Shown: piece by piece, positions 1-56,332 of the stretch
How the letters are laid out: each line of letters opens with the position of its first letter
Numbering within the stretch: the stretch's first letter is position 1
Source of the DNA: Candidatus Methanoperedens sp.
GTDB lineage: Archaea; Halobacteriota; Methanosarcinia; Methanosarcinales; Methanoperedenaceae
DNA: 56,332 bases
NCBI GenBank assembly: GCA_023249105.1
Contig: JAHFDG010000022.1
Location: forward strand, 1 to 56,332
Direction of reading: 5' to 3'
Program-made: the position numbers and the translations under genes
The notes under the pieces: model-generated
What the model was told of the DNA's origin: nothing
What the model saw: the letters and a program-made list of their open reading frames with translations, nothing else
Database searches by the model: none

Positions 1-222
1 CCCTTTTTTAATACCCAGTCTATTCCTAATTTGATCCTTTTGTTTGTCATCTTCACCATCGGTTCTGATGACTTGTCATTCGCAGAAAAATCCTGGCGAA
101 ATAATTTCAGGACTCTACATGCTGGTATTTCTTTCATAAAATATATTATCTGGTTCCGCTCCCCCTTTCACACCTTTTTCACACCGATGATTAATAATAT
201 GTGGTTTGATAATCTACAACAC

Positions 223-247
223 AGTTATAATATGACAATATCATTGT
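223..247 (+). promoter_or_regulatory. Candidate promoter and operator of the FilR1-like regulator
   Basis: An AT-rich TATA-like stretch (about 223-232) is followed by the inverted repeat ACAAT-ATC-ATTGT at 235-247, about 40 bases before the start codon of the regulator at 288. The placement would suit autoregulation by that winged-helix protein, which is inference. Bases 1-222 hold no gene I can support. Confidence 0.3.
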
Positions 248-287
248 AATAATTCAACTCCCACATACCAAAAACCGGTGGAATAAT

Positions 288-1073
288 ATGAAAACGAAAT
301 TATTGGACACTCTTACTTTTTCCGAGAAAAGAGAGAATCTTCTCATATTATTAAAAGATGGGCCAAAAACGTTGGAGGATATCAGGACGTCCCTTAATGT
401 GACCTCATCAGGAATGATTCCCCAGATCAGGAAACTGGAAGAACAGAACCTTGTGCGGAGGGAAGGGAAAAACTATGCCCTCACGGACATGGGAGCAATT
501 ATTACGAGCGTTTTCGTTCCCCTTGTCAAGACAATAGATATTTTCGAAAAACATGAGGATTTCTTGAAAAATCATGACATAGAGGCGATTCCGCCGCATT
601 TATTAAACCGAATCTATGATTTGGGGAATTGCCGTCTGGTTGAGAGCAATATAAGTGAGATATATGAACCACACATGGATTTTTTCGAGGCTCTCTCAAA
701 ATCCAAAAAGGTAATGGGAATTGCACCCATTTTTCATTACTCATACCCGCCATTTTTCCTGAAGCTGGCTCAGAGCGGGGTTGAGGTTTCTCTTCTCCTT
801 ACACATGATGTTTTTGATAAGATAAAAAAAGAGTACAGGCCCATGCTGGATGAATACTTGAGCTTACCTAATGCAAGTTTATATGTATCCGATGAAAAAA
901 TAAAGTTGGCAAGCGCGGTCAGCGATTCTTTCTTTTCGATATCGCTTTTTTTCAAAACCGGCGGATACGATTCCCAGAAAGACCTTGTGAGCCAGGATGA
1001 GTCAGCAGTAAAATGGGGACGTGAATTATTTGACCATTTTATGCAAAAATCGAGCAGGGTCAATAGCCTGTAA
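288..1073 (+). CDS. Winged-helix transcriptional regulator with FilR1-type domain
   Basis: A 261-residue soluble DNA-binding regulator. Residues about 10-80 form a winged helix (ILLKDGPKTLEDI, then SSGMIPQIRKLEEQNLV), of the ArsR/MarR-like archaeal type. Residues about 120-255 resemble the FilR1 middle domain (formerly DUF1724), named after a methanogenesis regulator in Methanothrix. The start ATG has a GGTGG ribosome site 8 bases upstream. It converges with the UbiA gene and the two 3' ends overlap by 14 bases. The regulator family is common in Methanosarcinales and its target here is unknown. No TM segment or kinase domain is present. Confidence 0.8.
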   Translation: MKTKLLDTLTFSEKRENLLILLKDGPKTLEDIRTSLNVTSSGMIPQIRKLEEQNLVRREGKNYALTDMGAIITSVFVPLVKTIDIFEKHEDFLKNHDIEAIPPHLLNRIYDLGNCRLVESNISEIYEPHMDFFEALSKSKKVMGIAPIFHYSYPPFFLKLAQSGVEVSLLLTHDVFDKIKKEYRPMLDEYLSLPNASLYVSDEKIKLASAVSDSFFSISLFFKTGGYDSQKDLVSQDESAVKWGRELFDHFMQKSSRVNSL

Positions 1074-1914
1074 GCGTCCTGATGATGACTGCAAGCAGGA
1101 ATTCGCCATCTACCAGCACGTCGCGCATTATTTTTCTTATCCTGGGCTCACCTTCAGGAGAGGGTCTTGTATAGAAACAGGTATACATGATGCCGGCGAG
1201 CATGACAGTTAGAAGTATTGTCATTTCAAAATTTATAAAGCCAAGGAGCATGGCAATAGCTATCCACAGATGCAATAAGATATGCATGGCCTGAAGTAAA
1301 ATGCGTGTCTTTTTCTCGCCCAGGCAGATAGGCAGCGTTTTAATCCCTGCCGCACCGTCGCCTTTTACGTCCCTGAAATCGTAAATCACCGTGTTTATGA
1401 AGCTCTTGATAGCAAAGAAGGGGAAAACAAAAGATAGCACAATATCGGGTCCGGCCCAGCGCTGGGCAATTCCCGCAATAAACGTGCCCCATGTGAGGGA
1501 AACGGTAAAATTTTTCACGCCAAAATTGCCTTTGAGTTTTATGGTTCGGCTTCCTATGCAAATTCCGTTGCTGTAGACATAACCGATGGCAAAGGGCAGG
1601 AACGCCATGAAAAGAAGCCCTTCCCGGTAAAGAAGAAATGAGCCCGCTGCAAGGGAGAGTATGCATAATACAATCGCAACATCTGCTCTTGCAGACCCTA
1701 ACTCTTTCCTGTTTATCTTATCTTCTTCGCATCCAAGAGCCCGGTCAAGGGTATAGGTCGCATATATTACCAGGAAACCGGCAAGGTAGATAAGCACCTT
1801 TGGGCTTATCCCCAGGAAAAGGAAAGCTATATGTAGCCTGAAAACACCAGACAGGGCTACAAGTATCGATGCAGTTAAAAGGCGAATCGTTGGTGTATGG
1901 AAAGTCATACACAC
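1060..1914 (-). CDS. UbiA-family prenyltransferase (membrane)
   Basis: A 284-residue polytopic membrane protein with about 7-9 hydrophobic helices. The first Asp-rich motif of the UbiA superfamily is present in variant form (YTLDRALGCEED, about residues 53-64), and the second as YDFRDVKGD (about 178-186). These normally bind the Mg-diphosphate of an isoprenoid donor, so the protein probably attaches a polyprenyl chain to an aromatic or other acceptor in the membrane. The acceptor cannot be read from sequence; menaquinone, heme O and archaeal lipid enzymes are all in this superfamily, but the first motif is not the classical NDxxDxxxD. A TATA-like stretch at 1927-1942 lies about 23 bases before the start, suggesting a leaderless mRNA. 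Confidence 0.75.
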   Translation of the reverse strand: MCMTFHTPTIRLLTASILVALSGVFRLHIAFLFLGISPKVLIYLAGFLVIYATYTLDRALGCEEDKINRKELGSARADVAIVLCILSLAAGSFLLYREGLLFMAFLPFAIGYVYSNGICIGSRTIKLKGNFGVKNFTVSLTWGTFIAGIAQRWAGPDIVLSFVFPFFAIKSFINTVIYDFRDVKGDGAAGIKTLPICLGEKKTRILLQAMHILLHLWIAIAMLLGFINFEMTILLTVMLAGIMYTCFYTRPSPEGEPRIRKIMRDVLVDGEFLLAVIIRTLTGY

Positions 1915-2131
1915 AAATAAATAATAACTTATAAATATTTTAAACTCTTTTGAAGATTATAACAGCCTTGAAATTTTATAATCGTTTGATAACTTTCCAG
2001 GTGAAACTCTCCACAGCAGAGCTACGGGGTATTTCAGATAAAAATCAATGAAAATGCTGCCAACATAAATAGTCCGCATCTGGCACAAAACCTGCATGAA
2101 ACGTACCATATCACACGTATTTCACACCCAC

Positions 2132-2140
2132 ATTTAAAAG
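2132..2140 (+). promoter_or_regulatory. TATA-like element before the small protein/Cache operon
   Basis: ATTTAAAAG lies 60 bases before the start at 2200 and would give a short leader carrying the strong GAGGAGG ribosome site at 2189-2195. The rest of the divergent gap 1915-2199 is AT-rich and shows no further gene. Confidence 0.35.
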
Positions 2141-2199
2141 TACGTTCTTACAAACCAACAAGGAAATCCACATACGGCTTTAGCCAAGAGGAGGATAAA

Positions 2200-2397
2200 A
2201 TGGGACAACTATTTGAAATGTCCAAGAAAATAGATGAGATAATCTCACAAAAAAGTCTTGACAGGATGACTACAAGAGGAAAAATCGGCCTCAAATCAGG
2301 CGTATTAATGGCTTTTAATGAAAATACTCCTGACGATTTTGAAAAGATTAAGAAAATAAAGGATGCTGCAAGGGATGTCCTTGGAGCAAGCCTGTAG
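2200..2397 (+). CDS. Small hypothetical protein (65 aa) upstream of Cache receptor
   Basis: A 65-residue, mostly helical, charged protein without signal peptide, TM segment or cysteine. I do not recognise the family. A very good GAGGAGG ribosome site precedes the ATG, and the next gene starts 8 bases after its stop, so the two are almost certainly co-transcribed. The position before a membrane receptor with no output domain makes a cytoplasmic partner role possible, but nothing in the sequence proves it. Confidence 0.65.
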   Translation: MGQLFEMSKKIDEIISQKSLDRMTTRGKIGLKSGVLMAFNENTPDDFEKIKKIKDAARDVLGASL

Positions 2398-2405
2398 GTG
2401 AAATC

Positions 2406-3572
2406 ATGAGAATAAGTGTAAAATTCAAACTACTGCCTATAATAGTAATCGGTATAGCATTGCTTACGGGTATATTTTATTATACATTCACGAACGCAAT
2501 GGAAAAAAACATCCAGGATGAAGGACAGAATGCGGTCGGAAACGCAAAAGAGCTGTTCTATAATCTTGAAGATAACGACATTAAAATGTTATCAAGCACG
2601 ATTGACGCCCTTCTCACCAACAAGGAACTCAAATCAATATATCTGAAGAACAACAGGACAGAAATGTATAACTATGGTTACCCTATTCACAAACAATTGA
2701 AAGATGAATTCGGGATGACGCATTTCTATATACACTATCCCAATGGCACAAATTTCATCAGGATGCACAGCAAGGACCAGTTCGGCGACAAGATTACAAG
2801 GAAAACTTTTCAGAAATCGGCAGCAACCAATGGATTCGGTTCTGGATTGGAACTGGGTAAGACTGCTTTTGCGCTCAGGGTCGTTCACCCATATTATAAT
2901 GGTACAAACCTTATAGGGTACATCGAACTGGGAGAGGAAATCGACCACTTCCTGAAAGTAATGAAAAAGCAAACCAATGAAGATTTTGGCCTTTTCATTA
3001 ATAAGCAATATATAACACATGCCGATTGGAAAGCGACACGTGACACCAAAGGATTAAGAGATAACTATGATGACCTGAAGGACTATGTTGCGATTGATAC
3101 CACAACAGACGATATAAGTTCATTCGTAGCAAAAGATGAAAACCAGTTGTCGAATGTTCCCGAACAAGGAGCGGTATTTAATAAATACCAGAAAGGTTCC
3201 TCAACTTACTTAAGCGGCGGATTCCCGTTATATGATGCTGGCGGCGTAGCTGTCGGAACGGTCGTCGTTGTCATCGATGTGACCGGTTTTGAGCAGGCAA
3301 GCAGACAAAACAGCAACTTTGTCCTTATAACAGCTATAATTGCTGCTATTGCTGTGAGTTTAATAGTTGTCTTCCTTGTGAACAAATACATCCTCAAGCC
3401 TCTTGACAGCATAGTGGAATCAACCACCAGAGTAGCTGGCGGGGATTTCACAGCAGAAATCAAGGCGCAGTCAGACGATGAGATTGGAGACCTTGCAGTA
3501 ATGATTGAAGGATTCAAGAAGATTCTTATTGGAACTGCCAAAGACCTCGAACAGGCGCAGGAAAAGAAATAA
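2406..3572 (+). CDS. Double-Cache sensor with HAMP domain, no output domain
   Basis: A 388-residue membrane receptor: TM1 at about residues 8-28, an extracytoplasmic double-Cache-like sensing region to about 300, TM2 at about 305-325 and a HAMP linker (KYILKPLDSIVESTTRVAGG) to about 378. The extracellular part resembles the dCache_3 type found in chemoreceptors and sensor kinases (DFGLFINKQYI, FYIHYPNGTNFIRMHSKD). Normally HAMP leads into a methyl-accepting, kinase or cyclase domain, yet here the protein ends about ten residues after HAMP with a natural stop followed by a T-rich terminator. It may signal through the small upstream protein or a trans-acting partner. The ligand is unknown. Confidence 0.85.
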   Translation: MRISVKFKLLPIIVIGIALLTGIFYYTFTNAMEKNIQDEGQNAVGNAKELFYNLEDNDIKMLSSTIDALLTNKELKSIYLKNNRTEMYNYGYPIHKQLKDEFGMTHFYIHYPNGTNFIRMHSKDQFGDKITRKTFQKSAATNGFGSGLELGKTAFALRVVHPYYNGTNLIGYIELGEEIDHFLKVMKKQTNEDFGLFINKQYITHADWKATRDTKGLRDNYDDLKDYVAIDTTTDDISSFVAKDENQLSNVPEQGAVFNKYQKGSSTYLSGGFPLYDAGGVAVGTVVVVIDVTGFEQASRQNSNFVLITAIIAAIAVSLIVVFLVNKYILKPLDSIVESTTRVAGGDFTAEIKAQSDDEIGDLAVMIEGFKKILIGTAKDLEQAQEKK

Positions 3573-3579
3573 TTCCTGT

Positions 3580-3601
3580 CCTTTTCTTTTTTTTATTTTT
3601 C
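3580..3601 (+). terminator. T-rich archaeal terminator
   Basis: A pyrimidine-rich run (CTTTTCTTTTTTTTATTTTT) starts 8 bases after the Cache receptor stop. Oligo-T tracts are the usual archaeal termination signal. It also overlaps the 3' end of the convergent RNase HI-like gene. Confidence 0.55.
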
Positions 3602-3997
3602 CCGGATTTTTAACAGCGCATTGTTCGATAATGTATCTGTACGGGCATTCTCTTCTCTGTTAATCCATTTAAAATCAATTTTTTCAAAACTGCCGCACAG
3701 TTTTTTTGCTTCATTGAACAGAGGTATGAGGTTGTCGCTTTTCACCTTGTACTGTCCTTTTATCTGTCTTATTACGAGCTGGCTGTCCCCACGCACTTCA
3801 AGCTCTTTGCAGCCATGCGCTATTGCAAGTTTTAATCCTTCTATCAGGGCATTCCATTCTGCGATGTTGTTTGTCCCGATACCAAGCCGTTTTGAAAGTT
3901 CACCGAGTTTTTTGCCGTTTTTCATTAATACAACCCCGATAGCCATGGGTCCCGGATTCCCCCTGCAAGCTCCGTCAAAGAATAATATGCAGCTCAT
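3593..3997 (-). CDS. RNase HI-family protein
   Basis: A 134-residue RNase H fold protein. The four acidic catalytic positions are visible: Asp in LFFDGACRGNPGP (residue 8), Glu in NNIAEWNALIEGL (about 47), Asp in RGDSQLVIRQIKG (about 71) and the last Asp in NARTDTLSNNAL (about 118). Family members cut the RNA strand of RNA-DNA hybrids, in replication primer or R-loop removal. It corresponds to the short archaeal/Gram-positive type lacking the basic protrusion of E. coli RNase HI. It stands alone, converging with the Cache receptor gene. Confidence 0.85.
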   Translation of the reverse strand: MSCILFFDGACRGNPGPMAIGVVLMKNGKKLGELSKRLGIGTNNIAEWNALIEGLKLAIAHGCKELEVRGDSQLVIRQIKGQYKVKSDNLIPLFNEAKKLCGSFEKIDFKWINREENARTDTLSNNALLKIREK

Positions 3998-4096
3998 AAA
4001 AAGTGTTCAATAAACCCGTTACTAATAACCTCAATATATCCCATATACCTATTCGTATTAAAAATTGGCGATGGAAGCTGGATGCGCTGAAACGCC

Positions 4097-4125
4097 CACC
4101 GCAAAGGCGCAAAGTTCGCAAAGAG
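4097..4125 (+). repeat. Dispersed CACCGCAAAG-type repeat, copy 1
   Basis: The sequence CACCGCAAAGGCGCAAAG followed by TTCGCAAAGAG lies in the gap between the RNase HI gene and the lipoprotein gene. Related copies occur near 5333, 36866-36935, 42984 and 46179-46240, always outside genes. The remaining gap 3998-4268 shows no gene; a TATA-like AT-rich tract sits at about 4229-4247. Confidence 0.7.
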
Positions 4126-4268
4126 ATTAGTCTCATCTTGCATATTAGGCTCTCTGTAGCGAAAAAGTACCGCATTCATCAATTTACAGGTAAACGGCTC
4201 TAATTCTATCTTAAACAGAAAATCGACAGTTATAAATATTATATAAATAATTAAACTTTAGTGGTACT

Positions 4269-5192
4269 ATGGTGAGATATAATTCTAATATATTAATATT
4301 AATAGCAATTATTGGTCTGGTAGTTCTCTTTTCAGGGTGTACAGGTGGTCAGGATGTTACACCAATAGTCAAAGCTTTGCCTGAAGTCCAGCAATTTTTG
4401 AAAGAGCATCCAAATGCTACAATAATAGTTACCTATTGGTCAAAAGAAGAAGTAGCAAACTCATCTCAACAAATAAGCCAGCAGTGCGACAAGTCTATAA
4501 CACCTGCGGCTATGTACAAAGCAACAGTGGGCGAAGGGAATTTAAAAATTGTTTCATGGATTGATGCTGAAAATAGAATAGTAATATGTTCCGCAACTGA
4601 AGGTAAGCAAAACGCAATTCCTACTCCAACAGCAACAGTTACACAAACCACTGTTGAATCGACTCCAACGCCTACTCCAGTAGAAACAGGGTACATAGTT
4701 ATTGTACCGGACAACAACTCTGCTACAAAACCTACTTCAACAGCAACCTTCACACCCACATGGAGCGCAATCAAGTTTATAGCTGTAGTAGGTACAAGAA
4801 CAGACGCTCAATTTGCGACACCTGTCAGTTCACTGAATGTTTCAGTCGTACTCTCAGCAGGTGGAAGCCAAATCGACTTTGGAAAGGTAATTGTGAAATA
4901 CATAAGTGAAACCACTACATCAACACTGAGTTATGGTGTAACTGCAGATGCTGCCCACTTTACCTATACCAAAGTCAGGGATGCATCGGGCACAGGTGCG
5001 TCAATCCTGGCAGCAGATGACCTAGGTATCATTACCATAAATCTGGACACATCGACGGGAACTAACCAGGGTTTGGAAGTGCGCAAGAAAGGCACTATCC
5101 AGATTATCCCCGAAACAAGTACAATGGTAGTTAAGGATATAGTGGCTCCTGCAACGTACGGAACATACACCCAGACGCAGCTATTCCCCTGA
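4269..5192 (+). CDS. Lipoprotein with archaellin-like C-terminal domain
   Basis: A 307-residue secreted protein. Residues 1-23 are a lipoprotein signal ending in the lipobox LFSGC, so Cys24 is probably lipid-anchored outside the cell. Residues about 25-115 are an unrecognised domain with two Cys; residues 116-165 are a Thr/Pro-rich linker (TPTPTPV). The rest resembles the beta-sandwich part of archaellins: VSVVLSAGGSQIDFGKVIVKY, ITINLDTSTG, and an end PATYGTYTQTQLFP. Archaellins usually start with a class III signal peptide and a hydrophobic polymerisation helix, both missing here, so it is not a filament subunit of the normal kind. The archaellin similarity is judged by eye. Confidence 0.65.
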   Translation: MVRYNSNILILIAIIGLVVLFSGCTGGQDVTPIVKALPEVQQFLKEHPNATIIVTYWSKEEVANSSQQISQQCDKSITPAAMYKATVGEGNLKIVSWIDAENRIVICSATEGKQNAIPTPTATVTQTTVESTPTPTPVETGYIVIVPDNNSATKPTSTATFTPTWSAIKFIAVVGTRTDAQFATPVSSLNVSVVLSAGGSQIDFGKVIVKYISETTTSTLSYGVTADAAHFTYTKVRDASGTGASILAADDLGIITINLDTSTGTNQGLEVRKKGTIQIIPETSTMVVKDIVAPATYGTYTQTQLFP

Positions 5193-5223
5193 AAGAGGAG
5201 GATTCCTTTTCTTGTTTCTGCTA

Positions 5224-5249
5224 AATCATGGAACCTCAACCCCATGATT
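5224..5249. repeat. Short inverted repeat after the lipoprotein gene
   Basis: AATCATGG (5224-5231) and CCATGATT (5242-5249) form an 8-bp stem with a 10-base loop, 31 bases after the stop codon. No T-run follows, so it is an mRNA 3'-end hairpin or chance rather than a clear terminator. Confidence 0.35.
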
Positions 5250-5332
5250 GAAAGAAAGTTTAAGGAAAAACGTATTATTGTTTTCTTGTAAAGAAGCTTT
5301 CAACGAAGTAAAAACGAATATTAATTAGATTG

Positions 5333-5356
5333 AGACGCAACGTTCGCAAAGATAGC
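5333..5356 (+). repeat. Dispersed CGCAAAG repeat, degenerate copy
   Basis: GACGCAACGTTCGCAAAGATAG resembles the 3' half of the repeat at 4097 and of the element at 46217-46240. It sits directly at the 3' end of the next minus-strand gene. Confidence 0.4.
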
Positions 5357-5358
5357 CA

Positions 5359-6090
5359 TTATAGCTCTCCTTTTTTCTCCTTCACCTTCTGCACAAGTTC
5401 AAAAATCTCTTCTGCTTTTTCACCAATAACGCACAGGGTTACAGAACCTTCACCGCCTTCCACGCCCCCGGCGCCTATCGGGAAAACATCCTCCGCGCCC
5501 AGAAGCGTGAGCGCCTCGACCTCTGTAATGACTTTACCTGCAAGCGACGCCATTCCCACCGGCAGACCCGTAGCTTTAATGCAGCGCTGGATGCCGATTC
5601 TTTTTGAAATCTCAATTACTGAGTATGGAATGGATTTTTCAAGACCTACCGGAATAACGAGATTAATGCCTTTTGCCATTACGGGTCCTGTTATGTTTCC
5701 CGTGGTACCGCCCATGGGATTTGCCAGCATTACGCCTGCTATGCCGTCCGGGTCAATGGCGTTTGCCCCTTTTATAATCACGTCCTGGGATGTCATTTCG
5801 TTAATTATGTTGTCGGCGCTAACTTCCTTACCGTTTTTCAAAGCAATCATGGGCAGCCTTTTTTCCTGCGGCACGACTGCGGCCGTCCCATCGATGTAAC
5901 CTGCACAGTATCTTAAATGGTCAATTTTCCTGCCCGTAAGCTCTTCTGCCACATACGCATTGGTGGTGCCAATGGTAATCAGGATTATTCCCTTTTTCAA
6001 TGCCTGCTGGACAACCGGGAGTTTTTTAACTCCCATAGCTATAATTCTTTTTGATTCACGGGGCGTGAGTGTTATCTGTATCTGTTTCAT
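5359..6090 (-). CDS. Conserved hypothetical protein, glycine-rich
   Basis: A soluble 243-residue protein starting MKQIQITL. I chose the ATG at 6090 rather than the in-frame TTG at 6114, because the region between does not look coding. The sequence is highly ordered, with motifs such as TIGTTNAYVAEELTG, KGANAID, ANPMGGTTGNITGPV and PIGAGGVEGGEG, which look like phosphate- or nucleotide-binding loops. I do not recognise a characterised family. It has no TM segment or signal. It stands alone, divergent from no obvious partner, and ends with a Lys/Glu-rich helix. Confidence 0.7.
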   Translation of the reverse strand: MKQIQITLTPRESKRIIAMGVKKLPVVQQALKKGIILITIGTTNAYVAEELTGRKIDHLRYCAGYIDGTAAVVPQEKRLPMIALKNGKEVSADNIINEMTSQDVIIKGANAIDPDGIAGVMLANPMGGTTGNITGPVMAKGINLVIPVGLEKSIPYSVIEISKRIGIQRCIKATGLPVGMASLAGKVITEVEALTLLGAEDVFPIGAGGVEGGEGSVTLCVIGEKAEEIFELVQKVKEKKGEL

Positions 6091-6148
6091 ATTCGTTCCC
6101 ACTTTTATTCTCAAACGAAATATTGTTTTTCACGGTATAAATAGTTGG

Positions 6149-6778
6149 TTACCTGAAGCCGTACTCCCTTTTCGCTTTCATCAAATCCCCTATCTTTGTC
6201 GATGTCAAAAGTTCAAAGACAATAAGCAATATGAAAAGATAAAAGAGATTCACCGATGCTGCATTTTCACCCCTGTAAATGGCTATGAAAGCCACAATCA
6301 CCGGCGCCGCGACAGTCCCGATAACGCCGGATAAGTGCATGAGCGCCCTTCCCTTTGCATGAACTTTCAGGTAAGAGGAATAATCTATCCTGAGAGTTGG
6401 CTCAATCCGCGCCGGGCCATTGAGATAATAATGCGTGAACCTGATGCCAGATATTGCGCCTGTGATATAATGTGAAAGCGGGTGAAGTGTGGTCATCAAA
6501 ATAAGGGCGCTTAAATACAACATCCAGTTTGAGGTTGCCTGAAATGCCAAAATTACAGCAGCAATTGTGATAATCCCTTCTAACAGGTTCCCAAGAGTGA
6601 CATTTAACGTAAGAGAGACCTTCTCCCCAAACCTCTTCCTGCTTGTTTTTTCTATAAGCCCGAGCAGCTCGTCATCATTGACCCTGTCTTTTTTCACTTT
6701 ATTGACGATTGCCAGGAAATTTTTCCCATTGTAATTGGTTTCAATCTTTTTGAGTTCAGCTTTTAATTCATCGTGCAT
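6149..6778 (-). CDS. Polytopic membrane protein, possible inactive M50-like
   Basis: A 209-residue protein with a charged, helical cytoplasmic N-terminus (about 60 residues) and four to five TM segments. Within the second TM region it has HPLSHYITG, followed by GIRFTHYYLNGPARIEPTLR and later LMHLSGVIGTVAAP. The arrangement recalls site-2 (M50) proteases, whose HExxH is followed by a small domain and a GP-containing helix, but the catalytic Glu is Pro here. It may be a non-catalytic relative. The start lies 2 bases after the lipoprotein stop, at the end of the pyc-birA transcription unit. Confidence 0.6.
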   Translation of the reverse strand: MHDELKAELKKIETNYNGKNFLAIVNKVKKDRVNDDELLGLIEKTSRKRFGEKVSLTLNVTLGNLLEGIITIAAVILAFQATSNWMLYLSALILMTTLHPLSHYITGAISGIRFTHYYLNGPARIEPTLRIDYSSYLKVHAKGRALMHLSGVIGTVAAPVIVAFIAIYRGENAASVNLFYLFILLIVFELLTSTKIGDLMKAKREYGFR

Positions 6779-6780
6779 AG

Positions 6781-7203
6781 TTACCCCTTGACAGTAATGA
6801 GAATTTCTTTTCCCTCTATGACTGTATCATTATAAACCAGTACAACCTTCGCCGGATATTTAATTTCCGTCCCTGCCGCAAGCGTTGCTCTTATTTCCAC
6901 TATCCTGAATCCGGAATCCTCACCCGCGCGCAGAGCGCCAAAATCGTAACTTTCCGGGGTAAAATTCACATAGCGGCTGTCGCTTGAGTTCACGCTGAAT
7001 CGGGCAACAGGATGGATAGTGGATTTCCCGTTATTGGTAACTCTGACCTTGACCTCGCCGGTTTCACCGTTCTTGATGGTCACCTCTGAAGGCTTTATCT
7101 CAAAGACCGAATCTTTGGTTTTAATAGCATTTTCCGACAAACATCCGCCAAAAAGTATTGAAACCACAAGAACAGCGACAACTGCAATGTGTTTTAATGC
7201 CAT
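6781..7203 (-). CDS. Small lipoprotein with Ig-like fold
   Basis: A 140-residue exported protein. A hydrophobic signal ends with the lipobox LFGGC (Cys21). The mature part has the alternating pattern of a single beta-sandwich domain (PSEVTIKNGETGEVKVRVTN, then DFGALRAGEDSGFRIVEI) like CARDB/NEW3 domains that pack on cell-surface proteins. It starts 5 bases after the birA stop and is followed 2 bases later by the membrane protein gene, so all three share a transcript. Role unknown. Confidence 0.65.
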   Translation of the reverse strand: MALKHIAVVAVLVVSILFGGCLSENAIKTKDSVFEIKPSEVTIKNGETGEVKVRVTNNGKSTIHPVARFSVNSSDSRYVNFTPESYDFGALRAGEDSGFRIVEIRATLAAGTEIKYPAKVVLVYNDTVIEGKEILITVKG

Positions 7204-7208
7204 ATTCC

Positions 7209-8186
7209 CTAGGGTTTTCTTAGATGCTCGCAGTTCCCTGCGACTATTTTTTCAAGTTTTCCTTCATCTGTTTCAAGAATGAGCGCACCCTCATTGTCAA
7301 CGCCTATCGCTTCACCGTAAATTGTCTTTGACTGGGTCGTTATCTTGACCCATTCCCCGATGGTCGCGGACATGGTTCTCCATTCTTCAAGTATGGATGG
7401 GAACTCATCTTTCTGGAATTTCAAATAAAGAGCCTCGAATTCCGACAAGAGCTTCTGCACGAAATCCACGCGATTTATCTCATGCCCAAGCTCTTTTTTC
7501 AATGATGTTGAATTGTCCCTGATTTCTTCGGGGAATGATTCGGTATCAACATTGGCATCAATACCGATACCCACCACACAATATTCTATCATATCAATTT
7601 CTGCTTCTATCTCTGTGAGGATACCGCATACTTTCTTCCCGTTTATCAAAATGTCGTTAGGCCATTTTATTTTTGCAGGAAGCCCCAGGCTTCGGATTGC
7701 TTTTGCGGCAGAAACGCCTGCCATGAGCGTAATTCTTGGCGCGTATAACGGCTGTATCCCGGGTTTCAGGATAATAGAAAGCCATATCCCGCCCTCTGGT
7801 GAGAGCCATTTCCGCCCAAGACGCCCGCGTCCGCCTGTCTGGGATTCGGCTATTACAACAGTCCCCTCTTCGACTGAGCCTGCCATCTCCCTGGCAATTA
7901 TGTTTGTGCTTTCAGTTTCCTTAAAATACTGTATGTTTTTCCCGATAATATTCGTCTTAAGCCCGGCTTTAATCCCACCAGGTGTCAAGGAGTCCGGTGT
8001 GCCGGTCAGGCTGTATCCGATATTTGTCGAAGAATCAATCGAATATCCTTCATCCCTTAATGCCCTGATATGCTTCCAGATAGCCGACCTCGAAACTGAA
8101 AATTCATGAGCGAGTTCCTCACCTGAAACGGGCTTGCCTTCGCTCATTATGAGTTTTTCAAGAATTTTATCTTTAAAGTTTTTCAT
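7209..8186 (-). CDS. birA: Biotin--protein ligase / biotin repressor BirA
   Basis: A 325-residue protein that activates biotin with ATP and attaches it to the lysine of biotin carboxyl carrier domains, here that of PycB. Residues 1-60 are a winged helix ([26 protein letters not shown]) typical of the bifunctional BirA type; residues about 80-265 are the ligase, with [10 protein letters not shown] and [18 protein letters not shown]; the C-terminal SH3-like domain follows. The start overlaps the pycA stop by 4 bases, so it is translated with its substrate enzyme. The DNA-binding domain implies repression of a biotin-responsive promoter, perhaps that of pycB, but no operator was identified. Confidence 0.95.
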
Positions 8187-9667
8187 TTAGCTCCCCCTGC
8201 TTTTGCATTCTGCATATATGCGCCGACAGCAACCGTTATTGCAGCCACTTTCTTATCGTCCGCCCCAAGAGCCGAGGCGAGAGTTGCACCTTTTTCTTTT
8301 TCAGCAGCCACGATTTTTTCAACCTCTGCGATGATATTATGGTCTTCAATGAAATGCGTGGTCAGTTCACCGCGCCTGAAATATTCGTTATTCATAACAG
8401 CTTTGTGAAAAGATATATTTGTAGTTACCCCGACGATAATATATTCATATAATGCGCGTTTCATCCGGGCTATAGCTTCATTCCTGTCCCTGCCCCATAC
8501 TGTAAGTTTCGAGATGAGCGAATCGTAAAAAGGCGTTATGGTAAATCCTGTGTGCACGCCGCTGTCCACCCTCACGCCCGGGCCGCCTGATGAGCGGTAT
8601 CTTCGCAGTTTCCCGGGCGCCGGCGTAAAGTTGTTAAGCGGGTCTTCGGCATTCAGGCGGCATTCAATCGCCCATCCTATCTGGCGGATGTCTTTCTGTT
8701 TATAGCTTAACTTTTCGCCAGCCGCAATCCTTATTTGCTCTTTTGCAAGGTCAACGCCGGTTACCACTTCGGTTATAGGATGTTCTACCTGCAAGCGTGT
8801 GTTCATCTCAAGGAAATAGTAGTTCCCTTTGGAATAAAGGAATTCAATGGTTCCGGCATTGGTATAATTGACTGCTGCCGCTGCCTTTACTGCATCGCCG
8901 CCCATACGTTTCCTCAATTCCGGAGTCATTATGGGAGATGGTGATTCTTCAATCAGTTTCTGGTGCCTTCGCTGGATAGAGCACTCGCGGTCGCCAACGT
9001 GTATGATATTCCCGTATGAATCCGCAAGTATCTGGAATTCTATATGGCGCGGCTCCTCAAGGTATTTTTCTATGAATATTGTGGCATCCCCGAATGATGA
9101 TTTTGCCACTCTTCTCGTTGATTCGAGGGTTTCCTGGAGTTCGCTTGTTTTCCGTACAACTTTCATCCCGATACCGCCGCCGCCCGCAGATGCTTTTACG
9201 ATGACAGGGTAGCCTATCTTTTCTGCAACATCCACGGCAGAATCCAGGTCTTCGATCCCGTTCTCGCTTCCGGGTATGACCGGGATGCCGGCGGCTCTCA
9301 TAGTCTTCTTGGCTGCAATCTTACTGCCCACGCTTTCTATGGTGTGGCTTGAAGGGCCTATGAATTTTATTCCCTCTTTCTCGCACCTCCCTGCAAAAAC
9401 TTCATTCTCGGAAAGAAAACCATAGCCGGGATGAATTGCTTCTGCTCCTGTTTTATGCGCAACATCGAGTATGGCATCCATGTTCAGGTAGCTCTGGGAC
9501 GCCGGGGCGGGACCTATATAATGAGCCTCGTCAGCATATTTTGCAAACAGGGCGTTCTTATCAACCTCACTGTAAACTGCAACAGTCTTAACGTCAAGTT
9601 CCCTGCACGCACGCATGACACGGATTGCGATTTCACCGCGGTTTGCTATCAATACTTTCCTGAACAT
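8183..9667 (-). CDS. pycA: Pyruvate carboxylase subunit A (biotin carboxylase)
   Basis: A 494-residue ATP-grasp enzyme that carboxylates the biotin carried on subunit B, using ATP and bicarbonate. Visible motifs are the N-terminal [18 protein letters not shown], the glycine loop [14 protein letters not shown] (about 159-172), and [14 protein letters not shown] (about 289-302). The length fits the separate A subunit of archaeal two-subunit pyruvate carboxylase. It starts 3 bases after the pycB stop. Together they make oxaloacetate from pyruvate for the incomplete TCA pathway and aspartate-family synthesis. Confidence 0.93.
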
Positions 9668-9670
9668 GTT

Positions 9671-11386
9671 TCACCCGATTACGAGCAATACATCCCCTGC
9701 GCTCACCGTACTGCCTTCTTTAACTAATATATCTTTCACGGCGCCGCCATGTGGTGCATGGATATTGTTTTCCATCTTCATGGCTTCAAGAACCATCACG
9801 ACATCGCCCTTCGCCACGGAATCCCCTTTTTTCACTTTTATCTTCAGCACCATACCCTGCATGCTCGCTGTAACGGCGCCGTCCACGGATTTCGGCTTTT
9901 CCGCTGCTTCCGCAGGGCGAACTGACATGGCGCCGCCCGCAGATACGATTTTGACAGTGAATAAATCGCCGTCAACCTCCACCTTGAATTCGGTGGGCAG
10001 GGGCGCAGCCTTCCCGTTATTGGGTTTTGGAGCCTCAAGTGCCTCTTCTTTAGCTTCCCCGCGCAGGAATTTTGGAGCTATCGCCGGATATAACGCATAC
10101 GTCAGGATATCCTCGGGTTTTTTGACAATTCCGAGAGCTTCCGCCTCCTTTGTCACCCGGTCAAGTTCAGGAGGCAAAAGGTCAGCAGGCCTGCACGTAA
10201 TGGGTTTTTCATCCCCGAGTATTTTAGTGATTATCTCCCTGCTTATCGGGGCAGGCGTGCGACCGTACAAACCCTTGACATAATCCTTCACTTCTTTCGG
10301 TACGACCTTGTAACGCTCACCCATCAGCACGTTCAGTACCGCCTGCGTGCCTACAATCTGGCTTGTGGGCGTAACAAGCGGGGGATAGCCCAGTTCTTCA
10401 CGCACCCGCGGCATCTCCGCAAGCACAGCATCGTATTTGTCAAGCGCATTCTGCTCTTTTAACTGCGATACGAGATTGGAGAGCATCCCTCCCGGAATCT
10501 GGTATTTCAACACGTTCGTGTCAATCCTCTCAGAGATGGGGTCAAGGATGCCGCGATATTTTTCCTTCAGCTCTTCGAAATATTTCTTTATTTCTGTTAG
10601 AAGAAGCAGGTCAAGTCCCGTATCATAAGCGGTTCCGCGCAGCGCCGCAACCGTCGTTTCCGTGGGCGGCTGCGAAGTGCCCCAGGCAAATGGTGAGAAA
10701 GCGGTATCAAGAATATCAACGCCTGCCTCACATGCAAACATGTAGCTCATGGGAGCCATCCCGCTTGTGCAGTGGGAATGCAGGTCAACGGGAATGCTGA
10801 TTTCCTGTTTCAGCGCACTGACAAGGTCAAAAGCATTCTGCGGAGAGATGAGACCTGCCATGTCCTTGATGCAGAGTGAATCACAGCCCATTTCCTCAAG
10901 CTCTTTTGCCATTTTGACATACAGCGGAATGGGATGAACAGGACTGATTGTGTAGCAGACTGTTCCCTGAACATGTGCTCCTGTGCGCTTTGCGGTTTTA
11001 ATCGACACTTCCATGTTCCTGATATCGTTCACGGCATCGAAAATCCTGAAAATATCAATGCCAGATTCGGCAGCATGTTCCACGAATTTAACAACAATGT
11101 CATCAGAATAATGCCTGTAACCCACAAGGTTCTGCCCGCGAAGGAGCATCTGGAGGGGCGTTTTCTTGATTGCCTTTTTGAGCGCCCGAAGCCTGTCCCA
11201 TGGGTCTTCATTTAAATAGCGTATCGAAGAATCGAATGTCGCACCGCCCCACACTTCAAGCGAGAAGAAGCCTACTTCATCCATTTTTTCTGCAATGGGA
11301 AGCATGTCTCTCGTTCGCATGCGTGTGGCAATGAGGGATTGGTGGGCGTCGCGCAGGGTTGTGTCTGTGAGTTTTACTTGAGCCAT
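9671..11386 (-). CDS. pycB: Pyruvate carboxylase subunit B (carboxyltransferase + BCCP)
   Basis: A 571-residue protein. Residues about 1-300 are the carboxyltransferase TIM barrel (TDTTLRDAHQSL, KDMAGLISP, LHSHCTSGMAP), residues 300-460 the conserved carboxylase domain (GGMLSNLVSQL), then an Ala/Pro linker and a C-terminal biotinyl domain with VLEAMKMEN (about 535-543), Lys being the biotin site. It transfers carboxyl from biotin to pyruvate. An oxaloacetate decarboxylase alpha subunit has the same architecture, but no membrane beta or gamma subunit is nearby and pycA follows directly. The TATA-like AAATTAAATA at about 11413-11422 suggests a very short leader. The remaining gap to 11534 shows no gene. 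Confidence 0.92.
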   Translation of the reverse strand: MAQVKLTDTTLRDAHQSLIATRMRTRDMLPIAEKMDEVGFFSLEVWGGATFDSSIRYLNEDPWDRLRALKKAIKKTPLQMLLRGQNLVGYRHYSDDIVVKFVEHAAESGIDIFRIFDAVNDIRNMEVSIKTAKRTGAHVQGTVCYTISPVHPIPLYVKMAKELEEMGCDSLCIKDMAGLISPQNAFDLVSALKQEISIPVDLHSHCTSGMAPMSYMFACEAGVDILDTAFSPFAWGTSQPPTETTVAALRGTAYDTGLDLLLLTEIKKYFEELKEKYRGILDPISERIDTNVLKYQIPGGMLSNLVSQLKEQNALDKYDAVLAEMPRVREELGYPPLVTPTSQIVGTQAVLNVLMGERYKVVPKEVKDYVKGLYGRTPAPISREIITKILGDEKPITCRPADLLPPELDRVTKEAEALGIVKKPEDILTYALYPAIAPKFLRGEAKEEALEAPKPNNGKAAPLPTEFKVEVDGDLFTVKIVSAGGAMSVRPAEAAEKPKSVDGAVTASMQGMVLKIKVKKGDSVAKGDVVMVLEAMKMENNIHAPHGGAVKDILVKEGSTVSAGDVLLVIG

Positions 11387-11534
11387 GGTTTCTGTGGCTT
11401 AATTGGTTGTATTGTTATTTAATTTATGGTATTTTTCGGGATTATTCGCATTAAACTTTAGTTAGGCGCATTTCAGAAAGGTCATTAAATATCGCAAGAA
11501 AAACTATTTAATATTATGAAACAAGGTAGATAAG

Positions 11535-11780
11535 GTGGTAAAAGTGCCATTCAAAACTATAAAAATCAGGGATGAAACATACGAGAATATAAACGTCATC
11601 GTAGGGGATTTGATGAAGGAATTAAAGAGACCGGTGTCTATTGACGAAGCATTGAGGTATTTACTGAAGAGCATAAAAAACAAGCCAAGCCAGTTCGCTG
11701 GCGGATGGAAAATGGATGAAAAAGAGCTTCTTGAAATCAAAAAGGAATTAAAGGAAAGCTGGAAGAGATGGGAATTGTAA
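11535..11780 (+). CDS. VapB-type antitoxin
   Basis: An 81-residue protein starting with GTG. Its N-terminus (FKTIKIRDETYENINVIVGD) has the beta-helix pattern of archaeal VapB antitoxins (DUF217 type), followed by a Lys/Glu-rich tail that would wrap the toxin. It overlaps the vapC-like gene by 13 bases, the normal antitoxin-first order. Such antitoxins neutralise the partner nuclease and repress their own promoter. Confidence 0.75.
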   Translation: MVKVPFKTIKIRDETYENINVIVGDLMKELKRPVSIDEALRYLLKSIKNKPSQFAGGWKMDEKELLEIKKELKESWKRWEL

Positions 11781-12160
11781 TAGATACCGATGTTCTCATC
11801 GATTTGCTCAGGGGTAAGGAATATGCTGTCAGCAAAATACGAGAGCTTGAAAAAAAAGAAGAGCTTGCAACAACTGATATAAACGCTTTTGAACTGTACT
11901 TCGGCGCATACAATTCCAGGGATAAGACGCGAAACATCTCATCAACAAAAGGGCTTCTTAAGACTTTGACGCTGCTCCATACACGGGAAGAGAGCATGGA
12001 AACCGCAGGGAGGATATTTGCAGAAAAAAGAGCTAAGGGTAAAATGATAGAGATAAGGGATATGCTCATTGCGGCTATTGCTTTACAGAACGGATACAAA
12101 CTTCTCACCAATAACAGGGAACATTTTGAATGGATAGAAGGATTGGCTCTTCAGGAATAA
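11768..12160 (+). CDS. VapC-type PIN-domain toxin ribonuclease
   Basis: A 130-residue PIN domain. Acidic active-site candidates are Asp6/Asp8 in VIDTDVLIDLL, Glu in INAFELYFGA (about 42), Asp in IRDMLIAAIA (about 98), and the late TNNREHFEWIEGL motif that closes VapC proteins. VapC toxins cut tRNA or rRNA when freed from VapB. It follows and overlaps the antitoxin gene. The length and all motifs look intact, so the pair is probably functional. Confidence 0.85.
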   Translation: MGIVIDTDVLIDLLRGKEYAVSKIRELEKKEELATTDINAFELYFGAYNSRDKTRNISSTKGLLKTLTLLHTREESMETAGRIFAEKRAKGKMIEIRDMLIAAIALQNGYKLLTNNREHFEWIEGLALQE

Positions 12161-12206
12161 AAGATATTGCAAAGCTATATCGACGTTATATGCACTCAGT
12201 GTTGGT

Positions 12207-13331
12207 TTAAGAGTTTACTTCATCCTGCTTAAAGAAATCATCCCATCGCTCTAAAAAACCCTCTAAACCAATAGGTTGAAAATTTACTCTGTCCTTTCCA
12301 AATAACTGTTTGTATTTCGTTTTAGTTTCGGAATGCTTTGTAACAACGATAATCGAAATTTTTCCATTCTTGTTATTAGCCAACGCTTTGGTAAGTAAGC
12401 TCCTAATATGATAATCCGCTTCAGTCAATGAGTAACCGATAAAAACCAACGCATTTGCCTCAGAAATCTTTTTCTCAGCCAATGCCCATAATTGTTGTAA
12501 GAAGGGATTATCATACACTTTTAACATGGTTGGTGTGACTAATAAAGGTTCATAATTGGAAGTGCAATAAGGATTAGTACAAAAAAATCTACTACGACTT
12601 TCAAGATACTGAATTATCCCTTTTTCTGAAATTGTGATATCCATTTCATCGCATTTGGGACAATAAAACCAGTTTAAAGAGCCATGAATCTTTAACAAAG
12701 GTATTTTGCCTTCGTTTATTTTTCCTGTTGAACTTTTAAAATACCAATCTGTAATCCCATTTGCTCTATCATTTTCGGCCGTTAGGTTATATCTGAGATT
12801 TACTCCGTAATCACAACTCTGTGCCTTTTCGAGCAACGCATTATCAATAATAAGGTCATAGTTAGTGGAAATAATGGATACATATGAATACTGTAATAAT
12901 TTTTGTAATTTTCCTGTAAAGTCTCTACTTATCCCCAAATTTCTTACTCCATCAGAGGCAGTTTCAATATTTTGAATAACCTTTCCAATTAAGTAAATAA
13001 GGTCGTTGCGAACACTAATGATATCGTCTAACAAGTAATCTTTAGACAAAGCTTCGTTTTTCTGAATAGCATAATCAATAAGACTGAGTACGTCTTCAAT
13101 ATTGGGATATAATTTATCACTCTCATGCTTAAATGGATAATATATTTTTTCGATAAAATTTTTTACGCTTTCAATCTGGGTTTCATGGTCAATGCCATTT
13201 TTTGGATCAAAAGCTTTAATAAAAAACTCATTACCTAACGGCGCCGTTTCAACAACTGCTTTTGTGAATCCAGACCCTATGAAAAAGGCAATATTTTTCA
13301 TTTTTTCTTTCGACTCAATCGTAGTATCCAT
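12207..13331 (-). CDS. SIR2-domain protein with zinc-finger insert
   Basis: A 374-residue soluble protein with a Rossmann SIR2-like NAD-binding fold: AFFIGSGFTKAV (about 14-25), STNYDLIIDNAL and LLKIHGSLNWFYCPKC. A four-Cys metal site follows (CPKC, then CTNPYC), then LVFIGYSLTEADYHIRSLL near the end. This arrangement is that of SIR2_2-type proteins, many of which are NADases in anti-phage systems rather than deacetylases. It stands alone next to VapBC, and its DNA is clearly more AT-rich than the flanking pyc and trm1 genes, suggesting transfer. The start ATG at 13331 has GGGTAG upstream; Met11 is an alternative. Confidence 0.75.
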   Translation of the reverse strand: MDTTIESKEKMKNIAFFIGSGFTKAVVETAPLGNEFFIKAFDPKNGIDHETQIESVKNFIEKIYYPFKHESDKLYPNIEDVLSLIDYAIQKNEALSKDYLLDDIISVRNDLIYLIGKVIQNIETASDGVRNLGISRDFTGKLQKLLQYSYVSIISTNYDLIIDNALLEKAQSCDYGVNLRYNLTAENDRANGITDWYFKSSTGKINEGKIPLLKIHGSLNWFYCPKCDEMDITISEKGIIQYLESRSRFFCTNPYCTSNYEPLLVTPTMLKVYDNPFLQQLWALAEKKISEANALVFIGYSLTEADYHIRSLLTKALANNKNGKISIIVVTKHSETKTKYKQLFGKDRVNFQPIGLEGFLERWDDFFKQDEVNS

Positions 13332-13403
13332 ATTACTTTCTACCCGATATAATTCAAGTTACTCCATTTCTTAAAGATATGCTTACTATATAAAGAACTC
13401 ATA

Positions 13404-14549
13404 CTACATTCCCTTCTCTTTTGAAGCCAGTTCCCTCACGACCCCTTTTATTTCCTCCACCCCCGCATCCGTCTTGAATGAAATCCCCGAAAAATGCGTG
13501 CGCGAAGCCCGAAAGCCTTTATCCCTCAAAGCCAGGATGAGTTCATCCGTAGGCATCGCAGTAATCCCGAGCGACTTGCAGAGCTTGTGATAATCGTAAT
13601 GCATCGGTATTTCGAGTTCATCCCTGCATGTGGCGATGAGCTTCAGGGCTTCCTTAAATCCTCGTTTTTCAATCTCGCTGTGCAACTCACCGCAAAAATC
13701 GCTATCATGCAGCCTGCCAAGCCACAGAGGTCCTGCCAGTGACGTGGTGTGCCCACATACAGGGCATTTCTCTTCCATGTGCACTGCCAACCCATACTTC
13801 CATTTCCTTGCACCGCAGCCAAAGCAGTGGGAGATGAATCCCATATTTTTCAGACATTCATCTGCCTCATTGATTCCTTTTTTAACCGCTGCAAAAAGCC
13901 TGACATAATGCGCCGAGGCGTATGACAGTAAAGGCGTCATGGATTTGTCATGCTTTGCAAGAGTTCTTGCCACAGCGCCCATGAGGATGCGGACTCCCAT
14001 TTCGGGATAATACTCGGTCTTCAGGGGAACGGCGGCATAATTCCTGATGCCCGCTTTCTTGTGCGCGCCGCAGAGGGGCGCCGTGTCGGTGGCTGTGATG
14101 CAGAGAAGGCGCTTTGTCGAGCGGCAGGCTGCATCAAGAAATGGCGCCGGGCTTCCGAACGGGTCAAGGTCGATAATATCGAAACTGTCATCCAGCATTA
14201 CCACATTGGCGTTTCTTTTAATCGCTGTGCAATTCGCGAGGTCGTTAAGTTCGATATTTTTCTTTATCAATTCAAAGGATGTATCTTCCCAATCGCTCAT
14301 CGTGGTATTCCGCCCCACCTCCTTTGCGATGCGAAGTCCCCGGATTCCCGAGGCTGAAAGGGCGTCAAGATATGTATAATCAGGAGCATTTTTTGAGAAA
14401 CATGCTATTGCCGCCACGGCAACGTCACGGTTCATCCGCATTGCGGGATTGTAGAATACTGCAACCGAAGACGGGGGAAAATTCGAAGCTTCATCCGGGA
14501 CTGGCACCTCGACGCTGGTTCTACCTTCAATTATGATTTTAGTGAGCAT
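13404..14549 (-). CDS. trm1: tRNA (guanine26-N2)-dimethyltransferase Trm1
   Basis: A 381-residue SAM-dependent enzyme that methylates G26 of tRNAs. It shows FYNPAMRMNRDVAVAA near the start, the SAM site LDALSASGIRGLRIA, the catalytic loop DLDPFGSPAPFLDAA, and a C-terminal zinc site (CFGCGARKW ... CPVCGH). The length is usual for archaeal Trm1. A TATA-like ACTTATAAACT about 30 bases upstream suggests a leaderless or short-leader mRNA. tRNA-Thr lies next to it on the same strand. Confidence 0.93.
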   Translation of the reverse strand: MLTKIIIEGRTSVEVPVPDEASNFPPSSVAVFYNPAMRMNRDVAVAAIACFSKNAPDYTYLDALSASGIRGLRIAKEVGRNTTMSDWEDTSFELIKKNIELNDLANCTAIKRNANVVMLDDSFDIIDLDPFGSPAPFLDAACRSTKRLLCITATDTAPLCGAHKKAGIRNYAAVPLKTEYYPEMGVRILMGAVARTLAKHDKSMTPLLSYASAHYVRLFAAVKKGINEADECLKNMGFISHCFGCGARKWKYGLAVHMEEKCPVCGHTTSLAGPLWLGRLHDSDFCGELHSEIEKRGFKEALKLIATCRDELEIPMHYDYHKLCKSLGITAMPTDELILALRDKGFRASRTHFSGISFKTDAGVEEIKGVVRELASKEKGM

Positions 14550-14640
14550 TGGAGTGCCACATTTGGTATGAATAGTTTATAAGTTATTTGTATGAGCGGA
14601 TGGATAAAAATTGTAAAAAGTTGGAGAAAATGTATCTGGA

Positions 14641-14714
14641 AGCCCCGGGAGGGATTTGAACCCTCGACCTAGAGATTACAAATCTCTCGCTCTGCCAGGC
14701 TGAGCCACCGAGGC
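14641..14714 (-). tRNA. tRNA-Thr (anticodon UGU)
   Basis: The minus strand folds as a 74-nt tRNA. The acceptor GCCTCGG pairs with CCGGGGC, the anticodon stem AGAGA/TCTCT closes the loop TTTGTAA with anticodon TGT, and the T arm carries GGTTCAAATCC. The discriminator is U73, as in archaeal tRNA-Thr. No intron is visible and CCA is not encoded. Confidence 0.95.
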
Positions 14715-14800
14715 TTGGGGAAAGGCTTTCGCTTTTAAGGATGGAATTACATTTAAAAGCTTCGGTATCTATATTCCAATATTGGTTTTAAGCGTACGTA

Positions 14801-17800
14801 CTAAAGGTGCTCTATTACATATTTCGCTTCCGCCACCAGTATTCCTGCGCCTTGCGCAGTTATTGATTTGCCGGCCTGCGCCTCGACTTCAGATATATAT
14901 GCTTCAATTTGGCTCTTTGCATCAGATATTTCACCTTTTTCAATCTTTTGCCTGGCTGAATTAAGTTTTGCGATTAAACTATTAGCTACACCAGCACTGG
15001 TTATCCAGCCACCTGAATTGACTTGCGCTTTGTATGCTTTTATTCCAATTCCGGACAAGCCTCCAGCGCCAGATATGCCTCGCTCCGTCAGTACCTGAAG
15101 GCTATCTATTGTGGCTATCACACTGAATGTTACACTCTGGCCCTTAAGGTTGCTTGCTTTATCTCCCGCCTCAATTATGAATTCATGTGTTCCAAAACTC
15201 AATTCAAGCATGTCAAATTTCTGGCCACCTGATACCTGTCTTGAGCCGTCTATCGTGGAATTCAACGTATTAATTCCTGAGAGCATATCCCGGGCCGAAA
15301 AATTCAGGGTAATTATTTCCGAGTGCAGATACGTTTTGTTTAGAGGGGAATTTACAGTTATGATTGGCTGCGTCTTATCTAAATTAATTCCCGCAACTAC
15401 GACAATTGCATTATTCCCTGCTTTATCTTCTGCAACACCGCTTGCGCTCTGTCCTGCCCCTTCAGTTGAGACAATGCTGTCTGGTGTGCAGTTTTCCACG
15501 CCTGACAGGTCATCGCTGCAATCGAAGTGAACCGACACATCGCTATTATACCAGCCGTAAGCGTTTGGCGAGGGGCTGGTTGAACCTGTGATCGTTGGGG
15601 ATGTCCTGTCAATTTTAACCTGTTTTGCATTCTTTTCCAACTCCATGTTGCCTACATTATCCTCGCTATTGTACATTATATCAAAAATCCCCTCATCCGC
15701 AACCAATATGACATTCCCCTGCGACGGTTCTGAAATCCCTATCGCATCTGACACCCATATTAAAAATGAATCGATGAGGGAGTTTGTTACCGGTATAACC
15801 TGATAATTCGTGGTTTTCACGTCTGACAAATCGTCAAACGATGTAAGTTTCACAGTCACATTATTGTTGTGCCATTCGCCATCGCTGTCGTCTATCGTAA
15901 CAGGGGCTGACCTGTCAATCCTTACTGCGGTCTTTTTTGCTTCTTCGGAATTGCCTGAGTTGTCTACACTGCGATAAGTTATGTTATGTATTCCCTCTTG
16001 TGTAAAGGTGAGCTGAATATTATTTGAATTTGTGACATATTCTGTATCATCTACTGTATAGTGTAATAGTGCAACATCAGACCGGTTGTCCATTGCTGTC
16101 AGGTTAAGTGCCACATCTGAATTATGCCAGATATTATCAGAGTTGTCTGTGGTTACAGGTGGTGTGACATCAATCTTCACAACCGCTTCATGGGGTTCTT
16201 CGGTATTTCCTGCATTGTCAACGCTATAATATCTCAAAGTGTGAATTCCCTCACTGCTTATGGCAATGGTTGTAATATTCGTGGAGGAGGGGAGTGGAAA
16301 AGAACCGTCAATACTATAATACGTTGCCAGAACACCACTGTTTTCATCCGTAGCTGCCAATGTAATAGTTACTGTTGAGTTATGCCACCGGCTATCAGCG
16401 TCATCTGTGGTATTCGGCGGTCTTGTGTCTATCTTTGCCGTGTTGAGCGCCGTCTTAACCCCTTCTTCATTGCCCGCATTATCCACGCTATAGTATTTGA
16501 TTGCATATTCACCGCTTTCTGAAAGGGTGATTTTTGTTCCTTTTTGGGATTCTATTGTTGGCAAAGAATTATCAATTGTGTAATATGTAGCAGAGATACC
16601 TGAATTTTCATCTGTCGGTGTCAATGTAACTATCAGGCTGGTGTTATGCCACAGCCCGTCAACGTCGTCTGTAGTTACGGGGGGAATAAGGTCTTTAGGC
16701 TTGCCTTTATAGGTATATGCGTAGATGTTGCCATTATAATTCCCGAGTATTATTTCCTTATTGCCATCCCCTTCAAGGTCTGCCATAATTGCCGAAGTGA
16801 AGTAATGGTATTTTTTAGCGATGTTTTTCTTCTCAAGGATATTTCCCCTGTAATCCCAGACATATATATTCCCATACATGTCCCCTCCCGCTATTTCCAG
16901 CTTCCCGTCGTTATTAAGGTCATCCAGGGCAAGATTGCTCGTTATCCTTTCAGCATTGAATTCTTTTAAAGTGTTATTGCTTATTATGTATATCCTGTCG
17001 CTTTCGCTTGAGGCTATTAACACTTCATTTACTCCGTTATTGTCTATGTCCCCGATTGAAGGAATATCGCGGTTATTGCTTATAGCAAACTTACTCAGAA
17101 CGTTCCCATCCCTGTCAAAAATATAGACGCCGCCTGATGAAACTACCACTATTTCCTTCCTGCCGTCACCATTAACATCACCTATCGCAGCATTCCTGGC
17201 ATCTCCACCTGTTTCTCGGCTCCAGAGTATTGTTCTCGTCGTGTGGTTCGCTTTTACAAGCCACACTTTCCCGTCTTTCGGAGCTCCATCATTCATATTC
17301 TGCGTGAGTATCAAAGCTTCGTCGATTCCGTCCGAATCAATGTCTGCAACCTGGATTTGTGCCAGGAAATTCACACTCTTTCCAAGTTCAAGGTACCATA
17401 GCTTAGTTCCCTGGTAATTGTAAGCGTGAAGGCCCGTACCCCCAACTATTGCAGAAAACGATACGCCCGGGGCTGCTCCTGTGAGGATTGTTCCATCATT
17501 TGTGATAGCAGGTGAGGAGATTACAAGGTATTTTCCCACCAGGAAATTCGACAGGCTATTCCCTGCCGCACCCCATACATAAAATGTGGCATCTGACCAG
17601 CCAGGATTTCCATATGATATTACTTCAAGCTTGCCATCACCATTCACATCGCTTACCAGAGGGACCCTTCCATCATCGTACTGCGCATTCCCGCCCGTAT
17701 TCTCCCAGTTAACTGTACCGTTGTAATAAAGCACTTTTACAATCCTGTTCTGGGGTACTGCTATTATCTCAAGTTTTCCGTCGCCGTTGATATCCTGTGC

Positions 17801-17920
17801 AAGTAAAGGAGCTTGCAGTTCTTCGCCCACCTTCACCGGAAAGCCCTGGTGCTGCTCTATTTCAGCGGAAGCTATTGTTACGAGAAAAATCATCGTTAAG
17901 AGTGAAATTAATTTCTTCAT
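14801..17920 (-). CDS. Secreted FG-GAP propeller / Ig-repeat protein
   Basis: A 1039-residue exported protein. I chose the ATG at 17920 because it gives a good signal peptide (MKKLISLLTMIFLVTIASA) and a ribosome site (AGAGGTAAC); the start lies 2 bases after the giant cytochrome stop. Residues about 25-400 hold about seven FG-GAP/VCBS repeats with Ca-binding DxNxDG loops (DINGDGKLEI, DVNGDGRKEI), which should close a beta-propeller. Then come four similar Ig-like modules of about 95 residues, each with a WHN motif and VDNxGN end (WHNTSLIVTL, WHNSTVTITL), two more divergent ones, and a helical FIVAR-like C-terminus. No heme motif, TM tail or sorting signal is seen. It probably acts as an extracellular scaffold for the cytochrome. 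Confidence 0.85.
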   Translation of the reverse strand: MKKLISLLTMIFLVTIASAEIEQHQGFPVKVGEELQAPLLAQDINGDGKLEIIAVPQNRIVKVLYYNGTVNWENTGGNAQYDDGRVPLVSDVNGDGKLEVISYGNPGWSDATFYVWGAAGNSLSNFLVGKYLVISSPAITNDGTILTGAAPGVSFSAIVGGTGLHAYNYQGTKLWYLELGKSVNFLAQIQVADIDSDGIDEALILTQNMNDGAPKDGKVWLVKANHTTRTILWSRETGGDARNAAIGDVNGDGRKEIVVVSSGGVYIFDRDGNVLSKFAISNNRDIPSIGDIDNNGVNEVLIASSESDRIYIISNNTLKEFNAERITSNLALDDLNNDGKLEIAGGDMYGNIYVWDYRGNILEKKNIAKKYHYFTSAIMADLEGDGNKEIILGNYNGNIYAYTYKGKPKDLIPPVTTDDVDGLWHNTSLIVTLTPTDENSGISATYYTIDNSLPTIESQKGTKITLSESGEYAIKYYSVDNAGNEEGVKTALNTAKIDTRPPNTTDDADSRWHNSTVTITLAATDENSGVLATYYSIDGSFPLPSSTNITTIAISSEGIHTLRYYSVDNAGNTEEPHEAVVKIDVTPPVTTDNSDNIWHNSDVALNLTAMDNRSDVALLHYTVDDTEYVTNSNNIQLTFTQEGIHNITYRSVDNSGNSEEAKKTAVRIDRSAPVTIDDSDGEWHNNNVTVKLTSFDDLSDVKTTNYQVIPVTNSLIDSFLIWVSDAIGISEPSQGNVILVADEGIFDIMYNSEDNVGNMELEKNAKQVKIDRTSPTITGSTSPSPNAYGWYNSDVSVHFDCSDDLSGVENCTPDSIVSTEGAGQSASGVAEDKAGNNAIVVVAGINLDKTQPIITVNSPLNKTYLHSEIITLNFSARDMLSGINTLNSTIDGSRQVSGGQKFDMLELSFGTHEFIIEAGDKASNLKGQSVTFSVIATIDSLQVLTERGISGAGGLSGIGIKAYKAQVNSGGWITSAGVANSLIAKLNSARQKIEKGEISDAKSQIEAYISEVEAQAGKSITAQGAGILVAEAKYVIEHL

Positions 17921-17922
17921 AG

Positions 17923-20900
17923 TTACCTCTTCCTCAAGGTTCCCGTGCTTGTCTGCACGTGGCATGGTGATGACCCGAAGCAGCCGCCTACGCCCAGGTA
18001 AATTCCCATTCTTGATTCATGGAGCGTAATGTTCACACTGGTATCGGAGTTATGGCATGAATACTGGCAGGGAGTAGGTGACCCGCCCATACGGCTGTGG
18101 TTTGAAGGCATTTCTCTTGCATTTCCATAATCCTTCAGTCCCCCGCTGTGACATAAATTGCATCCGGATTTGGTCTCGTTGGTGACGGGTAATCCGTTCC
18201 TATCGCTATAATGAGAGACATTAGCCTCGTTTTTATATTTATAATTATTAGTATATAAAATATTGTCAATCGAAAAAAGACTGTTCCTGTGGCATTCAAA
18301 GCATTCTTTTGATGAGTTGAAAACCAATTTATTGCTAAATGCCAGCCCTGCGTAATGCTTGTAAATCTTGGTGGCGTTCTCGTAAACCTGCGGATTGAAA
18401 TAGCTGATGTTGCCTCCTGACGTATGGCATTCCTCGCACTGGAACGCCCTTTCTGCCGAAGGTCCTCCCCTGTCCGGATGTGAATTACTCGGTACATTTG
18501 CTATGTCAGTGACATGGCATGTCCAGCATGCTGAATCCAAAAGAATTGTATTGGGCTTTTTGCTGTCGTTCCATGCCGTATAGTTAGTCAGGTTCCTATG
18601 CACAGAATTATTCAGGATTGTGTGATTAACCCTGTTTGTGGGAAATCCCTGACCGGCTGGCGCACTTAGATTATGGCATTTAATACAGGCAGGACCGCCT
18701 TCAAGCGGTTCAATCGTGACATTGTGCACCATGTAGCGATCATGAGAACCTGACCGGTTGGTATGACAGTTGTAACATGAATCAATGGAGTCGGTGGCTG
18801 TATGTGCCTTTTTGTTTTCACCTGTTATATTCGCCTCATAACCAACCGAATTAGTGAAGGGATATGTATTATTATGCTGCCTGTGGCAATCTATACAGTC
18901 CACGTACAGCGTATCCGTGAAACCATTGCCAGTGTCATTCCTGTCGCTCCAGACGCTGTTAACACGCTCAGGGTCTGCTACTATGCCTGCTGCGTATTTA
19001 TCGAGATGGAAACCAAGGGCAGCCCCAGAGGCATTATGACACTGGCTTATGTTGCAGGTCTTCACACCTGCATAGGTATGATTGTAGTCATTTGATGCAA
19101 TTACTTTCTTTGTGGATTTATACGGGCTTATCCTGTTGAAGTGGCAGGTATCGCATGTGCCATTTGAGCGGTTCATGCCTATGCTGTGCATCGAAGGTTT
19201 GCCGCTCATGTTATGGCAGGAATTGCAATCATAGTCGCTTGTACTGGTATTGCCCCTGTATTGCGATGCGTTGGGCATGTGTGAGACTATCTGTTTGGCT
19301 GCACCAACATACGTAGTAGTGGCATTGTGGCATCCCTGGCAGCCACTGTAAATAACAGGGCTGGTAGAATTGGTAAGCGTTGAAGAATGAAGTTTTACGA
19401 TGCTTCCATTGATTCCCTGCGAACTTGAATTATGACAGTAACCGCAATCATCACCGATTGGCGTAGCTGTTGTATTGTGGCTGTAAACGTATCTGGTAGC
19501 ATTTGAATTGCCCGGCCTGTGACATGGAGCGCAGTAATCTTTGCTTCCTGGCGTCCACACCTGTACTGCTGGTTTTGTCAGGTTAGCGTCGTGGATTAAT
19601 CCTGTTGCATGGCATTTATTACTTGTGCATGTAAGTGTGGCATTTGTTATATTCGCTGTGCTGCTGGTGTGTTCGTAGATGCTCCTGTTCGTGTCGGTCA
19701 ATGGGAACACCGAGGATAAATTCTGGTGGCAATAGAGACAGCTTGTATTTGCCCCGCTCCTCAAATCGGCTCGCTTCTTACCATAGTGATATGCGCTTAT
19801 GTTCGTGCCGTTTACTCCATCTCCTTCGGCATCGAAACTGCCTGCATCGGGGTCGTTGTTTGACAGGAGCATTTCACTTATATTCTGGTGGCAGGCAAGA
19901 CAGCTTCTCGTATTATTCGTTGCGTTTGTTGCCTTTATCTCGCTCCCGTTCCTGAAATGCTCTTTGACCTGGGGCGCACCGTATGGAGCGCTGGTGTTGA
20001 TGTGGCAGCTTTCGCATAACTTGGGCGCTTTGTAAGTAGTATTGATATGGGCTGTTGCTGTGCCGTTGCCGTGGCATGCCCAGCAAGGTTTGTTTGCGCT
20101 GTCATAGCCCGCTGCGTTTGCGCCGCTGTTCAGGTTCTTGTGGATATTGTTACTGGCATTGGTAGCTGTGAAATCTATATTCTTATTGCTGCTGCCTATG
20201 TTGTGGCAGTTGATGCAGTTGGGGTTTGAACCTGTTCCCTGATTGAGTTCTTCAGCGTGGAACGTTACCGGGATTCCTTTACTGTCAACATGACACTCAT
20301 AACACTGGTTGTTTGCAGAGTACACGTTATGGTCTCCCCTGTTGTTGATATTTGCATTACTGGTTGAGAGTACGCCCCACTTTGCCATGTTGCTTCCATT
20401 CTTATGGCAGAACATGCAGTCTGTGGAGTTCGTGGTTCCGCCCATGAGCTTGCTGGCACTCCTATTCTGGCCGTAGTGGGCTGCGGTTGCATTACTGCTG
20501 CCCTGGGTATCGTCATTAAAGCCTGCAAGGCTGTTGTTGTGGCAGAGGTCACAGAATACCTGCTGGTATCTGCTTGTGTTAACCGTGGTATTGGCGTAGC
20601 TGCCGTTGAGTATGTGTTCGCTTACGTTCTTTGCGCCGTATTTCGTTTTGCCTGCGATATGGCAGTATGTGCAGCTATTGACAGAAGAGTTCTTGTGGAT
20701 GCTGACATTCCCGCCGTGACATGCTTTACATGATGGATTGATATTGCTGGCAGTTGCGCCGTCGATAGTAGCATGCATGCTGTTGGCTGCGCTCAGGCTG
20801 GCATTGTCCACCTTTGGAGCTCCGCCGTACTTATTGGCGTGACATGCATTGCAGTTGCCCCAGTCAATGGCTCTTGTAACGTTATGCATTTCAACAGGCA

Positions 20901-23900
20901 CTCTGATATCGCTTGCATTGAGCACGGTCAGGTTGCTGTGGCACTGGTAGCAGTCATTCAGCGTTGAACCGTAATTCCCTTTATGCCAGTTGGGATAGGT
21001 GCCCGGCTCTGCAAAAAACGGCGCCTGGTTCGCATAGGTAATATGGCAGACCGTGCAGTTGGCTCGCGTGCCGTTGACCCAGCCGCTCCATCCCGGCGCT
21101 TCCACCGTGCCGTTTGACCACTGCGTGAAGTGGAAAGGTTCCAACCGGTTGGTATTGTTATGACATGAGTTGCAGTTGATATTGGCACCATTGTGGGATG
21201 TGTTGTCGTGTCGTGTGACATTCACAAAGGGCGTGGCATTTGCCTTGTACTGACTTGCGCCGCTTGCATTGTGGCATGAATTGCAGTCATAGTTTGGTTT
21301 CTTTATCAATCCCTGGTTGTGCATCTTTGCACCGTAAGCCCAGCCATGGCACTCCTCGCAGTCCCATGCGCTCAAATAAGTATTTGCCTTGCCTGCGGGC
21401 GCACCCGGGTAATGTGTATTTATCACCCTCGATGCGCCCACGTATTTACTGTCCCTGTGGCAGGCTGCACAGGTCGAATTTGTGGCTGATGTGTTGGTAA
21501 GCTGGATTGAATGTATCCTGAGCGCGCCGTTACTGGTAGCGCCCTGTGAAGATGCATTGTGGCAGTAGCCGCAGTCCATGCTTACAACGGAGATATTAGA
21601 GGTATTGTGGGCGTAAACGTATTTGGTGGCGTTGCCATCTCCCGCTTTGTGACATGGGGCGCAGTAATCCTTGCTATTTGCTGTCCAGTTCTGCACTGCC
21701 GGTTTTGTGAGCGTGGAGTTGTGAATGTATCCTGATGCATGGCATGAACTGTTAGTGCAGCTTCTTCCGGTTGTATTCCTTGTACCGTTTTCCGTATGCT
21801 CGTAGATGGATTTATTGAGGCTGCCTAACATCACATTTTCAAATGCAGTGCTTGAATTCTGGTGGCAATAGGAGCAGTTTGCGCTTGTACCTGGGCGAAT
21901 ATCGCTTCGCTTCATTCCATAGTGCGACACTGAATCATTCGCCGGATTGGTTACTGAAAGCGCTGTATCGCTATTGGATTTGAGCATTTCGGTCTTGTTA
22001 TGGCAATCCGTGCAGTATGTTGCTGCTGCGGTCTTGATATCGCTCCCGCCTCTGTAGTGTTCGGTCACATTGAGAATCGTATTATTCGGCGTGTAATTGG
22101 TGTTCCTGCCGCCTGAAGGCACATGGCAGTCCGCGCACTTATAAGCGTTCTTGAAATTCGCGGGATGACTATTCGGCTCTGTTCCGTTGCCGTGGCAAGC
22201 CCAGCACCGCTTGCTATCGCCGGCATAAAATGGTGAAGCCTTAACAACGGTTGCATCCTTGTTTAGATTAAGATGTATGGAATCGCTCTTATTCATGGCT
22301 GCCACGTCTATCTTCTTGCTTGCTTCGCCTGCCAAGTCGTGGCAGAGCGTACAGTTGGCATTTCCAGGTGCCTGCACAACATAGTGCAGCGCTTTTGGAT
22401 TGGAATCATGAGTCGAAACATCTGTGTGGCAGTTGTAGCACCCGTCAAGAGTGGCGCTGGTGTGTGTGGGGCTTGAGGAGAACAAGGCATAGAACGGTGC
22501 CTGGTTGGTCTTGTTCCTGTGGCAGTCTATACAGTTCGCCTGCGTGCCGTTAGTCCACGAAGCCCAGCCCGGTGCAACTGAAGTGCCGTTTGCATAATCC
22601 GTAAAGTGGAAGATTTCCTGCCTGTTAGTAGTATTATGGCAGCGCTCGCAACCGCTCTGGTTTGTGGGCGCATGTGTGGTATTGTCATGCAGGAATGAAT
22701 TTATCGAGGCTTTTGCTGTAGTGGCATTGTAAGGACTAGTCTTGTAGCCGTTCCTGTGGCAGGACTGGCAATCGTAATTCGGTTTCTTTACCGTGCTCTG
22801 ATGAAGCTTATTCGCGACAGATATGCTGTGGCACAACTCGCATGTTCTCCCGCTTTCTGAGGTGTTGCCTTTCTCAGTTGTAGCGTTGGGGTAGTGCGTT
22901 TTGATTATCCTGCCTGCGGGTACATAAGTTACATCCCTGTGGCATGTTTCACATGTGGAGTTCGCGGTGCTCTTGTTCGCAAGACGTGTTGAGTGAATCC
23001 TGAGCGCCCCGCTCGCCTGCCCCTGCGATGATGCATTGTGGCAGTAACCGCAGTCCATGCCCGGAGTGGAGATGTTGGAAGTGTTATGACCCCTAACCTT
23101 CTTGGTCGATATCCCACTCTCCCTGTGGCACGGGGCGCAGTAATCATACTTTCCTTGCGTCCAGTTCGAAACAACAGGTTTTGTGAGTGTGGAATTATGT
23201 ATGAATCCTGTATTATGGCAACCCGCATCGGCGCATGCCCTGCCTGTTACGTTCTTTGTGCCGTTATCCGTGTGCTCGAATATGGATTTATTAACAGATG
23301 GGTTCTGCATCACAGACGCAAAGGCAGTGCTTGAGTTCTGGTGGCAATATGCACACGAAGTGTTAGCGCCGGAGCGAATGTCTGTGCGCTTCCTGCCGTA
23401 ATGGTACGGGCTGTTGTTTCCGCCTATTGTACCATTGTAGTTATCGCCGCCAGAAGTCCATGCAGTAGTCTTATTATAATCAGTATCGTTGTTGTAGAGC
23501 AGCATCTCACCTATGTCCTGGTGGCACTTCAGGCAGGAAAAGGTGACTGTAGCATTATATGAAGCTTTAATATCAGTACCATTGGTGAAATGCTCAGAAA
23601 CATTGAGTGCGCCCTTGCCTGTTGCCCATACATATCTTACGCCTGTTGATACATGGCAGTCTGCGCATACATAGGGATTCACGTAGTTGCCTTTGCCGAA
23701 GGCATCCCCCGTGGTGTTATGCCCTTCGCTGTTGCCGTTTCCGTGGCATGCCCAACAGGGCTCGTTCTCATCGGCTCCTGCCGTGGTGTTTATGCCGCCG
23801 TGAATCGATATATTAAACGCTGGATAATCAACATGTCCCCTCTGCTGGTTGGTGTCCGAGATGTTGTGGCAGCTCTTGCAATTAGGATTGCTGGCGCCGC

Positions 23901-26900
23901 CAGCTCCTTCGTTCATCTCTTCTACGTGGAAAGTAAAGGTATTGGTGAGATTTGAATTGTGGCAGCCGCCGCAATCGTTGTTTGTATATCCACTGTGCGA
24001 TGCCTTGTTGTTGAGGTTCTTGGTTGTGGAGGTATTAACTCCCCATTTCGTCATGTTGTTATTGTTGCCCTTGTGGCAATAGTTGCAGTCTTCAGAGTTG
24101 CCTTTGGGCGGGGCGGAGTAGTCATACATAAGCTTGCCCCCTGTCCTGTTAAGCCCATAGTGCCCGGTTCTTGCATTAATCGGGTCGTTATCGTTTACCA
24201 GAGCCGTGGTGTTGATGCTGTTGTTGTGGCAGTCTGCGCATGACCACGATGCTACTGAATTCGCTGTTATGTTTGCCTCAGGAGTTATCAAACCTTGAGG
24301 TATGTGCTCATAAACCCTGGTTGCGCTGCTGTAGTTCAATTTTCCAGTTGTATTAGTATGACACTTATCGCAAGTCTTTATACTTGGATGGTGATCCTCA
24401 GAATTGTTGAATAATCCATCCCCATGGCATGCCCAACAGGCAAGCTCAATCGGGTTTGAAGCGTTGGAGACGTTTGCTGATGCATTTTTCAGATTGGCAT
24501 GCATTCCTTTTCTTAAAGCATCCACATCTACTTTCTTGTACTGGGTGTTGGATGCACTGGTATTGTGGCATGTGACGCATTTCCTGTTTCCACCCGCTCC
24601 GACCTGCACATTGTGCACGAACTGGGAGGAAGTGGTATCTCCACTCTTTCCGTGGCATAGGAAGCATCCCGAGTCGTTCATATCGCTGTAGGAAGGGCCT
24701 GTATGGTTGACATAAGCCGTCTTGTCGTCTTTTGATTTTGTGAAATTCCCGTAGGTCTTGTTGCCTGTTATTTCAGGAGGAATATTCTCAGGCGGCTTCC
24801 TTGTCACATTGAATTCCCTTATCATGTCTGAGTAGTTGGAAGCCTTGTCCCAGTGGCACTGCACGCACCATGTCGAGTTTGAAAGGTTCGTGGAATTATA
24901 TTTGTTACTACCTTTGAACGTATCCGGAGAACCGATGGCTGGATATACATAGTGCTTGTTGGGCGAATGGCACTGTTCGCATGGGTACTGCAGGCCCCTG
25001 TCTGTATAAACATACAGGTAGCGGATGTGAAAGACGTCTGTGACCGCATCCATCTCGCTCTGGTCGGTATCCACGAACTTGACGCTCACATTGCCTGTTT
25101 TTCCATCTGTGGAATTGATATGGTGCGTGCTGTTGATGTCTATGACATAGTCGTAGAACACACCCTTATCCAGAGTATCCAGCATATCGAAAGCCCCGGA
25201 TGTTTTATTATATATAGAGAGAGAGGTATTCTCCATATGTGCCTGGTAGGACATCCCCAGTTTGCTGCTGCCGTTCACTGGTATGTCTGTGGTGATTAAT
25301 TCAATCTCGTACCTGTTCCAAACCTTTTCCTGGATTTTTAATAGAATATTATCATAATTGATGGTTTGAGTTCGCGAGGCTGTTGTTCCCAGCAGCACTG
25401 TATACAGTTGAATATTGTACGGGGTTACCGAGCCGTCCTCATTAAGTGCTGAAGCAAAGCTATTGTTGCTCATACTAACCCAGCCTGTGTTTGTTGAACT
25501 GCTTGCGCTCGCCAGTGTCACAACAGTACCGGAGGGTTTGACTAAATTCAAATAAACGTTCTGTGCATTTGCACTTCCCACGGTTATATTATAATCAACG
25601 CTGGCATTTGTATATGCAAACCCATAGGTAGTGTTTGGTTTATAATAAAATGAATAATTCCACCAGACGTACCCGTTGTAAGTTCCAGCTTTGCTTCCTG
25701 TTTTAAGCGATGCTTTCAAAGAGCCTGCTGGATTACCTTTGGTTGCATCCTGCGAAGCCGTAACCATACTGCCTGAACTTCCGCTCGCTGATGTTGCAGA
25801 TGTCCAATTGGGGACAGGAGGTCCGTTGATCTGCCGTTCTTTCATATTGAATGGGACTGTAATCCCGTCCCCGCTTCCTCTCTTTGTCTCATTGAGCTGC
25901 ATGTAATCGTTACTTGGCACCTTGATGTTCTCAAATGGATGCGCAGGGTCTATGGTACCATTCCCAATAATCCGATAATCTACGAACTCGTATGTTGTTG
26001 GAGTGTACTTCCAGTAATCTCCCCATTTGGTGCCGTTGCCTGGGTCGTTGCTGTGCGCCTGACCATAAACCTTTGGCGATGTCTTTCCTGATAGGTTCTT
26101 AATCGTGATATCCGTATTTGTGGATTTATGGCAGTCGTAGCAGGTTGCGCTGGTTAAAGCTGCGCCCGTGAAATTGCCGTTGTATTGAATGAACTGGATG
26201 GGGTGGATCCATGTTCCTGTGGTGTTGCTTACATTCCCCATGTGGCAGTCCCAGCAGGTCAAAGTGCTGTTATGGAAATTATAATTGTTCTGTTGGTGGC
26301 AGGCCGGATTCTGGCAGGTTGAGCTAATATTGGCTTCAGTGAACTTGGGCACTACGATAGTATCATCGTGCATTCTTCCTTCTTCGTGACATGTCGCATT
26401 ACCGCATCCTGGCGTGGAGATTTGCGAAGCATGGTCGCCCCTTACCTTATTATCAGGATTTTTAAACGGTCCCATCACAGTGGCTTCGTTCTGGTGGCAG
26501 TAGCCGCAGTATTCACGTTTGCCTTCAAGGGGCAGGAAAAAGGATGTCCTGTTTTCACCGTAATGCGAGGCTGATTCGTTGTCTGTCTTGGGAGGATAGA
26601 CCTCTTCATTCCATGCATTGACCTCCTCGTCTTTGGCATGGCAGTCCGGACAATAGGTTACCGCGGTAGTCCTCATGTCAGGCGCATACCATGTATGCCT
26701 GTATGTTTGCGGCGCGCCGAAATTGATGCTTGCATTGGTATTATTATGGCAGGATGTGCAGTTCCTGGGCGCGTCATATCCGCCCGGATGCTCATCAACC
26801 GAAAGGTTCGTGGCATTCACTCTTCCATTTCTAACAAGGCTGTTGTTGGTATGGCAGCCCCAGCAGATGCGTGAGGAGTTTGCGGCATCTGAATTGTGGT

Positions 26901-28488
26901 TCAAATCATAATGAGTATAATTCTTATTTGAGATATTTGCAATTGCAGGGTCAACCTTCATGTCAATCGGCGATTTTCCCGTCAGGTTGTGGCAGTCCAT
27001 ACACCACTTGCCGCCGTAGGCGCCGACAGGGACTATATGTGAGTCAAGTTTATTATTTTCAGTATGGCAGTTGGAACATTGTTTGGTTTTTGAATGGTTC
27101 TTGGCAGTCCCGCCATTCGAGGTGATGTTCAGCCAGCCGTCTGTTATATTGTGGCAAGACCAGCACTGGTCATTAATATTAGTGTAATCAGTACTCCTGT
27201 TCGGGAGACCTGCCACCTGATGCAACCCACCTGTTCCTGTGCCAGGTGCGCCGCCGCCTGCATGGCAAAGTTCACAAGGGACTCCTTTGGTTGTTGAAGA
27301 GTGATTGTGGGATTTGCTCTGCCCGGGAGTTTGCGACCAACCTTTCCAATCTACGTTAAAGAGTTGAGAACCTGTGATTTTGGTGGTTCCATTGCTCCCG
27401 GCTTGAGTACCATGGCAGACTGGATAACCTCCGGTTCCATTTCTGGGCCCTTGATACCAGGAGCATGATGGTCTTTTATTATCTGGTATTCCGTCACCGT
27501 TTTGATCTCCAGATGCGGCACCAGTGGTAATAGCAAGAACACTTCCAATTAGATAGTCATAGGTGGTGGTGGTAGTAGAGCCACCATGGCAAAGAACACA
27601 AAAGCTTGCATTGCTATTATCCCAGGTAGTCTGATTCCTCAAACTTAATGTATTAGTCCCTAACTTATAATCCCAATCAGCAGAATCAGATTCACCACGA
27701 GATATACCCCTCAATCTTTCCGGATCATCATACAGGATAGTATTGTTTGGGCCGTGAGTACCCAATGCATACTGATAGCCCCAGTGGCATACAGTACACA
27801 CCACACCATCATGCTGGCCTGCACCATGGGCAGTACCTATGGTCTTATCGTGCCTACAACCCATATTCCCGAAAATTACAGAGACATTCGTTTTATAGGT
27901 AGTGCCATTATACTTTAACGTAACATTTATTGATATATTTAAATGGTCAGTGAGTGGAGGTTTAGTGGCTAAACTCAATGTACGAACAACATTGGTATTG
28001 CTTGAGTTAAAAATTCCATCTACATCATTATCTGTAAAGGCGGGGAATGCAACATAATTATAATATGTTCCTCCTGTGGAAATAACAGTATAGAAAGGAT
28101 AGTTAGCCAGCCCTGGACCTGAGTGATTCCATCTCTCTACATCTCTCAATGCAGCACTTATGTTCGATGCAGGAATGCCTTTTACAATATTGCCGTCGGA
28201 ATCAAGCAATACCACAAAAAGATTTGGTTGCTGACTGAAAGATCCGTAAGTATCTGTGCCTCGGGTAGTATCTATTGTAGGTGGTTGAGTCCATAAATAT
28301 GCATAATCCAGGTACACCTGTTTATCTGTAAAAACCACCACCTTGTACGGTGGCGTGTACGCACTCGCCGTCTCTGCCATAGCAAACAGCGCCGCTAATA
28401 CCACAAAAACCAGCAACGCGGCTCTCGCTGCATGACATGCAATTATTTTTTGATATTTTTCACTATCCTGCTTTGCATTCGAGGACAT
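17923..28488 (-). CDS. Giant multiheme c-type cytochrome (3521 aa, ~70+ hemes)
   Basis: An exported protein with a signal peptide (hydrophobic core about residues 22-36, cleavage near ETASA, 43). Residues 45-225 are heme-free and beta-rich. By hand count I find about 70 CXXCH motifs, six CX4CH (for example CADAGCH, CTNSSCH, CTSNKCH), one CX3CH (CQYSCH) and one CX5CH (CFGSSPCH), the first near residue 228. A heme-free insert at about 785-1165 looks like a jelly-roll domain. Many extra His residues could be second ligands, and N-X-S/T sequons are very dense. No TM tail, S-layer domain or sorting signal is visible at the end (TSTGTLRKR). Such proteins conduct electrons outside the cell in ANME archaea. 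It is the first gene of an operon with the propeller protein. Frame is open throughout. Confidence 0.93.
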   Translation of the reverse strand: MSSNAKQDSEKYQKIIACHAARAALLVFVVLAALFAMAETASAYTPPYKVVVFTDKQVYLDYAYLWTQPPTIDTTRGTDTYGSFSQQPNLFVVLLDSDGNIVKGIPASNISAALRDVERWNHSGPGLANYPFYTVISTGGTYYNYVAFPAFTDNDVDGIFNSSNTNVVRTLSLATKPPLTDHLNISINVTLKYNGTTYKTNVSVIFGNMGCRHDKTIGTAHGAGQHDGVVCTVCHWGYQYALGTHGPNNTILYDDPERLRGISRGESDSADWDYKLGTNTLSLRNQTTWDNSNASFCVLCHGGSTTTTTYDYLIGSVLAITTGAASGDQNGDGIPDNKRPSCSWYQGPRNGTGGYPVCHGTQAGSNGTTKITGSQLFNVDWKGWSQTPGQSKSHNHSSTTKGVPCELCHAGGGAPGTGTGGLHQVAGLPNRSTDYTNINDQCWSCHNITDGWLNITSNGGTAKNHSKTKQCSNCHTENNKLDSHIVPVGAYGGKWCMDCHNLTGKSPIDMKVDPAIANISNKNYTHYDLNHNSDAANSSRICWGCHTNNSLVRNGRVNATNLSVDEHPGGYDAPRNCTSCHNNTNASINFGAPQTYRHTWYAPDMRTTAVTYCPDCHAKDEEVNAWNEEVYPPKTDNESASHYGENRTSFFLPLEGKREYCGYCHQNEATVMGPFKNPDNKVRGDHASQISTPGCGNATCHEEGRMHDDTIVVPKFTEANISSTCQNPACHQQNNYNFHNSTLTCWDCHMGNVSNTTGTWIHPIQFIQYNGNFTGAALTSATCYDCHKSTNTDITIKNLSGKTSPKVYGQAHSNDPGNGTKWGDYWKYTPTTYEFVDYRIIGNGTIDPAHPFENIKVPSNDYMQLNETKRGSGDGITVPFNMKERQINGPPVPNWTSATSASGSSGSMVTASQDATKGNPAGSLKASLKTGSKAGTYNGYVWWNYSFYYKPNTTYGFAYTNASVDYNITVGSANAQNVYLNLVKPSGTVVTLASASSSTNTGWVSMSNNSFASALNEDGSVTPYNIQLYTVLLGTTASRTQTINYDNILLKIQEKVWNRYEIELITTDIPVNGSSKLGMSYQAHMENTSLSIYNKTSGAFDMLDTLDKGVFYDYVIDINSTHHINSTDGKTGNVSVKFVDTDQSEMDAVTDVFHIRYLYVYTDRGLQYPCEQCHSPNKHYVYPAIGSPDTFKGSNKYNSTNLSNSTWCVQCHWDKASNYSDMIREFNVTRKPPENIPPEITGNKTYGNFTKSKDDKTAYVNHTGPSYSDMNDSGCFLCHGKSGDTTSSQFVHNVQVGAGGNRKCVTCHNTSASNTQYKKVDVDALRKGMHANLKNASANVSNASNPIELACWACHGDGLFNNSEDHHPSIKTCDKCHTNTTGKLNYSSATRVYEHIPQGLITPEANITANSVASWSCADCHNNSINTTALVNDNDPINARTGHYGLNRTGGKLMYDYSAPPKGNSEDCNYCHKGNNNNMTKWGVNTSTTKNLNNKASHSGYTNNDCGGCHNSNLTNTFTFHVEEMNEGAGGASNPNCKSCHNISDTNQQRGHVDYPAFNISIHGGINTTAGADENEPCWACHGNGNSEGHNTTGDAFGKGNYVNPYVCADCHVSTGVRYVWATGKGALNVSEHFTNGTDIKASYNATVTFSCLKCHQDIGEMLLYNNDTDYNKTTAWTSGGDNYNGTIGGNNSPYHYGRKRTDIRSGANTSCAYCHQNSSTAFASVMQNPSVNKSIFEHTDNGTKNVTGRACADAGCHNTGFIHNSTLTKPVVSNWTQGKYDYCAPCHRESGISTKKVRGHNTSNISTPGMDCGYCHNASSQGQASGALRIHSTRLANKSTANSTCETCHRDVTYVPAGRIIKTHYPNATTEKGNTSESGRTCELCHSISVANKLHQSTVKKPNYDCQSCHRNGYKTSPYNATTAKASINSFLHDNTTHAPTNQSGCERCHNTTNRQEIFHFTDYANGTSVAPGWASWTNGTQANCIDCHRNKTNQAPFYALFSSSPTHTSATLDGCYNCHTDVSTHDSNPKALHYVVQAPGNANCTLCHDLAGEASKKIDVAAMNKSDSIHLNLNKDATVVKASPFYAGDSKRCWACHGNGTEPNSHPANFKNAYKCADCHVPSGGRNTNYTPNNTILNVTEHYRGGSDIKTAAATYCTDCHNKTEMLKSNSDTALSVTNPANDSVSHYGMKRSDIRPGTSANCSYCHQNSSTAFENVMLGSLNKSIYEHTENGTRNTTGRSCTNSSCHASGYIHNSTLTKPAVQNWTANSKDYCAPCHKAGDGNATKYVYAHNTSNISVVSMDCGYCHNASSQGATSNGALRIHSIQLTNTSATNSTCAACHRDSKYVGASRVINTHYPGAPAGKANTYLSAWDCEECHGWAYGAKMHNQGLIKKPNYDCNSCHNASGASQYKANATPFVNVTRHDNTSHNGANINCNSCHNNTNRLEPFHFTQWSNGTVEAPGWSGWVNGTRANCTVCHITYANQAPFFAEPGTYPNWHKGNYGSTLNDCYQCHSNLTVLNASDIRVPVEMHNVTRAIDWGNCNACHANKYGGAPKVDNASLSAANSMHATIDGATASNINPSCKACHGGNVSIHKNSSVNSCTYCHIAGKTKYGAKNVSEHILNGSYANTTVNTSRYQQVFCDLCHNNSLAGFNDDTQGSSNATAAHYGQNRSASKLMGGTTNSTDCMFCHKNGSNMAKWGVLSTSNANINNRGDHNVYSANNQCYECHVDSKGIPVTFHAEELNQGTGSNPNCINCHNIGSSNKNIDFTATNASNNIHKNLNSGANAAGYDSANKPCWACHGNGTATAHINTTYKAPKLCESCHINTSAPYGAPQVKEHFRNGSEIKATNATNNTRSCLACHQNISEMLLSNNDPDAGSFDAEGDGVNGTNISAYHYGKKRADLRSGANTSCLYCHQNLSSVFPLTDTNRSIYEHTSSTANITNATLTCTSNKCHATGLIHDANLTKPAVQVWTPGSKDYCAPCHRPGNSNATRYVYSHNTTATPIGDDCGYCHNSSSQGINGSIVKLHSSTLTNSTSPVIYSGCQGCHNATTTYVGAAKQIVSHMPNASQYRGNTSTSDYDCNSCHNMSGKPSMHSIGMNRSNGTCDTCHFNRISPYKSTKKVIASNDYNHTYAGVKTCNISQCHNASGAALGFHLDKYAAGIVADPERVNSVWSDRNDTGNGFTDTLYVDCIDCHRQHNNTYPFTNSVGYEANITGENKKAHTATDSIDSCYNCHTNRSGSHDRYMVHNVTIEPLEGGPACIKCHNLSAPAGQGFPTNRVNHTILNNSVHRNLTNYTAWNDSKKPNTILLDSACWTCHVTDIANVPSNSHPDRGGPSAERAFQCEECHTSGGNISYFNPQVYENATKIYKHYAGLAFSNKLVFNSSKECFECHRNSLFSIDNILYTNNYKYKNEANVSHYSDRNGLPVTNETKSGCNLCHSGGLKDYGNAREMPSNHSRMGGSPTPCQYSCHNSDTSVNITLHESRMGIYLGVGGCFGSSPCHVQTSTGTLRKR
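18500..24260 (-). repeat. Tandem heme-module duplications inside the giant cytochrome
   Basis: Three copies of a two-part module are visible in the protein. Part A runs from CWACHGNG through YHYG.KR, AYCHQNSS, EHT, KDYCAPCH and CGYCHNASSQG to a CNSCH/CQSCH; part B runs from a CHN.TNR/F.FH segment through CIDCH and CYNCH to a CTLCH. A copies start near nt 23765, 22210 and 20090; B copies near 22650, 21175 and 19060. A third module X (HYG.NR, CHK, MAKWGV, NPNC..CHNI) precedes the first and third A copies (near 24260 and 20600). The protein therefore grew by segmental duplication. Confidence 0.8.
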
Positions 28489-28513
28489 TTTTTGCTTCCT
28501 ATCCGATTATTCC

Positions 28514-28637
28514 CGTTTTCCCCGTTTTAGAATGATGAACAAATGAAATAAATATGAATATATCACAAAAGCTGTAACAAGATTTAAAAAAATCCGCTAC
28601 GCTACCTTTTTAGCGTTTTAGCGTTTTCCCCGTTTTA
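28514..28637 (-). promoter_or_regulatory. Leader region of giant cytochrome with 16-bp direct repeat
   Basis: The plus-strand 16-mer CGTTTTCCCCGTTTTA occurs twice exactly, at 28514-28529 and 28622-28637, that is 26-41 and 134-149 bases before the cytochrome start. An extra TAGCGTTTTA overlaps the second copy. These could be regulator sites or leader elements. TATA-like tracts lie at about 28548-28564 and 28580-28593, so the promoter cannot be fixed. The gap 28489-28775 holds no gene. Confidence 0.45.
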
Positions 28638-28775
28638 CTGCCCTGATAAATGCTATCTCCCTGTTAGGATTTATAGGTTTCGTAATGTTTTGTATAAATA
28701 ATATTAATAATGATGAAATGAATTTAATGAAAAGTTCTAACAGTTTAAGCAAAAGGATTTTGTTTATTGTTTTCC

Positions 28776-29060
28776 TTACGGCAAATTCCCTTCCCCGCTC
28801 AACTCATGCTGCCGCTCGATATTCATCTTTATCAAAATCTCAAAAATCCTCTTGACCTCTTCACCATCCAGCCCCCTCTCAGTCGCCGCATTCGCCACCC
28901 TGTCCAGCACAACCTTATTCTGCTCCACATCATTAATCTGCATTCCTGCTGCTTTCTTTGCCTCAAGCACATCCCTGGCGAGCGCTGTCCTCTGCTCGAT
29001 AAGGTTAAGGATATGCGTATCAAGCTTCTCGATTTTCGCTCTTATCTCTTTTAGCGGCAT
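28776..29060 (-). CDS. Chorismate mutase (AroQ type)
   Basis: A 94-residue all-helical protein that converts chorismate to prephenate for Phe and Tyr. The pattern MPLKEIRAKIEKLDTHILNL, then RTALARDVLEAKKAAG and DVEQNKVVLDRV, matches the monofunctional AroQ fold, with the Arg/Lys and Glu positions expected in the active site. The start lies within the end of the shikimate kinase gene (10-base overlap), so translation is coupled. It is the last gene of aroC-sepS-aroK. Confidence 0.85.
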   Translation of the reverse strand: MPLKEIRAKIEKLDTHILNLIEQRTALARDVLEAKKAAGMQINDVEQNKVVLDRVANAATERGLDGEEVKRIFEILIKMNIERQHELSGEGNLP

Positions 29061-29902
29061 GCTTTTCCACCCGTATTATTTACCTTTGTCCTTATCACTT
29101 TTCCGCCCATCCTGCCCCACACAGGCTCAAGCTTATCAAGAAGTTCAGGGCTTCCAAGCGCGGTATAAGCCGGCCCCGTCCCGGACAGGCTCACGCCCTC
29201 GATTCCCACCTCAAGCGCCGCCATCATGGGCTCTGTGCTGAAGCCAAGCGCGGCGCAGTAGAGGAATCCGTTAAGCGTCATGGCTTTTTCGAAATTCCCG
29301 GCGAGGGCTTCTTTATACGCAAGCTCAACCCATTTTCCTATGAGCCTTGAGCGCCCCACATTGGTTGCTGAGCTAAATACCTTTTTTTCGGGCGCAAGGA
29401 TTAGCACCTCAGAATCGCGCTCAGCCCTGCTTATAAGCTCCATTTTCCTGTTATCCGTAATCACAAATCCACCAAGCATGGAAGCGCAGGCGTCATCGAA
29501 TGCGCCTGTGATAGTCACTTTGGCATCAAGCGCCGCACGGACGCCTATTTTAACAGCCTCATGGGACGGAAGTTTTTCACCCAGCGCATTGAGGGTCGCA
29601 AGCACCGTGGCATTGGCAGCCGCGCTTGAACTCTTAAGCCCGCTTGCAACCGGGATTTCGCTTTTTGTGGCGACCTTTGCGCCAGATGTTGAGCCGAATC
29701 GCGAAAGGGTGAGTTCAACGCAGCGCTCGATAAGGGTAGTATCGCCGCCCTCTTCCATGTACCCCTTGATCTTTTTATCATCGGTCAAGATAACTTCAGC
29801 TTCCGTTTTCAGGTCAATGCCAAAGGCTGCCCCTTTCCATGTGGCGATTGCGTTGATTATCGTTCCGGCGCCGTATGCGCAGGCGTAGCCTGATTGCTTC
29901 AT
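29051..29902 (-). CDS. aroK: Archaeal shikimate kinase (GHMP family)
   Basis: A 283-residue GHMP-fold kinase that phosphorylates shikimate. The ATP loop PVASGLKSSSAAANA (about 84-98) and the late GTGPAYTAL motif are clear. Archaea use this homoserine-kinase-like enzyme in place of bacterial AroK. It overlaps the sepS stop by 4 bases and the chorismate mutase start by 10 bases. Confidence 0.9.
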   Translation of the reverse strand: MKQSGYACAYGAGTIINAIATWKGAAFGIDLKTEAEVILTDDKKIKGYMEEGGDTTLIERCVELTLSRFGSTSGAKVATKSEIPVASGLKSSSAAANATVLATLNALGEKLPSHEAVKIGVRAALDAKVTITGAFDDACASMLGGFVITDNRKMELISRAERDSEVLILAPEKKVFSSATNVGRSRLIGKWVELAYKEALAGNFEKAMTLNGFLYCAALGFSTEPMMAALEVGIEGVSLSGTGPAYTALGSPELLDKLEPVWGRMGGKVIRTKVNNTGGKACR

Positions 29903-31512
29903 AATATTTCCATTCTAACGGTCGTAAAAACAGGCCCTCGCGTATCAATCTTTTTCTTTAATCCAGTAATATAACGCTGCGCAATGGGGTCTATCCTGAT
30001 ATTTATCTCGGAAGGCACCTTGATAATCCTGGCTCTTGTCTCAGAGCCGCTTCTATTCTTTACAGCATCCTCTATTTCTTTGGCGCAGCGCGCGGCGAAG
30101 GCATCGATATACCGAATACCCGAAGTTACGCCATTCTTGAATGCCTCGTCCCATCTCGATGTTCTCGGCAATCCAAGAATGTCGTTTTTAAGGGAAATAA
30201 TCTCATTCATCGCAGCAGGACCGCACAGCTTCGTATTCTCCTCGGGTTCAACGACCTTGACCCTGATATTTTTATCAAACAACTGCCCTTCCCATGCTGT
30301 GAATTCGCAGGGGCTCGGCGTATTCCCGTACTGCTCGCATATTTTTACGATGGCCTCCTGAATCTGCCTGCCCGTTTCTGTCGCAGGTGCATCCTCTACG
30401 AATACCATAGATGCAATTTCGCTATCCGACATCACCCAGCCGGTCTTGTACTGGAACTGCGGATACGTGAGCGCGCGGACATCTGTTGAATCGTGCAGTA
30501 TCATCGCAAGACGCTCAACGCCCATCCCCAGGTTCATAACCGGGTACGGGATATTATATTGCGAGAGCGCAGAGGGCGAATAAATCCCGAACGTGGCAAC
30601 TTCCACCCAGCCGTCCTTGTATTTCGTCTTTGAACCTACAAGTTTCGGATGGTATGCAAACACCTCGGTCTGCGTATCAGGCACATAATACTTGCTCCTT
30701 TTCTCATCGGGCCTGAAAGTAAAATTTGAGAAACCGAATTGAGATAGCAGACCCGCTGCCACAGCTTTCCCGTCATCCACGCTCACATTCTCATCAATTA
30801 TGACGCAGGATGCCGAATAGTAAGCCATAAGGCGCGTGGCGTCCTCCGCCTGCTCCCGCCTGAAGACCCTGTCCACGGAAAAGAGCTTAAGGGGCGTCTT
30901 TCGATAATCGATCATTTCTCCAAGGCTTATGAACCATCCTGAGGTCATGTGGCTTCTAAGGGTATTCTGGGAACAAGCAGGAACAAGTGATTTGAACTCC
31001 GGGAAAACATGGTCTATCATTACAGCAACTTTTGAATCCGGGACTTTCAATTCCGATGCTATCTCAGGCACAAGGTCATCCCCTTCTATCTCGCCTTTCT
31101 TGTACGAATGAAATATCAGTCTTATCTTCTCGATTCCTTCGCCGGTGATGTCGCCCAGGATGGTTTTTATCTCTCTTATCCTTTCATCCGATATCCCGAC
31201 ATTCGGTCTTGGAAGCCCGCCGACATAGAAGCAGCGGTCAAGGACCGCAAGCGCCTCGTATCCGAATTGTTTGTGGATATCCCTGTCCTCCACGATAATA
31301 GGATTCATGAACTCTTCAAAACCGAGGCGCATATAGGCGTCGCGAAGGCGCTGGATGGTGTCAAAAACAGGATGCGGCTTGCCATACTTCAATGACACAC
31401 GCGGATATTTTTCATTGATTCCAGGACTGGAAACGTATTTTTTCCCTTCATTCCAGGCTGCGTCAAAGTCAGCCTTTGTTGCTTCTTTAATTTCGTCAGG
31501 ATTGAATTTCAT
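29899..31512 (-). CDS. sepS: O-phosphoserine--tRNA(Cys) ligase SepRS
   Basis: A 537-residue class II aminoacyl-tRNA synthetase that charges tRNA-Cys with O-phosphoserine, later converted to Cys-tRNA by SepCysS. It resembles alpha-subunit PheRS: motif 2 is seen around FSVDRVFRREQAED and motif 3 around NLGMGVERLAMIL. Conserved SepRS segments include RSHMTSGWF. The length matches the family. This indirect Cys route marks methanogens and relatives. It lies between aroC (5-base gap) and aroK (4-base overlap); SepCysS is not in the window. Confidence 0.93.
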   Translation of the reverse strand: MKFNPDEIKEATKADFDAAWNEGKKYVSSPGINEKYPRVSLKYGKPHPVFDTIQRLRDAYMRLGFEEFMNPIIVEDRDIHKQFGYEALAVLDRCFYVGGLPRPNVGISDERIREIKTILGDITGEGIEKIRLIFHSYKKGEIEGDDLVPEIASELKVPDSKVAVMIDHVFPEFKSLVPACSQNTLRSHMTSGWFISLGEMIDYRKTPLKLFSVDRVFRREQAEDATRLMAYYSASCVIIDENVSVDDGKAVAAGLLSQFGFSNFTFRPDEKRSKYYVPDTQTEVFAYHPKLVGSKTKYKDGWVEVATFGIYSPSALSQYNIPYPVMNLGMGVERLAMILHDSTDVRALTYPQFQYKTGWVMSDSEIASMVFVEDAPATETGRQIQEAIVKICEQYGNTPSPCEFTAWEGQLFDKNIRVKVVEPEENTKLCGPAAMNEIISLKNDILGLPRTSRWDEAFKNGVTSGIRYIDAFAARCAKEIEDAVKNRSGSETRARIIKVPSEINIRIDPIAQRYITGLKKKIDTRGPVFTTVRMEIL

Positions 31513-31517
31513 AATTT

Positions 31518-32615
31518 CTATTTTTCTCCGATAACCGGGTTTATGAACCCTCCCCTCATCATCTGGTCAACAAGCACTAGCGCCACCATGGCTTCCGCTA
31601 CTGGGACAATACGGGGCGGGATTGAAGGGTCATGTCTCCCTGTGATTTTTATTCTTGTATCTTTCATAGTGCCAATATCAACAGTACGCTGTTCCTTCGA
31701 TATGGAAGGCGTTGGTTTCACGGCTATCCTGCATATTATTGGCTCACCGTTACTGATTCCACCGAGGATCCCGCCTGCATTGTTGGTTAGCGTCCTGATT
31801 TTATCATCACACAGCGCGATGGGGTCATTCATCTGGCTTCCTTTCATCTCTGCACATTTAAACCCTGCCCCGAACTCGATACCTTTTACGGCGCCAATGC
31901 TCATCAATCCGCGGGCAAGCTCCGCGCTCAATTTATCAAATACCGGCTCCCCGACCCCTGCGGGAACGCTTGTTCCTATTATTTCAACTATCCCGCCAAT
32001 GCTATCCCCTTCGCTTCTTGCAGCGTGAATCATAGCCTGCATCTCTACAGCAGCTTCCATATCCGCGCACCTTACAGGGTTTTTTTCAGTATTTTCCCTT
32101 ATATCTTCTATACTCACTGGTTTTGCGCGAATTCTCCCAAGTTCGACCACATGACCGAGAACTTCAATACCCTGAAGTAAGAGGAGTTTCTTTGCGACCG
32201 CACCTGCTGCCACGCGCCCAATGGTTTCCCTCGCGGATGACCTGCCTCCCCCGCGCCAGTCACGCAAGCCGTATTTTAATTCATAGGTAAGGTCTGCATG
32301 CCCGGGGCGCGGAGTATTCTTGAGTTCTTCGTATTTGCTTGAATCCACGTCCAGGTTTTCGACCATTATTGATATCGGCGCGCCTGTCGTCTTTCCTGAA
32401 AATACGCCTGACAAAATCTCTGCTTTATCATCTTCTTTTCTCCGGGTTGTTATATCGCTCTGCCCCGGTCTTCTTCGGTTTAACTCCTTCTGGATATCGG
32501 TTTCATCAAGCAGAAGACCTGCAGGGCATCCGTCTATCACCACGCCCACACCATGACCGTGGCTCTCGCCCCATGTTGTGATCCGAAACAGTGTGCCAAA
32601 GGTATTTCCAGCCAT
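31518..32615 (-). CDS. aroC: Chorismate synthase
   Basis: A 365-residue enzyme that converts EPSP to chorismate with reduced FMN. Signature motifs are [19 protein letters not shown] at the start, [36 protein letters not shown] and GGISNGEPI. It is full length and is the first gene of the aromatic/SepRS operon. It shares a 49-base divergent promoter gap with a ferredoxin. Confidence 0.95.
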
Positions 32616-32664
32616 GCGCTATTATTTATCTTTATTGTTTATATATGTGCTTGGAATTACAATT
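32616..32664. promoter_or_regulatory. Compact divergent promoter of aroC and ferredoxin
   Basis: Only 49 bases separate the two start codons. On the plus strand TTTATATATG (32638-32647) is centred about 23 bases before the ferredoxin ATG, which predicts a leaderless mRNA. On the minus strand an AAAGATAAATAATAG tract gives a similar short-leader layout for aroC. Confidence 0.55.
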
Positions 32665-32871
32665 ATGATTGAGATTTTCATCGATAACGAAAAATGCACA
32701 GGTTGCGGGGAATGCATCAGGGTTTGTCCTAAAGGTCCGAGGATTTACAGGATTGTGGAGAAAAACGGCAGGAAGGTGGCTGAAGTTGTGGACAAAAGTT
32801 TCTGTATCGGATGCACCACCTGTGTAACTGCGTGTAAACCAGGAGCCATCCGGTTGGAGCGTGGCTGGTAA
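32665..32871 (+). CDS. 2[4Fe-4S] ferredoxin
   Basis: A 68-residue electron carrier. The two cluster motifs are CTGCGECIRVCPKG and CIGCTTCVTACKPGAI. I start it at MIEIFID: the in-frame upstream residues are hydrophobic and unlike a ferredoxin, and a TATA box sits where a leaderless transcript would begin at this ATG. The first motif ends CPKG rather than CPxxAI, a small variation. Partner enzymes are not evident from neighbours. Confidence 0.88.
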   Translation: MIEIFIDNEKCTGCGECIRVCPKGPRIYRIVEKNGRKVAEVVDKSFCIGCTTCVTACKPGAIRLERGW

Positions 32872-33096
32872 AACAATAATACCATGACCATTAAGAAAGC
32901 CAGGTAATAAACGATATCAAATCAAAAAATTGTAATGATAATGAAACCACTCCCCAACCCGTCCCAACCAGCTCCTTCCCCTTTCAGTTGGTTCATCATC
33001 ATCTACATCATACCTTTTATGGTAGCACTGATAAAAACAATGTTGTGAAAAAATTATCACCATGATAACACGAATATTGGCAAAATGTGAAAAGAT

Positions 33097-33128
33097 TTAT
33101 TATAAAGCAACGCAGTGATACTATAGTA
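33097..33128 (+). promoter_or_regulatory. TATA box and palindrome before the RHH gene
   Basis: A TTATTATA box at about 33097-33104 is followed by the perfect 10-bp palindrome TACTATAGTA (33119-33128), just 8 bases before the start codon of a ribbon-helix-helix protein, a good site for autoregulation. The gap 32872-33096 shows no gene. Confidence 0.4.
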
Positions 33129-33136
33129 GTACTTTT

Positions 33137-34183
33137 ATGGTCGTCAGGAAAAATATATCGCTTGAACCGATTCATCTCAAAAAACTTGAATCCCTGATTG
33201 AAGAACACAAGGGCAACCTGAGCGCAGCTATCCGGGATGCGATTGATGTAACCGAGGTAGCGCTTCGCCGATATGGAACGGCCAGCGAAGCGTTATCAAA
33301 GATCGAAGCTGATAAAAAAGAATTGACCGGAAGGGAAGAATCGATTGAATCCGGCAGAAATGTGATGATAAGTACCCCGATTTTCTTATGGATGCTTAAA
33401 TGGACAAAAGGAAATCCTATTGACCCTGAAATATTTGATGAGATACTCGACCCTTTAAAAATCACCACAATATCAGAACTTGATGAGAAAATAAATGAAT
33501 TAAGCCGCGAATCCGGATGGAACTGCAAAGTATCCCTTTTCTGTATGGATGATATTAATCCAACCACTGCTACCGTTTCAATTGCCGGGGATAATGAATT
33601 ATACCGGGAGTTCGTGGCGCAGCTTGTTGTAATGTTCCTGGTTTTAAACAAGGGTCTTGATATCGATTTTGTGCACAGGAGAGCCACTACGGTTCGTATT
33701 GATTTAAAATCCCGTGAAAAAGGAGCAGTTCCGCTTGCCGCAAGAAAACATTTTGGTTATTTAAAGGACACAATGAGCGAGTTCAAGTCGAAGGAAGATT
33801 TCTGGAGAGCTCTCATCGAAATATATAGTTCTGTGAATTATAATATGGTATCGCTTTATAGAGGCCATTACGAAGAGCTTCTTTCCGGTAATACGCCTAT
33901 CGATGCAGGAATGTTCGAATCAATATCAAAAAAACACATAGAGAGTATTCCGCACACTGATTTCTTAAAAATGCTAAAGAAAGTGGATGAATCCCTGATG
34001 TTCATAGATAAGATAGAGATACTGGATAATGGCATCAATGTATATCACAATTATAAGAACGAGAAGGCCATCCAGAAAATCAGGGATTATTATTTATCGG
34101 TCCTAAAGGCTAACGGGCATGATTATGAAGCGAAATATTCCACAAGCCTGATAGTTTTTAATCATGTATGCTGCAAGGGTTAG
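33137..34183 (+). CDS. Ribbon-helix-helix protein with uncharacterised C-terminal domain
   Basis: A 348-residue soluble protein. Residues 1-45 (RKNISLEPIHLKKLESLIEE, then LSAAIRDAI) form a CopG/MetJ-like ribbon-helix-helix DNA-binding unit. The remaining ~300 residues are alpha/beta, with no TM segment, and I do not recognise the family. The length is far beyond a simple repressor, so the C-terminal part probably senses something or oligomerises. It converges with the next gene, overlapping by 4 bases. A palindrome before its start may be its own site. Confidence 0.7.
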   Translation: MVVRKNISLEPIHLKKLESLIEEHKGNLSAAIRDAIDVTEVALRRYGTASEALSKIEADKKELTGREESIESGRNVMISTPIFLWMLKWTKGNPIDPEIFDEILDPLKITTISELDEKINELSRESGWNCKVSLFCMDDINPTTATVSIAGDNELYREFVAQLVVMFLVLNKGLDIDFVHRRATTVRIDLKSREKGAVPLAARKHFGYLKDTMSEFKSKEDFWRALIEIYSSVNYNMVSLYRGHYEELLSGNTPIDAGMFESISKKHIESIPHTDFLKMLKKVDESLMFIDKIEILDNGINVYHNYKNEKAIQKIRDYYLSVLKANGHDYEAKYSTSLIVFNHVCCKG

Positions 34184-35193
34184 ATTACAACTACCTTTCT
34201 GGCAATGTCCCTGCATACGGCAATGAATTCTGAAGGGTTAACGGAAGGGAAGGTATCTATCAGACACATATCGCATTCTTTTACCACGCCGTGAAGTCTT
34301 CTGATATCCCCGTGATAGACCATGATTTTTGAATTACCTTCTGCTGTTGCCATGAGGACAGGTTCATTCCCGATAAGTTTTTCATAATCCTGGAGCTCAA
34401 AATCAATATTTACCCCGATAATTTTTGAATTTACTTTAATATTAAGGATAGCATTCTTTAGCGCGGGAAGCCAGGCATCGTTGAGGATGACTTTTTTAGC
34501 GCCCCCAATAACGCTCAAAAGCCCAAGCGTCCCCGGACCGCAAAAACCATCGACTATCAAAGTGCCATCCAGTTCACCTTTAATATATAACTCCTCCATT
34601 TTTCTAATTTTTGTGTTATTGAACTCGATGTGTACCCTTGACTGGTTCTTATAAATGCACAATTCCCCGAATGATGAAGATATTACATCGCATCGCATAT
34701 CGCATCCTGCAAGCAGCTCGTAGGTATGGGGATTGCTGTCTGTATCCAATATTCCAACGCTTCTGGATTGAAGACCCTTTCTTTTTATCACTCCTTTTAT
34801 TTCAGGTACTTTTTCGACTATTTCCCTGGCCGCTTCGTCTGTAATCGAATCCATGATAAGGACAAGGCCTTTCCTGCCAACCCTTGGAGGATATGGTATC
34901 TGGTACCCAAAAGTAATGAGCGGGGTTCCGACTTCCTTAAGTGTGGCATCTTCCGGGAACAGCCCCGTTTTTTTCAATATTGTCAGGACATTCCCGATAA
35001 CGAAATCAAGATGCCTTCTGCCGCATTTGCTGCATCGCCCGAAGCTTGAATCCAGAATCTCCTTAAAAGGGGCGTTTTTATCAAATCCGGGGTCAGGGGG
35101 GCATGAACTGCACGCCATATACATCCCGAATATCTCATCCAGTACCGTTTCTGCCGGCTGTATGCAATCCCCGTTGCATGTGGGACATTTCAT
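34180..35193 (-). CDS. Zinc-ribbon protein with methyltransferase-like domain
   Basis: A 337-residue protein. Residues 1-62 contain three Cys pairs (CPTCNGDC, CSSC, CSKCGRRH) that should bind zinc. From about 215 a class I SAM-methyltransferase core appears (LIVDGFCGPGTLGLLSVIGG, then VILNDAWLPALKNA), followed by CDMCLIDTFPSVNP near the end. The fold resembles Trm5-like enzymes, but the usual NPP(Y/F) catalytic motif is not seen, so activity and substrate are unknown. Archaeal proteins of this layout are poorly characterised. Confidence 0.65.
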   Translation of the reverse strand: MKCPTCNGDCIQPAETVLDEIFGMYMACSSCPPDPGFDKNAPFKEILDSSFGRCSKCGRRHLDFVIGNVLTILKKTGLFPEDATLKEVGTPLITFGYQIPYPPRVGRKGLVLIMDSITDEAAREIVEKVPEIKGVIKRKGLQSRSVGILDTDSNPHTYELLAGCDMRCDVISSSFGELCIYKNQSRVHIEFNNTKIRKMEELYIKGELDGTLIVDGFCGPGTLGLLSVIGGAKKVILNDAWLPALKNAILNIKVNSKIIGVNIDFELQDYEKLIGNEPVLMATAEGNSKIMVYHGDIRRLHGVVKECDMCLIDTFPSVNPSEFIAVCRDIARKVVVI

Positions 35194-35240
35194 AATGGTA
35201 TATTTTTGGATTTATGTTAAATATCTATCGTGTTCATATA

Positions 35241-35615
35241 TTATCTTGAAAAAATTGCAAGCTCTTTTAGTAATGATTTCTTATTTGCACAGGTCTTTAA
35301 TACAATATACCAGTTATAAACAAATAGCACAAGACATATAATAGCAAGAAATTCAAAAAATTCAAAAAACACAATAGCATTTTGGATTGCGCTTCCTTCA
35401 AAAAATTCATGAACCAATGAAAGTATACTGAATGAGAAAATATAAGCGCAGTTCTTCCGGAAAAAAGATTCGTTGACTATCGATTTTAACATCAATTCTT
35501 TTTTATCGATATCTTTCCATGAGAACCATATCTGGATGAATAAAAATATGAGTATTAAATATAAAGCGAATATTGAAAATTCAAGGTATTTGTAAATAGT
35601 ATATTCATTTATCAT
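35241..35615 (-). CDS. Small membrane protein (124 aa, 3-4 TM)
   Basis: A 124-residue membrane protein starting MINEYTIY. The ATG at 35615 has the ribosome site AGGAAGGATAGG; the in-frame TTG further up would place coding across that site. It has three to four TM helices with aromatic-rich ends and a Lys-rich cytoplasmic tail (ANKKSLLKELAIFSR). HEFFEGSA is the only distinctive motif. I do not recognise a family. It follows mfnA on the same strand. Confidence 0.6.
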   Translation of the reverse strand: MINEYTIYKYLEFSIFALYLILIFLFIQIWFSWKDIDKKELMLKSIVNESFFRKNCAYIFSFSILSLVHEFFEGSAIQNAIVFFEFFEFLAIICLVLFVYNWYIVLKTCANKKSLLKELAIFSR

Positions 35616-35670
35616 CCTATCCTTCCTATCCGGCAATCCTACAGGTTTAACGATGATAAATGTTTCGTTA

Positions 35671-36801
35671 TCATATCTTTTTAAGAATTGCCCCTAAATC
35701 AGATATGAAAAGCTCAAGGGCTTCCTCGCTAAGATGGGGCATTATTATCAGTCTCATAGCCCTCGGAGTCCGTGTTATGGAAGTTGTCCATCCTTTCACG
35801 CGGAGCTTTTTCCTGACCTCATCAAGTTCAGGCACATCCAACGCCACGATGTTCATTACCGGGTCAATTAAGGGCTCCACACCCAGCTCCTTTGCCCCTT
35901 CAACAATCCTGCCTGTCATTTTCATACATCTTCCCACGATTTCCCTGTATCCTTCCATGCCAAGATGCATCATGACGGCGTAAGCGGCTGCTACTGCCCC
36001 GCCGCTTCGCGTACCCGTCAGTGAATGCTGTTTTCTTATGGTAAGGTAAGGCGTATCGATTTCAAGGGGCAGCAGGCAGGCTTCTTCTTTGAAAAGCAAA
36101 CCGCCGGCAGGAATCGTGGACATACCCATCTTGTGGGGGTCGGCTGTTATTGAGGTCACCCCTTTTACAGAAAAATCAAAATCGTATTTCCTGTCAAGGA
36201 AAGGTATTACAAACCCTCCGAAAGCTGCATCCACATGCAAGAAGAGGTTATTGGAAAGGGCGAGTCTGGCAAGTTTATCTATCGGGTCTATCTGGCCGAA
36301 TTCCGTGGAGCCTGCAATCCCAACAAGCGCTATTGTATTGTCATCAATAAGAGCCCCTGCGGATTCCATATCAACTTTAAATTGGCTATCCAATCCTGCT
36401 TTTCGTATCTCTATCCCGAGAAGGTCGGCAATCTTATCAAATGAGAAATGCGCCGAGGCCGGGACGACCACGTTCGGATGCTCTTTATTGCACAGGTTCC
36501 TTGCAGTCCGGAGTGCCTGGATATTGGATTCGGTGCCCCCGGTGGTGATGTAACCGCAGGCGTTCTTGTCGCCCAGCATTTCCCCCATCATTTTTATGAC
36601 TTTTTCTTCAAGTTCTTTTGTTCCCTGGAACAGGCCAAAATCGCCCATATTCGATTCGATGAATTGCATATGGGCTTTTACTGCTACCGGGTGCGGTCTT
36701 GTACACATGGCTGAAAGCACTTTCCCGTATGAAGTGTCTTTTCGCATGGCATTGGAAAGCAATGCCATTACCTTATGTTCCGGGCACCCTTTTTGGTTCA
36801 T
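35671..36801 (-). CDS. mfnA: L-tyrosine decarboxylase MfnA
   Basis: A 376-residue PLP enzyme of the group II decarboxylases. It makes tyramine, the first committed step of methanofuran synthesis, and in some archaea also beta-alanine from aspartate. The PLP lysine lies in SITADPHKMGMSTIPAGG, with GYITTGGTESNIQALRTAR binding phosphate and HVDAAFGGFV stacking the ring. The length fits MfnA. It supports a methanofuran-using C1 metabolism. Confidence 0.92.
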   Translation of the reverse strand: MNQKGCPEHKVMALLSNAMRKDTSYGKVLSAMCTRPHPVAVKAHMQFIESNMGDFGLFQGTKELEEKVIKMMGEMLGDKNACGYITTGGTESNIQALRTARNLCNKEHPNVVVPASAHFSFDKIADLLGIEIRKAGLDSQFKVDMESAGALIDDNTIALVGIAGSTEFGQIDPIDKLARLALSNNLFLHVDAAFGGFVIPFLDRKYDFDFSVKGVTSITADPHKMGMSTIPAGGLLFKEEACLLPLEIDTPYLTIRKQHSLTGTRSGGAVAAAYAVMMHLGMEGYREIVGRCMKMTGRIVEGAKELGVEPLIDPVMNIVALDVPELDEVRKKLRVKGWTTSITRTPRAMRLIIMPHLSEEALELFISDLGAILKKI

Positions 36802-36865
36802 GTGCTAAACATCAAAATATATGTTAATAAAGGGTTCGGATTGAACCAAAATAATTTTATTTAAT

Positions 36866-36935
36866 CTATCTTTGCGACCTTCGCGTCTTGGCGGTGAATA
36901 AAACCAAACACCGCAAAGTCGCAAAGTGCGCTAAG
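36866..36935. repeat. Dispersed CACCGCAAAG repeat, inverted pair
   Basis: Two copies face each other: CTTTGCGACCTTCGCG with GGCGGTG on the left (36869-36896) and ACACCGCAAAGTCGCAAAG on the right (36908-36926), able to form a long hairpin. It fills the gap between the DUF116 gene and mfnA, on the path of the same transcript. Confidence 0.7.
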
Positions 36936-36940
36936 TATAC

Positions 36941-37597
36941 TTACGCATGCCCATCAAATTCAATAAATTCATAGAACTTATCCCAGTCAAGGACCGTGGA
37001 AACGCAGCCCGCTTTCTCAAGAACAAGCCCGACGCCGAAAAGATTCAATTTCTCACACATTTCAAGCCCTGCCTTCACTTCTGTCATGCAGCCCACACCC
37101 AGTATTGCCGCAGGTTTATGTTTTCTCACAAGCCGCCGTATGAAGCTTGAGCCGGGCACGATAAATACTTTGTATCCAAGCTCTTCGGCGCTTTTCTTCG
37201 CCTGTCCTATTTCGCAGCTTCCACAATTGATGCACTGCATACCTTCAGGGCTGAGTTTGGACGGGCACGCAGAAGCCCTTAAACACTGTGGGAAAAATAT
37301 CAACCGTTTATCCAGGGGGGTGTCCCTGAATTTCCTCATGGATATCTTGTTCTTGAGCGCAATACCCACATCATCGACCATGGAATCATCCATTCCAACG
37401 AAGCGGAATAATGCCTTGACAAGGGTTTCAAGAAGGATAATCGAGAACAACATAAAATTTGGGAAGATAAACCGCTCGGTTTTAAAGGAATATCCAATAA
37501 GTAATGAACCCAGTACAGCTATTATAAATAAAAATATTGCAAAATATACTACCGCTTCACCGATTATGGTAAATAACGACTCGATTTCAAATGCCAT
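36941..37597 (-). CDS. DUF116 family membrane protein, Cys-rich
   Basis: A 218-residue protein: two N-terminal TM segments (about 12-35 and 45-65), then a cytoplasmic DUF116 domain with FFPQCLRASACPSKL, MQCINCGSCEIG and VPGSSFIRRLVRKHKP. The conserved Cys set suggests a metal or Fe-S site, but the function of DUF116 is unknown. It lies 47 bases after the MBL-fold gene on the same strand. Confidence 0.85.
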   Translation of the reverse strand: MAFEIESLFTIIGEAVVYFAIFLFIIAVLGSLLIGYSFKTERFIFPNFMLFSIILLETLVKALFRFVGMDDSMVDDVGIALKNKISMRKFRDTPLDKRLIFFPQCLRASACPSKLSPEGMQCINCGSCEIGQAKKSAEELGYKVFIVPGSSFIRRLVRKHKPAAILGVGCMTEVKAGLEMCEKLNLFGVGLVLEKAGCVSTVLDWDKFYEFIEFDGHA

Positions 37598-37644
37598 TCA
37601 TACAATAAATATGTTCTTAAAACATAAGACTATCGCGTTTTCAA

Positions 37645-38625
37645 CTAAATCCCGATAACAGTATTTATCTCTTCAAGCGCCCGCGCGTAATAGCCTGTTT
37701 TATTTAAATGAGCTGCAAGCTTGAGAGGGCGATGACCGCCTGGATGGTATGTGATGACAGCCGTCGGCGCGCACTGTTGCACCATGCCGATAAGTCCATT
37801 CACATCCATGTGGTCGCTGATATTGATGGTTGGGATTTTGTAGTCCCGCCTGCCGGTCAGGATGAACTTCTTTGCGGCTGAAAGAGCCGGTATTTCCCCT
37901 GGTGTTGTAATGCGAACCGCGCAGTCGCTTTCCAGGTCTACCAGGGAACCTGTGTTTTCCATTAATCCTTCCGTAAGCGCGCGCGATACCGGGTCCATCC
38001 CGATATCTCCGGAATAACCCGATTCCCGCAGCAGCTTCACAGCGCGCTGGGCTTTCCCGAATGCATATGCGCCGAAGGCGATATCCTCTGAATCCACAAG
38101 CGCCTCCCTGAATGCCCCGATATCGTCCTCGAAATGGCATCTTGGGTCGTCAGGGTCGCCGTAGTTTGCTTCAGTGACGAGGCAATCACACTTGGGAAGG
38201 TCGGTTGCATCCTTGACATCCCCAGTAACAAGAATCTTTGTGCCCACATCATTTTCCCAGTAAAAAGCGCATGAGCCTATGGTATGGTGGGTGGGATACG
38301 TTCTGACATCAACGCCGCAAATATCTATAGTTTCCCCGATTTTAAAAGTCCTGCCCGCATATTCTTTGCCATAAAGGATTTCAAGGGCGCGCGCAGTCCC
38401 CTGCGAACATACGGCATTTGCGGAGAGCATGGCGGATTTCCCGTGGTGGTCCGAATGGGCGTGGGTTATCAGGTAGGCGTCTGGCTGCTGCGAGCGCGAG
38501 TTTGTGGTATCCACGGAAAAAGTTAATCTTTTCTCAGCATTGAAAATCAAAGAGACATGGGGCTTGAATCCTCTACTTGTCCTGTGCCTGATCGGAAGCA
38601 CGCCAAGGTCAAATAAAGGTTTCAA
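37645..38625 (-). CDS. MBL-fold hydrolase of the beta-CASP/exonuclease-like group
   Basis: A 326-residue metallo-beta-lactamase-fold protein. The metal motif is THAHSDHHGK (about 53-62), with further His/Asp positions in PTHHTIGS, VTGDVKDA and a late TYHPGGHRPLKLA. It resembles predicted archaeal RNA-processing exonucleases (COG1236-like), with a shorter C-terminal part. The start is a TTG preceded by GGGGTCAGG; no Met occurs near the N-terminus. It begins 10 bases after the thioredoxin stop. Confidence 0.8.
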   Translation of the reverse strand: MKPLFDLGVLPIRHRTSRGFKPHVSLIFNAEKRLTFSVDTTNSRSQQPDAYLITHAHSDHHGKSAMLSANAVCSQGTARALEILYGKEYAGRTFKIGETIDICGVDVRTYPTHHTIGSCAFYWENDVGTKILVTGDVKDATDLPKCDCLVTEANYGDPDDPRCHFEDDIGAFREALVDSEDIAFGAYAFGKAQRAVKLLRESGYSGDIGMDPVSRALTEGLMENTGSLVDLESDCAVRITTPGEIPALSAAKKFILTGRRDYKIPTINISDHMDVNGLIGMVQQCAPTAVITYHPGGHRPLKLAAHLNKTGYYARALEEINTVIGI

Positions 38626-38635
38626 CCTGACCCCG

Positions 38636-38908
38636 TTATTTTAAAGCCGCGTTTATATCCGCTTCCAGAACACTTGTGCGTGTCACGCCTGTGTACCGCT
38701 TGAAAACAGCGCCGTCCTTTTCGAGGATCAATGTGGGAACGGCATGAATTGTGTATTTAATCGCTAACTCCTGATCCGTATCTACATCGATTTTCTTAAA
38801 TTCTATCCTGTCGCCAAATTTCTTTTTAATCTCTTCATTGATAGGGTCCTGCATCTTGCAGGGGCCGCACCATTGCGCAAAAAAATCCATAAGAACAACT
38901 TTACTCAT
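38636..38908 (-). CDS. trx: Thioredoxin
   Basis: A 90-residue thioredoxin with the active site FFAQWCGPCKM and the cis-Pro loop HAVPTLIL. It reduces disulfides in the cytoplasm and may serve the peroxiredoxin encoded just upstream on the same strand. Its ATG overlaps the stop of a 29-residue Cys peptide (ATGAGTAA), and the AGGAGG ribosome site lies inside that peptide's coding region. Confidence 0.93.
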   Translation of the reverse strand: MSKVVLMDFFAQWCGPCKMQDPINEEIKKKFGDRIEFKKIDVDTDQELAIKYTIHAVPTLILEKDGAVFKRYTGVTRTSVLEADINAALK

Positions 38909-38990
38909 CTTGTTTCCTCCTCGGGTAACAGAGCCCGCATGATTTGCATTTTTCTTTCAGCTTTTTTTTATTCCGTCTATCTTCAGGCAT
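38901..38990 (-). CDS. 29-aa basic peptide with CxxCxxC motif, coupled to thioredoxin
   Basis: A very short open frame, ATG at 38990 and TAA at 38901-38903, that overlaps the thioredoxin start. The peptide is Lys/Arg-rich with KCKSCGLCYPRRK, a metal-binding-like Cys cluster. GGTGGCAGGT precedes the ATG. Overlap with the next gene and the Cys motif suggest it is translated, perhaps as a leader or a small zinc/redox peptide, though chance is possible. Confidence 0.4.
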   Translation of the reverse strand: MPEDRRNKKKLKEKCKSCGLCYPRRKQDE

Positions 38991-39040
38991 ACCTGCCACC
39001 ACACATCCAGTATAGCGTTATGGTTTAAAATAGTTGCCTT

Positions 39041-39505
39041 TCAACTTGATTTTAAACCCTCAAGAAATTTTATTATTTCCTCAATATCCGGAAGTTTCGC
39101 AAGCGGATATACTTTCATGAACACGACTTGCTGTTTTTCATCGATAATTATATTTGCTCTTTCGGAAAATCCCTCCATTTTCCTGAATATACCGTACAAA
39201 TCCGCAACCTCGCCATGCGACCAGAAATCAGATAGGAGCCTTGTATTCTTAATACCGAGCTCTTTGGCCCATGCTTTTTTTGAGGGGACGGTATCCACGC
39301 TTACGCCCAAAGCAACAGTGCCCAGTTTCTCAAACCTGCCGTGATTCTCTTCAAGCGACTTCATCTGGTCTGCGCATACGGGTGTCCAGGCAAGCGGATG
39401 AAATGACAGAAGCACTCTTTTTCCTTTAAGGTCTGATAGGCGCACTTTTTTGCCGTCCTGGTCGCTTAATGTAAAATCCTTTGCTTTATCTCCTGTTTTA
39501 ACCAT
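39041..39505 (-). CDS. Peroxiredoxin (AhpC/TSA family)
   Basis: A 154-residue thiol peroxidase. The fold begins KDFTLSDQDGKKVRLSDLKG, with the peroxidatic Cys in HPLAWTPVCADQM. I see no second Cys, so it should act as a 1-Cys enzyme needing an external thiol such as the neighbouring thioredoxin. Most of the family has a P-x-x-x-T-x-x-C motif, which is present here as PLAWTPVC. I chose the ATG at 39505 since AGGAGG lies 9 bases before it; the upstream TTG is too close to that site. Confidence 0.88.
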   Translation of the reverse strand: MVKTGDKAKDFTLSDQDGKKVRLSDLKGKRVLLSFHPLAWTPVCADQMKSLEENHGRFEKLGTVALGVSVDTVPSKKAWAKELGIKNTRLLSDFWSHGEVADLYGIFRKMEGFSERANIIIDEKQQVVFMKVYPLAKLPDIEEIIKFLEGLKSS

Positions 39506-39659
39506 ATTCAAATTCCTCCTAACTCCCTGACACTATGTTTGATTTCATGTATAATAAAATATCGTGAAGGCAGTCCCACACCAAAAACCTGATAAAGCAT
39601 ATATACTAAAAAAACTATTAAAATGTTCAGCTATTCATATGTATGGAGGCTGTAGAAAC

Positions 39660-40823
39660 ATGGTTACTGATTTAAAAGAGTTTGCAAAAACAGCAAAACC
39701 GTCTGTTGCCGTAGTGGGCTTGGGTGGCGCTGGTTGTAATATCACTACATGGATTGCAGAAAAAGGTATTACGGGCGGAAGGATAATTGCCGCAAATACT
39801 GATGTGAATCACCTTTATCTTCAAAAAGCAGATAAAGTGATTTTACTTGGACAAAAATTGTGCAAAGGGCACGGATGCGGAGGCTACCCGGAGATGGGTG
39901 CCCAGGCAACCAAAGAGAATATAACCGAGTTGAAAGCCGAACTTGAAGGTACAAACCTCGTATTCCTGGTAGCAGGACTGGGAGGCGGAACCGGTACTGG
40001 TGCTATACCCGTGGTGGCTGAACTGACACGAGAGATTGGTGCTCTTACCATCGGATGCGTGACCATTCCATTCACAATCGAGATGTCAAGAAGAGAGAGA
40101 GCAAGAGAAGCCATCAATCTGCTTGCACAATCATGTGATTCGGTTGTAATAATTGATAACTCAAAGTTAAGAGAAGTTGCCGGCAACCTACCATTGAAGG
40201 AAGCCCTCAATGTTGCAAATGCGCTTGTAGGGGCATTTGTAAAGAACCTTACAGACACCATTACCCAGCCAAGCCTTGTAAATCTTGATTACGCAGACCT
40301 TCGCGCTGTCATGGAGCGCGGCGGCGTATCGTCAATCGGTATTGGTGAAGGGGACGGCGCAGACAGGGTAAGCAAAGCAGTAGCCCAGGCAATAAGCACG
40401 CCGCTGCTTGATGTAACTGATATATCCGCAAGCTACGGAGTTCTTATACATATCGTCGGAGGCGAAGACCTGACACTGGAAGAAGTCGCGGTCACCGGCG
40501 AAATGATAATGGATAAGGTTCCGAATACCAAGAGGATTATCTGGGGCGCAAAAGTGGACAACAATCTGACAGGAAAAGTCCGTGTGATGGCTGTCCTGAC
40601 CGGCGTTGAGAGTCCCTTTGTGTCAGGAAAGGTAAAGGAAGAGGTCGTAGTTGAAGAACCAAAACCCGAGCCAAGACCGGAACCACCTAAACCAAGGCCG
40701 GCTCCAAGAGTGGAACCGCCTAAGCCGCAGCCCAAAGTAGAAGAAAAATCCAGCAATACATATATCTGGATCGGTATAATCCTTTTAATAATACTGATTC
40801 TGCTGTGGTATTTCACAAAATAA
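39660..40823 (+). CDS. FtsZ-family GTPase with C-terminal membrane anchor
   Basis: A 387-residue tubulin-fold protein. The start at 39660 has GGAGG 10 bases upstream; an earlier GTG (39564) gives a non-FtsZ extension. The GTP site is intact: VGLGGAGCNITT, IAANTD, AGLGGGTGTGAIPVVAEL; the T7 synergy loop is NLDYADLR. After the globular core (about 315 residues) comes a Pro/Lys/Glu linker (PKPEPRPEPPKPRPAP) and then a single hydrophobic helix (YIWIGIILLIILILLWY) three residues from the end. FtsZ normally ends in a short peptide that binds FtsA, SepF or similar anchors, which is absent. This protein should fix itself in the membrane. It could be a paralogue working beside a normal FtsZ. Confidence 0.9.
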   Translation: MVTDLKEFAKTAKPSVAVVGLGGAGCNITTWIAEKGITGGRIIAANTDVNHLYLQKADKVILLGQKLCKGHGCGGYPEMGAQATKENITELKAELEGTNLVFLVAGLGGGTGTGAIPVVAELTREIGALTIGCVTIPFTIEMSRRERAREAINLLAQSCDSVVIIDNSKLREVAGNLPLKEALNVANALVGAFVKNLTDTITQPSLVNLDYADLRAVMERGGVSSIGIGEGDGADRVSKAVAQAISTPLLDVTDISASYGVLIHIVGGEDLTLEEVAVTGEMIMDKVPNTKRIIWGAKVDNNLTGKVRVMAVLTGVESPFVSGKVKEEVVVEEPKPEPRPEPPKPRPAPRVEPPKPQPKVEEKSSNTYIWIGIILLIILILLWYFTK

Positions 40824-40830
40824 GTCTGTT

Positions 40831-40865
40831 ATTCCGGTTCTTACCGGAATTTTTTTCTTTTTTTT
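40831..40865 (+). terminator. Hairpin plus T-run terminator of the ftsZ-like gene
   Basis: ATTCCGG and CCGGAAT form a 7-bp stem with a 6-base loop (40831-40850), directly followed by a run of 15 almost pure T. It starts 7 bases after the stop codon, like a bacterial intrinsic terminator. Confidence 0.8.
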
Positions 40866-40872
40866 AACGAAT

Positions 40873-40943
40873 AGGAATTTATAAACGTAATATAATTTAC
40901 CATAACCCCATATTTTGAAATGCGTAAAACAAAAATTATATGC
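40873..40943. repeat. Direct repeat, left copy
   Basis: A ~70-bp AT-rich sequence with the core GAAATGCGTAAAACAA (40917-40932) and upstream TTATAAACGTAA and ACCATAACCCC. It matches 42124-42199 in the same orientation at roughly three quarters of positions. The two flank a 1.2-kb segment with two hypothetical genes. It may be a promoter-associated element or a mobile remnant. Confidence 0.55.
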
Positions 40944-40974
40944 AGTTTATCAAACGTATATAAAAATTGATATT

Positions 40975-41613
40975 TTATCCATAATATAAATATTCAGACC
41001 ATTCTTTTGATTCTTCATATTCGTGTTCGAGTTCATCAGTTCTTTTTTGATTTATATGTCTAATATATTCATTGGACTTTCCCCTTAGAAATTCATATGT
41101 TTTAAGAAAAGTACGCTTCATTTCATCATTGTAATCGAATAATCCGATTATTTGGTTAGGTCTTCTGGATGGTGTAGGATACCTTATTTCTTCAAAACAA
41201 TTAAAAAAACCAATTGCTTTTTCAAGATTAGCATCCTTGAAAGACGCATCTTCTTTAATAATATATTTTTTCAAAGTTGTTAAATTATGAATTTTTATTT
41301 TATACTTTTTATCTTCTAAGAATTTTTCTACATCTTCATAATTTGTTAACTTTTCTTTAGGATAGTTTTTATGAATTAAACAATAAAAATTAGCTTTCAT
41401 ATATAATTCTAAGCTAAATGATGCCATCATTTTAAATCCGAATATTTCATCTTGGTTGTAATGATTAAAGTCTACTAAAGGTTTTTCAGGAAAATTTCTG
41501 AAGCTTACATTCGAAAAATTCTGCGCCCAATCAGCTAACATTTCCGCTAATTTAAATAAATAATCTTCATCAGACAAACTCATATTAACCATCGAGTTAT
41601 AATTAATTTTCAT
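40975..41613 (-). CDS. Hypothetical protein, possible HEPN-like fold
   Basis: A 212-residue, AT-rich, Lys-rich soluble protein. The segment SFSLELYMKANFYCLIH, then KIHNLTTLKKYI and EEIRYPTPSRR resembles HEPN-domain proteins, which often carry a His in such a place and act as RNases or nucleotide-binding partners. No strict RxxxxH motif is evident. The assignment is weak. Base composition differs from its neighbours, and it lies between two related direct repeats, so it may be an acquired gene. Confidence 0.55.
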   Translation of the reverse strand: MKINYNSMVNMSLSDEDYLFKLAEMLADWAQNFSNVSFRNFPEKPLVDFNHYNQDEIFGFKMMASFSLELYMKANFYCLIHKNYPKEKLTNYEDVEKFLEDKKYKIKIHNLTTLKKYIIKEDASFKDANLEKAIGFFNCFEEIRYPTPSRRPNQIIGLFDYNDEMKRTFLKTYEFLRGKSNEYIRHINQKRTDELEHEYEESKEWSEYLYYG

Positions 41614-41774
41614 AATAATACTACTATCTATTGTTTTTTAAATTCCTTCAAATTTATGATATGGCGCATTATCTCAAGTAAACTTGTTATGGTCCTCCCC
41701 TGAAGGCAATAATCGAAATGTAAATATCAGAGTATGCTTAATTTTAGATTATCTATGCAGTTAACCAATAAAAA

Positions 41775-42044
41775 ATGAAACCGGGGAAAAAAATGACACG
41801 AAAAAAGAAAAACAAAGGTCAACATAAAAATAAACACAACAAAGATTGGAAAAGTAAATTAGCGCGCATTGAGAAAAAAAGAAAAAAGAGGCAAGAGGTT
41901 CCTAATGATAGAGACCAAATTGTTTTCAATCCTTTGCGTGAAGGTAGGGCGCCCAATCATTTCAAAGAGGTACCCCCCTTGTATCGGGAAGAATTTAAAG
42001 AACTCCAAGAAAAACATAAGGTCATAGAGAAAAATAAAATATAA
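41775..42044 (+). CDS. Very basic small hypothetical protein
   Basis: An 89-residue protein extremely rich in Lys and Arg in its first half, with a more normal tail (NPLREGRAPNHFKEVPPLYREEF). It has no Cys or TM segment. A purine-rich GGGGAAAAAA lies before the alternative Met7 at 41793. It may bind nucleic acid, or be a non-coding AT-rich frame. I do not recognise the family. Confidence 0.35.
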   Translation: MKPGKKMTRKKKNKGQHKNKHNKDWKSKLARIEKKRKKRQEVPNDRDQIVFNPLREGRAPNHFKEVPPLYREEFKELQEKHKVIEKNKI

Positions 42045-42123
42045 AATAATTAGGAAGTAAGGGATATGATTAAAATTGTGAATTGAAGAAGGGCAATGGG
42101 AACAAATAACCCCTGGATTGAAA

Positions 42124-42199
42124 ATGAACGTTATAAACATAACTGCAATCTACCATACCCCCGTATTTGAAATGCGTAAAACAAGAAATTATACACAAT
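42124..42199. repeat. Direct repeat, right copy
   Basis: The partner of 40873-40943, with the core GAAATGCGTAAAACAA at 42169-42184 preceded by GTTATAAACATAA and ACCATACCCCC. It lies 45 bases before the membrane protein gene at 42245. The rest of the gap 42045-42244 holds nothing else I can support. Confidence 0.55.
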
Positions 42200-42244
42200 T
42201 TCAAAGAAAAGAATTTATAAATGTGAACATTAATCAAAGAATGC

Positions 42245-42883
42245 ATGAACAGCAAAGATGGAATATCTTCAATGAGTGATTATACCTCACTCTTACCAAC
42301 TCGTGATTTTGCGTATCTCTTTGGCGGCGGACTTTTTATCTTCGTTTTTCAAAAATATATATTAGTAGAATCAACTTTCCTTGAAGGAGGAAATTCCTAT
42401 TTATTATTATTTGGCTACTTATCAGCTTCATATTTTATTGGTCTATCACTATATCAAGCTGGTGGAAAATTAACTAAAGTACCATTCTTAGAACGAATCA
42501 AATGGAATACAATTCCTTATCCGCATCCTTATGAAAACTGTAAGATACTTGCCAGACATATTCTTGTAGATAAATATGATAAAAGAATAATTAATAATAT
42601 TGAAAGGAATGAAAATTTATTCGGAGTTGGAAATACTATTGGAGCTTGTTCTTTTTTTGGGGGATTTCTGATGCTCTTTAACTGGATATTCAGGTTCATT
42701 ATTTCTAAAATCCTTCCCTCCATCTCGACGGTAACTAACACTATCTGCTATTTTGCGATAATGATTATTTTGATTTCGATTGGGTGTTTTATGTTTTATT
42801 TCGCACACGAAGTAGGAAAAAAAATAGAAATTGATTTGGAATGTCTTCTTAATGCGTTAAAAAAGAAAAGTATTGTATCCTAG
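42245..42883 (+). CDS. Hypothetical membrane protein (about 4 TM)
   Basis: A 212-residue AT-rich gene. Hydrophobic stretches lie at about residues 22-42, 52-70, 130-155 and 160-190, with a cytosolic-looking loop between (PYPHPYENCKILARHILVDK) and a Lys-rich end. No family recognised. Like 40975-41613 its composition differs from the housekeeping genes around it. Met10 is an alternative start. Confidence 0.55.
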   Translation: MNSKDGISSMSDYTSLLPTRDFAYLFGGGLFIFVFQKYILVESTFLEGGNSYLLLFGYLSASYFIGLSLYQAGGKLTKVPFLERIKWNTIPYPHPYENCKILARHILVDKYDKRIINNIERNENLFGVGNTIGACSFFGGFLMLFNWIFRFIISKILPSISTVTNTICYFAIMIILISIGCFMFYFAHEVGKKIEIDLECLLNALKKKSIVS

Positions 42884-42983
42884 GATAATTACCAACATCA
42901 ATTGAAATTCAATTCATGTTGGTGAATAAAAATTACAATAAATATTATACAATTATTTTTAATTATATCGCCATTAGCTCAAC

Positions 42984-43013
42984 CTTTGCGTTCTTTGCGA
43001 ACTTTGCGGTGAC
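42984..43013 (-). repeat. Dispersed CACCGCAAAG repeat, single copy
   Basis: CTTTGCGTTCTTTGCG with AACTTTGCGGTGA, the reverse complement of the consensus, lies in the gap between the membrane protein gene and tRNA-Arg. The rest of that gap (42884-43049) is AT-rich without a gene. Confidence 0.65.
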
Positions 43014-43049
43014 ACTATATCTACAAATGAAATCTCCAGTTTAAAAAAA

Positions 43050-43123
43050 CGGACTCGCCGCGATTCGAACGCGGGTCCGCGGGTTCGAAGCCCGCTAGGA
43101 TATCCTGGCTACCCCACGAGTCC
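43050..43123 (-). tRNA. tRNA-Arg (anticodon UCG)
   Basis: The minus strand gives a 74-nt tRNA. The acceptor GGACTCG pairs perfectly with CGAGTCC, the anticodon stem GCGGG/CCCGC closes the loop CTTCGAA with anticodon TCG, and the T arm has CGTTCGAATCG. The discriminator is G. No intron or encoded CCA is seen. Confidence 0.93.
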
Positions 43124-43179
43124 TTTGGTTTAACAGCGGTTTTATAGTTTGACAGGTATTAAATGTTTCTTGAAGGATT

Positions 43180-43962
43180 ATGGTAATTACATTACTTTCA
43201 GATTTCGGGGATGTCTATCCTGCCTCCATGAAAGGCGCAATCTATGGCATTAACAGGTCAGCCAGTATTGTTGATATCTCACATTCGGTGCCGGCTCATG
43301 ACGTTCGTGCCGGTGCGTTCATCTTAATGATAAGTGTAAAATATTTCCCTACCGATACGGTACATATCGCAGTAGTTGACCCTGGAGTCGGAACACAGCG
43401 TCGCGCCCTTGCAATCAGGGCGGACTCGGATTTTCATGGAGTCCATTATTTCATAGGCCCCAATAACGGTCTCCTCATACCTGCAGCGAAAAGCCTGGGT
43501 TCTTTTAAGGTTTATGAGATTACAAACACGAACCTTTTTCGAAAACAGGTTTCCAGTACATTCCACGGCAGGGATATTTTTGCACCCGTTGGAGCGCATA
43601 TCTCAAAAGGATTGGACATTAGCGTTGTGGGAAAAGAGATTTTTGATTATGTGGAGCTTGATTTTGGCAGAGGATTGAAAAAGGACGGCTCACTTCAAGG
43701 GAAGATTATATTCATTGACCCGTTTGGGAATCTTGTAACAAACATATCCTCGGATATGGTGGATTTCCAGCCAGGTGATGTACTGGATTTCCAGAATGTC
43801 AGGGTTTTATTCCATAAATCATATGGATTTTGCAGAAAGGGCGAACCTCTTGCATTGATTGGAAGCCATGGTTTCCTTGAGATTGCAGTTAACTGGGGAA
43901 ATGCCGCGCAATTTTTTAATAAAAAGTCAGGTGATGAGATTGTGGTGAGAAAAATTACTTAA
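43180..43962 (+). CDS. SAM hydrolase (SAM hydroxide adenosyltransferase, DUF62)
   Basis: A 260-residue enzyme related to fluorinase/chlorinase, which splits S-adenosylmethionine into adenosine and methionine using water. Family motifs are ITLLSDFGDVYPASMKG at the start, VVDPGVGTQRR, FIGPNNGLL and STFHGRDIFAPVGAH, followed by IFIDPFGNLVTNI in the C-terminal domain. The hydroxide-activating Asp/Arg/His set appears conserved. It has a GAAGGATT ribosome site and sits 24 bases before queA, both acting on SAM. Confidence 0.9.
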   Translation: MVITLLSDFGDVYPASMKGAIYGINRSASIVDISHSVPAHDVRAGAFILMISVKYFPTDTVHIAVVDPGVGTQRRALAIRADSDFHGVHYFIGPNNGLLIPAAKSLGSFKVYEITNTNLFRKQVSSTFHGRDIFAPVGAHISKGLDISVVGKEIFDYVELDFGRGLKKDGSLQGKIIFIDPFGNLVTNISSDMVDFQPGDVLDFQNVRVLFHKSYGFCRKGEPLALIGSHGFLEIAVNWGNAAQFFNKKSGDEIVVRKIT

Positions 43963-43986
43963 GCCGGCATGTGAACTAAGCACCAG

Positions 43987-45042
43987 ATGGAACTCAGTGA
44001 TTTCGATTATAATCTCCCTAAAGAACTTATCTCCCAGTCACCCATAGAACCCAGGGACACATCAAAATTGATGGTGGTGGGGAAAAATATTGAGCACCGC
44101 CGTTTTTCTGATATCGTTGATTATTTTAAAGTCGGGGATACTCTTGTGCTCAATGATTCCCGCGTCATCCCTGCAAAACTCCAGGGTAAAAAAAGTACAG
44201 GCGGGCACGTGGAAGCGCTCATAGTTAAAAAAAATGGTGCGCTTTATGAGTGCCTTATCCGGGGCAAGAATATCCACGAAGGCACAAAACTTAATTTCGG
44301 CGAATTTGATGAACGCAACAAGAATATCCCCTCTTTTTCGACTGGTTCATCAAATCTTGAAGCAACAGTCCTTGAAGTCATAAAGAACCCCAACACAAAC
44401 AGGTATCTTGTTGATTTTAACAGCAACGGTAACCTGAATAACATTCTTGAAAAAATCGGTGAGGCGCCGCTTCCGCCGTATATCAAGAAAAAACTGGAGG
44501 ATAAGAACCGATACCAGACCATATATTCCAGGGAAAAAGGCTCAATTGCGGCGCCGACTGCGGGCCTTCATTTCACAGAACATCTACTGGCCAGGATAAA
44601 AGAAAAAGGCGTTGATATCGCTTATGTCACTCTCCATGTTGGTCCTGGCACGTTCACGCCTGTTAAAGCCCAAAACATCGAAGACCATAACATGGAGCCA
44701 GAATATATTTCAGTCAGCTCAGATAATGCTGAAATAATCAATAAAACAAAAGGTAAACTCATAGCAGCCGGGACGACAACTGTAAAAGCGCTTGAAAGCT
44801 CATGCGTGGACGGAAAAATCGCAGCACACGATGGATTCAGCCAACTTTTCATCTACCCGCCTTACAACTTTGGCTCAAGAATCGACGCAATAATTACCAA
44901 CTTCCATCTCCCCAAATCCACATTGCTCATGCTGGTGAGCGCATTTGCAGGCAGGGAGCGGTTAATAGCTGCTTATAATGAGGCTATATCACATTCATAC
45001 AGGTTTTACAGTTTCGGCGATGCAATGCTGATATTCAGGTAA
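43987..45042 (+). CDS. queA: SAM:tRNA ribosyltransferase-isomerase QueA
   Basis: A 351-residue enzyme that transfers the ribosyl part of SAM to preQ1 in tRNA, forming epoxyqueuosine. Motifs include DFDYNLPKELISQSPIEPRD, the LVLNDSRVIPAKLQGKK region, AAPTAGLHFT, VGPGTFTPVK and NFHLPKSTLLMLVSAF. The length and features match bacterial QueA. Archaea normally make archaeosine and lack this step, so the gene points to queuosine synthesis acquired from bacteria. It precedes tgt by 6 bases. Confidence 0.9.
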   Translation: MELSDFDYNLPKELISQSPIEPRDTSKLMVVGKNIEHRRFSDIVDYFKVGDTLVLNDSRVIPAKLQGKKSTGGHVEALIVKKNGALYECLIRGKNIHEGTKLNFGEFDERNKNIPSFSTGSSNLEATVLEVIKNPNTNRYLVDFNSNGNLNNILEKIGEAPLPPYIKKKLEDKNRYQTIYSREKGSIAAPTAGLHFTEHLLARIKEKGVDIAYVTLHVGPGTFTPVKAQNIEDHNMEPEYISVSSDNAEIINKTKGKLIAAGTTTVKALESSCVDGKIAAHDGFSQLFIYPPYNFGSRIDAIITNFHLPKSTLLMLVSAFAGRERLIAAYNEAISHSYRFYSFGDAMLIFR

Positions 45043-46146
<1,104 letters not shown>

Positions 46147-46178
46147 GATCATAATATTTCAAACATATTCTTGGAATA

Positions 46179-46240
46179 CTTTGCGTACTTGGTGCCTTTG
46201 CGGTGTGCGATTTTATTCACCGCAAAGGTCGCAAAGATAG
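46179..46240. repeat. Dispersed CACCGCAAAG repeat, inverted pair
   Basis: CTTTGCGTACTTGG with TGCCTTTGCGGTG (46179-46205) faces TTCACCGCAAAGGTCGCAAAG (46217-46237), a potential hairpin in the tgt to marker-2 gap (46147-46320). The rest of the gap holds a TATA-like CTATAATTA at about 46290, 26-30 bases before the next start. Confidence 0.7.
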
Positions 46241-46320
46241 TTTTAATTATTTGGTTTTTAACTGTATTCATGGGATACACCCCAAAAACTATAATTAATC
46301 ATGCTGCGTGGTCAGTATAA

Positions 46321-47298
46321 ATGGACTTACAAAGAATTGCCAGGGAAATCCGTGAATTTGAGGGCGTGACCCGGAAAAAACCAATAGCAGACCTGATTAA
46401 TATATTCGAAAGTGTGCGCTCCGAATATTCAAATTCTGTCGTTGATTTCGGGGATGACGCCGCGGTCATCGATATTGGCGGTGAGGATTACATACTGTTT
46501 GCCGCCGACGGCATCTGGGGGCGTCTTGTGAACGCAAGCCCGTGGTGGGCCGGATACACGTCCGTGCTCGTTAATGTCAATGATATAGCTGCAATGGGTG
46601 GAAAACCTGTAGCTATGGTCAACGTGCTTTCTTCTGATAATAAACATGCATGTAAGGAGCTTCTTCGCGGAATAAGGGACGGCATAGCCAAGTTCGGGGT
46701 TCCCATGGTTGGCGGGCACCTGCATCCCGACACGCCTTATACCTCGCTTTCGGTTGCGATTATCGGCACAGTGAAAAGGGGATGCGAGATAAGAAGCGGT
46801 ACGGCCAGGGCGGGCGATTCCATAATAGCTGCTTATGACATGGACGGAAAAGCAGGCCCGAATTCCCCGTATAGTTTCGATTCCACGACCATGAAAGAGC
46901 CTGAAGCAGTGCGTGAAAAATACAGGGTGATGCAGGAACTTGGCGAGAGAAAACTTGTCACTGCCGGAAAGGACATCAGCAACCCGGGACTGATAGGCAC
47001 GCTCGGTATGCTGCTTGAGACAAGCAAAAAGGGGGCGCGCGTTGACCTCGGGAAAATACCTGCGCCGCAGGGTATTGAGTTTGTTCAGTGGTTAAAGGTT
47101 CACCCTGCAATTGGTTTCATAGTTACGTCTTTACCTGAAAATGAATCCGAAGTAATCCGGCTTTTTGAAAATGCAGGATATACGGCAGTAAATATTGGCG
47201 TTATTGAAGATACATCAAGACTTGACATTTGCGACAATGATGAGTGTGTGACTGTATTTGATTTTAAGAAAGATGTGGTGACAGGGATTACGCAGTAA
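46321..47298 (+). CDS. AIR synthase-like protein, methanogenesis marker 2
   Basis: A 325-residue PurM-fold protein. It shows the ATP-binding pattern of AIR synthase/selenophosphate synthetase relatives (VVDFGDDAAVIDIGGEDYIL, NVNDIAAMGGKPVAMVNVLS, PMVGGHLHPD, KDISNPGLIGTLGMLLE). The start MDLQRIAREIREFEGVTRKKP matches what I know of putative methanogenesis marker protein 2, found in organisms with methyl-coenzyme M reductase; its reaction is not established. The promoter spacing suggests a leaderless mRNA. It converges with the SRP RNA gene. Confidence 0.8.
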   Translation: MDLQRIAREIREFEGVTRKKPIADLINIFESVRSEYSNSVVDFGDDAAVIDIGGEDYILFAADGIWGRLVNASPWWAGYTSVLVNVNDIAAMGGKPVAMVNVLSSDNKHACKELLRGIRDGIAKFGVPMVGGHLHPDTPYTSLSVAIIGTVKRGCEIRSGTARAGDSIIAAYDMDGKAGPNSPYSFDSTTMKEPEAVREKYRVMQELGERKLVTAGKDISNPGLIGTLGMLLETSKKGARVDLGKIPAPQGIEFVQWLKVHPAIGFIVTSLPENESEVIRLFENAGYTAVNIGVIEDTSRLDICDNDECVTVFDFKKDVVTGITQ

Positions 47299-47339
47299 TC
47301 TGCGAAAGACGCTATTATTTAAAACGGGTATTATAAGTA

Positions 47340-47651
47340 GCGGGCGCACCTCGGGTTGTAGTCCCTTCCGCTGTCCGGTTGACCGCAAGCTCGCCTCCGC
47401 CCCGCGCCCCCGTGAGCGTTAGTTGTTCACGGTTGGTTTGCTCCCTTCCGGGCCTAGACCTTTGTCCGCAATTAAGATACAAAGACCTTCCTTCAGGAAA
47501 GCCCTTGCACCGACACTAGCCCCACAGGACGGGGTTTCACAGTAGAACCTTCGGGCCGGGCAACAGTCAAAACTTCTTCCTCTGGCTTCGCCCCCCGCTA
47601 TCGACGGTTTCGGGTTACAGGTAACGCCGAATTACCCGGGCTAGCCCGCCG
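47340..47651 (-). ncRNA. Archaeal signal recognition particle RNA (7S)
   Basis: A GC-rich ~312-nt sequence with the universal SRP RNA helix 8 motif GGCCCGGAAGGGAGCA on the minus strand (about 47446-47461). Its 5' GGCGGGC and 3' GCCCGC ends pair, as in archaeal helix 1, and the Alu-end signature CCTGTAACCCGAAACCG follows the 5' end. Length fits archaeal 7S RNA. It pairs with SRP54 and SRP19 to target membrane and secreted proteins. Exact ends are approximate. Confidence 0.92.
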
Positions 47652-47711
47652 CTGTGATATTGTTGTTTGCATGCAATAAAGTTATCTCAACCGGGGTCGT
47701 CTGGTATTATT

Positions 47712-47948
47712 ATGGAAGAATTAATCGGTTTTGCAGCAAGCAACCAGAAGGCAAGCAAGATTCTTGCTGTGCTGGATTCAAAGGGACCAATGGACAGCTC
47801 AACAATCGCCAAGACAACCCGGATCGTGGGAGCAGATAAGAGTATTGAAGAACTGGTAGGAAAAAAACTGTTAGCGCATTCCGGCGGGAAATATGCCCTG
47901 ACAGAACTGGGAAAGCAGGTCAGTCATAAGCTGCGAGGCGTGCGATGA
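47712..47948 (+). CDS. Small winged-helix protein (78 aa)
   Basis: Starts MEELIGFAASNQKASKIL. The pattern KILAVLDSKGPMDSSTIAKT, SIEELVGKKLLAHSGGKYAL and TELGKQVSHKL is a single winged helix that ends with the typical wing Leu-Thr-x-x-Gly. It has no sensor domain. Upstream in-frame residues overlap the SRP RNA promoter and look non-coding. Divergent from SRP RNA and just before the iron operon; its target is unknown. Confidence 0.7.
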   Translation: MEELIGFAASNQKASKILAVLDSKGPMDSSTIAKTTRIVGADKSIEELVGKKLLAHSGGKYALTELGKQVSHKLRGVR

Positions 47949-48003
47949 GCCGGGCGGGCGGATTATAGCTTATTTGAAATTCCAAATAACAACTCACCAA
48001 AAC

Positions 48004-48044
48004 CTTTATAGGCTAACAAAACCTATCAATTAGGTATACCTAAT
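48004..48044 (+). promoter_or_regulatory. DtxR-like iron operator and promoter of the iron-uptake operon
   Basis: A TATA box (CTTTATA, 48004-48010) precedes the perfect 16-bp palindrome ATTAGGTATACCTAAT at 48029-48044, very close to the DtxR/IdeR consensus TTAGGTTAGCCTAA. A second, weaker inverted pair ATAGG...CCTAT spans about 48008-48025. The palindrome overlaps the expected transcription start, so metal-bound DtxR-type regulator (48907) would block transcription. Confidence 0.7.
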
Positions 48045-48065
48045 AAATAATTGATAGGATACCTT

Positions 48066-48905
48066 ATGTTAGCAAGTTTTTTAATAACCTTCAGGGAAGC
48101 GCTTGAAGCAGCACTGATAATCGGAATAATCGCGGCTTATGTCGCAAAAATAGACAGAAAAGACCTCAATCGTTACATCTATGCCGGGATAATCGGCGCG
48201 GTCGTTGCGAGTACCGGCGTTGCACTCGTATTCAAATTAGTATATGGGGAACTTCAGGGCACGGCAGAACAACTGTTTGAAGGCGGCGCCGCCCTCGCTG
48301 CTGCTGTAGTCCTCACCTACATGATTTTCTGGATGGCGCAGAATTCAAAACAGATAAAAGGAGAAGTCCAGGAAAAAATAGACCTTTCCATATCGAAAGG
48401 CCAGACCATGGGAATAACAGCCCTCTCCTTTATCGCCGTATTCAGGGAAGGGGTCGAGACTGTCCTGTTCCTCGGCACGCTTGCCATCCATTCTCTGTTT
48501 GATACCCTTCTCGGTTTTGCTGCCGGGATTGTAGTTGTGGTCGTTATATCGTTTGTTATGTTCAAAGGAATGCACAGCCTTGATATATCCAAATTTTTCA
48601 AATATACAAGCATATTGTTAATATTGTTCTCTGCAGGGCTGATAGCTACTGCCGTTGGTGAATTCAACGAAGCCGGAATCATACCTCTCGTGGTTGAGCA
48701 TGTGTGGGACATAAATCCGCCACAGAACCTTGACGGCTCTTATCCCCTTCTTCATGAGAAGGGTCTTATCGGGAGCGGCCTGAGCTCGCTTATTGGCTAT
48801 CACGCAGCCCCTTCATTGACAATGGTACTTTCGTATATCGGCTACTGGATAATTATCGGCTTGTTCGTTTATAGGTCTTTCAAAACACCGGAAAAGGTGA
48901 GATAA
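48066..48905 (+). CDS. FTR1-family high-affinity iron permease
   Basis: A 279-residue membrane protein with about seven TM helices and the two REGLE-type iron motifs of FTR1/EfeU, TFREALEAAL (about residues 8-17) and VFREGVETVL (about 124-133). It should move ferric iron, usually with an oxidase or periplasmic partner that is not seen here. I chose the ATG at 48066 rather than the TTG at 48051. The regulator gene begins 1 base after its stop. Confidence 0.9.
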   Translation: MLASFLITFREALEAALIIGIIAAYVAKIDRKDLNRYIYAGIIGAVVASTGVALVFKLVYGELQGTAEQLFEGGAALAAAVVLTYMIFWMAQNSKQIKGEVQEKIDLSISKGQTMGITALSFIAVFREGVETVLFLGTLAIHSLFDTLLGFAAGIVVVVVISFVMFKGMHSLDISKFFKYTSILLILFSAGLIATAVGEFNEAGIIPLVVEHVWDINPPQNLDGSYPLLHEKGLIGSGLSSLIGYHAAPSLTMVLSYIGYWIIIGLFVYRSFKTPEKVR

Positions 48906-48906
48906 C

Positions 48907-49557
48907 ATGGAAGCTGATACTCCCAGGATTGAAGAATATCTTGAATCAATCTACAAACTCCAGCAGGAACAGCACCCGGTAAGCACATCCCGCCTTGCAG
49001 AACACCTGAAACTTTCCCCGCCATCCGTTTCCGAGATGGTGAAAAAACTGGTGCAGAAAGGGCTGGTAAACCATACGGAAAAAGGAGTATGCCTGACGGG
49101 TGAAGGCAGCAATATCGCCAAGAAAGTCATAAGAAGACACCGCCTCTCAGAGCGATTACTTACCGATGTCCTCGGCTTCAAGTGGGATGAAGTGCACGAT
49201 GAGGCATGCAGGCTTGAGCATGCTATAAGCCCTGAGATGGAAGAGCGCATCGCTGAAAGCCTTGGCAACCCCAAAACATGCCCGCACGGTCACCCCATAC
49301 CTGATAAGGATGGAGTATTCGTAAAAGAAATAGTTAAGCCGTTATCGGAATTAAAAGCCAGGGAGAAGGGGATTATCGTCAGCGTGTTTGAAGAAGACCC
49401 GAAAATGCTCCAGTACCTTGCCTCCCTGGGATTGATTCCAGACGTTTGCGTCATGGTTGAGGAAGTTGCGCCGTTCGGGGGACCGTTAATCGTATGTGTT
49501 TCAGGCTCACGGTACGCCCTGGGAAGAGAAGTAGCGTCAAAGATAAAGGTAAAATGA
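48907..49557 (+). CDS. DtxR-family metal-dependent regulator with FeoA/SH3 domain
   Basis: A 216-residue repressor. Residues 1-65 are the winged helix (IEEYLESIYKLQQEQ, LKLSPPSVSEMVKKL), residues 70-140 the metal-binding and dimer domain (VIRRHRLSERLLTDVLG, CRLEHAISPEMEERI, CPHGHPIP), and residues about 145-216 an FeoA/SH3-like domain. It senses Fe(II) or Mn(II) and probably controls its own operon through the palindrome at 48029. There is no separate feoA, so its SH3-like domain may also meet FeoB. FeoB starts 1 base after its stop. Confidence 0.92.
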   Translation: MEADTPRIEEYLESIYKLQQEQHPVSTSRLAEHLKLSPPSVSEMVKKLVQKGLVNHTEKGVCLTGEGSNIAKKVIRRHRLSERLLTDVLGFKWDEVHDEACRLEHAISPEMEERIAESLGNPKTCPHGHPIPDKDGVFVKEIVKPLSELKAREKGIIVSVFEEDPKMLQYLASLGLIPDVCVMVEEVAPFGGPLIVCVSGSRYALGREVASKIKVK

Positions 49558-49558
49558 A

Positions 49559-51565
49559 ATGGCTCTTTCGTGTCATGGCGCCCTCAAGGAAATAAAGGGC
49601 AAAACGGATTTCACGTTTGCGCTTGCGGGCAACCCGAACGTGGGTAAATCAAGCATATTCAACCGGCTCACAGGAATGGGAGTTGTAACTGCAAACTATC
49701 CGGGCAAGACCGTGGAACTGAATATGGCGACCACGACTTTTAAAGAACTGCGCCTCGGCATAATCGACCTTCCCGGAAGCTATGCTCTTGGTGCGGTGTC
49801 AGAAGACCAGTGGGTGGCGCGGCGGGCGGTGCTCGATTGCAAACCCGACGCCGCGATCATGATTCTTGACGCCACGAACCTTGCCAGGAACCTCTACATG
49901 ACTCTCCAGTTCATTGACCTTGGCATTCCGCTCGTGATTGCTTTGAACCTGATAGACGAGGCTGAAAAAAGGAATATTATAATCGATGCGCCTCTACTTT
50001 CCCGGCTTCTTGGCGTCCCTGTGGCAAAGACCATCGCCACCACAGGAAGCGGTCTTGATGAACTGATACAAAAAGCCGTAGATATTGCAGGACAGAAAAA
50101 GAAAATCAAATATGATATTCACTATGGCGAGGATATTGAAGCCAGCATAAAAAAGCTTGGCGATTTACTTGCACCGTATGATTTCGGAATAAACCCGCAA
50201 GCTCTGACAATCCTGCTTCTTGAAGAGGATTCAGAATTCATAGAGCTTGTAAAAAAACATGCAAATGGCAATTTCATTCTCGAAGAGGTAAATAAAATCA
50301 GCAGGGACATCGAAGAAAAACACGGCGAAAAAACGCCGCTCAGGATTGCCCGTGAACGGCATGGGCTTGCAGGAACAGTAGCCTCACAGGTACAGGGCGA
50401 TGTAGCGCCCGCGCCCTCGGATAAGCTCTGGGCATATACCACATCGCCGTTGACAGGCATACCTTTGCTCATCGGTGTTCTTGGAATAATATTCGCTTTC
50501 CTGTTTTATGGAGGCGACTGGCTTTCCAGCTTATTCAGCAGTCTCTGGGCATTGCATATGTCGCCCGTCATCGATGGCGCAATATTCTATTTCTTCGGGA
50601 ATGGTCATATCGGCAAAACCCTTATCTGGGGATTTGACGCCGGCATCCTTGCTGCTCTTGCAGTCGGGATTCCCTATGTGCTTACCTTCTATTTCATGCT
50701 CGCTTTCCTTGAGGATTCCGGATACCTGAACTCGGTCGCGTTCCTCACAGACAGGTTGATGCACAAGTTCGGGCTTCACGGGCGCGCGATTATCCCGCTT
50801 GTGGCAGGCGCGGGATGCAACGTGCCCGCTATCATAGGAACGCGGGTGCTTACGACGATGCGCGAGCGGACTATAGCCAGCACGCTCATCACGCTTATCC
50901 CGTGCAGTGCGCGGACTGCGGTCATCCTGGGCGCAGTCTCGCTCCTGGTAGGATGGAAACCGGCGGTCGCAATATACATAATCGTACTTGGGCTTGTGTT
51001 TCTTGTTGGAGTCGGGCTGAATAAAGTAATGCCTGGGACTTCCACAGGGCTTGTTATGGAGATGTTCCCTTTCAGGATGCCCATGATGTCGAATATCATC
51101 AAGAAGACCTGGCACAGGTTCAAGGATTTCGTGTTCGTGGCGTTCCCGATTGTACTCGTTGGTTCATTAGTGCTGGGGGCGCTTTACGAGACAGGATACC
51201 TATGGAAACTTGCAGCACCGTTATCCCCTGTGGTTGAGGGGTGGCTCGGGCTTCCCGCAGTGGCGGGGCTTACCCTGATTTTTGCCATACTCCGGAAGGA
51301 ACTTGCGCTTCAGCTTCTTGTAACGCTTGCGGTTGTAATGTACGGGGGTGGGGCAAAGAACCTGCTGTTGTTCATGACCCCAACCCAGTTATTCGTATAT
51401 GCCCTTGTTAACACGATTTATATCCCGTGCGTTGCCACAATCGCCGTCCTTGGTCGCGAGCTTGGATGGAAGCGGGCAGTCGGGATTATGGTTTTCACGA
51501 TAGCGCTTGCAATATTTATCGGAGGAATTGCGTACAGGGTTATCGGATACTACCGCCTGCTGTGA
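49559..51565 (+). CDS. feoB: Ferrous iron transporter FeoB
   Basis: A 668-residue Fe(II) transporter. The N-terminal G domain has ALAGNPNVGKSSIFNRLTG, IDLPGSYALG and ALNLIDEAE, followed by a helical GDI-like region and about eight TM helices holding two Gate motifs (AGAGCNVPAIIGTRV and the CVATIAVLGRELGW end). The length is usual. It is driven by the operator before the permease gene and uses the DtxR-FeoA protein or the following zinc ribbon as possible partner. Confidence 0.95.
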   Translation: MALSCHGALKEIKGKTDFTFALAGNPNVGKSSIFNRLTGMGVVTANYPGKTVELNMATTTFKELRLGIIDLPGSYALGAVSEDQWVARRAVLDCKPDAAIMILDATNLARNLYMTLQFIDLGIPLVIALNLIDEAEKRNIIIDAPLLSRLLGVPVAKTIATTGSGLDELIQKAVDIAGQKKKIKYDIHYGEDIEASIKKLGDLLAPYDFGINPQALTILLLEEDSEFIELVKKHANGNFILEEVNKISRDIEEKHGEKTPLRIARERHGLAGTVASQVQGDVAPAPSDKLWAYTTSPLTGIPLLIGVLGIIFAFLFYGGDWLSSLFSSLWALHMSPVIDGAIFYFFGNGHIGKTLIWGFDAGILAALAVGIPYVLTFYFMLAFLEDSGYLNSVAFLTDRLMHKFGLHGRAIIPLVAGAGCNVPAIIGTRVLTTMRERTIASTLITLIPCSARTAVILGAVSLLVGWKPAVAIYIIVLGLVFLVGVGLNKVMPGTSTGLVMEMFPFRMPMMSNIIKKTWHRFKDFVFVAFPIVLVGSLVLGALYETGYLWKLAAPLSPVVEGWLGLPAVAGLTLIFAILRKELALQLLVTLAVVMYGGGAKNLLLFMTPTQLFVYALVNTIYIPCVATIAVLGRELGWKRAVGIMVFTIALAIFIGGIAYRVIGYYRLL

Positions 51566-51574
51566 AAAAATTTT

Positions 51575-51709
51575 ATGAAAACACAATGCCCTCTTTGCGG
51601 AGCCAGGTTTGATACAAAGGACTGTGAAGGCTGCAAGGCATGCCCGCGTTTCATGAAATGCGGCTTAATCCTGTGTCCGAATTGCGGGCATGAATTTCCC
51701 CCTCCGTAA
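51575..51709 (+). CDS. 44-aa zinc-ribbon protein after feoB
   Basis: A tiny gene, ATG at 51575 and TAA at 51707, beginning 9 bases after the feoB stop. The product has eight Cys as four pairs or singles (CPLCGARF, CEGCKACPRFMKCG, CPNCGHEF) and should bind one or two metal ions. It is too small for FeoC, and is not the known membrane FeoB-associated protein. The spacing and Cys pattern make it credible. Function unknown. Confidence 0.7.
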   Translation: MKTQCPLCGARFDTKDCEGCKACPRFMKCGLILCPNCGHEFPPP

Positions 51710-51803
51710 AATTATATCGTCATTACATAATACAAGGCAAAAACCGAGTGGTTCCCTCATATATCCCGTCAACTATTCTATTGGCTGTTGCCGTATTTCT
51801 AAG

Positions 51804-51836
51804 TAAAAAAAATAAGAAAGAAGGTATTTTACCTTC
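51804..51836 (-). terminator. Hairpin/T-run terminator of the octaheme gene
   Basis: GAAGGTA and TACCTTC form a stem with a 3-base loop (51820-51836), followed on the minus strand by an almost pure T run (51818 to 51804). The hairpin overlaps the last codons and stop of the cytochrome gene. The gap 51710-51828 has nothing else. Confidence 0.75.
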
Positions 51837-53079
51837 TTCTCAAGAGTCCCGCTACTAGCAGTGCCGAAATTGCTATTAGCGCCTCAAACGCTGGTGTTTT
51901 TGGCGTTGTTACTGGCGTTGCTGTCGCAGTGGCTTCCGCTTTGACATATTTATGTATGCCTTTTGCATACTGCCCTGCCCATGCCTTATCCTTAGTGTTA
52001 TGGCAGTTCAGGCATGTCCATTCCAGCGTCAGATATCCATTAGCAAATTTTCCATCGTCAGTAAACATCTTTGCGTTGGCGTCGGTGTTTATCTTGAACA
52101 GATGCGTCTTGACGTCTGCTTTGAATCTGGCTGCATCTCCTGTTGCTGATTCACCTATGGCTGGCATATGGCAGTTGATACATTTCACGCCTGCTTTCTG
52201 CATCGTGCTTCCCGTGAAATCTGTATTCTGCTTGGCATGGCATGATGAGCACTGCGCCTCTATATTGGCGCCTTCTGTTGGGTTCGTCTGTCCAACATGA
52301 GAACCTTTATGCGGTTCATGGCACTGGACACAGTTAAGTCCTTTATGCGGGCCGTTCAGGATTTCGGGGTATTGTTCATGGTGGTCTATGAATTTACCGT
52401 CTTTGGCGATAATCTTTGTATCGTCAGCGCCTCTTGTGTGGCAGGCTCCGCAAACTGCGGCAGAGTCATTCTTTATAATAGCCACACCTTTTCCTCCACC
52501 TTTGGCAATGTGAACGCTGCCCGGCCCGTGGCAAGCCTCACAGCCTATGGACTTCTCTTCCCATGTTCCGACAATACCTGGTTTGTTAGCCTGGTTCCCT
52601 GCCAGAGAATAGCCGGTTGTATGGCAATTGCCACAATTAAATTGTAATTTTTCACCGGGATGATAATCTACCCATTGTTTAGTAGCTATGTTGTACTGGT
52701 TCGAACCGTTAACACTTCTGTCAGCCCCTGTCTTTGTGATTATATAACCATTGTTGTCTATATACCTCGACTTCCAGCCCCAACCTCCAATAACGAGATA
52801 AATATCGTTATACGTATATCCCTCAGGAGCCGGTATAGGCGGCGAATTGAATACCTGGATTTCGGCCGGGGTGTTTAATTTATAAGGATGCCCTGATGTT
52901 TTCCAGTCATTGTATTTTTCCATATGACAGGTCTTGCATTTTTCAGATCCTGCATATGTTGAAGCCGGGTCCGGTTTGGTCACCGGGACTTTATGTTCAC
53001 CTATTACGTAGTCCTTTGCAGATACCTGCTGCACAGACAGCAGAATCGCAAATGCTAGCAAAATATATAATATTTTCAA
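51829..53079 (-). CDS. Octaheme c-type cytochrome with PGF-CTERM-like sorting tail
   Basis: A 416-residue exported cytochrome. A signal peptide (KILYILLAFAILLSVQQVSA) is followed by eight CXXCH sites: CKTCH, CGNCH, CEACH, CGACH, CVQCH, CSSCH, CINCH and CLNCH. The spacing resembles cytochrome c554/octaheme reductase relatives. The C-terminus has a Thr/Ala linker, then TPAFEALIAISALLVAGLLRRR split as motif, hydrophobic helix and Arg cluster, a likely archaeosortase target. The start is TTG, preceded by a strong AGGGGGGG. It follows the EB_dh-like gene and probably passes electrons outward at the envelope. Confidence 0.88.
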   Translation of the reverse strand: MKILYILLAFAILLSVQQVSAKDYVIGEHKVPVTKPDPASTYAGSEKCKTCHMEKYNDWKTSGHPYKLNTPAEIQVFNSPPIPAPEGYTYNDIYLVIGGWGWKSRYIDNNGYIITKTGADRSVNGSNQYNIATKQWVDYHPGEKLQFNCGNCHTTGYSLAGNQANKPGIVGTWEEKSIGCEACHGPGSVHIAKGGGKGVAIIKNDSAAVCGACHTRGADDTKIIAKDGKFIDHHEQYPEILNGPHKGLNCVQCHEPHKGSHVGQTNPTEGANIEAQCSSCHAKQNTDFTGSTMQKAGVKCINCHMPAIGESATGDAARFKADVKTHLFKINTDANAKMFTDDGKFANGYLTLEWTCLNCHNTKDKAWAGQYAKGIHKYVKAEATATATPVTTPKTPAFEALIAISALLVAGLLRRR

Positions 53080-53212
53080 GATATTTTCCCCCCTTACATG
53101 TTTTTCTTTTTATAACATTAAACTTAAATTGATTTAAAGGTTTTGGGAATAAACTGCATCCAAAAATGATGTTATGTGGAAAGTACAAAAAAATTCAATT
53201 GAAAGCGATTCG

Positions 53213-53245
53213 GAAAAATAAAAAAGAAGGTATTGTTTTACCTTC
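53213..53245 (-). terminator. Hairpin/T-run terminator of the EB_dh-like gene
   Basis: GAAGGTA (53226-53232) pairs with TACCTTC (53239-53245), followed on the minus strand by a T-rich run (53225 to 53213). The stem is identical to that at 51820-51836, and again overlaps the last codons. A partial read-through to the octaheme gene is possible. The gap 53080-53237 has no other gene. Confidence 0.75.
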
Positions 53246-54374
53246 TTCTAACCAGAACAGCCACCAGCAGTGCTCCGACTGCGAATATTATTTCAAATGC
53301 CGGTGTCTTTGGTGTTGGCGCCGGTGTTGCAGTCGTGGGTACTGGCGTTGGAGTCGCCAGCGCTGCGAAAACGAGTTTGCTCACACCCGTCTCATAGCTG
53401 TGCCTTACCTGCGCATTATCAAATATCGCAGTGCCAAAGGAATATTCCTTCTTCATGTCAGAGAACTGCACATCATACTGGCTTCCAGTTGTCAGTTTTC
53501 TGCCGTATTCCATTGTCCATTTGCCGTCCGCATAGACAGCCTTGCCCTTGATGTCTGCCCTGTCTCCTGTGGGAGGTCTTACGATTATACCTGCAATTTC
53601 ATCATTTGTTTTGTAGGTATCCTTGAAGGGCTGCTTCTCAGAATCAACAATCCAGTACGGCGGAGCCGGCTGGTCTGCTGAGGTATAGTTCGGAGCGGTC
53701 TTGGCGGCATTGATGTTATCAGAGTATGGCCCTGGAGTCCCAGGATCGCTATGTCTGCCCGCATCTGCCGCAGTTGTTTTATTGTATCTTGTGGAGTCCA
53801 GGTACTGGTCATCTACATAACCTGATGGATTTGTTCGCACAAGTTTTGCATGCCAGATATCTGCCATCTCACCAGGATTTGGAGCATATTTATTGCCGAA
53901 GTCTTTGACATCTGAGTTCTCACCTACATGGCATGTGGCAAAACAACCAGACGCTTCGAAAGTGGGTATGTTTATGTTCCATATCTGAGCGAACTTATCT
54001 TCATAAAAAGTATTCTCGCCGCCTTCCTTGGCGTTGGGTGTCTTAAGCTGCTTCCATGTACCGTCAGCCTGTTTTTGCCACGGCATGCGCCTTAAGCTTT
54101 CTGTCGGGTCGTTCCACGAGGCAAGGAAATACACAGAGTCGTCTGTATAAACGCTTTTCAGCGTAACCGTATGCGCTCCTGTATTGGCTCCTCCCGCCAC
54201 ATTAACCGTCATGGCAGTTGCCTGGTCCCATATTGCTTCTGGCGTGCCGTCGATAACCGGCGCTGCAGCCACCTTTACAGAAGTAAGGGTGCCGGCAGAC
54301 CCAAGTCCAATGCCAAAAGACAACCATATCACCAATCCTAACACTATTGATTTTTTAACTTTTCCCATTTTCAT
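53238..54374 (-). CDS. Ethylbenzene-dehydrogenase-like heme-binding protein with sorting tail
   Basis: A 378-residue exported protein. I start it at the ATG at 54374, with GGGAGGAGT 4 bases upstream and a signal peptide core (SIVLGLVIWLSFGIGLGSAG). The domain pattern (APVIDGTPEAIWDQA, VYFLASWNDPTES, KFAQIWNINIPTFEA, AIFDNAQVRHSYE) resembles the EB_dh heme-binding domain of DMSO-reductase-family gamma subunits and soluble relatives. A CX3CH site (CFATCH) may bind heme c unconventionally. A Pro/Thr linker leads to TPKTPAFE, a hydrophobic helix and RRR. It is first in the pair with the octaheme cytochrome. Confidence 0.8.
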   Translation of the reverse strand: MKMGKVKKSIVLGLVIWLSFGIGLGSAGTLTSVKVAAAPVIDGTPEAIWDQATAMTVNVAGGANTGAHTVTLKSVYTDDSVYFLASWNDPTESLRRMPWQKQADGTWKQLKTPNAKEGGENTFYEDKFAQIWNINIPTFEASGCFATCHVGENSDVKDFGNKYAPNPGEMADIWHAKLVRTNPSGYVDDQYLDSTRYNKTTAADAGRHSDPGTPGPYSDNINAAKTAPNYTSADQPAPPYWIVDSEKQPFKDTYKTNDEIAGIIVRPPTGDRADIKGKAVYADGKWTMEYGRKLTTGSQYDVQFSDMKKEYSFGTAIFDNAQVRHSYETGVSKLVFAALATPTPVPTTATPAPTPKTPAFEIIFAVGALLVAVLVRRR

Positions 54375-54412
54375 ATAACTCCTCCCAGATATCGCATGCA
54401 CTCTTTCACCCG

Positions 54413-54424
54413 ATTTATATAGTG
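54413..54424 (-). promoter_or_regulatory. TATA box of the EB_dh-like gene
   Basis: ACTATATAAATC on the minus strand lies 39-50 bases before the ATG at 54374 and would start a mRNA with a short leader carrying the ribosome site. The rest of the gap 54425-54508 is AT-rich and has no gene. Confidence 0.55.
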
Positions 54425-54508
54425 CTTGATTTGCTACCTATCTGTAATATTTAATTGGTCTTTAAAGCTTATAAACATTTTTCAATTACGAAAAGCTATT
54501 TTAGAGTA

Positions 54509-54892
54509 TTAACTATATATAATTTTTATATTATTCACTATGATTAAAAAATAGACGATGTTCAGAAAAATTACTATGAACATTATATTTAAGATGGATA
54601 TTATCGCCATTGAGTTCCCGAGGTCTTTTCCACTGTGAAGCATAAATTCGGAGTTTTCCCAGATAATTTTTGTTATGAAACCTAATAGCAGAACCGTTAA
54701 AATCTTCAAACCGGATGGTAATAGCATTCCAAATAAATCAAAAAGATATGCTGTTTTTTCGTTGGCTTCATAGGCATTGACGTATTTTATACCGATATAG
54801 GTACTGATAACATCCAGAATAATCAAGAAAATAAGTGAGTAAATGCTATATTTGATGATTTTTTTATAATTAAGTACTATCTCTTTGAACAT
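54509..54892 (-). CDS. DUF5658-like small membrane protein
   Basis: A 127-residue membrane protein starting MFKEIVLNYKK; upstream in-frame residues overlap the GGGGGG-rich ribosome region. It has four TM helices. The pattern LDVISTYIGIKYVNAYEANE fits the DUF5658 signature (Asp, Thr, then E-x-N). Function unknown. The gap 54893-55066 has an inverted repeat TGCTGC/GCAGCA at about 54924-54948 but no gene. Confidence 0.6.
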   Translation of the reverse strand: MFKEIVLNYKKIIKYSIYSLIFLIILDVISTYIGIKYVNAYEANEKTAYLFDLFGMLLPSGLKILTVLLLGFITKIIWENSEFMLHSGKDLGNSMAIISILNIMFIVIFLNIVYFLIIVNNIKIIYS

Positions 54893-55066
54893 TATTGACC
54901 CCCCGTTCAGCAATTTCCCGGCTGCTGCGCTTCCCCTCAAGCAGCAATTGCAAATAATGATATGTTCCGGAAATATTTAAAGCTTTCTAAAGTATTGTAT
55001 ATAGTTCATTATAATCATAATTCTGATGTGCATATTGCGGGAACTGTCGCATGGGTTTGTGTTAAT

Positions 55067-55426
55067 TTAAATTTTTTGAAGTTCCTTGACAACTGCGCCG
55101 AAATCATCGTAGCATGAAAGAAGATACAGCAGCAGAAATAGAGGGGTATGATAGAGCCAGCCTGCAATTACCACCGGCAGAAGACCAAAAACAATACCGA
55201 GAATATTCCCATATACCTTCTTGCTTCCAAGCTTTTCCCAGTCTGCAGCTATTCTTATATTGCCTTTTTCAAATAGAATCCTGTACTCAAGCTGATGATA
55301 TTTTGCAAATAAAATGTGACCAAGTTCATGCATGCCCACCGCAATGCCAAGGTAGATGAACATCACGAGAAGGTATTTCCCAAAACCGTACAGGATACCG
55401 TATAATAGATGAGATGTGGAGGTCAT
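55067..55426 (-). CDS. Short M50-like membrane protein with HELGH
   Basis: A 119-residue protein with three to four TM helices. GMHELGHILFAKYHQLEYRI in the first or second helix carries the zinc-protease HExxH motif, followed by a small soluble loop (GNIRIAADWEKLG). The second metal ligand motif of M50 proteases (NxxPxxxxDG) is not obvious; CYDDFGAV near the end may take its place. Much shorter than typical site-2 proteases. GGAAGC precedes the ATG. Confidence 0.6.
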   Translation of the reverse strand: MTSTSHLLYGILYGFGKYLLVMFIYLGIAVGMHELGHILFAKYHQLEYRILFEKGNIRIAADWEKLGSKKVYGNILGIVFGLLPVVIAGWLYHTPLFLLLYLLSCYDDFGAVVKELQKI

Positions 55427-55468
55427 GCTTCCTTATCTTAAATCGGTGCCCTGGCTGTATAAAGGTAT

Positions 55469-55681
55469 TTAATTTTTCCTCAAATCAAACACATATCTCT
55501 TTACCCGCGGGGCAACATCGCCGCAGCCTCTGTAAAAGTCGATATGCCATCCACTTTCAAGAAGCAGCTTTTTAAAATGGGCAATCTCAAAATTCTTCTT
55601 GAATGTATAAAAGTGGATTATTCCTTCCGGTTTCAATATGGAACTGGCAATATTCAGAAAATGGTCATGTGCGTAAAGGGG
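55469..55681 (-). pseudogene. Trm5-like methyltransferase C-terminal remnant
   Basis: The minus strand reads about 71 codons from after an in-frame TGA (55682-55684) to a TAA at 55469. The product contains FLNIASSILKPEGIIHFYTF and DVAPRVKRYVFDLR, the C-terminal part of Trm5-type tRNA (guanine37-N1) methyltransferases. The SAM-binding half is missing and no start codon with ribosome site is found, so it is a truncated gene. The sequence upstream shows no further Trm5 similarity. Confidence 0.6.
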
Positions 55682-55781
55682 TCATTTTTGACAGTAATAA
55701 AATCGTGGAAATACTACCCTGGTCATGATGCAGTATTACGATGCAGGCTTGCTGTCATAAATAGAAAAAAGAACATCAGAC

Positions 55782-55967
55782 CTATACCAGCAGCGCAGCA
55801 TCAAACAAGTTGGGGGGGATTTTGCGCTGCGTCTGCTTTTGGTGGTTGTGTTCCTTGAGGCTTATGATTTTAATATTATTTAATTGGATATACAGCCTTT
55901 CTATTTCGTTGCCATCCATGCCCGCTTTTAAGAGTCCTATTCGTTCTTCCGTACTTTCCACAACCAT
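55782..55967 (-). CDS. Small hypothetical protein (61 aa)
   Basis: Starts MVVESTEERIGLLKAGMDGN, followed by EIERLYIQLNNIKII, a charged helical unit; the end (IPPNLFDAALLV) looks less ordered. It starts 3 bases after the Cys-rich gene and has the ribosome site AGGATTAAAAA, so the two should be co-translated. No family recognised. The sequence up to the Trm5-like remnant (55682-55781) has no gene. Confidence 0.5.
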   Translation of the reverse strand: MVVESTEERIGLLKAGMDGNEIERLYIQLNNIKIISLKEHNHQKQTQRKIPPNLFDAALLV

Positions 55968-55970
55968 TTT

Positions 55971-56144
55971 TTAATCCTGTTGTATCCTAACAAGCCTGCT
56001 CCAGAACGGACAGCACATTCTATCTTCCTGCTTGCCTCCGCATGTAACTATCTCCCCATTGCTGCTAAAGGCACAGTACTCAATCGGCGGGTCTTTGGGG
56101 TCTTCATTTTCACATTTTACCGAGAATTTACATTTTTGTACCAT
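55971..56144 (-). CDS. 57-aa Cys-rich small protein
   Basis: ATG at 56144, TAA at 55971. The product starts MVQKCKFSVKCENEDPKDPP and has six Cys (C5, C11, C24, C35, C44, C45) spread as KCKF, KCEN, YCAF, TCGG and MCCPFW, suggesting a metal or Fe-S site. An AAGGAT ribosome site precedes the ATG. Six conserved-looking Cys in so short a frame and the coupled next gene argue that it is real. The last 188 bases of the window (56145-56332) hold nothing I can support. Confidence 0.6.
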   Translation of the reverse strand: MVQKCKFSVKCENEDPKDPPIEYCAFSSNGEIVTCGGKQEDRMCCPFWSRLVRIQQD

Positions 56145-56332
56145 GTTTTTTATCCTTATTTTGTTTTTGTATTTTTTCTCTGTTGTGTAACAACCCCTAT
56201 TTATTCTTTACTACCTGAGTTTGACAGGGTAAATAATATGATAGTCCTCAGCATCTTTGTTATTGATGAAATACCAAAAAAAACTGAGGACATATGAGAT
56301 AATCCCTAATGAGAATATATGCTTTCCGATTG

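Follow-up and report, generated by a model that had tools for sequence, protein, structure and literature searches.

How ANME archaea carry electrons over tens of nanometres past their S-layer is an open issue, and the closest described proteins are giant multiheme cytochromes (MHCs). HGW-Methanoperedenaceae-1 (HGW-1) has four MHCs with 50 or more motifs (PMC5520028), and a passage of PMC7082337 cites a 69-heme MHC of the same organism. An MHC with 113 hemes has been published for 'Ca. M. manganireducens', as an S-layer fusion, and related giants were found to be transcribed when methane oxidation was Mn-dependent (PMC7082337). Another, with 86 hemes, lies on an ANME-2c fosmid; the three ANME MHC types A, B and C are each defined by an S-layer domain or by one of the pectin-lyase-like kind (PMC9012536). 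Large MHCs beside a propeller protein are known from SEEP-SRB1, in which an operon combines 16- and 26-heme cytochromes with a six-bladed beta-propeller (PMC5539420).

The locus described here lies in a window (the whole stretch of DNA analysed, 56,332 nt) from a genome of 3.28 Mb in 134 contigs that is 99.7% complete. The genome belongs to 'Ca. Methanoperedens', in agreement with a preliminary description of the window that had pointed to an ANME-type organism. For comparison we used above all 'Ca. Methanoperedens' nzgw23, which is of the same genus, and HGW-1, which represents another genus of the same family and has two relevant giants (A and B). The features of the locus are as follows.

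17923-28488, minus strand: giant multiheme cytochrome c (3521 aa; 70 CXXCH, 8 CX3-5CH and 1 CX15CH)
28357-28488, minus strand: signal peptide region (aa 1-44), its start kept in two homologs (MSSKAxQERVK...)
24606-28356, minus strand: portable head module (aa 45-1295; 17 standard or expanded sites plus one CXnCH)
27844-28356, minus strand: N-terminal heme-free domain (aa 45-215), probably Ig-like by eye, alignable in homologs
27412-27465, minus strand: CX15CH motif (aa 342-359), with CX10-15CH in 5 of 5 homologs checked
24994-26091, minus strand: heme-free insert (aa 800-1165), predicted beta-sandwich with weak Foldseek likeness to CBM29/CBM4/CBM61
23989-24606, minus strand: mosaic switch zone (aa 1295-1500), with HGW-1 giant A as nearest homolog before it and nzgw23/HGW-1 giant B after it
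22519-23973, minus strand: 14-heme repeat, copy 1 (aa 1506-1990)
21043-22440, minus strand: 14-heme repeat, copy 2 (aa 2017-2482)
18883-20304, minus strand: 14-heme repeat, copy 3 (aa 2729-3202)
17926-18921, minus strand: C-terminal domain and tail (aa 3190-3521), ending GIY..C....CH....(G)-basic, found in seven cassettes
14801-17920, minus strand: partner gene (1039 aa), starting 2 nt after the cytochrome stop

The frame runs from an ATG at 28488 down to 17923 without internal stops or ambiguous bases, so that the single 3521-residue frame reported beforehand stands. Its hand count of about 70 CXXCH motifs plus eight expanded ones was matched exactly by a regular expression (70 + 8), whereas shuffled cytochrome residues gave a mean of 0.4 CXXCH and a maximum of 4 in 200 shuffles. 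The expanded motifs comprise one CX3CH (aa 3474), six CX4CH (aa 695, 725, 1752, 2244, 2954 and 3145) and one CX5CH (aa 3503). They are taken as real sites because they correspond to standard sites of homologous copies or are kept in other proteins: copies of the 14-heme repeat have either CX4CH or CXXCH as their seventh site, and the last two expanded motifs are invariant in seven homologous C-termini. The predicted number of heme sites is 78, perhaps 79 with the CXnCH motif. Since about 98 of the 177 histidines lie outside the motifs, there are enough for bis-His ligation at every heme. The mature protein has a mass of 377 kDa without hemes; loaded with 79 hemes it would have 426 kDa, and glycans would add to this. 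Many CXXCH motifs in a protein with a signal peptide place it among the multiheme c-type cytochromes; the signal peptide, also noted previously, is the sole hydrophobic segment of the entire chain.

Closer inspection of the protein revealed a head and a body that differ in their nearest homologs. The head consists of the heme-free N-terminal domain, for which Pfam gave no meaningful match even at E ≤ 5, followed by 14 sites, the heme-free insert and three further sites, with the CXnCH in addition. Likeness of the insert to carbohydrate-binding modules is a lead and not a result (AlphaFold pLDDT 44, best part 65-86). The body is built from the three 14-heme repeats, with partial copies between and after them. 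Between aa 400 and 1250 the nearest relative is HGW-1 giant A (~50-69%), and the congener nzgw23 is distant (~30-40%); from aa 1600 to 3100 nzgw23 is nearest (75-89%), and from aa 3100 to 3521 it is HGW-1 giant B (up to 71%). In genome G006 the head leads, from the same point on, into tandem FnIII-like repeats (~88 aa each) and not into a heme body (L069, G006:C19, 3-5933, minus strand, running off the contig). The same head with the same joint in another context means that the head behaves as an exchangeable module. On sequence comparison, the cytochrome is thus a mosaic of a portable head with 18 sites and a body of 14-heme repeats.

The preliminary description had ranked the protein among the larger multiheme cytochromes. 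This holds for its size, but it is not exceptional for its family: several relatives have 60-113 hemes, and with 113 hemes already published for 'Ca. Methanoperedens' (PMC7082337), size is not the news. HGW-1 giant A aligns over the full length with 48% identity and is followed by the same next gene, and giant B shares the C-terminal segment (~70%); the cytochrome of the window combines a head like that of giant A with a tail and partner like those of giant B. The 'M. manganireducens' giant has the same heme-repeat family. The corresponding protein in our set (G007:C49, 113 CXXCH), which is probably the published one, matched by heme count only, differs in being larger, in its hydrophobic, membrane-anchor-like tail and in that no propeller partner was found in its genome. 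Generic 34-heme proteins of Bacteroidetes (L003/L004, 21% identity) served as controls only.

ANME MHC types A, B and C and the cytochrome of the window are all giant extracellular cytochromes of ANME archaea. The S-layer domain PF07752 has 18 matches in the genome and none in the contig of the window (C76), in line with the earlier remark that the protein is not an S-layer fusion; S-layer/MHC fusions are encoded elsewhere in the genome (C45, C124). No C-terminal transmembrane helix, as in ANME MHC-A and MHC-B, is present, the signal peptide being the only hydrophobic segment, and Pfam detected neither the N-terminal peptidase M6-like domain of MHC-B nor a pectin-lyase-like domain, of which a very divergent beta-helix would escape such a search. 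The protein is of a known kind but a variant outside types A, B and C, and we found neither its partner cassette nor its sequon signal described.

The heme repeats resemble surface metal reductases. The MtrC/MtrF domain II/IV family (PF22113) matched nine stretches with 255 bits against a gathering cut-off of 30, a domain-level likeness that is inflated by the CXXCH-rich sequence; the repeats are also similar to cytochrome c7 families. A profile of the repeat gave 21 matches in the PDB at E ≤ 0.01, including 6qvm (OmhA-type), MtrF and MtrA, whereas whole-protein phmmer against the PDB found nothing. By profile the repeat resembles these surface reductases more closely than polymerising nanowire cytochromes. 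The cytochrome is far larger than MtrC/MtrF/OmcA and OmhA-type proteins; it scored 27 bits against the curated cut-off of 209 for the OmcA/MtrC family (TIGR03507) and stayed below the NCBIfam cut-off for DmsE.

The partner encoded downstream has a signal peptide, an FG-GAP beta-propeller, Ig-like domains of the OmpL47 and CHB_HEX (chitobiase-C) types and a FIMAH C-terminus. In the family we identified seven partner genes of full length (window, G000:C55, HGW-1 A, HGW-1 B, G029, G019:C56 and nzgw23 C118), every one of them directly behind a gene for a multiheme protein that shares the C-terminal domain of the window cytochrome. An order-level search gave full-length matches to this domain in Methanoperedenaceae only. 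The association is not strictly one-to-one: an eighth giant with the same tail (L066, G019:C18, 4160-6499, minus strand) adjoins a mutS-like gene and has no propeller partner next to it. The new element, judged from gene order, is that this type of giant travels with a putative dedicated, propeller-shaped partner. The SEEP-SRB1 operon likewise has large MHCs beside a propeller protein, all secreted and without membrane helices; it is bacterial and encodes two smaller cytochromes and a PPIase, in contrast to the FG-GAP/Ig-like/FIMAH partner found here, and is an analogy only. In two of these genomes, G029 and G019, the next gene encodes a six-heme cytochrome that has a membrane helix at its C-terminus. 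In HGW-1 a 7-heme + FeS + NrfD set lies directly upstream of giant B (L027 2431-5400, upstream of 5702), between two divergent giant MHC genes; such sets are of the menaquinone:cytochrome c oxidoreductase type (PMC7327174). The genome of the window has the same set on another contig.

A second unusual property is the number of N-glycosylation sequons; like the partner gene and the mosaic head, it had escaped the preliminary description. The cytochrome has 199 N-x-S/T motifs (x not P), compared to 73 ± 7 in shuffles, 76 ± 7 with heme motifs fixed (maximum 97 of 1000) and 79 ± 7 within 20-residue blocks (z 18-20). The mirrored motif, S/T-x-N, is present 59 times. When all residue pairs of the same spacing are ranked, with pairs containing C or H left out, N-x-T comes first and N-x-S second (z-like 10.8 and 9.6; next 3.5), and these two also lead the ranking in the nzgw23 ortholog and in the 113-heme protein. 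Sequon asparagines of the body are kept more often than other asparagines in nzgw23 (114/126 versus 82/114; one-sided Fisher p 0.0002) and in HGW-1 A (59/117 versus 33/100; p 0.007), p-values that ignore shared ancestry among the proteins; in the head, no such difference was seen. Large MHCs of families f1, f2, f3, f17 and f21 are also enriched, mostly with z of 6-22 (one f1 protein only 3.7), and the enriched giants span several archaeal families (17923-28488 and L028, L046, L070-L073, L084-L086). One f34 protein reached 4.2 and the main S-layer protein a moderate 5.7; the 6-, 7-, 8- and 16-heme ANME cytochromes checked, the partners and all other genes of the window stayed within about ±2.5. 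That the sequons are a by-product of composition or heme-motif spacing is rejected by the shuffles, both those with fixed motifs and the local ones, by the count of the mirror motif and by the ranking of all pairs, and also by the f9 homologs, which have the same type of repeat with mostly little or no enrichment (z −1.3 to 3.4).

The genome has one gene for an STT3-type oligosaccharyltransferase (STT3/AglB; C74), and sequons together with this enzyme are what is expected of archaeal N-glycoproteins. Sequons are not proof of glycosylation, and the 199 are potential sites. The giants appear to have been selected to carry dense sugar attachment sites, which is new here; we found no report of glycosylation of giant MHCs in the freely accessible literature covered. 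We tentatively suggest that the ANME giants may form a class of densely N-glycosylated conduits with ~2.5 potential glycans for every heme. Selection would have spread sugar sites over all their polar loops, and the glycans would make the heme chain soluble, shield it or insulate it; in the present type, the exchangeable head and the dedicated partner with its propeller would be a further specialisation.

In sum, our data point toward a giant c-type cytochrome that is secreted by 'Ca. Methanoperedens' and probably serves extracellular electron transfer outside the S-layer. We read it as a conduit because of the number and conservation of the motifs, the likeness to MtrC/MtrF, the separate S-layer/MHC fusions, the oxidoreductase-type set beside HGW-1 giant B and its counterpart in the genome of the window, the two-gene cassette, the sequons and the transcribed relatives; a role as surface wire or cell-to-mineral conduit, as first proposed, is plausible. 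From the menaquinone pool, electrons would pass through membrane cytochrome complexes and through the S-layer/MHC fusions from other parts of the genome, enter the giant cytochrome and move from heme to heme along its chain until they reach an external acceptor, which may be a metal oxide, humics, an electrode or another cell. It is imaginable that the carbohydrate-binding-like insert of the head and/or the propeller hold the cytochrome in the cell coat or on its target, and that the propeller docks on the conserved C-terminal domain; redox partner and mode of attachment are guesses. Dense N-glycans on the loops may give the chain solubility, protection and some insulation. Hemes in OmcS-like chains are spaced at ~0.8 nm. 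With this spacing the cytochrome could reach roughly 60 nm if fully extended, and far less if folded compactly. Since the AlphaFold models are poor (pLDDT 37-44; the 14-heme repeat, at 37, is too poor for measurement of the heme chain), a continuous heme chain is putative.

A protein with so many hemes per chain, arranged in several similar 14-heme units, might instead act mainly as an electron store in the cell coat, a capacitor that buffers when acceptors are scarce rather than a directional wire, and the absence of an anchor and an S-layer domain leaves the direction unfixed. We consider this unlikely, as the conserved head, the C-terminal domain and the dedicated partner suggest a positioned function that a store would not obviously need. 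Extracellular location and multiple hemes are also properties of the subunits of polymerised nanowires such as OmcS, OmcE, OmcZ or the archaeal ECN filaments, and a long-spaced CXnCH occurs in OmcZ, too (CX14CH, PMC11208441). It is nevertheless improbable that the cytochrome is such a subunit: chains of OmcS, OmcE, OmcZ and ECN are absent from the PDB matches of the repeat profile at E ≤ 0.01, and the protein, with its bulky heme-free domains, is far larger than subunits of 4-8 hemes. Its size, secretion and lineage would also suit a cytochrome that crosses the S-layer itself, the arrangement proposed for ANME MHC-A/B; without PF07752 in the contig or a C-terminal transmembrane helix, and with the fusions in C45 and C124, this is quite improbable.

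The change of nearest homolog at aa 1295-1500 could also be the mark of an assembly chimera, or the gene could be decaying, but we regard both as highly improbable. Long exact repeats are absent, the longest within the gene being 17 nt, and internal repeats have at most 80% identity over at most 96 nt. The head ends at the identical point in G006, which makes an assembly error at the mosaic junction unlikely. Frame and motifs are kept in two other genomes: in the nzgw23 ortholog, which runs to the end of its contig (at least 3695 aa, 75 CXXCH + 8), 77 of the 78 sites align with a heme motif and the 78th falls at the contig end, and in the complete HGW-1 giant A (L002; 3353 aa, 67 CXXCH + 7) 72 of the 78 do so. 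HGW-1 giant B (L027) is interrupted by 10-N scaffold gaps (23 + 14 + 38 CXXCH). At the level of assemblies, neither an internal join nor absence from related genomes, the two findings named beforehand as fatal to the gene, was encountered.

The conduit reading thus offers a defined two-gene unit with an exchangeable head and a prediction of heavy N-glycosylation. Glycans, if present, would bear on the conductivity, heme exposure and biochemical behaviour of giant MHCs, and they may help to explain a possible under-detection of these proteins in standard peptide searches.

The flanks contain, by eye, chorismate synthase-like, shikimate kinase-like and aminoacyl-tRNA synthetase-like frames and two tRNAs, which suggests a chromosomal setting, and no relatives of the cytochrome were found in viral contigs and plasmids. 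At 11768-13331, a small PIN/VapC-like frame (by eye) adjoins a gene for a SIR2-like domain protein (PF13289), a possible toxin or defence function. Elsewhere in the window (51829-54401, minus strand), an eight-heme cytochrome lies beside an ethylbenzene-dehydrogenase-type heme protein (PF09459), and both have similar hydrophobic, sorting-signal-like tails (TPKTPAFE...RRR). Another contig of G006 (L067, G006:C24) carries a very long frame, reported as 5323 aa, in which there are at least 36 CXXCH; a 27-heme frame follows, and both have ends of the TGNISG type.
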